Shown here: piece after piece, positions 1 through 33,611 of the stretch
Layout: the number at the start of each line of letters is the position of its first letter
Position numbering within the stretch: position 1 is the first letter of the stretch
Source: Candidatus Woesearchaeota archaeon
GTDB taxonomy: Archaea; Nanobdellota; Nanobdellia; Woesearchaeales; GW2011-AR9
Direction: 5' to 3'
Assembly: GCA_018657475.1 (NCBI GenBank)
Contig: JABHXC010000019.1
Location: forward strand, 1 to 33,611
DNA: 33,611 nt
Translations under genes and position numbers: made by a program
The notes under the pieces: generated by a model
Seen by the model: only the letters and a program-made list of their open reading frames with translations
What the model was told of the DNA's origin: nothing
Databases searched by the model: none

Positions 1-47
1 ATCACTTATTAGTAACATTTATAAAACAATATTCTAATTTCTTTCTT

Positions 48-1472
48 ATGAATAACTGCATCCTTTTACGTTATGGGGAAATTGGACTTAAAAGTAAGAA
101 AGTTAGGTTAAAGTTTGAGCAGCAATATGTCCATGCAATAACTGAAGCTCTTAAACGCCATGGCATAATCAAATTTGACTTAAAGAATTTTGGGGGAAGA
201 TTTGTATTATTTACTAAAGAAGTAGAAGCAGCAATAATCATCTTACAAAAAGTTCCAGGGATACAAAGTATTTCTCCTTCACATCATTTGCAATTCAAAG
301 AAAAAGAAGAAATTTTTAAAGCAATTACAGATAATTATCAGGAAAAGGTTAATAACAAAACATTTGCAATTCGTGCAAGAAGAATAGGTGCTCATAACTT
401 CACTTCTCGAGAAATTCAAATAGAAGGTGGCTCAGCAATATATGAAAATAGTAATGGAGTAAATTTAACCAATCCAGAAATCGCAATTAACCTTGAAATC
501 AGGAATAATGATTGCTTTTTGTATACAGAAAAAATTCAAGGGTTAGGCGGCATGTCTCCGGGTAGTGGGGGAAAAGTTTTACTCCTTTTTTCGGGAGGTA
601 TTGACAGCCCAGTTGCAGCATTACAATTATTAAAGAGAGGATGCCAAGTTGACTTTTTATTTGTTAATCTTGTTGGAGAAAAATCTTTTGCAGATGTAGC
701 ACAAGTTTACAATTTTTTGATAAATAATTATGCGTATGGTTATTCTCCAAAATTTTATCATGTTAATGGTAAAGAAATAGTAAAAAAGATTACACAAGAA
801 GTTCCAGACAATGCCAGACAATTAGCACTAAAAGTTTTCTTTTATCAATTAGCAACACAAATTACGGAGGAACATGTTGCTATAGCAACGGGAGAAGCAT
901 TAGCACAGAAATCAACCCAGACACTCAAAAGTCTAGCAATGATTCAACAAAGTACAAATAAATTAATCTTACGTCCTTTATTAACATTTGATAAAACCGA
1001 AATTACGGTCATGGCAAGAAAAATAGGTACGTTTGCTAAGTCAGAAAAAGTAAAAGAAGTTTGTGGGTTGGCTGAAGGAAAAGTAATCACCATGCCAAAA
1101 TTAGACTTGTTACAAACACTACCTTCATTTGAACAAAATCTATCTATTTGTAAAAAAACTAAACAAGAATTTAAAGGAATAATTCCTGTTGTAGAAGAAC
1201 CACCAAAAGAAAAATTAACCAAGTTTACTACTGTTGATATGCGTCCAAAACATTTACAAGATCATTCTCCACTAAAAACAGACGAACAAGAACCATACCC
1301 TTTCATTCTAAACAATTTAAATAAATTTAGTAAAAACAATTCTTATCTATTAATCTGTGACTTTGGTGTACAAAGTGAAGAAGTTGCATTCTTACTAAGA
1401 CAACGAGGTATAAAAGCAGCAGGTGTCAGTGTAAAAAATTATTTGAAATACTTTTTACAGGAAAGAAATTAA
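48..1472 (+). CDS. thiI: tRNA 4-thiouridine sulfurtransferase ThiI, THUMP + PP-loop + C-terminal rhodanese-like region
   Basis: N-terminus NCILLRYGEIGLKSKKVR; PP-loop LLLFSGGIDSPVAALQLL; VCGLAEGKVITMPKL resembles the catalytic CGVISKSPTVKA segment; C-terminal LLICDFGVQSEEVAFLLRQRG resembles the rhodanese loop. Confidence 0.93.
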   Translation: MNNCILLRYGEIGLKSKKVRLKFEQQYVHAITEALKRHGIIKFDLKNFGGRFVLFTKEVEAAIIILQKVPGIQSISPSHHLQFKEKEEIFKAITDNYQEKVNNKTFAIRARRIGAHNFTSREIQIEGGSAIYENSNGVNLTNPEIAINLEIRNNDCFLYTEKIQGLGGMSPGSGGKVLLLFSGGIDSPVAALQLLKRGCQVDFLFVNLVGEKSFADVAQVYNFLINNYAYGYSPKFYHVNGKEIVKKITQEVPDNARQLALKVFFYQLATQITEEHVAIATGEALAQKSTQTLKSLAMIQQSTNKLILRPLLTFDKTEITVMARKIGTFAKSEKVKEVCGLAEGKVITMPKLDLLQTLPSFEQNLSICKKTKQEFKGIIPVVEEPPKEKLTKFTTVDMRPKHLQDHSPLKTDEQEPYPFILNNLNKFSKNNSYLLICDFGVQSEEVAFLLRQRGIKAAGVSVKNYLKYFLQERN

Positions 1473-1500
1473 TATAAAAAGTAATACTTTCTATTAATTA

Positions 1501-1875
1501 ATGGGAGAAAGAGATTATTTAACTGGAAGTGATTTGGTCACAATATTGTTATCTTCCATTGAACCTGGAACAGACATTAGATATTTGGATAAAAAACTTC
1601 AAGAGGGATTACGACCATATGTTGTTGGTGAAGAACCAAATGCACTTTTATCCGAACACTTTCCTTTTCATCCTACATATGATGATTCAGTAGAATTACA
1701 TGAAGCAGTTAGGATGTTAAGGCAAGGTGGAATATTAACAAATGCAGGTAATGATTTTTCTCATGATTACATTGAACGTTCACTTAGGCCTTGTGCAGAA
1801 CGAGCTAAGCCAGTAATTGGAGATGAAGATTATCAACAATTACAAGAGATAGGAAATAAAATTTTAGGTCTTTAA
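1501..1875 (+). CDS. hypothetical protein, 124 aa
   Basis: Open frame between ThiI and sulfotransferase on the same strand; no family recognised. Confidence 0.6.
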   Translation: MGERDYLTGSDLVTILLSSIEPGTDIRYLDKKLQEGLRPYVVGEEPNALLSEHFPFHPTYDDSVELHEAVRMLRQGGILTNAGNDFSHDYIERSLRPCAERAKPVIGDEDYQQLQEIGNKILGL

Positions 1876-1920
1876 TACATACAAATATTTTTATAGGCAC
1901 TCAACAATATTTCTTTTAAA

Positions 1921-3063
1921 ATGTCATTATTTGGCCGAAAGAAAGGATGGAAAGCAAATGGGAAAGAGTTCCGTCCGTTATGTTCACCTTTACTAGCAGG
2001 ATCAGTAAACAATATTCGTCTAGCTGTTAAAGGTCATAAAATTGATCAGGGCTACCATCTAAAACTTTATCGAACATATATTGCTAGTGCATTAATCACT
2101 CCTTTTCGTTGGTATGAACATGCTCGATACGATTTCTTTCTAAAGCAACAAAAGATTGAGAAAGATCCTTTATTCATTCTTGGCCATTGGCGAAGTGGAA
2201 CAACTTATTTACACAATTTATTAAGTCAAGATCCACAAATGGCCTATGTATCTACTTATCAAAGTGTTTTTCCAGAATTACTTGGAAGTAAATGGGTATT
2301 TCGACCAGTAATGCGTGCATTGATGCCAAAGAAACGAGCTGCAGATAATGTTGAACTTAATGTAAAATATCCTCAAGAGGAAGAATTTGGTTTAGGGAAT
2401 ATGTGCCATTACTGTTATTACTATTTCTGGCTTTTTCCTCATCAAGTAAAAGAATATTATAATAAGTTTATCAAATTTAAAGTAGATAAAAAAATAAAAG
2501 AAGAATGGAAAGAACAGTATCTTCGTTTAGTAAAAAAAGCAATTTACGATTTAAAACGTCCTAGGTTTATTTCAAAAAACCCACCAAATACAGGAAGAAT
2601 TCCAATAATTTTAGAAATGTTTCCTAATGCAAAATTTATTTACATTAAAAGAGACCCAATTACAACATTTCTTTCAACAAAACGTTTTTTTAAAAGTACA
2701 ATTCCGGCGTTACAATTTCAAAACATTAATGAAAATGAGTTAGAATCATTTATTGTTAATATCTACCACCGATTGTTAAAAGATTACAAATTTGATAAAA
2801 AACAAATTCCAAATGGCAATTTAATTGAAATATCTTATGAAGAATTTCTAAAACAACCTTTAAAAAACTTGAAACAAATTTATCACAGTTTAGGTTTAGA
2901 CGGATTTTTCAAAGCACAATCTTTGTTTAAACAATACATTAATTCACAGAAGAATTTCAAAAAGAAAGATTACATTCTTTCACAAGAAGAGTTTGCTAGA
3001 ATTAAAAAACTTCTAAATTTACCTGATGATTACAAACCACTTAATGGTATTAAAGTTGAATGA
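1921..3063 (+). CDS. sulfotransferase family protein (PAPS-binding type)
   Basis: 5'-PSB-like loop FILGHWRSGTTYLHNLLSQDPQ and 3'-PB-like FIYIKRDPITTFLSTKRFFK. Confidence 0.85.
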   Translation: MSLFGRKKGWKANGKEFRPLCSPLLAGSVNNIRLAVKGHKIDQGYHLKLYRTYIASALITPFRWYEHARYDFFLKQQKIEKDPLFILGHWRSGTTYLHNLLSQDPQMAYVSTYQSVFPELLGSKWVFRPVMRALMPKKRAADNVELNVKYPQEEEFGLGNMCHYCYYYFWLFPHQVKEYYNKFIKFKVDKKIKEEWKEQYLRLVKKAIYDLKRPRFISKNPPNTGRIPIILEMFPNAKFIYIKRDPITTFLSTKRFFKSTIPALQFQNINENELESFIVNIYHRLLKDYKFDKKQIPNGNLIEISYEEFLKQPLKNLKQIYHSLGLDGFFKAQSLFKQYINSQKNFKKKDYILSQEEFARIKKLLNLPDDYKPLNGIKVE

Positions 3064-3122
3064 TTTTTTCTTATTAACCACACAATATAAAAAGTTATAA
3101 ACGTTTGTAATGAAACAAAAAC

Positions 3123-4316
3123 ATGCAAAAAATAACTTTTTTAAATAATCAATGGCAAATTCCCAATAATCCAATTATTGGTTATATTGTCGGTGATGGT
3201 ATTGGTCAAGACGTTACTCCTGTTGCTATTAATGTATTAAATGCCGCTGTAGAAAAAGCCTATTCTAACCAAAAAAGTATCAATTGGCAAGAAGTTTTTG
3301 TTGGAGAAAAAGCATTACAACAAGGTAAAGAACTTCTTGGAGAAGAAGCATTAAATTTAATGAAAGATCTCAGAATAACATTGAAAGGACCATTAACTAC
3401 TCCTGTAGGAAAAGGATTTAGAAGTTTAAATGTTGCTATTAGGCAAAAATTAGATTTATACGCTTGTGTAAGACCAGTAAAATATTTTCCAGGCGTACCA
3501 AACCCTATGAAACACCCTGAAAAATTAGATGTAATAATTTTCAGAGAAAATACTGAAGATGTTTATGCTGGTATTGAATGGGAGAAGGGAAGTGTTGGTG
3601 TTCAAAAAGTAAGAAATTTTTTAATTAGTGAAATGGGAGTTAAAATGCGACCAGATTCAGGTATTGGAATTAAACCAATTAGTAAAACCGGTTCTCAACG
3701 TCTAGTTAAGGCGGCAATAAATTATGCTATAAACAAATCGAGAAAATCTGTAACTTTGGTCCATAAAGGTAACATTATGAAATTTACTGAAGGCGCTTTC
3801 AAAAATTGGGGTTACCAAGTAGCAGAACAACAATTTATTGAACAATTAGCTAAAGAAGGTGCAGGAAATTCTCATGATAAAATTATCATTAAGGATAGAA
3901 TTGCTGATGCAATGTTTCAACAACTTCTTCTACGCCCAGATGAATATGATGTTATTGCTACTACCAATCTTAATGGCGATTATCTTTCAGATGCATGTGC
4001 TGCACAAGTAGGCGGTTTAGGGATAGCACCAGGTGCAAATATTAATTATGAAACAGGCATTGCAGTTTTTGAAGCAACTCATGGAACAGCCCCTAAATAT
4101 GCGGGATTAGATAAAGTAAATCCTGGTTCAGTTATTCTTTCAGGAGTCATGCTTTTAGAAACACTTGGTTGGCAAGAAGCTGCAGATATGATAGTGGCAG
4201 CAGTAACAAAAACAATCCAACAAAAAACTGTTACTTATGACTTAGCCAGACAAATGGAAAACGCAACAGAGATTAAATGTTCTGAGTTTGGTCAAAGGAT
4301 AATTGAGAATATGTAA
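3123..4316 (+). CDS. icd: isocitrate dehydrogenase (NADP-type)
   Basis: [72 protein letters not shown]. Confidence 0.93.
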
Positions 4317-4352
4317 AGAAACTTTTTTAAAGCTCCTTTCTCTAAAACGTTT

Positions 4353-4847
4353 ATGAAAAATAAAAAAGTAGGAATACTATTATTTGCTATTAGTATTTCT
4401 CTATTAATTGTCTTTATTCTACTTATTAATTCTTTACAAAACGAAGCTGAAGCTATTGGTTGTTTTGAGCAACAGGGATGCCAACAGATTGAAACATCAT
4501 TGTCTATAGTTCATTTTGCTTTTGGAGTGTTTGGTTTTTTATTTGCCCTTAGCTTCTATTTGTTTTTCTTTAGCAAGGGAGAGGAAGCAATTGTAAGAAG
4601 ATTAGAAAGAGATACTTCAAAAAAACTTAATCAAGAAAAGTTCAACATTCTATTAATGGGCATGGATAAATTTGAAAAAGAAGTTATGCAATTACTTAGA
4701 GAAGAAGACAGTATTACCCAAAATACACTTCGTTTAAAAGTTCAAATGTCAAAAGCAAAACTAAGCCAAACTTTGACTAATTTAGAAAAAAAGAATCTTA
4801 TTGTTCGTGAAAAGTTAGGTAAAACTATGAAAGTTCAGCTAAAATAG
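4353..4847 (+). CDS. two-TM membrane protein with cytoplasmic winged-HTH (MarR-like) domain
   Basis: Two hydrophobic segments flanking a loop with CFEQQGC; C-terminal wHTH-like MDKFEKEVMQLLREEDSITQNTLRLKVQMSKAKLSQTLTNLEKKNLIVREKLGKTMKVQL. Confidence 0.75.
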   Translation: MKNKKVGILLFAISISLLIVFILLINSLQNEAEAIGCFEQQGCQQIETSLSIVHFAFGVFGFLFALSFYLFFFSKGEEAIVRRLERDTSKKLNQEKFNILLMGMDKFEKEVMQLLREEDSITQNTLRLKVQMSKAKLSQTLTNLEKKNLIVREKLGKTMKVQLK

Positions 4848-4969
4848 CTCCCTGAACGTTAATTCTAAAAATATTTCTAGTTTAAGAGATTACTCCTCTA
4901 TTTGACATCACCCAAATACATATATAACTTATAGGTTTCTCAGAAATAAAAACGAGGAGGTTTTTAACG

Positions 4970-5788
4970 ATGGAAGAACATAAACCTGTTGAACAACATA
5001 AACATGTTGAGACACACAAACCATCTCATCCACAAACACATAGTGGACACGTTTCTACACCAAAACCTACAAAAAAAGAAAGTAGTGTAAATAGTGGAGA
5101 TACATTTTGGAAAGTAACTACCGTTGTACTGATTGTAATTCTTGCTGTATTCGCATTTAAAGGCGTTTTTGGCACCGATGCACCAACAGCACAAGTTGTG
5201 GCAGACCCACAACCAACCGCAGCTGCACCATCAGCACCGACTCCTGCCCCAACACCAGTTGTTGATATGGAAAAATTAATTGATGATGATGCAGTAAAAG
5301 GCGATCCTGATGCAACAGTAACTATAGTTGAGTTCAGTGACTTTGAATGTCCGTTCTGTGCAAGATTTTATTCTGATACTTTATCACAAATTGAAACACA
5401 GTACATTGACACTGGAAAAGTTAAGCTGGTATATCGTGATTTTCCACTAAGTTTTCATCAAAACGCTCAGAAAGCAGCAGAAGCAGCTGAATGTTCAGGA
5501 GAACAAGGAAAATACTACGAAATGCACGACTTATTGTTTGAACGTGGAGTACAAGGTGGAGTTGTAAGCTACAAAGCTTATGCACAAGAGATCGGTTTAA
5601 ACACAGCAGACTTTAACAGTTGTTTAGATTCTGGTGCAATGGCTTCAGAAGTTAAGAAAGACTTTGTTGATGGTCAGCAAGCAGGAGTACAGGGAACACC
5701 TGGTTTCTTAGTTAACGGTAAACTAATCAGTGGTGCACAACCGTTTTCAGTGTTCCAACAAGTAATTGAGGCTGAGTTAAGCAGCTAA
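4970..5788 (+). CDS. DsbA-like thioredoxin-fold thiol:disulfide oxidoreductase, single N-terminal TM anchor
   Basis: VTIVEFSDFECPFCARFYSDTLSQIE (CPFC active site), GVQGTPGFLVNGKLISGAQPF cis-Pro region; upstream SD gaggaggt. Confidence 0.92.
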   Translation: MEEHKPVEQHKHVETHKPSHPQTHSGHVSTPKPTKKESSVNSGDTFWKVTTVVLIVILAVFAFKGVFGTDAPTAQVVADPQPTAAAPSAPTPAPTPVVDMEKLIDDDAVKGDPDATVTIVEFSDFECPFCARFYSDTLSQIETQYIDTGKVKLVYRDFPLSFHQNAQKAAEAAECSGEQGKYYEMHDLLFERGVQGGVVSYKAYAQEIGLNTADFNSCLDSGAMASEVKKDFVDGQQAGVQGTPGFLVNGKLISGAQPFSVFQQVIEAELSS

Positions 5789-5820
5789 ATTTTTTATTTT
5801 TTATTTTTTAAAATTTAATT

Positions 5821-6366
5821 ATGAAAATCAAACAATGGCTTACCAATTCTGGGCAAGCAATAAAAGAGGTGTACAAAGCTTATGGCTACTGGTTAGTATC
5901 TATTTTTTTTATGATCTTTATTTTCATGATCCATGCGTTACTAATTAATTACAAACTACTATTTTCTGTTTTTTCAATAACACTTTGGTTAAAATTAACC
6001 GTGGGATTATTTAGTGCAATGGATCCTGTCTCCCTAATATTTTTATCAATAGTAGCCTTTTTTGGAAGTATGGTATTGTCCATGAGCATTTTCTTAGTTA
6101 AAAGACAACTTAAAGGGGGATTTAGTGCAGGTGGTACAGGGATATTAGTTGGCCTAATTGCACCAGCTTGCCCATCTTGTGCTTTAGGATTATTTGGAGT
6201 AATAGGAATTGGTGGCTTTCTAACAACTTTACCATTTAAAGGACTAGAATTTGGTATAGTGGGAGTTATAATCTTATTAGCTTCATTAGTATATCTTTCA
6301 AATAAAATTACCACACAAGTATGTATAATAAAAAAGAAAAGAAAACGAATATTCCGAATGCGTTAA
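5821..6366 (+). CDS. polytopic membrane protein with intramembrane CPSC motif
   Basis: Several hydrophobic segments; GLIAPACPSCALGLFGVIGIGGFLTTLPF; 33 nt downstream of the DsbA-like gene. Confidence 0.75.
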   Translation: MKIKQWLTNSGQAIKEVYKAYGYWLVSIFFMIFIFMIHALLINYKLLFSVFSITLWLKLTVGLFSAMDPVSLIFLSIVAFFGSMVLSMSIFLVKRQLKGGFSAGGTGILVGLIAPACPSCALGLFGVIGIGGFLTTLPFKGLEFGIVGVIILLASLVYLSNKITTQVCIIKKKRKRIFRMR

Positions 6367-6863
6367 CTACACTTCGTTTACTGTTAACGATCCCTTTAGT
6401 AATTTTAATTCTGCAAGAAAAATATTCCATAGCCATTATAGTGTTCATTTTGGGAGTACTTAGTGACGCTGACGGCACAGTAGCAAGAAAACTTAACCAA
6501 GCAACCAAATTTGGAGAGAAATACGACATTTTTGCTGATACTATCTTTGCAGTAGCTGCATTTATAACTTTGTTAATGGTAGGAAAGCTAAGTTTTTTAT
6601 TCATAACTATTTTATTTATAGCAAATATTCCTAGAATGATTTTCATTTATTTGTTCCAGAAGAAAAAAGAAACTTTTCATTCAAACTTTTTAACTAAATT
6701 GTCCGGAATTCTTTCTTTACTTATAATCCCTTCAGCATTATTATTTGAAAGCAGTGTAACTAATTATTATATCGTTGCTATAGCACTATTTACTTTTATT
6801 GTTACTTTGCCCTATATAATAATTTACACAAAAGTCACTTCTCAACCAAAGAAATCTTCTTAA
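6321..6863 (+). CDS. CDP-alcohol phosphatidyltransferase family protein
   Basis: SDADGTVARKLNQATKFGEKYDIFAD resembles the CDP-OH-P signature DG(x)2AR(x)8G(x)3D(x)3D; multiple TM segments. Confidence 0.82.
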   Translation: MYNKKEKKTNIPNALTTLRLLLTIPLVILILQEKYSIAIIVFILGVLSDADGTVARKLNQATKFGEKYDIFADTIFAVAAFITLLMVGKLSFLFITILFIANIPRMIFIYLFQKKKETFHSNFLTKLSGILSLLIIPSALLFESSVTNYYIVAIALFTFIVTLPYIIIYTKVTSQPKKSS

Positions 6864-8901
6864 TTTTTAATCTACCCGTAAAAGAATTTTCCATTACTTT
6901 TTCAAAATCTTCAATAACTAATTTTTTCTTGAACAAAGGACAATCTGTAACAAAACTTTCCATCTCGCCACCTTCTCCTCCGACATGTAATCCATTTTTA
7001 GCATTAATTTTTTTCAATTTAACAAGATCATCATTATCGATCTCTTTCCCTAAAAAACTTTTGTTTAATCCATCACCGGCAATTGCAGTAAATATGAATT
7101 TAAAACCTAATTGTAATAACTCTTCCATTTCTTTTTCTTGTGGTTTATGCCATAATGGAGAAAATATCTTCAATCCTAAATCATCACAAATTTTTTCAAT
7201 TCTATTTCTTTGATATGTGGAAAAGATAGCTCCTGTAACCACCCCTTCAATCTGAAATTCTTCCTTAGCTTTCTTTAAAGCAATAATCAAATCATCTAAT
7301 TCTTTTTCTTTTTTACCTTCAGTATCTTGAAAAATTATAGGTAGTCCCATAGCTTCTGCTTGATAAGAAGCCAACTCAATAGCAGGAGTATGAAACATGT
7401 AAGAATCTTTATTAGCAGATTTTAATGTAATTAAACATGATAAAGAATAATTCTGTTGTTGCATGATGTATGCAGCATAAGTAGAATCTTTCCCTGAGGA
7501 AAATAACACTCCTAATTTTAAATTATGTTGTGGATAAAATTGTCGCAAATATGCAGATTTAGTTAAACCATTTTTCTTTGATAATTTTCCTAGTGCATTA
7601 TCAATCCTGGATCCATATTGTGCCGCTACTTTCTTCCTTAGTGCAAATACTTCAGGAATCCCTTCAGATAAAGCAATTTCACGAAGAACCATCTTTGTTT
7701 TTTCATCTACTATTTTGTACTGTTCGGGAATTTTAAGAGCATAACTCACCAGTTCTTTATCTAAAAATGGCAAACGTAATTCTAAATTGTTCGCCATGGT
7801 TAAAACGTCATCTCTGTACAAATCTCTTTCATACATTTTTAATAACCCTGAAACACATTCCTGATTAATGTTACTAGACTTTTTATGACGATCATATCCA
7901 GCAAAAATTTCTTCACTTCCTAAACCAGAAAATAATACTTTACATCCATCTTTTTTGGCTTCTTCACATGCTAAATAAAATGTTAAAGCTACCCCTACTT
8001 TAACAACATTTGAATCTTCAATTAATGGAACAATCTTTTCTAAGTATGAAGGGATGTCTTCTTGTTTAATTGTAATCACTTTAAGATCCAAATCCAATTC
8101 CGCGGCAACTTCCCTAGCAGAAACTAAATCTTTTGGTACAACACCATCTGTTTCTAAAGCAACTGTGTAACAAGTAAATTCATATTTCTCATTTTTCAAG
8201 TAATTTGCAATGTATGTGGAGTCAATACCTCCAGAAAATAATAAACCTAATTTCTTTCCAGGAATTCTTTTTTCAATAGCTTTATGTAACAACTTCTGTG
8301 TTTTATTAAGTATATCTTCTTTGCCAATATCTAATTCAGGCAAGTAATGAAAGAATTCTCTTTGTTTTTCTGTAATAGTTTTGGTTTCAATGTCATAAAC
8401 GATCATTTTTCTGGGGTTCAACTCTTGTACATGTAGATAATTTAATGAATCTAAAACTTTCATTTCAGAAGCAAAAGAAAAATGTTCAGTAGTTATAGAG
8501 AACCACAATGGTTTTATTCCTAAAATATCTCTAACAATAAACACTTTTCCTTCATTGTAATAAGCAAAAGCAAAAACGCCATCTAACTCTTCAATTTTTT
8601 CTAAACCAAACTTATCTAAAAATCCTAATAACAATTCTGCATCATTTTTTGCAGGCAATAAATACTTTTCACTCAATTCTTTCCAGTTATAAATTTCACA
8701 ATTAGCCACTAATGTTCCTTTTCCTTGTAAAGGCTGTTGAACATGCCCTACAATTGAATGTAATGTGTGACCAAAGTAACTATTCTTAGAAATTTCAGTA
8801 AAACTCTGTCCATCTTTCCCTCTTTCATGTAATAACTTTAATGCCTGAGCTACTTGTTTCTCTGCCTCAAGATGTCCAATTACTCCAATAATACCGCACA
8901 T
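6835..8901 (-). CDS. fusion: class-II glutamine amidotransferase/asparagine synthetase-like (N) + diphthine-ammonia ligase DPH6/ATP_bind_4 (C)
   Basis: MCGIIGVIG (N-terminal Cys), NCEIYNW, LGLLFSGGIDSTYIANYL; C-terminal LGVLFSSGKDSTYAAYIM, GLKIFSPLWHKPQ, FLGKEID, GLHVGGEGGEMESFVTDCPLF. Confidence 0.92.
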   Translation of the reverse strand: MCGIIGVIGHLEAEKQVAQALKLLHERGKDGQSFTEISKNSYFGHTLHSIVGHVQQPLQGKGTLVANCEIYNWKELSEKYLLPAKNDAELLLGFLDKFGLEKIEELDGVFAFAYYNEGKVFIVRDILGIKPLWFSITTEHFSFASEMKVLDSLNYLHVQELNPRKMIVYDIETKTITEKQREFFHYLPELDIGKEDILNKTQKLLHKAIEKRIPGKKLGLLFSGGIDSTYIANYLKNEKYEFTCYTVALETDGVVPKDLVSAREVAAELDLDLKVITIKQEDIPSYLEKIVPLIEDSNVVKVGVALTFYLACEEAKKDGCKVLFSGLGSEEIFAGYDRHKKSSNINQECVSGLLKMYERDLYRDDVLTMANNLELRLPFLDKELVSYALKIPEQYKIVDEKTKMVLREIALSEGIPEVFALRKKVAAQYGSRIDNALGKLSKKNGLTKSAYLRQFYPQHNLKLGVLFSSGKDSTYAAYIMQQQNYSLSCLITLKSANKDSYMFHTPAIELASYQAEAMGLPIIFQDTEGKKEKELDDLIIALKKAKEEFQIEGVVTGAIFSTYQRNRIEKICDDLGLKIFSPLWHKPQEKEMEELLQLGFKFIFTAIAGDGLNKSFLGKEIDNDDLVKLKKINAKNGLHVGGEGGEMESFVTDCPLFKKKLVIEDFEKVMENSFTGRLKIKKISLVEK

Positions 8902-8982
8902 AATTATCTTTTTCGATCTATCTTTTAAAATATCTTCCCTAATGGCATAAAAGTTAAATAATATTTCATCTCAAAATCAATC

Positions 8983-9474
8983 ATGAGTCATGAAACACCT
9001 TCTGCAAAGTTAACTAGGCTGTTAACAAATTATGATCTTTTTGAAGAACCCGAGTATCCAAGAACATTTGAAACCCCTGGAAGTAGTATTTTGGTTCAAG
9101 TTGAAGAATGTTATTATTCACCAGAAACCGCCAGAAAAGATAACATAGAATTAACAAAACAAGATGCAAGAAATGTTATTGGTGTAAATGAACCTAAAAA
9201 GTATTATTTATCATCTTCATGGCTTAGAGTTTATGATGAAAAAACAGGAGAGGCAATTCTAGATGGGGGGTCTATAGAGGTTATTGCTAATGTTCTTTTA
9301 GATATTGAAGAAAGTGGTGATTCGTTTTCTTACAGCAGAACAAGAATGGTTACTCATGGCGATGTTGAAGATGGTTTTTATGCTATAGGTGGATTATCTA
9401 CAAAACAAGTAAACTCTTTAGACGCTGCGATTAGAAAAGAATTAGAAAAAAGATTCAACTTACCTAATATGTAA
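8983..9474 (+). CDS. hypothetical protein, 163 aa
   Basis: Complete ORF with TATA-like box about 25 nt upstream of ATG; no family recognised. Confidence 0.6.
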   Translation: MSHETPSAKLTRLLTNYDLFEEPEYPRTFETPGSSILVQVEECYYSPETARKDNIELTKQDARNVIGVNEPKKYYLSSSWLRVYDEKTGEAILDGGSIEVIANVLLDIEESGDSFSYSRTRMVTHGDVEDGFYAIGGLSTKQVNSLDAAIRKELEKRFNLPNM

Positions 9475-10557
9475 CTCTAAAATATCACCCTCTTTTAAAA
9501 CATGTTTCATCATTAATCTTTGTCCAGGAAATTTTGCACTTTCCCCCCATACGCGAGAAAATTTAAACCGTTTAACAAAATCTTTGTGAGTTTTTCTACA
9601 AACATCACCTACCGTAGAACCTTTTTGAATAATCATTGGTTCAATCATATCAGCCTCTTTACGTGGTTCTTTCATGTAAACTCGCATAAAATCTAACTTT
9701 TGAAAAATAATTTCTCTTAATTTAGAAATACCCTTATCTAATTCGGCAGAAACGGCTATGTCTCCATTAACTAGTTTCATTACTTTTTTAAGTTCTCTTT
9801 TACTAACTAAATCTGCTTTGGTAACACATGTTAGTGCAGGCAAATATTTTCTTCCAGTTTCAATACAATCAATGAAATCATCAATATCAATTTTACTTCT
9901 TATCAAAACTTCTGCGTTAACCAGTTTAAATTCCCGCATAATTTTTTTAAGTGTATCATCATCAACATTTAATTTAACGGTTTTACCAATTTGAATCCCG
10001 CCTTTGGATTTTTTCTTAATGTACACTTCTGGTTTCTTTTTATTTAATCTAATTCTTGACTCCCAAACTTCTCTAATAATGGCAGGATAATGTTGTGGTG
10101 CCGTTGCATCAACAACAATTAAAACCAAATCTGCATTTTGAATAACTGCTAGTACTTCTCTTCCTCTTCCTTTTCCAGAAGCTGCACCTGAAACTATTCC
10201 AGGTACGTCAAGAATTTGAATTTTTGCTTGTTTATAATTCATAACTCCTGGAACAACAGAGAGTGTAGTGAATGCATAAGCTCCAACTTCAGATTTAGCA
10301 GAAGTTAATTTGTTTAATAATGTTGACTTACCTGCAGAAGGAAATCCTAACAATAGTGCAGTTCCATCCCCGGATTTTCTTACAGAATAACCATGGTCAG
10401 ATCTTCCAGTTTTTTTTGCAGAACGATTTTCTTGTTGACCTTTTAGCTTAGCAATTTTTGCTTTAACAATTCCAATATGTGCTTGCGTTGCTTTGTTATA
10501 TTTGGTTTTCTTTATCTCGTCCTGTAATTCTTTAATTTTTGCTGAATAATCAACCAT
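9460..10557 (-). CDS. DRG/Rbg-family (Obg-like) GTPase with C-terminal TGS domain
   Basis: GFPSAGKSTLLNKLTSAKSEVGAYAFTTLSVVPGVMNYKQAKIQILDVPGI; C-terminal FSRVWGESAKFPGQRLMMKHVLKEGDILELHIR. Confidence 0.95.
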   Translation of the reverse strand: MVDYSAKIKELQDEIKKTKYNKATQAHIGIVKAKIAKLKGQQENRSAKKTGRSDHGYSVRKSGDGTALLLGFPSAGKSTLLNKLTSAKSEVGAYAFTTLSVVPGVMNYKQAKIQILDVPGIVSGAASGKGRGREVLAVIQNADLVLIVVDATAPQHYPAIIREVWESRIRLNKKKPEVYIKKKSKGGIQIGKTVKLNVDDDTLKKIMREFKLVNAEVLIRSKIDIDDFIDCIETGRKYLPALTCVTKADLVSKRELKKVMKLVNGDIAVSAELDKGISKLREIIFQKLDFMRVYMKEPRKEADMIEPMIIQKGSTVGDVCRKTHKDFVKRFKFSRVWGESAKFPGQRLMMKHVLKEGDILELHIR

Positions 10558-10655
10558 AATGCTTTCTCGTTCTTACCCTTCTTTAATCTTTTCCTGTAGA
10601 ACAACAAAACAACCCTTTTCGCAATGTTTATAAACCGTTTCTCATAAAAAAAGGT

Positions 10656-11201
10656 ATGGTTAATACTACTTTAGCGCAAGGGGTTGAGACTGCACAAAAT
10701 CTCACTGCCAACATTGCGGTAGGTATTGTTATCCTTTTTATCGGTTTTGCAATTGGTGTTCTTGCAAAAAAATTTCTTTTAAGAATATTTAAAGAGATTG
10801 AACTTAATAAATGGTCAAAGAAACTAAATATTAATTTTAATCTTGAGAGAGGAGTAAGTTCATTAATTTCTGTAATAATTTACTTAATCACAATCATTTT
10901 GTTTTTGAACCATCTTGGTGTAACTTCTATAGTTTTGTGGGTAGTTATAGGGGCAACTTTACTGTTAGCCATTTTAACATTTTTAGTTGGAGTTAGAGAT
11001 CTTATTCCAAATTTATTGGCATACTTTATTTTAAAAAGAAAGAAACATGTTAAAGTAGGCAAAGTAGTAAAAATAAGAGAAATTTCAGGAACTGTTGAAA
11101 GAGTTGGTTACTTAGAAACAGAGATTAAAACTGAACAGAAAGACACATTGTATGTGCCAAATTCTCTTTTCTTAAGAAATAAGTTATGGATAAAACGTTA
11201 A
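10656..11201 (+). CDS. small MscS-like mechanosensitive channel/membrane protein
   Basis: N-terminal TMs then short beta domain VKVGKVVKIREISGTVERVGYLETEIKTEQKDTLYVPNSLFLRNKLWIKR. Confidence 0.72.
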   Translation: MVNTTLAQGVETAQNLTANIAVGIVILFIGFAIGVLAKKFLLRIFKEIELNKWSKKLNINFNLERGVSSLISVIIYLITIILFLNHLGVTSIVLWVVIGATLLLAILTFLVGVRDLIPNLLAYFILKRKKHVKVGKVVKIREISGTVERVGYLETEIKTEQKDTLYVPNSLFLRNKLWIKR

Positions 11202-11449
11202 TTAGAATTACTTTCAAGCATACTTACAACTTCCCACACTTGTGTTCTGTGATAAGAAGATATATCTGAAGAACCAACATCTTCAAGAATGGAAACTGCT
11301 TTTTCAACTGCTAGTAATGAATTATTTTGTAATAATGATATTACTTCATTTGCACTTTCTTTAAATCGTTTATTAATACCAGATTCTTCTTTCATCTCTT
11401 CAAGAAAAGTAATCACTTCTTGTCTATTGCTCATTTTTTTCTTGTGCAA
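11198..11449 (-). CDS. UPF0147 family protein
   Basis: VITFLEEMKEESGINKRFKESANEVISLLQ...AVSILEDVGSSDISSYHRTQVWEVVSMLES; next to prefoldin beta. Start may be the internal Met (MSNRQEV). Confidence 0.78.
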   Translation of the reverse strand: MHKKKMSNRQEVITFLEEMKEESGINKRFKESANEVISLLQNNSLLAVEKAVSILEDVGSSDISSYHRTQVWEVVSMLESNSN

Positions 11450-11747
11450 CAGCTACTGCCTGTTTTTGTAATTCTTCAATTTGCTCTTGCAATTTTTGTT
11501 CTTGTATTTTAAAATTTTTCAAACGCAATTCAGATTTTTCTTTTTGTTCAGAAACATTTTTTTTTGCTTTATCTGTTGGCGTTGCAATCATTAATTTTCC
11601 AACAATCCTATATGCTTTATCGGTTGTTTCTAATTCATTAAGTGCAGAATTTAATTCAACAATTTCTGTTTGTAAAAATTGACGTCTTTCTTGTATATGT
11701 TGCAAATTATGCTGTGCAAGTTGTAATTGACGAATATGGTCACTCAT
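11424..11747 (-). CDS. pfdB: prefoldin beta subunit
   Basis: Coiled-coil/beta/coiled-coil protein, LQLAQHNLQHIQERRQFLQTEIVELNSALNELETTDKAYRIVGKLMI; follows rpl37ae-rpoP. Confidence 0.9.
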   Translation of the reverse strand: MSDHIRQLQLAQHNLQHIQERRQFLQTEIVELNSALNELETTDKAYRIVGKLMIATPTDKAKKNVSEQKEKSELRLKNFKIQEQKLQEQIEELQKQAVAVAQEKNEQ

Positions 11748-11878
11748 CGTGCTTTAACTTTGTTTACCGTTCTTCGGTCTTTAAAGAGAATTTTTCCACC
11801 ACAATACGGGCACCGTACTCTAGTTCGTGTATATTCTTCATCAACTTTCTTTCCACAGTCAAAACAAATGTAATACAT
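11744..11878 (-). CDS. rpoP: DNA-directed RNA polymerase subunit P (Rpo12), 44 aa; absent from supplied ORF track
   Basis: Hand translation of minus strand: MYYICFDCGKKVDEEYTRTRVRCPYCGGKILFKDRRTVNKVKAR*; two CxxC pairs intact; TGA overlaps ATG of prefoldin beta. Confidence 0.93.
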   Translation of the reverse strand: MYYICFDCGKKVDEEYTRTRVRCPYCGGKILFKDRRTVNKVKAR

Positions 11879-11889
11879 ATTTCTTATCC

Positions 11890-12084
11890 TCACTTCGGTG
11901 TGTACGCTTTTCCAGCAAATTTAACACCGGTTTTTTTACAGATCCAAATACCTGCTGCCACTCGTTTCACACTCATTTTGTTACAGAAAGGACTTTTATG
12001 TTTTGCCCGTTGCTGTTTTTCAATCTGTCCAAATTTCTTTTTAGGCTTTCTTCCGTATCTTGCTCCAAATCGTTTTGTTGGCAT
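11890..12084 (-). CDS. rpl37ae: 50S ribosomal protein L37Ae (eL43), two zinc-ligand Cys replaced
   Basis: MPTKRFGARYGRKPKKKFGQIEKQQRAKHKSPFCNKMSVKRVAAGIWICKKTGVKFAGKAYTPK. Confidence 0.92.
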   Translation of the reverse strand: MPTKRFGARYGRKPKKKFGQIEKQQRAKHKSPFCNKMSVKRVAAGIWICKKTGVKFAGKAYTPK

Positions 12085-12113
12085 ATTTTTTTCCTCGTAA
12101 TTGTAAAATCAAT

Positions 12114-12187
12114 GGGGCCGCCCGGATTTGAACCGGGGTCCAAGCGTCCCAAACGCTCAATGCTAGGCCAGGCTACACTACGGCCCC
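12114..12187 (-). tRNA. tRNA-Pro (anticodon UGG), 74 nt, no encoded CCA
   Basis: GGGGCCG-TA-GTGT-AGCCTGGCCTA-GCAT-T-GAGCG-TTTGGGA-CGCTT-GGAC-CCCGG-TTCAAAT-CCGGG-CGGCCCC folds as a full cloverleaf. Confidence 0.95.
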
Positions 12188-12336
12188 GTAGTGTGTTTAT
12201 AAAGTTTCTGCCTAAATTCCCCAAAATTAAATCCTTTTAAAAGGTTTATGGTTACACTATAGACAAATCAGCTTTTTTGACGATTTATTCTACTTATAAG
12301 CAATATTTATAAGTCTTTGAGAGTTTATATCTTTCT

Positions 12337-13251
12337 ATGAAAAAAGAAGATGTAGAAAAACACGTTAATAGTGCTGTTAAATGGGCTGCAACCGAGCATT
12401 ATTATTTTAAAGAGTTATTTGACGATTTAAACAAATTAAAAGCTGCACTAGCTGTAGGAAAAGAAAATGAAGCAGTACGGGATATTAAAGAAGCATTAGG
12501 CGATTTCAGATATATTAGCCGGGCTGAAACACGTTTACAGAGTCAAGAGCAGCATGTTGAACAGTTTATTGAGAAGTTATTAGATCACGAAGCTAAAATT
12601 GATGGGAAAATAAGTGTTCGTACGATGCAGCACTTGCTGCAGAGACTGCATGAAGAGGCTGCTCAATTGATTGCTGATTCTTCCAGATATGAAGGGAAAA
12701 TAAAAGAGTTATTAACACATTTACATGATGAAATAAAAGATCATGAATTTGAGCAAGCTCAGCAAGTGTTACAACAAGTAGAAGAATTAATTACTGATGC
12801 TGAAAAATGGTTAGCAGCGCTTCTAATTGACATTAAAAGAGCAAAGAAGATTATTGTAGATTCTAATTTTGATAAAGAAATCAAGAGAGAAGATCTTGGT
12901 TTAGAAGACTTTAGTAATCCTCAAACACGAGCAGCTATAAAAGCATTAGCAATAAATTATGGTGTAACGGTGGGATCTGTCAATGAGCAAGGTTTTTCAG
13001 CTAGTTTTGGTAAACATGGGGCCACAATATCACTTAATGTTCGCAATGGTCGTTTTGGAATCACTTGTACAAGACTAGAATCTAATAGTTCATTTCATCG
13101 TAATATTAATGCAGGATATTCAATTTTAAAGAGGTATAGTTATCCTTCTTTCAAAGCTTACTTCATTCGTTTCTTAGAAGTTCTACAAGAAGCTGTTGAA
13201 ATGCGGTCAAGAAAAGATATTCACAAGAGACTACTAGAAGAAAAATTATAG
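12337..13251 (+). CDS. hypothetical coiled-coil protein, 304 aa
   Basis: Heptad-rich charged helices in residues 1-170, distinct C-terminal domain; TATA-like tttataag about 26 nt upstream. Confidence 0.7.
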   Translation: MKKEDVEKHVNSAVKWAATEHYYFKELFDDLNKLKAALAVGKENEAVRDIKEALGDFRYISRAETRLQSQEQHVEQFIEKLLDHEAKIDGKISVRTMQHLLQRLHEEAAQLIADSSRYEGKIKELLTHLHDEIKDHEFEQAQQVLQQVEELITDAEKWLAALLIDIKRAKKIIVDSNFDKEIKREDLGLEDFSNPQTRAAIKALAINYGVTVGSVNEQGFSASFGKHGATISLNVRNGRFGITCTRLESNSSFHRNINAGYSILKRYSYPSFKAYFIRFLEVLQEAVEMRSRKDIHKRLLEEKL

Positions 13252-13259
13252 ATTTTACC

Positions 13260-14294
13260 TCACAAACTGATCAATTTTTTACTACTTTTAGTCAATATTT
13301 TAGTTTTCCCATCAAAAACAAGAGTATCTTCAATTCTTAACCCATATTTTCCAGGGAAATATACTCCTGGTTCAATGGTAAAAACATGACCTCTTTCAAT
13401 TTTTTCTTTACTTCCCCCACCAACTCTTGGAGATTCATGAACATCAATTCCAATACCATGTCCTAAAGCGTGAGTAAACTGTTTATCATACTTTCCAAGA
13501 ATTTTCCTAGATACAGAATCTAATTCTCCATAAGTGACTCCTTTGCTAGCAGTTTCAATAGCGCTTTCCTGAGCTTTTAATAACAACCCATACATTTCTC
13601 TCTCTGCTTTAGTAGGTTTTCCTAAAAATACCATTCTAGTCATGTCTGCGTTATAATTTTTGTATGAAGCTCCAAAATCCATTAACAAAAATCCTCTTTT
13701 TAATGGAGTTAAGCTAACTTTATGATGTGGCACTGCGGCATTCTTGCCCATAGCTACTATTGTGGGAAAACCAACACCGCCTCCTTGGCTTTTAATAGAA
13801 TCTTCTAAGAACAATGCTACATCTTGTTCCGTTTTAAACTTTCGTCTATTAAATTTCTTAACGAAAGATGAAAAAGCATTATCTGTAATTGTGCAAGCTT
13901 TTGCAATTTTATTAATTTCAGCCGAAGTTTTAGTAGTCCTTAATACCGTAACATCTTTACTTATATCAACAAATCTTGCTTTAGGAAATAATTTTTTCAA
14001 ACCTTCATATGTTGCAACAGTTAGTTTATCTTTGTTTACTCCTAAACTAATAGCCCTATTGTGACTAATTTTCTTTTGCCATCCTAGTTTAAAATGACGA
14101 ATAGTTACACCTTTGATCGGTTTTGCTTTATCTAATGCAGAAACATAAACAACAGCACTTCTTTGAGTAACCAACAATATTGCAGGATCAAAAGCCTGCT
14201 GAGTAAAGTAAGTAATATTTGGATCAGGAGAAGATAACCATACTAAGTCAATTTTCTTTTTTCTGAGTATGCTTCTAAATTCAATAAGTTTCAT
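13260..14294 (-). CDS. M24 family metallopeptidase (Xaa-Pro dipeptidase-like)
   Basis: FLLMDFGASYKNYNADMTRMVFLG, THALGHGIGIDVHESPRVG, FTIEPGVYFPGKYGLRIEDT. Confidence 0.94.
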   Translation of the reverse strand: MKLIEFRSILRKKKIDLVWLSSPDPNITYFTQQAFDPAILLVTQRSAVVYVSALDKAKPIKGVTIRHFKLGWQKKISHNRAISLGVNKDKLTVATYEGLKKLFPKARFVDISKDVTVLRTTKTSAEINKIAKACTITDNAFSSFVKKFNRRKFKTEQDVALFLEDSIKSQGGGVGFPTIVAMGKNAAVPHHKVSLTPLKRGFLLMDFGASYKNYNADMTRMVFLGKPTKAEREMYGLLLKAQESAIETASKGVTYGELDSVSRKILGKYDKQFTHALGHGIGIDVHESPRVGGGSKEKIERGHVFTIEPGVYFPGKYGLRIEDTLVFDGKTKILTKSSKKLISL

Positions 14295-14373
14295 TATAAT
14301 AAAGAAATAAATTTTACCTAATAAAGCTTCCTTCTCCCAGAATGCTTATAAACCTTAAAAATAAGCTTATTCT

Positions 14374-15576
14374 ATGCAAAAAATCATACTTCCTAATGGC
14401 TTAACAGTAATTTATGAGCGGCAGCAAGGTAATGCGGCTATAATTCAACTAATGGTAAAAGTTGGAAGTAACCACGAATCTCCAAAAGAGAGAGGCATTT
14501 CCCATTTGCTAGAACATCTTCTGTTTGAAGGCACTAAAAAACGACCAGACAATCAAATTATATCAAATGAAATTGAAAAGTTAGGTGGAGATTTTAATGC
14601 TTACACTACCAATGAACGAACTAGCTATTATGTTAAGGTATTAAAAAAACATACACCAAAAGCAATGGACATTCTTCAAGACATTTTTCAAAATTCTCTG
14701 TTTAAACCAGAACATATTGCAAAAGAAAAAACTATTGTGCTAAAAGAGACAGATTTAGTAAATGATGAACCTAGTTATTATCAGTGGTTATTATTTCAAA
14801 AAACAATGTTTAAATCTCATCCTGCAGGTTATCCGACTTATGGTGATAAGAAAGTTGTTAAAAATTTGTCAAGAGAAGAAATTTTAGCTTATTTTAATAA
14901 TTGGTATATTCCTAAAAATATGGTGTTATGTATTGTGGGCGATATACCAAATTGGAAATCATTAGCCCAGAAATATTTTACTTTTTCTCCAGGGAAATCA
15001 ATCCAACAACCAAAATGGAAAGAACCAGTAAAACGAAAAGCTGTACTAAAAACAGAAAAAAGAAAGACTGTAAACACTTATTTGATTCAGGGATATTTAT
15101 CTGTTCCTCAAAACCATTCTGACGCATATGTGTTAGAAGTTATCCATGGCATTCTTGGAAGAGGCCAGAGTGGCAGAATGTTTACTGAGATAAGAGGAAA
15201 ACGTGCTCTTGCTTACGATGTTGGAACACAACACGTTGCTGAAAGGACGTTTGGTTATTTTGCGGTGTATGCAACTATTGCCAAAAATAATTTATCGTTA
15301 GTAAGAAAACTGATGAATAAAGAGTTAACAAAGTTACAGGAAGTCACGCTGCAAGATGTGAAAGAATCTCAAACATTTTTGGAAGGTAATTATCTTCTTG
15401 AGTTAGAAGATGGGCAAAAACGTGCAGACCAATTATTATTCTGGGAACAAATTAAAGAAGCAAATTTATTGAATAATTATGTTAAAAAAGTGAAGAAAGT
15501 TACTCCAGCAGATGTAAAGAGAATTGCAAAGAAATATTTTAAAAATCCAACAACAATAGTTGTTGCTGGGAAATGA
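14374..15576 (+). CDS. M16 family (pitrilysin-type) zinc peptidase
   Basis: Inverted zinc motif HLLEHLLFEGT, GGDFNAYTTNERTSYYVKVLKKH, GQSGRMFTEIRGKRALAYDVG. Confidence 0.94.
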   Translation: MQKIILPNGLTVIYERQQGNAAIIQLMVKVGSNHESPKERGISHLLEHLLFEGTKKRPDNQIISNEIEKLGGDFNAYTTNERTSYYVKVLKKHTPKAMDILQDIFQNSLFKPEHIAKEKTIVLKETDLVNDEPSYYQWLLFQKTMFKSHPAGYPTYGDKKVVKNLSREEILAYFNNWYIPKNMVLCIVGDIPNWKSLAQKYFTFSPGKSIQQPKWKEPVKRKAVLKTEKRKTVNTYLIQGYLSVPQNHSDAYVLEVIHGILGRGQSGRMFTEIRGKRALAYDVGTQHVAERTFGYFAVYATIAKNNLSLVRKLMNKELTKLQEVTLQDVKESQTFLEGNYLLELEDGQKRADQLLFWEQIKEANLLNNYVKKVKKVTPADVKRIAKKYFKNPTTIVVAGK

Positions 15577-16659
15577 TCACCGAGTAACTTTAAATGATTC
15601 CACTTGTTCTTTTAATTTTCTAGCTTTAGAATTTTTCTTAAAATATTCTCTAACCGGTTCTAACAGTTCATTGATATATTTTGCAGTTGCTGTTTTCAAA
15701 TCTGCAGGATGTACCTCTCCTTTAACAAAAGAGTTCTCTAAATCTGAATAAGAATTAAATGTGACATCTCCTCCAAACTTTTCTGGACGTTCAATTACAA
15801 ATGTATCAACTTTCTCAAAAACAATATATTTACAATATTCCAAGATTGGATTGTCATTAGCTTGTTTTTCTGGACAATATGCTTTTCTTAATTTTCTAAC
15901 AACATCTTCATTAGAATCGGTCATAAAGATAGCAGAATTTGGGTTAGATTTCGACATCTTCATAGCAATTGCCCTTTCAACTGTTGCATCTCCTTTTGGT
16001 GGTTCTCCTAGCCCCATCAACATATGATGGTGTACTGCAATAGGTTTCCAGAATCCTAGTTTTGGCCCTAACTCACGAGCTAGAACATTTACTTTACGTT
16101 GATCCATACCTAATTGACAAATGTCTGCTTTCAAATAGAAAATGTCTGCAGTTTGCATACAAGGGTAAAATATTTGTGATGCGTATAGTGTGTCTTTATC
16201 GGATCTTCCCATAATTTGTGTGGTTCTTAATATACGTTTTAATGTGCTTTGTCTTGCAACGCCCATCACGGTTTTCCAATAATCTTTATCTCCCATTGCT
16301 TCAGATGCCCAAACAAACTCAACGTTCTTTAAGTCCATTCCTGAGGCTTTCCAAACTTCAATAAAATACTTTCCAACAATTTTTATTTTGTCTAAATCTC
16401 CACCAAGTTTGTTATTTGCCCAGGCGTGCCAGTCTGCCACCCACATTTTAAAGTGTACACCTGCTTTGGCCATTTTGTTAACATTAATTGCTCTAACTAG
16501 ACCTTGGGCAATATGAATTCTTCCAGAAGGTTCAAACCCATCATATGCAATAATCTTTTTTTTATTTTTTAACAAGTCAAGAAGTTCTTCTTCCCCAATA
16601 ACTTCTTCCCCAACTTCTTTGATTAATGCTAATTTTTCTGCAGGTTTCATGATTTTCAA
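15577..16659 (-). CDS. tyrS: tyrosyl-tRNA synthetase, archaeal type
   Basis: YDGFEPSGRIHIAQGLVRAINVNKM, ADWHAWANNKLGGD, MKMSKSNPNSAIFMTD. Confidence 0.95.
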   Translation of the reverse strand: MKIMKPAEKLALIKEVGEEVIGEEELLDLLKNKKKIIAYDGFEPSGRIHIAQGLVRAINVNKMAKAGVHFKMWVADWHAWANNKLGGDLDKIKIVGKYFIEVWKASGMDLKNVEFVWASEAMGDKDYWKTVMGVARQSTLKRILRTTQIMGRSDKDTLYASQIFYPCMQTADIFYLKADICQLGMDQRKVNVLARELGPKLGFWKPIAVHHHMLMGLGEPPKGDATVERAIAMKMSKSNPNSAIFMTDSNEDVVRKLRKAYCPEKQANDNPILEYCKYIVFEKVDTFVIERPEKFGGDVTFNSYSDLENSFVKGEVHPADLKTATAKYINELLEPVREYFKKNSKARKLKEQVESFKVTR

Positions 16660-16745
16660 GAAACAATGAGAACTATAAATAATTAACTATTAATAGAGTA
16701 AAATATAAAAACCACGCCATAGTTATAGGAACAGGGGGAAACTAT

Positions 16746-17369
16746 ATGACAAAAGTACTAATTTTTGATTTTTGGGGCACACTTGTTGATCAGGGAGTGC
16801 GAAGTCCGATTAAACAAGTCAAAAGACTTCTATACATAAAAGTTCCATTTTCAGAGTATGTTGTCAGAATGGAAAGAGCAATGATGACAGAAAAATTTTC
16901 ATTAGAGGAAGCTTTCAAGAATGTCTGTAAAGAATTTCAAATTCAACCAAATAATAGAATTATAGAAGAACTAATTGGGATGTGGAACAAGAATTGGATG
17001 CTTGCAAAGATATTTCCTGAGACTAAAGAAGTATTAGAAGAATTAAGCACCAAATATCAACTTGTTTTAGTTGCAAATACTGATGCATTTTCAGTAAAAA
17101 ATGTACTAGAAAAATATGATTTAGAAAAATATTTTACAAAATCTTTTTTTTCTCATGATATTCATATGATCAAGACGGATAAACCTTTTTTAAAACATGT
17201 TGTTGACGATCTTCAAGTTGCAGTTCAAGATTGTATTGTGATCGGAGATAGTGTTCATAGTGATATGGTAGCTGCTGAAAGAGTAGGAATGAAAAGTATC
17301 CTTGTTGATAGAAGAAACACTAGAGACTTCGCACCAAAAGTAGAAACCTTAAAGGAGTTAAAGTTATGA
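16746..17369 (+). CDS. HAD-superfamily hydrolase
   Basis: IFDFWGTLVDQG, LVLVANTDAF, DCIVIGDSVHSDMVAAERVGMKSILVDR. Confidence 0.88.
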   Translation: MTKVLIFDFWGTLVDQGVRSPIKQVKRLLYIKVPFSEYVVRMERAMMTEKFSLEEAFKNVCKEFQIQPNNRIIEELIGMWNKNWMLAKIFPETKEVLEELSTKYQLVLVANTDAFSVKNVLEKYDLEKYFTKSFFSHDIHMIKTDKPFLKHVVDDLQVAVQDCIVIGDSVHSDMVAAERVGMKSILVDRRNTRDFAPKVETLKELKL

Positions 17370-18256
17370 TAGATATTCAATTTCTTGGAACCGCTTGTAT
17401 GGCACCAACTAAAAATAGGAACCACTCAGCAACTTTATTGAAATTTAAAGGAATGCATATTTTGTTTGATTGTGGAGAAAACACTCAGAGACAAATGAAA
17501 ATAGCTGGGATTAAACCAGGGAAAACAACTCATTTGTTGATAACTCATTGGCATGGCGATCACGTTTTTGGTATTCCAGGGTTATTGAGTACTATGGGTG
17601 CAGAATCTCCTGACCAACATTTACAAATTTATGGTCCAAAAGGTACAAAAAAATATATGGAACATCTTCTAAAATCATTTTCAGGTCATGATATTGCTAA
17701 TTTTACAATTACTGAGGTAAATCAGGGAATAATCTTTGAGAATGAAGATTTTTTTATTGAAGCTCAGCCAATGAAACATTCTATTCCTTGTGTTGGCTAT
17801 GCGTTTCAGGAAAAAGACAGATTAAGAATTAATGTTGCAAAAGCTAAGAAACTAAATCTTACTGGTCCAGTTCTTGGCAAATTACAAAAAGGCAAAAATG
17901 TTACTGTTGATGGAAAAAAAATCCTTGCCAATGACTTAACTTATTCAGTTGAAGGCAAACGGATAGGTTATGTTGTTGATACTTTACTTTGTACTGGTGC
18001 AACAAAAATTGCACAAGATTGTGATTTATTAATTGCTGAAGGTACTCATCTTGATGAGATTAAAGAAAAAACTGAACGTGCAAAACATCTTACAGTAAAA
18101 CAAGCAGCATTATTAGCTTCAGAACATAATGTAAAAAAACTGGTGGTTACTCATTTGAGTCAAAGATATAAGTCAACTGATAGAATTGTTGAAGAAGCTC
18201 GAACTTATTTTGATAATTCTATTGTAGCTGAAGATTTTATGAGATTTAAATTATGA
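17366..18256 (+). CDS. rnz: ribonuclease Z
   Basis: LLITHWHGDHVFGIPGLLSTMG, LLIAEGTHLDE, KKLVVTHLSQRY; ATGA overlap with HAD gene. Confidence 0.94.
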   Translation: MIDIQFLGTACMAPTKNRNHSATLLKFKGMHILFDCGENTQRQMKIAGIKPGKTTHLLITHWHGDHVFGIPGLLSTMGAESPDQHLQIYGPKGTKKYMEHLLKSFSGHDIANFTITEVNQGIIFENEDFFIEAQPMKHSIPCVGYAFQEKDRLRINVAKAKKLNLTGPVLGKLQKGKNVTVDGKKILANDLTYSVEGKRIGYVVDTLLCTGATKIAQDCDLLIAEGTHLDEIKEKTERAKHLTVKQAALLASEHNVKKLVVTHLSQRYKSTDRIVEEARTYFDNSIVAEDFMRFKL

Positions 18257-18648
18257 ATCACAAAGCCAAAGGTACCCAGGGCGAACGTGTTTTAGTAAAA
18301 GCGTTTAATGAAGCAGGATGGTCATGCATTCGTGCAGCAGGCTCTGGTAGTTCTCCTTATCCTGCTCCAGATCTTCTTGCAGGTAATGCAATTAGGAGGG
18401 TCGCTATTGAGTGTAAAGTAACTGCAGCGAAAAAAAAATATTTATCAAAAGAAGAAATTTCACAACTTCAACAATTCTCACATCAGTTTGGAGCTGAAGC
18501 ATGGATAGGGATTAGATTTAGCCGACAACCTTGGTATTTTCTTCATCTGGAAGATTTAGAAGATACAGGTAAATCTTTAGCAGTGTCACAAAATATGGCT
18601 AAACTGAAAGGAATTTCTCTTTCAGAATTCTTTCACCTTACTGAGTAA
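18253..18648 (+). CDS. hjc: archaeal Holliday junction resolvase Hjc
   Basis: KGTQGERVLVKAFNEAGWSCIRAAGSGSSPYPAPDLLAGNAIRRVAIECKVT (PD-(D/E)XK pattern). Confidence 0.9.
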   Translation: MNHKAKGTQGERVLVKAFNEAGWSCIRAAGSGSSPYPAPDLLAGNAIRRVAIECKVTAAKKKYLSKEEISQLQQFSHQFGAEAWIGIRFSRQPWYFLHLEDLEDTGKSLAVSQNMAKLKGISLSEFFHLTE

Positions 18649-18708
18649 TTACAAAAAACGAAAGTTTTAAAAGCGTTATCACTCCCGGTAAATGCACCTC
18701 TACTCAAA

Positions 18709-19572
18709 ATGCGCCTTACTAAGAAAAAAATTCAAGAAATTCTAGTCTCCATTGTTGGAGAAGATGGATTACCGCTAATCAACGATCTTATTGGTCAAGA
18801 AAATATTTCTGAGTTTGATTTAGCAGAAACCACTGGTTTCGACATTAAGGTTGTTAGAAGATTACTTTATTTGTTGTATAATCAAAATGTGATTAAATTT
18901 ACTAGAAAAAAAGATAAGCTTAAAGGGTGGTATATTTACTATTGGACACTTGTTCCAGATAACATTCGGTTTAATTATTATAAAGTTAAAAGAGAATTAC
19001 TTGTAAGATTAGAAGCTCAGTTAGAGATTGAAGAGAAAGAAGTTTTCTTTATTTCTCCAAATGGTGGAGTTAGGTTAAATTTTGATGATGCTATGGAATA
19101 TGATTTTCATTGTCCTGAAACTGGAGAATTAATGGTCCAAGACGATAATAAAGAACGTATAGCTAGAATAAAACGAAAGATCAAAGAAACTCAAGATGAG
19201 TTAAAATTACTTCTTGAACAAAGAAAAGCTAGAAGAACAGCAATTAGAGAGCGAGCAGAAGCTGCAGCAATAAAGAAAAAAGCTGCTACTCGTAAAAAAG
19301 CTGCAAAGAAAAAAGTAACCAAAAAGAAAGCTACCAAAAAGAAAGTAACTAAAAAGAAAGTAACTAAAAAGAAAACTACAAAAAAGAAAGTTGCTATTTC
19401 TAAAAAGAAAGAAACTACTCGTAAAAAAGCTGCAAAGAAAAAAGTAACTAAAAAGAAAATCACTAAGAAAAAAGCTGTTTCTAAAAAGAAAGAAACTACC
19501 CGTAAAAAAGCTGCTAAGAAACAAGTAATTAAAAAGAAAATTATCAAAAAGAAAGTAGCTAAGAAAAAATAA
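18709..19572 (+). CDS. tfe: transcription factor E (TFE alpha) with H1-like Lys-rich tail
   Basis: ISEFDLAETTGFDIKVVRRLLYLLYNQNVIKFTRKKDKLKGWYIYYW, degenerate ribbon FISPNGGVRLNFDDAMEYDFHCPETGEL, then about 100 aa of KKxx repeats. Confidence 0.9.
   Translation: MRLTKKKIQEILVSIVGEDGLPLINDLIGQENISEFDLAETTGFDIKVVRRLLYLLYNQNVIKFTRKKDKLKGWYIYYWTLVPDNIRFNYYKVKRELLVRLEAQLEIEEKEVFFISPNGGVRLNFDDAMEYDFHCPETGELMVQDDNKERIARIKRKIKETQDELKLLLEQRKARRTAIRERAEAAAIKKKAATRKKAAKKKVTKKKATKKKVTKKKVTKKKTTKKKVAISKKKETTRKKAAKKKVTKKKITKKKAVSKKKETTRKKAAKKQVIKKKIIKKKVAKKK
19399..19560 (+). repeat. two tandem imperfect 81-nt (27-aa) units in the TFE tail
   Basis: Copies begin at tct 19399 and tct 19480: SKKKETTRKKAAKKKVTKKKITKKKAV and SKKKETTRKKAAKKQVIKKKIIKKKVA. 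Confidence 0.88.
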
Positions 19573-20124
19573 TTATTCTACATCTGTGTGTGCTTTGTAA
19601 CCGGCTTCCCAAGCATCTTCTTTACTTTTGAACCAAACACGATTTTGCTCTTTAATTTTTTCTGCCCATTCACTTTTTGGTTCATGAAAATATTTTCCTC
19701 TTTTACTAGCTACATATCTTCCAGGTTCATAATGTACTTCTGGCTGCACAGGATCAAAAACCATGCTGTGTGGTTCTTCTTCATGGTTATCTGAGATAAT
19801 TGTTACCTTTCTTGGATATCCTACGATAAAACCAACAACTGCAATTATTGCTAAAGTCAGATATAATCGTTCTGTAAAAAACCATAACAAAACAATATTT
19901 AGTAAGTATAATGTGTATACAAAAAACAATACGGTTGTTCTTTTAGATTTTCCCGCACGCATAAAACCAAATGTAGAAATAACTAATAAAAATAATAATC
20001 CAATAAGTTCTAAGATAAGAGTTTTACCACTACTAACAGAGATAATTGTGATTAAACCAAAGAATAATATAACTAAAAGTATAGCATGAACTCCCAATAA
20101 AATTGAAAACGGATATTTTCGCAT
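19573..20124 (-). CDS. membrane protein with C-terminal degenerate Ada-type metal-binding-like domain
   Basis: Four hydrophobic segments, then YVASKRGKYFHEPKSEWAEKIKEQNRVWFKSKEDAWEAGYKAH resembling Yxxxxxx-CxWAxxI..NxxxFxSxEEAxxAGY. Confidence 0.7.
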   Translation of the reverse strand: MRKYPFSILLGVHAILLVILFFGLITIISVSSGKTLILELIGLLFLLVISTFGFMRAGKSKRTTVLFFVYTLYLLNIVLLWFFTERLYLTLAIIAVVGFIVGYPRKVTIISDNHEEEPHSMVFDPVQPEVHYEPGRYVASKRGKYFHEPKSEWAEKIKEQNRVWFKSKEDAWEAGYKAHTDVE

Positions 20125-20174
20125 AGGTTCGATGATAAAACCCGTTATTTAAGAATTTCTATGCTTTAGTAGTA

Positions 20175-20492
20175 CTAAAACTCTTCTTCAATGTTTTTAA
20201 GGTAACCTTTACGCTTTAAGAAATCAACTTCTGCTTTACTACGATATTTATGGATAATGTCTCCTTTTCCGTCTCCCCCCAATTCCCAGGGTTCAACAAT
20301 AACAACATTATTTTCTCTTACCCACAATCGTCTTCTTAATCTTCCAGGGATACGACAAATTCTTTCTTTACCATCTAAACAAGATACACGCATTCTGCTT
20401 CCACCTAACCTTTGTTGAACAATACCCAGAATTTCTTTTTTTTGTGGGATTCTAACTCTAATTGTTTGTTGTTCTGGTTGAGGTTTTGCCAT
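20175..20492 (-). CDS. eif1a: translation initiation factor aIF1A
   Basis: [64 protein letters not shown]. Confidence 0.95.
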
Positions 20493-20600
20493 CTATTAAT
20501 TACTCAGATAACGCTTTTATAAAACTTTGCGTAGATTATCTTAAAGCAAAAGACATATAAACAAACTTCTTGGTAATTTTATTGTAACGAGGGGATAAAT

Positions 20601-21419
20601 ATGGCAAAAAGAGTTGAGTCACCATCATCTATTAACACATTTAAACAGTGTAAACGAAAATATTATTATCAATATATTGAAAAATTACCTACTCTTTCTA
20701 ACATCCATCAAGTTAGGGGAAACATTGCTCATTCCGCATTAGAATTATTTTATGACATTGATTCATCAAAATTTAATGAAGATAATTATGAACAAAAGTT
20801 TAAAAGTTCTTTACAACAAATTTTTTTACAACAATGGGTGAAAGAAAAAATTAGGTTAGACAAAATTGGCTTAAGTAAAGACCGTGAACGATTTTATTTT
20901 GAAGAAACTATGTTAATGTTAATGAATTGGGGGAACCATTTTGTTAATGATATTAAAACAACGATTGAAAAAAAGAAAGTATCTATTCCTGAAGCATTTC
21001 AAATTTTAACTCCAATAAGAGAACAAGAGTATCGTTCAACAAATTATTCAGTTAGAGGTTTTATTGATGCAATTCAACATGTAGAAGAAGAAGTTCATAT
21101 AATTGATTACAAAACAAACAGTAAATTTGATGTTAAAAATAGTATTAGGTTACAATTAGCAATCTATTCTTTGTTGTATCAAGAAAAACATGGTAAAGCT
21201 CCTTCCAAAGTAGGTGTTTTCTTTTTACGTCACAAATTAAAGATGCTTTCTGTTGATGAAGAATTGTTAAAATTAGCCCAACAAGAAATTGAATTAATTC
21301 ATGCCCATACAACAACAACAGAAGCAATAATGGATTATTCGCGTACAATCACTCCTTTATGTAAATGGTCTACAGGGCAGTGTGATTTCTATAAAACTTG
21401 TAAACCGCATGATAATTAG
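20601..21419 (+). CDS. RecB/Cas4-like PD-(D/E)XK nuclease with probable Fe-S cluster cysteines
   Basis: SPSSINTFKQCKRKYYYQYIEKLP, RGNIAHSALELFYD, VRGFIDAIQHVEEEVHIIDYKTN, LCKWSTGQCDFYKTC. Confidence 0.88.
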   Translation: MAKRVESPSSINTFKQCKRKYYYQYIEKLPTLSNIHQVRGNIAHSALELFYDIDSSKFNEDNYEQKFKSSLQQIFLQQWVKEKIRLDKIGLSKDRERFYFEETMLMLMNWGNHFVNDIKTTIEKKKVSIPEAFQILTPIREQEYRSTNYSVRGFIDAIQHVEEEVHIIDYKTNSKFDVKNSIRLQLAIYSLLYQEKHGKAPSKVGVFFLRHKLKMLSVDEELLKLAQQEIELIHAHTTTTEAIMDYSRTITPLCKWSTGQCDFYKTCKPHDN

Positions 21420-21424
21420 AGTAG

Positions 21425-22492
21425 CTAAGCCATCGCTAAGAAGCTCATTCTAATAATCTCTTGATATGTTATATCACCAAATCCAAATGTAGGAAATCCT
21501 AATATTGCCATTATTGCTAAAGAAATTAAGAATGAAAAGAAGTATAAAAATAATGGATTAAGTGCAGCTTTAGTTCTGTGAGTTTTTGGTAATAAGAATC
21601 TAACCAATAAAAGAAAACCAAAAATGCTTCCAACAAATAATGCAAAAGCAGGAATTGGAATAGCAACCGTTAAAATCACTGTTTCAATTAGCCCTCCAAC
21701 AACTAAGAACAATAATGCAAAAAGTAATAAGTACATATTAAACCCAAAAACTTCAAGGAATCTTCTTGAAGCAAACCTTTCTAATAAAACATCTTTTGAA
21801 ATGACAGAGCCCGATATGGCTGCAAGGAAATATGATATCCCTTCAACTATCAGATGAAAGAAAACTATCACCATCATCGCCATAAACAAAAATGCAGGAA
21901 TTGTTCCAGAAAACAATGCAGCGTTTTTAGCGGTAAATCCGAAGATTGTTCCCCAAACAGAAGCATTCCATGTAATTAAGAAAATAGCACCATCCCCTGT
22001 CAATAATGCTAGTATAAAACAAGCCATTAAAACTAAAAAATTATTATTTAACAAATCAATAAACAAAGCGGGGGAAAATATACCAGCGGTTGCAGAACCA
22101 GCAAATCCTTGCCCTAACCTGATTTCTAGTTGTTCTCTGAACAACATGTTAGTTTGAAATGAAGGTAATAAAATTGTTCCAATTGAATAAACTAAAAGAA
22201 TACCTAAAAATAAAAACACATAAACTTTAATCAAATCAATATCATCACGCCATAATGCTTTAATTGAAACTTTTTGTTCCATTGCTTCTTGCCGTTCTTC
22301 AATAGAAAATATCTTGTACAGTTCTGGAAGTAATAATAACGAGGTAAAAGCAACAGCAACTAAAGCTGGATCTCCAGGAAATAATACTGATGCAATAAGA
22401 ATTCCTATAACAGAATAAATAACTCCTAATAAAAAAGCGTACCTTCCTTTATGTTCTAACCAATCTTCTGGAAAGATATGCTCTAACACCAC
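21425..22492 (-). CDS. SpoIIM-related (stage II sporulation protein M family) membrane protein
   Basis: Multi-TM; FILALLTGDGAIFLITWNASVWGTIFGFTAKNAA and FHLIVEGISYFLAAISGSVIS typical of this family. Confidence 0.78.
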   Translation of the reverse strand: MVLEHIFPEDWLEHKGRYAFLLGVIYSVIGILIASVLFPGDPALVAVAFTSLLLLPELYKIFSIEERQEAMEQKVSIKALWRDDIDLIKVYVFLFLGILLVYSIGTILLPSFQTNMLFREQLEIRLGQGFAGSATAGIFSPALFIDLLNNNFLVLMACFILALLTGDGAIFLITWNASVWGTIFGFTAKNAALFSGTIPAFLFMAMMVIVFFHLIVEGISYFLAAISGSVISKDVLLERFASRRFLEVFGFNMYLLLFALLFLVVGGLIETVILTVAIPIPAFALFVGSIFGFLLLVRFLLPKTHRTKAALNPLFLYFFSFLISLAIMAILGFPTFGFGDITYQEIIRMSFLAMA

Positions 22493-22533
22493 TAACTATC
22501 ACCTCTATGCAAAGAATTATTTTATTGTTTAAA

Positions 22534-23043
22534 TTACTTCCGATTATTTGTCAAGAACTTTTTAACTTTACGCCAATACTTTTTGTCAAGAATGTAGCCA
22601 ATACAATTGTTACTTCCACATTTACAAGGATGATCTACAAAATCTTTATCCCATCCATATCCATAGTTGTAAGAAAGTTCTTCACCCTCTTTAATTGTTT
22701 TTAAAGCTTCTATCCAAATGTGTCCTTTGTCATTACACGTATCACAATTTGGGTTACATGAATGGTTAATCAGTCTTGCCGGATTCCAGGAAACATTACC
22801 ATCAATATCGTATCTCTTGTTTAGCTCGAACAGATAAACATGTCCTTCATGACCTTTCTCTCCCTGTTCGTACTGTTTACCTCCTCTTTTTTCAGCTTCT
22901 ACTTTTGTAATTTTTTCACCAACGTATTCAATAACTTGTGTTCCTTTTGGGATAGTTTTTCGTGCAAATAAACCTTTACCGTGCACGGAAGATTTTTTTT
23001 CTATAACCCATTCATTAATTATTTTCATTGGGCGTAGTTCCAT
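22534..23043 (-). CDS. SET-domain protein (lysine methyltransferase-like) with post-SET Cys motif
   Basis: GKGLFARKTIPKGTQVIEYVGE, RLINHSCNPNCDT, IKEGEELSYNYGY, HPCKCGSNNCIGYI. Confidence 0.92.
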   Translation of the reverse strand: MELRPMKIINEWVIEKKSSVHGKGLFARKTIPKGTQVIEYVGEKITKVEAEKRGGKQYEQGEKGHEGHVYLFELNKRYDIDGNVSWNPARLINHSCNPNCDTCNDKGHIWIEALKTIKEGEELSYNYGYGWDKDFVDHPCKCGSNNCIGYILDKKYWRKVKKFLTNNRK

Positions 23044-23108
23044 TATAGTTATTCTTAAGTGTTTCGTTTCGTAAGGTTTTTATAGGAAACAAACAAAAAA
23101 GACCTATA

Positions 23109-23960
23109 ATGAAAAATCAGCTAAAAACAGCAGCGTTACTTGGTTTACTCGCAGGATTATTCTTATTAATTGGCGGTCTAATTGGTGGAAGACAAGGTTT
23201 AATCATTGCATTAGTCTTTGCAGTCGGGTTTAATTTTGTTTCCTATTGGTGGTCTGCTAAAATCTCTTTAGCCATTTACAAAGCAAAAGAAGCTGATAGG
23301 AACCAATATGGTGACTTATACTCTATGGTTGAAGAAATTGCCCATTCCGCAAAATTACCAATACCAAAAATTTACATTGTAAAATCTCCACAAGCTAATG
23401 CTTTTGCTACTGGTAGAAATCATAAAAATGCAGTTGTTGCAGTTACAACTGGTATCATGAAAATTCTTAACAGAAATGAGTTGAAAGGAGTGTTAGCACA
23501 TGAAGTAGCCCATATAAAAAATAGAGATATTTTAATTTCATCAATAGCAGCAACTATTGCGGCAGTAATATCTTATTTAGCAATGATGGCACGTTGGGCA
23601 GCAATTTTTGGTGGGTTTGGTAGAAGCAGAGATGGTGGTAATATTATTGAACTTATTGTTTTAGCAATTATTGCTCCAATAATGGCAATGATTATTCAGT
23701 TTGCAATTTCTCGATCAAGAGAATTTTTAGCAGACTCAACCGGTGCAAAAATGATTAATGATCCATTTTCGTTAGCATCTGCACTAGAAAAGATTCATAA
23801 TAATGTTCATCACCATCCTTTGAAGAAAATGGGTACAACGGAAGCAACCGCACATTTATTCATTGCCAATCCATTTAAAGGAAAAAGTTTTCTAAAATTA
23901 TTTTCTACTCATCCTTCCGTTGAGAGTCGAACAAAAAAGTTACGTTCTATGAAACTTTGA
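23109..23960 (+). CDS. htpX: M48 family membrane metalloprotease HtpX
   Basis: GVLAHEVAHIKNRDILISSIAATIAAVISYLAMMARW, SREFLADSTGAKM, FSTHPSVESRTKKL. Confidence 0.94.
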   Translation: MKNQLKTAALLGLLAGLFLLIGGLIGGRQGLIIALVFAVGFNFVSYWWSAKISLAIYKAKEADRNQYGDLYSMVEEIAHSAKLPIPKIYIVKSPQANAFATGRNHKNAVVAVTTGIMKILNRNELKGVLAHEVAHIKNRDILISSIAATIAAVISYLAMMARWAAIFGGFGRSRDGGNIIELIVLAIIAPIMAMIIQFAISRSREFLADSTGAKMINDPFSLASALEKIHNNVHHHPLKKMGTTEATAHLFIANPFKGKSFLKLFSTHPSVESRTKKLRSMKL

Positions 23961-24062
23961 TCCACTAGACACACTGGACAACCATTCCTAGAGTTTATAT
24001 ACCTCTCTCTTATTTTTTATACCCCACTTTTTAGTCTAGCAGAAAAGTGAAAGTATTCAAGA

Positions 24063-25253
24063 ATGGAAATGAAAGAGATTAAGATAAAGCAGGCAATTAG
24101 CTACATTCAAAAGCAGCTGAGTGGAAATTCACATCCTCCTTATTCTGATCTTAACAAAAAGTTTAATCTATCTACTTATAGAATCACCCTAAATGACCTA
24201 TATCCAAAACTTGGAATTGATGTACTTAACTTAAAATGTAAAAGACCAAACGCGTCTCAGAATAAAATTAAAAGACAACTGATGAGTTATGTTCGGAAAG
24301 AAGTAAAAAACGGTCATTTTCCTACACGAAGGTTTATTGAAAAAACATTTGGTTTAAGATTGACAGGGATTTTTAAAGGGATTGAAGATCTATATCAACA
24401 AGCCGGATTAAATTATGAACAACAAAGTAGTCAATTACTTAAAACACTAAAAGCGCAACAGCTACAAGAACTAGTTATTGAAATTATTGCAAAACTCAAT
24501 TTGAAATTAATTAAATCTAGAGGAACACATGAAAGAGGAGTTGATATAATTGCTAAAAATAAAGAAGGATTGATTGTTGGAATTGAAATCAAAGCTCACC
24601 ACAGATTTGAAGCAATTAAGAAGAGAAATATTCTACAATTGGAAAGATTTTTGATTAATGAAAATCTGACCAAAGTAATATTAATTACTACTTCCTCAAA
24701 GATTAATGTTAAGAATGAAAATCCAAAAATTGAAATTTTGAGTTATAATAACTTACAATCATTTTGTAATGAAAATCAGATTAATGTTTTGAAGAAAATT
24801 AGAGAAACTTCAATACATATGAAAACCAATGAAAAAGAAATCAAAAGAAAAGAAATTTTAGATTATGCAAAAAATAGGATTGCTAGGGGAAAGAAAATAA
24901 CTTCCAATATTATCTCAAAAGACTTGAATATTGATCTAAATACTTATTTTAAGAGTATTTATGAAGTCTATGATTATCTTAAAATCCTACCACCAATTAG
25001 AATTATGAGGGAAGGTAGGAGAAGCCCACACAAAGGCCATAAAAGAAATCTCATTATACAAAAGATGGTGAATTATATCAAAAAAGAGGTGTCTCGTGGT
25101 CATTATCCAAGTGGAATAGATGTGGGAAATCAATTTGGAGTTAAACATATTTGGAATTTTATAACAATGAAAGAATTATATGAAAAAGCTGGTTTTGAAC
25201 ATTACCATATTAGGAAGAAAAGAGGGCCAAGAAAAAAAGAAATTCAACTATAA
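24063..25253 (+). CDS. Mrr-like PD-(D/E)XK nuclease domain flanked by HNR-like DNA-binding repeats
   Basis: ELVIEIIAKLNLKLIKSRGTHERGVDIIAKNKEGLIVGIEIKAHHRFEAIKKRN; repeats with GHFPTRRFIEKTFGLRLTGIFKGIEDLYQQAGL and GHYPSGIDVGNQFGVKHIWNFITMKELYEKAGF. Confidence 0.78.
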   Translation: MEMKEIKIKQAISYIQKQLSGNSHPPYSDLNKKFNLSTYRITLNDLYPKLGIDVLNLKCKRPNASQNKIKRQLMSYVRKEVKNGHFPTRRFIEKTFGLRLTGIFKGIEDLYQQAGLNYEQQSSQLLKTLKAQQLQELVIEIIAKLNLKLIKSRGTHERGVDIIAKNKEGLIVGIEIKAHHRFEAIKKRNILQLERFLINENLTKVILITTSSKINVKNENPKIEILSYNNLQSFCNENQINVLKKIRETSIHMKTNEKEIKRKEILDYAKNRIARGKKITSNIISKDLNIDLNTYFKSIYEVYDYLKILPPIRIMREGRRSPHKGHKRNLIIQKMVNYIKKEVSRGHYPSGIDVGNQFGVKHIWNFITMKELYEKAGFEHYHIRKKRGPRKKEIQL

Positions 25254-25285
25254 TTTTTTAAAGAAATCTCTTATTTTCTGTTTAT

Positions 25286-25342
25286 ACCCTGCATTGTACT
25301 TCTCTTGTGATGACCATGATCAGGAGCGTTATCATGCAGGGT
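25286..25342. repeat. 9-bp perfect inverted repeat (accctgcat / atgcagggt), 39-nt spacer
   Basis: Arms 25286..25294 and 25334..25342, read directly. Confidence 0.8.
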
Positions 25343-25383
25343 TCATTTTCTTGATTCACACATTTTTTATATGATTAGTTAAT

Positions 25384-26073
25384 TTGTACCAATCTGTGAG
25401 GAAAAAAAGAAAAAAGATTACTTCTAAACCCTTTTCTAGAGAGGAAGAAGAGGCATTGATTGCTAGTTTTACCAAACAAAATGGAACCACTTATTGGGAA
25501 GTTGAACCAATACCTTTACCAAAAATAAAAAGTAAGAAAGGAAAGAAAAGAGAAACACCTGAGAGAAGGTTTTTAGTTGAAAAGATCCCTACGTATTTAG
25601 AAGATTATTTTATGTACTCTAAAACAAAATATAAAACAAAATATAAAACAGAATCTAAAACAAAATCTAAAACCGAAGTTGGTTCTCTACTTGTTTATAC
25701 GCTCCCTTTAACAAACTGTTCACCAGTTGCAGAAATTTGTGAGCGTGTAGCTTTTGCTTCAACAGTGTTAGCAGAAGAACCAAACGGCTCAAAGATTCGT
25801 CATAAGATAGTATATCTTAATATGGGTGAAAAAAGACTTGCTTTAGGAATGTATGCAGCAAATACTCATCAACTTGAAGTTTTAGTAACTCATTTTGAAA
25901 ATCAGGATTTTGAACAAGTAGAATTTCCAACTTGTGTAGCAGCAGCATTACACAAAGTAATAATGACTCAACGAAACTTTGAGTTTGGCCCTTATGAGCA
26001 AAATGTTCTTTTAGAATCAGAAATTACAGCTCTCAAAGCTGCCTACAAAGGTCTAGAAGCAACATTACTCTAA
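25384..26073 (+). CDS. hypothetical protein; likely true start GTG at 25396 rather than TTG at 25384
   Basis: TATA-like attttttata centred about 27 nt upstream of GTG 25396; no family recognised. Confidence 0.6.
   Translation: MYQSVRKKRKKITSKPFSREEEEALIASFTKQNGTTYWEVEPIPLPKIKSKKGKKRETPERRFLVEKIPTYLEDYFMYSKTKYKTKYKTESKTKSKTEVGSLLVYTLPLTNCSPVAEICERVAFASTVLAEEPNGSKIRHKIVYLNMGEKRLALGMYAANTHQLEVLVTHFENQDFEQVEFPTCVAAALHKVIMTQRNFEFGPYEQNVLLESEITALKAAYKGLEATLL
25618..25677 (+). repeat. five tandem 12-nt units encoding SKTK/YKTK/YKTE/SKTK/SKTE
   Basis: tctaaaacaaaa-tataaaacaaaa-tataaaacagaa-tctaaaacaaaa-tctaaaaccgaa. Confidence 0.92.
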
Positions 26074-26153
26074 ACTTCTCAATTCCTTTTTTATAGTTAT
26101 TTTCTTGAGTATAATAATATTTATATCTCAAACCCTACTCACAACTCAAACGT

Positions 26154-27080
26154 ATGGATCGACAGATAAATTTTCATTTTGAGTTGGAGTCTGAAAGTGA
26201 CTTTGAGCGTAGTGCTCGAATTGTTTCTGTAGGAGATCAATGGCAACCAAGAAACGAGTGTAACATTCCAAAATTTAGTTTTCTTTATCGTGTTGACAAT
26301 TCATTAAATCAAAGATTAAATTCTACTGTTCCAATTAAATATCAGCCAATGACCCGTGCCGCAGTAATACTTGCTGAACAATACATTGCTTCTTTTGATA
26401 GTGTTTTTGATGAGCGTCCAGAATTTTGTGTACAAGTAACTCCCCTTAACAATGAATTTTTTGTTACACTATTAGAATATGGAATGGATGATCAATTTCA
26501 AGAAGCCATGGCCGTTGGAAAAACTCCTGCTGTTGGTCAGGTTTCAGTTGATAAGTTGTTAGCACAAGATTATTGGCGGCTTAAAGAGTTACAAGAGTTT
26601 ACTTCATCAGCACAAAAAACTTATTGTCTTGCACAGCTGAAAGCGGTAGATACTTCTGTTCAAAATATTCGCGCGAGGGTTGGATTAACAGACAAATCAT
26701 TCACAAAACCTTTAGAAGACAAAGTTGTGTTTGAAACACATGACGGCTGGGCAAATTTTGATTATTGGTCTTTAGTAAATGATTTTATTCTTCCATCAGA
26801 CATCTTTCATGAAGATTATAAACTTCCTTTAGCTGCTTCACTTTTGGGTATTGATAGTGCATTACAGGAAGAAATACCAGGAAAAGGCGGAGTTCTTACA
26901 ACAGACCCTATAGGAGACAAAACAAAAATGCTGTACGAAGTAACAATTGGTGTTCAAACATCTCCATTTCAATTTCACGTCCATATAAATCCTTGTGAAG
27001 ACACCGGATCAAGAAAAAGTTACACTACAAAACATTTTGAAATGGACGTAAGGGATCCAAGTAGCATTAAAAAAATATAA
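26154..27080 (+). CDS. hypothetical protein, 308 aa
   Basis: Complete ORF with upstream tttatatc; no recognised domain. Confidence 0.65.
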   Translation: MDRQINFHFELESESDFERSARIVSVGDQWQPRNECNIPKFSFLYRVDNSLNQRLNSTVPIKYQPMTRAAVILAEQYIASFDSVFDERPEFCVQVTPLNNEFFVTLLEYGMDDQFQEAMAVGKTPAVGQVSVDKLLAQDYWRLKELQEFTSSAQKTYCLAQLKAVDTSVQNIRARVGLTDKSFTKPLEDKVVFETHDGWANFDYWSLVNDFILPSDIFHEDYKLPLAASLLGIDSALQEEIPGKGGVLTTDPIGDKTKMLYEVTIGVQTSPFQFHVHINPCEDTGSRKSYTTKHFEMDVRDPSSIKKI

Positions 27081-27082
27081 AG

Positions 27083-28426
27083 TTACTCTAAACTTCTTAA
27101 TTCCCTCATAACTTTGTCAACTTGATTTCTTTTAGGAACCGCAATAGGAGACGAACCACCATGCCATGTAAATCTTGGCCGCATTTGTATTGGAAAAATT
27201 CGTTCATTAGCATCATCAAAAATAACTGCTGACCCTTTTAGCCTAGGTAACATGTCAATTTCTTGTTCCAATCCTTTACGCATATAACTTTGTGTTAACT
27301 GTCCTAGTGCCTCTACATCTATCCTGGCAGTTAATCTATGTGCAATTACTGTATCTGCCTGAGTCATAACATCAGTATGAATTTTTCCTGGCTGTTGTGA
27401 TGCTAAAATTAAAGAAATCCCTGGTTGTCTTCCTTCACGTAAAATAGTGATTAATGCATCTGTAGCAGCTGTTTTCCCTTCTCTTGGTAATAACTCATGT
27501 GCTTCATCTATTGCTAACCATACTAAAGGATCTTTTAATTGTTCATCATTATTTTTCGAAAAATAATGCATTGCTGCATCAACCGATTTAAATTCTTCAG
27601 TTTTTCTAGCCAACATCCTTTGATTAAATAAAGTGCGTGAAATCAAACCAACAACTAACGCTTTAATCTCCCAACCAGAAGCCATGGTTGCATAAGGTGA
27701 TACATCTAACACTGTAACTTGTCCACCTTTAACAAGATTTTTTAGAGGAGTTCCTTCTTTACTAAATATTCCCCAACCTTTAGCTTTCTTAAATTCATTA
27801 ATTACAACATTTCTTGTTACCAAATCACTTTCTTTATCTTCTTTAACCGTGAAAATAACATCATCTAATGCATAACTTTTTCCATGCCCTAGATCTTGTA
27901 CAACTTTTGTAATTAAAACTCCTTCTGCAGAATTTGGATTAATACTAAATGCCTGACACCAATCTCTTGGATTAACATCTAATGGACGTAATGAGAAAGG
28001 AAAATCAGTAGGAATTCCTTCTGATTTGTATTGATCATGAAATTTTGTTGGCGTGTAAATTTGTACATCTAACGATTTACCTTCAACACCCCATGATTTT
28101 AACAATTCTTCATCTTGCATATTTGGATACTTCATTGTCCAATAAATTCCCATAGTGTCTAGTAATACTATAGAAAGATTTTGTTTAATGTGTGGTGGTA
28201 AATCTGATAATCCTTCTGCAATACTCCCCATAGTGTAGGACTTACCACTACCTCTTTTACCTACAATAAACACAACGTGGGCACCGGCAACATCCATATA
28301 AACTGGGTTAGATAAAGAAGTTGTTTGACCCATTTTTATGTACTGTTTACCTAAAAAAATAGTTCCTTCTTTACCAAATTTTTCTAAGTTTTTTTTAGAT
28401 CTACCAATAATAACATCAAACACCAT
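27083..28426 (-). CDS. herA: HerA-like ATPase/bipolar helicase (DUF87)
   Basis: Walker A VFIVGKRGSGKSYTMGSIAEGLS; WLAIDEAHELLPREGKTAATDALITILREGRQPGISLILASQQPGKIHTDVMTQAD. Confidence 0.92.
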   Translation of the reverse strand: MVFDVIIGRSKKNLEKFGKEGTIFLGKQYIKMGQTTSLSNPVYMDVAGAHVVFIVGKRGSGKSYTMGSIAEGLSDLPPHIKQNLSIVLLDTMGIYWTMKYPNMQDEELLKSWGVEGKSLDVQIYTPTKFHDQYKSEGIPTDFPFSLRPLDVNPRDWCQAFSINPNSAEGVLITKVVQDLGHGKSYALDDVIFTVKEDKESDLVTRNVVINEFKKAKGWGIFSKEGTPLKNLVKGGQVTVLDVSPYATMASGWEIKALVVGLISRTLFNQRMLARKTEEFKSVDAAMHYFSKNNDEQLKDPLVWLAIDEAHELLPREGKTAATDALITILREGRQPGISLILASQQPGKIHTDVMTQADTVIAHRLTARIDVEALGQLTQSYMRKGLEQEIDMLPRLKGSAVIFDDANERIFPIQMRPRFTWHGGSSPIAVPKRNQVDKVMRELRSLE

Positions 28427-28532
28427 AACCTAACAAAAGAATGAGAGGATAAAAATGTTCCTAAAACTCAGTAATTACTTATCAGTAATTAAATAAGAAA
28501 GATTTAAAAAAGGTAATTAAAGAAAACCAATT

Positions 28533-29819
28533 ATGGCACGTGAAAATACTTTGGCATTTGTTCTAGCAGGGGGACAAGGATCTAGACTATTTCCTCTAAC
28601 AAGGCAAAGAGCTAAACCTGCAGTACCTTTTGGTGGCTCATATAGAGTTATTGACTTTGTTCTTTCTAACTTATATCATTCAGGAATTCCTCAAGTATGT
28701 GTTTTAACTCAATATAAATCAGAATCACTAGGAAGACATGTTAGAGAAGGTTGGCAACATAGATTTGGAAGCCAGAGAGACAGATTTTTAGCAATGCTTC
28801 CTGCAACACAAAATGAAACTGGAGAAGGTTGGTATGTTGGAACCGCCCATGCAGTAGCCGCTAATGTTGATCAAATAAAAAAACAAAAGCCAGAAATTGT
28901 TAATATTTTAGGTGGCGATCACATTAATTTTATGGACATTGGTCAAATGAACGATTTTCATAGGATAAGAAAGGCTGCATTAACAATTTCAACCATTCCT
29001 GTTCCAAGAGAAAAAGCAGCTAACGCTTATGGTGTGTTAAAAGTTGATGAGAAAGGTAAAGTTTTAGAATTTCAAGAAAAACCAGCAAATCCTGCACCTA
29101 TGCCAGGAAGACCGACTCACTGTTTGGCTTCAATGGGTAATTATACATTTAATTCTTCTACATTAGTAAAAAAATTAGAGGAAGATGCTGGTAAAGATTC
29201 TGTAAGTAATCGTGAAGCAATTAAAGAAAATCCTAATTTCCTTTCCTCACATGATTTTGGTTTCGATGTAATTCCTGCAATGTTAAGGGAAGGCCTTTCT
29301 ATTTTTGCTTATGATTTTTCAACTAATGTTGTTCCTGGCATCTCTAAAGAAGATCAAGGTTACTGGAGAGATATTGGTAATATTGATGAATTTTATTTAG
29401 CTAATATGGATGTTTGTGCATCAAATCCTGGATTAAATTTGTATAATGAAGAATGGGAATTACTTACAAACCCTGAACATGTCCAACCAACAAAGTTTGC
29501 TGGAAGAAATGGATCTAGCGGCCATGTTGAAGATTCTATTTTAGCACCTGGAGTAATTGTAAGTCATTCACACACTAAAGATTCAGTTATTTCTTATGGG
29601 GTTCACATACACAAAGGAAGTGATTTAGAAGGAGCAGTAATGTTGGGTTACAATAATGTTGGAAGGAACGTTGTGATTAAACAATCTATCATCGATAAAG
29701 GTGTTGCAATTCCAGATAATATTGTTATTGGAGTAAATGCAGAAGCTGACAAAGCAAGAGGATTTACTGTAAGTCCTGGCGGAATAACTGTTGTGCCTAA
29801 AGGGTATAAATGGAAATAA
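28533..29819 (+). CDS. glgC: glucose-1-phosphate adenylyltransferase (ADP-glucose pyrophosphorylase)
   Basis: FVLAGGQGSRLFPLTRQRAKPAVPFGGSYRVIDFVLSNLYHSGI, GTAHAVAAN, GYWRDIGNIDEFYLANMDV, C-terminal left-handed-helix-like repeats. Confidence 0.95.
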   Translation: MARENTLAFVLAGGQGSRLFPLTRQRAKPAVPFGGSYRVIDFVLSNLYHSGIPQVCVLTQYKSESLGRHVREGWQHRFGSQRDRFLAMLPATQNETGEGWYVGTAHAVAANVDQIKKQKPEIVNILGGDHINFMDIGQMNDFHRIRKAALTISTIPVPREKAANAYGVLKVDEKGKVLEFQEKPANPAPMPGRPTHCLASMGNYTFNSSTLVKKLEEDAGKDSVSNREAIKENPNFLSSHDFGFDVIPAMLREGLSIFAYDFSTNVVPGISKEDQGYWRDIGNIDEFYLANMDVCASNPGLNLYNEEWELLTNPEHVQPTKFAGRNGSSGHVEDSILAPGVIVSHSHTKDSVISYGVHIHKGSDLEGAVMLGYNNVGRNVVIKQSIIDKGVAIPDNIVIGVNAEADKARGFTVSPGGITVVPKGYKWK

Positions 29820-29836
29820 AATAAAAGAAAAAAAAT

Positions 29837-31120
29837 CTATAACTGGTCGTCAGTTATTACATTCAAACCAGCATTCTTTACTTTTGCGCTTGTACCAACA
29901 ATATGTACAACGCCCAATCTCTCAGCTGTTCTTGTAAGATCTTCATTAACTTCACCATCTAAAGCAAGAGCGTAAACTCCTCCATTCAAACTTTTAATGG
30001 TTGATGTTACTTCACTTAAAGGAACTTTTCCAAGAACTGCCATTTTCGGATCAAAAACGCATGCTCCTCGAGTACCAAAAAGATTTTCCATCGTTTGCTT
30101 TAACACTACTTTCTCACTAGCAGTTAGTGCTGCATTTCTTGGTCTCCGTGTTGCGGTACCATTAGATTGTCGTGGTGTAAATCTCCCTCTTGTTTCTGGA
30201 ACTCTTCGTGGAGGTACTGTTTTTCTCCGTTCTTGAAATCTTTTTGGTGCTACTACTTTTTTCTCTTTTAATGCACCAGAGTCATCTACGCCTAAATCAA
30301 GTTTAGCTTGTTCTGAGGTGATTTTTCCACGTAATGCTTTATGGATTTCTTTCTTTGTAATTTCTTCAACTTCTTTTCCATCTGGAGCTTTACATGTAAA
30401 GTCAATTTCCGCTGTACTAATTAGTTCACGAATGATTAAGTCTCCTCCTCTATCTCCATCGACAAAAAGCGTAGTTGTTTTTCGTTTACTTAACTCTTTG
30501 ATGGTTTGCGGACAAGATGTACCATTAATTGCAATTACATTTTTAAATCCGTGTTTTAATAGATTTAGGACATCTGCTCTACCTTCAACAACAATGATTT
30601 CTTCACTATCTTCAATTGCTGGTCCAGCTGCTAGTTTTTCTCTACCGTAGTCTACAACTTCCATCATTCTAACAGATTTTGATACTTCATCAGCAATTTC
30701 TTGTGAATCTGGTAGTGTGTCTTGCGTTAATGTTTTCAATAATTCTTTTGCTCTATTAATCACAAATTGTCGTTTACTTGTTCTAACGTCTTCAATTTTT
30801 TTAACAGATACTTTTGCGTTACAAGGTCCAATTCGTTGAATAATTTCTAATGCAGCTCCAATTATTGCTGTTTCAGTTTTATCTAAAGAACTAGGAATGA
30901 TTATTTCACCAGTAGTTTTTCCATTTTTTGTGGCAACTGTAACTTCTATTCTACCAATTCTACCAGATCGTTGTAATTCACGTAATTCTAATTCATTTCC
31001 TAACAAACCTTCTGTTTGTCCAAAGATTGCGCCGATAACGTCTGGTCGGTCAACAATACCTTCGATTGAGATGGTTGATTGGATAATATATTTTGATGCA
31101 ATTTGGCTAATTTTTGCCAT
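29837..31120 (-). CDS. dnaG: archaeal DnaG-like primase (TOPRIM)
   Basis: YIIQSTISIEGIVDRPDVIGAIFGQTEGLLGNELELRELQRSGRIGRIEV; TOPRIM EIIVVEGRADVLNLLKHGFKNVIAINGT...TLFVDGDRGGDLI; SD GGAGGA upstream. Confidence 0.95.
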   Translation of the reverse strand: MAKISQIASKYIIQSTISIEGIVDRPDVIGAIFGQTEGLLGNELELRELQRSGRIGRIEVTVATKNGKTTGEIIIPSSLDKTETAIIGAALEIIQRIGPCNAKVSVKKIEDVRTSKRQFVINRAKELLKTLTQDTLPDSQEIADEVSKSVRMMEVVDYGREKLAAGPAIEDSEEIIVVEGRADVLNLLKHGFKNVIAINGTSCPQTIKELSKRKTTTLFVDGDRGGDLIIRELISTAEIDFTCKAPDGKEVEEITKKEIHKALRGKITSEQAKLDLGVDDSGALKEKKVVAPKRFQERRKTVPPRRVPETRGRFTPRQSNGTATRRPRNAALTASEKVVLKQTMENLFGTRGACVFDPKMAVLGKVPLSEVTSTIKSLNGGVYALALDGEVNEDLTRTAERLGVVHIVGTSAKVKNAGLNVITDDQL

Positions 31121-31137
31121 TGTGTGTTCCTCCGTTG

Positions 31138-31213
31138 CAGAAAGAGTAGTAGTCTCAATGTGTCATAGTTCTGTACTGGTACAGTGTGATGATTAGTGAG
31201 CATGCTCTTTCTG
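31138..31213 (-). promoter_or_regulatory. long imperfect hairpin immediately upstream of dnaG SD
   Basis: 9-bp arms cagaaagag (31138..31146)/ctctttctg (31205..31213), then nested ctca/tgag, tcat/atga and ctgta/tacag helices. Confidence 0.68.
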
Positions 31214-31214
31214 T

Positions 31215-31375
31215 AGTTGTTTTTTTCAGGGAGATTTTTTCAGTATTATACAGTAAATGTTCCCCCTGCGATGATTGATTAAATATGATGCCCGCACCAC
31301 TAACTCCTGAGTTCATTGCTTGGCTGTTGCCGTGAACTCCCACAGGTACTCTCTGTGGCGGGCTGAGAAACAACT
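31215..31375 (-). ncRNA. structured RNA element (multi-branched), candidate dnaG leader domain or ncRNA
   Basis: Closing helix 31215..31222/31368..31375, inner gcccg/cgggc (31290../31359..31363), hairpins gagttca/tgaactc (31309../31333..) and ccacag/ctgtgg (31340../31353..); minus-strand TATA-like TTTATATA upstream. Confidence 0.6.
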
Positions 31376-31483
31376 GTATGTTCTAGTATATAAATATGCC
31401 GGTAAATTGTTCAATGTTTTATTTAAAGAAGTGATTTTTTGGCTTTCTTTGTAAAAATAAGCCCAAATCTATGAGAATGAAAA

Positions 31484-31511
31484 CCCCAGTAAACTCGGAA
31501 GTTCACTGAGG
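31484..31511 (-). terminator. 12-bp hairpin with UCCG tetraloop followed by U-run on minus strand
   Basis: Minus RNA CCUCAGUGAACU-UCCG-AGUUUACUGGGG-UUUU; two G.U pairs make it fully paired on minus only. Confidence 0.55.
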
Positions 31512-31643
31512 AAAAGAGGTGGTTTTTGAGGTGTTTAGTCACTGGTAAGTGATATTCTATTTAAATGTTTTGGTAGTTTATTACTTTTTAGTGATTAAAC
31601 TGTTGGAAAAGGATTATAAAGTGAGTTTGTTTTAGAAAATTCA

Positions 31644-32354
31644 ATGACAACATTCACATATCAAGAACGGTTCAGAACAGCTAAAGGCGTATTTGATGAG
31701 AATACAGAAAGAACAATCTTTAAGTTGCAAAGCCAAGAATTATTCGATGAGTTAGTTTCACCACTAGAAGTAGGAAAAGAAAGTAATGTTTTCATTGCTA
31801 GCAAAGATGATAAAAAAGTAATTGTAAAAATTTATCGTGTTCAAAATGCTGATTTTAAGCGAATGTATGATTATATTCGAAAAGATTCTCGTTATGAAGG
31901 GTTAAAGAACCATCGAAGACAAATCATTTTTGCTTGGACGCAAAGAGAGTATAAGAATTTAATACGAGCACATAGAGGAAATGTTAATGTTCCCGAAGTT
32001 TTTGGATGTAAAAATAATATTTTGGTTGAAGAGTTTATTGGCGATGATGAACCAGCTCTTCCATTAAAAGATGCAATTCCTGCTTATCCACATCAATTTT
32101 TACAAGACATTGTTACTGAAATGACTAAACTATACAAATCTGGACTAATTCATGGTGATTTATCTTCGTTTAATATTCTTAATCATAATGAAAAACCAGT
32201 ATTAATTGACTTTTCTCAAGCTACTTTAATTAAAACACCAAACTCAGAAGAATTGTTACATCGTGACATTAAAAATGTCTTACAATTTTTTAAAAAGATC
32301 AAAATTGAAGAAGATCCACAAAAGTTATTTAAAATGATTACGGGAAAAGAATAA
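31644..32354 (+). CDS. rio1: RIO1-family atypical serine kinase
   Basis: IVKIYRVQNADFKRMYDYIRKDSRYEG, GLIHGDLSSFNILNHNEKPVLIDFSQAT. Confidence 0.94.
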   Translation: MTTFTYQERFRTAKGVFDENTERTIFKLQSQELFDELVSPLEVGKESNVFIASKDDKKVIVKIYRVQNADFKRMYDYIRKDSRYEGLKNHRRQIIFAWTQREYKNLIRAHRGNVNVPEVFGCKNNILVEEFIGDDEPALPLKDAIPAYPHQFLQDIVTEMTKLYKSGLIHGDLSSFNILNHNEKPVLIDFSQATLIKTPNSEELLHRDIKNVLQFFKKIKIEEDPQKLFKMITGKE

Positions 32355-32356
32355 TT

Positions 32357-32896
32357 ATGGAAGAAACAGACGGCGATTTACAGTACGAACTAAAAGTTCC
32401 TGAAGAACGTGTAGCTGTGCTTATTGGTAAAGATGGGGAAACTAAGAAAGAAATTGAAGAATCTACCCATTCTAAGTTAGATGTTACTGCAGATGGTGAT
32501 GTCCATATTATTGGTGATGATGGTTTAATGTTATTTACTACAAAAGAAATTGTAAAAGCAATCGCTAGGGGATTTAACCCAAAAGTTGCTTTGTTATTGT
32601 TAAAACAAGATTATGCATTTGAATTAATTGATATGAAAGATATTGCTGGCAAAAGTAAAAATACTTTACAACGGTTAAAAGGTAGAGTTATTGGTAAAGC
32701 TGGCAAAAGCAGGGAAGAAATTGAAAGACTAACTGATTGTGACATCTCTGTGTATGGTAAAACTGTTGGTATTATCGGTGAACAGCAGCAAGTTTACATT
32801 GCTCGCCAAGCAGTTGCAATGTTATTACAAGGTTCTATGCATAAAACTGTTTATTCATTTTTAGAAAGAAAAAAGAAAGAGATGATGTTTGGGTGA
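32357..32896 (+). CDS. KH-domain protein, archaeal Dim2/Pno1-like
   Basis: VPEERVAVLIGKDGETKKEIEESTHSKLDV and RLKGRVIGKAGKSREEIERLTDCDISVYGKTVGIIG; adjacent to RIO1. Confidence 0.93.
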   Translation: MEETDGDLQYELKVPEERVAVLIGKDGETKKEIEESTHSKLDVTADGDVHIIGDDGLMLFTTKEIVKAIARGFNPKVALLLLKQDYAFELIDMKDIAGKSKNTLQRLKGRVIGKAGKSREEIERLTDCDISVYGKTVGIIGEQQQVYIARQAVAMLLQGSMHKTVYSFLERKKKEMMFG

Positions 32897-33483
32897 AGGC
32901 AGTAATCTTTGATTTGAATGGAGTATTCTTAAAAAGTGAATTTCTTAGTGATCGAATGCAAAAGAGTTATGGAGTTAAAACAGAAGATTTTCTTCCAGCA
33001 TTAAAAGAGATAATGGGGAAAGCAAGAATGCCGGGAGTTGACGATTCTTACGCTTTATGGAAACCATATCTCACAGAATGGGGAGTAGAAATAACTCAAA
33101 AAGAATTTTTTCAGTTTTGGTTTTCTGGTGAATCATTAGCCCAAGAGTTAGTAGATTATGCTTCACAGCTAAGAGAAAATGATTTAGAAGTTTTTATTCT
33201 ATCAAATAATTTTAGAGAAAGGACAGAATTTTATCGAGAACATTTTCCAGAACTCTTTGAAGCGGTTAACAACGCATATTTTTCTTGGGAAACTGGTTTT
33301 GTTAAACCTGATGAAGGGGCTTTTAGAAATATTTTGGAAAAAAATGATCTTAATCCTGAAGATTGTGTCTATTTTGATGATTCTTCTTCAAACGTTGCAA
33401 CTGCTAATTTACTTGGTATTCATGCACAAAAGTATGAAGGATTAGAGAAAACAAACGCAACAATTGAGGCTTTATTGCAATAA
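32893..33483 (+). CDS. HAD-superfamily hydrolase
   Basis: VIFDLNGVFLKSEF, VFILSNNFRERT, DCVYFDDSSSNVATANLLGI; GTG start overlapping KH stop. Confidence 0.85.
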   Translation: MKAVIFDLNGVFLKSEFLSDRMQKSYGVKTEDFLPALKEIMGKARMPGVDDSYALWKPYLTEWGVEITQKEFFQFWFSGESLAQELVDYASQLRENDLEVFILSNNFRERTEFYREHFPELFEAVNNAYFSWETGFVKPDEGAFRNILEKNDLNPEDCVYFDDSSSNVATANLLGIHAQKYEGLEKTNATIEALLQ

Positions 33484-33503
33484 ACTTCTACCTGGTCTGT
33501 CCA

Positions 33504-33524
33504 GAATGATGTGAAGCATCATTC
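33504..33524. repeat. 8-bp perfect hairpin downstream of HAD gene
   Basis: gaatgatg-tgaag-catcattc. Confidence 0.7.
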
Positions 33525-33611
33525 CGATATACCTCATCATTTTCTCTATGTTGTGAATTAGTATCTGAAGAGCCATCTCGCGTTTCTTCATGAAATGTAG
33601 TTTACTATGTA

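Follow-up and report, generated by a model that had tools for sequence, protein, structure and literature searches.

The window, by which we mean the whole stretch of DNA analysed (33,611 nucleotides from a Candidatus Woesearchaeota archaeon), contains a long gap between dnaG, at 29837-31120 on the minus strand, and rio1, which starts at 31644 on the plus strand. A preliminary description, made from the sequence alone, had noted this gap and placed in it a large structured RNA of the dnaG strand at 31121-31395, together with a TATA-like TTTATATA, which we confirmed at 31386-31393 (minus strand). The 291-nt RNA of the dnaG strand has a predicted folding energy of -71.8 kcal/mol compared with -56.4 kcal/mol in shuffles (z = -3.2), and 0 of 200 shuffles were as good. 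When relatives were searched at the DNA level, 20 of 40 matched, and the matches clustered at query positions 16-135, which correspond to about 31276-31395. In the aligned relatives a conserved BRE/TATA is separated by 22-25 variable bases from the pattern GCCCGNCAC-GAGAGUACC-NNNN-GGAGNNNACG...CAAGCNAUGAAC...GGGGUUAGUG..CGGGC. We conclude that the structured RNA is genuine and strongly conserved, but that it occupies only the 5' third of the proposed region, approximately 31286-31366, with 31120-31285 lying outside the conserved RNA.

Covariance models R1 and R2 were built from 17 and 80 homologues. Covariation among homologous leaders, proposed earlier as a check on the RNA, was found in an alignment of 100 homologues (A3), which has 246 compensatory (double-change) cells versus 65.6 ± 9.8 in shuffles. 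In these homologues 93.1% of cells are paired, compared with at most 42% in slid controls, and 19 of the 20 base pairs have changes on both sides. Four helices covary, giving a stem, a bipartite internal loop, a second stem and an apical loop, as in archaeal H/ACA guides. From the base, the fold consists of a lower stem of 9 bp interrupted by a 2-nt bulge, the bipartite loop, an upper stem, a GA opposite NAU-GA, an apical stem and an NCA/ANA box (Table 1).

Table 1. Features of the putative guide RNA and its surroundings, in positions of the window.
Feature	Position	Strand	Basis and remarks
TATA box TTTATATA, BRE-like ACCG just upstream	31386..31393	-	Conserved in family alignment; predicted promoter of the guide and probably of dnaG
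H/ACA guide hairpin, predicted +1 to box	31286..31363	-	Covariance models R1/R2; model match 31278-31366
Lower stem, 5' strand GCCCGC-CAC	31355..31363	-	Pairs with 31290-31300; all nine pairs vary on both sides
Pocket, 5' guide strand GAGAGU(A)	31347..31353	-	Complementary to 23S ACUCUC, E. coli ~1919-1924
Upper stem, 5' strand CCUGUG	31341..31346	-	Pairs with CUCAGG 31306-31311; six pairs vary on both sides
K-turn-like element and apical part, GGA-GU ... GC-AAU-GA(A)	31312..31340	-	Conservation and covariation
Apical stem GGC/GCC	31329-31331 with 31322-31324	-	Conservation and covariation
Pocket, 3' guide strand A-GUUA	31301..31305	-	Complementary to 23S UAAC, E. coli 1911-1914
Lower stem, 3' strand GUG-GU-GCGGGC	31290..31300	-	Covariation in 100 homologues
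Box position, UCA	31286..31288	-	One nt 3' of lower stem; homologue counts
Remaining dnaG 5' leader, including SD GGAGG	31121..31285	-	Little conservation beyond the family
dnaG, archaeal DnaG primase-like protein	29837..31120	-	ORF; a homologue follows the RNA at nearly every locus; shared transcript probable

The GA opposite NAU-GA carries the sequence signature of a K-turn, is at least 95% conserved and is flanked on both sides by covarying stems. We infer that this element is a K-turn and a putative L7Ae site. The box position reads ACA in 50 of the 100 homologues, UCA, as in the window, in 27, AUA in 11, CCA in 6, GCA in 3 and AAA in 3, so that 64 have ACA/ANA, from which the window's own box departs, and 86 have NCA. 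The upper-stem closing pair is 17 nt from the box, or 16 nt when counted from the nucleotide beside U1915, and about 9 layers, rather than 10, make up the GA stem. Canonical archaeal H/ACA geometry has 14-16 nt from pocket to box and a GA stem of 8-11 layers (PMC4652768). The pocket-box distance is thus at or just above the canonical range, which we attribute to the 2-nt bulge in the lower stem.

Comparison with relatives changed the picture of several other elements. The pairings GCCCG/CGGGC, GGC-AACA-GCC and CAGGGGGA/UCUCCCUG were verified in the window sequence. The outer helix AGUUGUUU/AAACAACU, thought to close the structure, is not supported: its 5' arm at 31368-31375 is not conserved and lies upstream of the predicted start, the first G of GCCCG, so the helix would begin before the transcript. 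Two mutually exclusive folds had also been suggested, of which the distal CCAC/GUGG is the conserved pairing and the local CCACAG/CUGUGG hairpin is absent in relatives. The GAGUUCA/UGAACUC stem is specific to the window; in relatives the stem has 2 bp, with conserved GA/GA on either side. For a riboswitch-like element we found neither a conserved switch nor an expression platform, and the downstream leader is not conserved. In line with the preliminary description, which could not match the RNA to a class, no Rfam class fits it: an Rfam scan at gathering and permissive thresholds returned no relevant match, and Rfam 15 gave none at the loci tested. RNase P RNA and archaeal SRP RNA were excluded, both being encoded on other contigs (C44 and C20) of the genome.

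The long hairpin described at 31138-31213 has a confirmed 9-bp base, AGAAAGAG/CUCUUUCU (31138-31146 with 31205-31213, minus strand), just 5' of the dnaG Shine-Dalgarno (SD) sequence. It is only partly conserved, in about 10 of 20 family members, and there are base changes among the relatives that keep it. This stem could be a processing site or serve translation control. As a further H/ACA hairpin it was rejected, having neither a box nor a K-turn signature.

Both strands of the pocket are complementary to adjoining segments of 23S rRNA helix 69 (H69), around U1915 and U1917 in E. coli numbering, with ten complementary nucleotides over the two strands. Because the assembly of the window genome lacks its 23S rRNA, the complementarity was established with close relatives. 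Covariation between guide and 23S rRNA was set as a prediction before the 23S sequences were obtained. All genomes of the window's order that have a 23S match combine 23S ACUCUC with guide GAGAGU, and in the other orders carrying the RNA nearly all combine 23S AUUCUC with guide GAGAAU. At the varying position (guide G or A against 23S C or U at 1920) there are 15 G-C, 24 A-U and 1 G-U combinations and no A-C, that is, Watson-Crick pairing in 39 of 40 scorable guide-23S pairs, although much of this change reflects one split between orders and the 40 pairs are not 40 independent events. On the other strand, GUUA pairs with UAAC in all compared genomes except two. In two genomes of family f38 (G061 and G206; L295 and L298) the 5' pocket is altered to GCGUUA and the H69 match is lost; G206 has two 23S variants, ACUCUC and ACCCUC. 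Model R2 detected no copy in family f106, in which the 23S sequence is ACCCUC and the expected guide would be GAGGGU.

Outside the window's family, most families of the order carry a second H/ACA hairpin directly 5' of the guide; in the window's family none is present beside the guide. It is built from a 7-9 bp lower stem, a K-turn signature and an NCA box, and sits about 75 nt 5' of the guide at loci L085, L086, L089, L090 and others. Its pocket, AAUGGGU/ACACUC, matches the 23S A-loop, GGGUGU-UC-ACCCAUU; the match was noticed by eye in the PTC sequence and then checked. One genome (G088) has a compensated change, with guide AAUCGGU and 23S ACCGAUU.

Within the order, the covariance model found the core RNA (31286-31366, minus strand, in the window) in 237 of 288 genomes, usually in one copy each. 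A phylum-wide sample, other orders of the class included, contained it in 175 of 236 genomes, almost always once, and almost every public record that shows the pattern carries the label Woesearchaeota or Nanoarchaeota. Families f106 and f89 of the class had no copy detectable by the model. Among 19 genomes that we inspected (14 without a match in the phylum sample), several also had no dnaG in the assembly, and in G083 the RNA is cut by the contig end. At nearly all loci dnaG lies downstream on the same strand, 17 to 526 nt from box to dnaG start (median 192; 17 nt in G004), and rio1 is often elsewhere. In family f53 (L036, L040), the guide precedes a histidine-phosphatase (RHGETE) gene and dnaG is on another contig without a guide. 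Genome G086 has two copies (L069 on C16 and L215 on C7); the dnaG-linked copy is mismatched in the pockets of both hairpins, and the stand-alone copy is intact and canonical. We conclude that linkage of the guide to dnaG is not obligatory. Its occurrence, usually in one copy and unlinked from dnaG in f53, is as expected of a trans-acting RNA.

The TATA box named in the preliminary description is conserved in the family alignment, which supports its use as the promoter for transcription of the dnaG strand. In about one third of loci the spacing between a TATA box and the first G of GCCCG is 30-32 nt, the largest single cluster, and on this conserved spacing transcription is expected to start at about 31363, 30 nt past the first T of the box. 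Of 97 loci, 79 have TATA-like sites in the 130 nt that precede the RNA, and 5 have them between the RNA and dnaG; their density between guide and dnaG is 0.30 per kb versus 0.94 in shuffles. An SD sequence precedes dnaG in 83 of 97 loci. With the promoter in front of the guide and few TATA-like sites between guide and dnaG, the dnaG mRNA most likely starts with the guide. The alternative of an independent ncRNA, offered in the preliminary description, was right as to function, and the RNA would also form the 5' part of the dnaG leader.

Taken together, we hold with high confidence, on comparative sequence evidence, that the RNA is a single-hairpin archaeal H/ACA guide for 23S helix 69 that makes up the 5' end of the dnaG transcript. 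As identified by rRNA complementarity and guide-target covariation, it is a new family within a known class, the archaeal H/ACA pseudouridylation guides. It is scarcely credible that the RNA is an unrelated structured ncRNA whose H69 complementarity arose by chance. The UCA box of the window and the slightly long geometry would fit such an RNA, but ten complementary nucleotides in two pocket strands facing adjacent rRNA segments argue against it, as do the compensated changes in each of the two independent hairpins, which face different 23S sites, and the K-turn signature in both. It is also very improbable that the RNA is a cis-regulatory leader only, whether a riboswitch or a DnaG/exosome autoregulatory element, with control of dnaG as its sole job. 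Such a leader would account for the fact that at almost every locus the RNA sits directly 5' of dnaG on the same strand, as close as in G004, and for a promoter found only before the RNA with an SD sequence before most dnaG genes. It would not account for pocket sequences that follow the 23S rRNA across clades, and this guide-target covariation already largely refutes it. The RNA also occurs without a downstream dnaG in f53 and as the stand-alone copy in G086, and the widely varying distance to dnaG comes with no conserved expression platform and no conserved alternative fold.

A guide that also controls dnaG, for example through RNP assembly or excision altering mRNA stability or translation, is possible but rather unlikely. 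Archaeal DnaG has an exosome-associated role, which makes coupling between guide and dnaG plausible. Two observations would also fit: the guide has been kept throughout the class at the 5' end of this single gene, and TATA-like sites are depleted between the two. Against this, there is no conserved switch element, f53 manages without the linkage, and simple co-transcription with processing explains the data. The more specific proposal, that DnaG levels are governed by H/ACA RNP assembly or by excision of the guide, so that ribosome modification is coupled to the RNA-decay and priming machinery, we consider unlikely. If true, an rRNA-modification guide would double as the promoter-proximal 5' leader of dnaG across an archaeal class, with a dual function.

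The H/ACA guide reading suggests how the RNA would act. Transcription would begin from the TATA box, so that the RNA starts with the lower stem. L7Ae would bind the K-turn, and Cbf5 and Nop10 (and possibly Gar1) the stems and box. GUUA would then pair with U1911-C1914 and GAGAGU with A1919-C1924, leaving U1915-A-U1917-A open in the pocket, where Cbf5 would convert U1915, U1917 or both to pseudouridine. The guide would be separated from the dnaG mRNA, presumably by processing. The host genome encodes Cbf5 (PF08068), Nop10 (PF04135) and L7Ae (PF01248), all above cut-off. The Cbf5 DKCLD match (G000:C26:23050-23193, L261) lies within an 824-aa open frame, longer than expected for Cbf5, which is possibly a fusion or simply a long open frame.

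Guides for the site predicted here are known elsewhere. Haloarcula Psi1956 and Psi1958 equal E. coli 1915 and 1917, and H/ACA-guided pseudouridines occur there in other archaea, the guides for equivalent sites being Pf7 stem III, Pab40, Afu-4 and Haloferax HP2 (PMC2584109). Pf7 stem III, Pab40 and Afu-4, from Pyrococcus and Archaeoglobus, are likewise H/ACA hairpins for the E. coli 1915 equivalent (PMC2584109); the dnaG guide differs from them in being unmatched by Rfam covariance models, in its order of hairpins and in sitting before dnaG. Haloarchaeal HP2 has been proposed to serve both Psi1915 and Psi1917 (PMC2584109), and like Haloferax HP1+HP2 (sR-h45) the dnaG-guide pocket leaves U-N-U-N open. 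HP1, however, has been proposed for the E. coli 2586 equivalent; in relatives of the window the second hairpin is complementary to the A-loop (~2552-2560) instead, and the window's own family has a single hairpin. Eukaryotic U19 and yeast snR191 are also H/ACA guides for the 1915 and 1917 equivalents (PMC2584109), but are two-hairpin snoRNAs of a different domain and are likened here by target only. No relevant literature on dnaG-linked or Woesearchaeota H/ACA RNA was found. The Nanoarchaeum equitans H/ACA sRNA is of the same archaeal class, but has two hairpins and lies between NEQ389 and NEQ392. It is a compact H/ACA RNA with K-turns (PMC3491384).

The covariance model now available describes an H/ACA guide family that is near-universal, and mostly present in a single copy, in Woesearchaeota and neighbouring orders. 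It points to two predicted 23S pseudouridylation sites in uncultured archaea, one in H69 and, in most families, one in the A-loop. If the dnaG mRNA does begin with a guide RNA, this is an unusual gene order, which raises the question of processing or coupling.

A separate, conserved small-RNA candidate lies beside the guide at 31480-31539 (minus strand), with TATA/BRE at about 31558-31574. Its sequence has two anti-Shine-Dalgarno segments (CACCUC and CCACCUC) that resemble the 16S 3' tail, arranged as AAACACCUC-AAAA-CCACCUC-UUUUCCUC. The 3' part is a covarying terminator hairpin with a U-run, in which 97.8% of cells are paired, with 15 double-change cells versus 2.4 in shuffles. Viral contigs gave no match for this candidate or for the guide RNA. 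It was found at no fewer than 25 distinct loci, as far as identified in the window's family only, and usually lies 125-240 nt upstream of the H/ACA guide. An SD-like motif was present in only 8 of the 34 window genes surveyed, with that of dnaG the strongest. The candidate is conceivably a regulator of SD-led mRNAs, and it may be more novel than the guide RNA.
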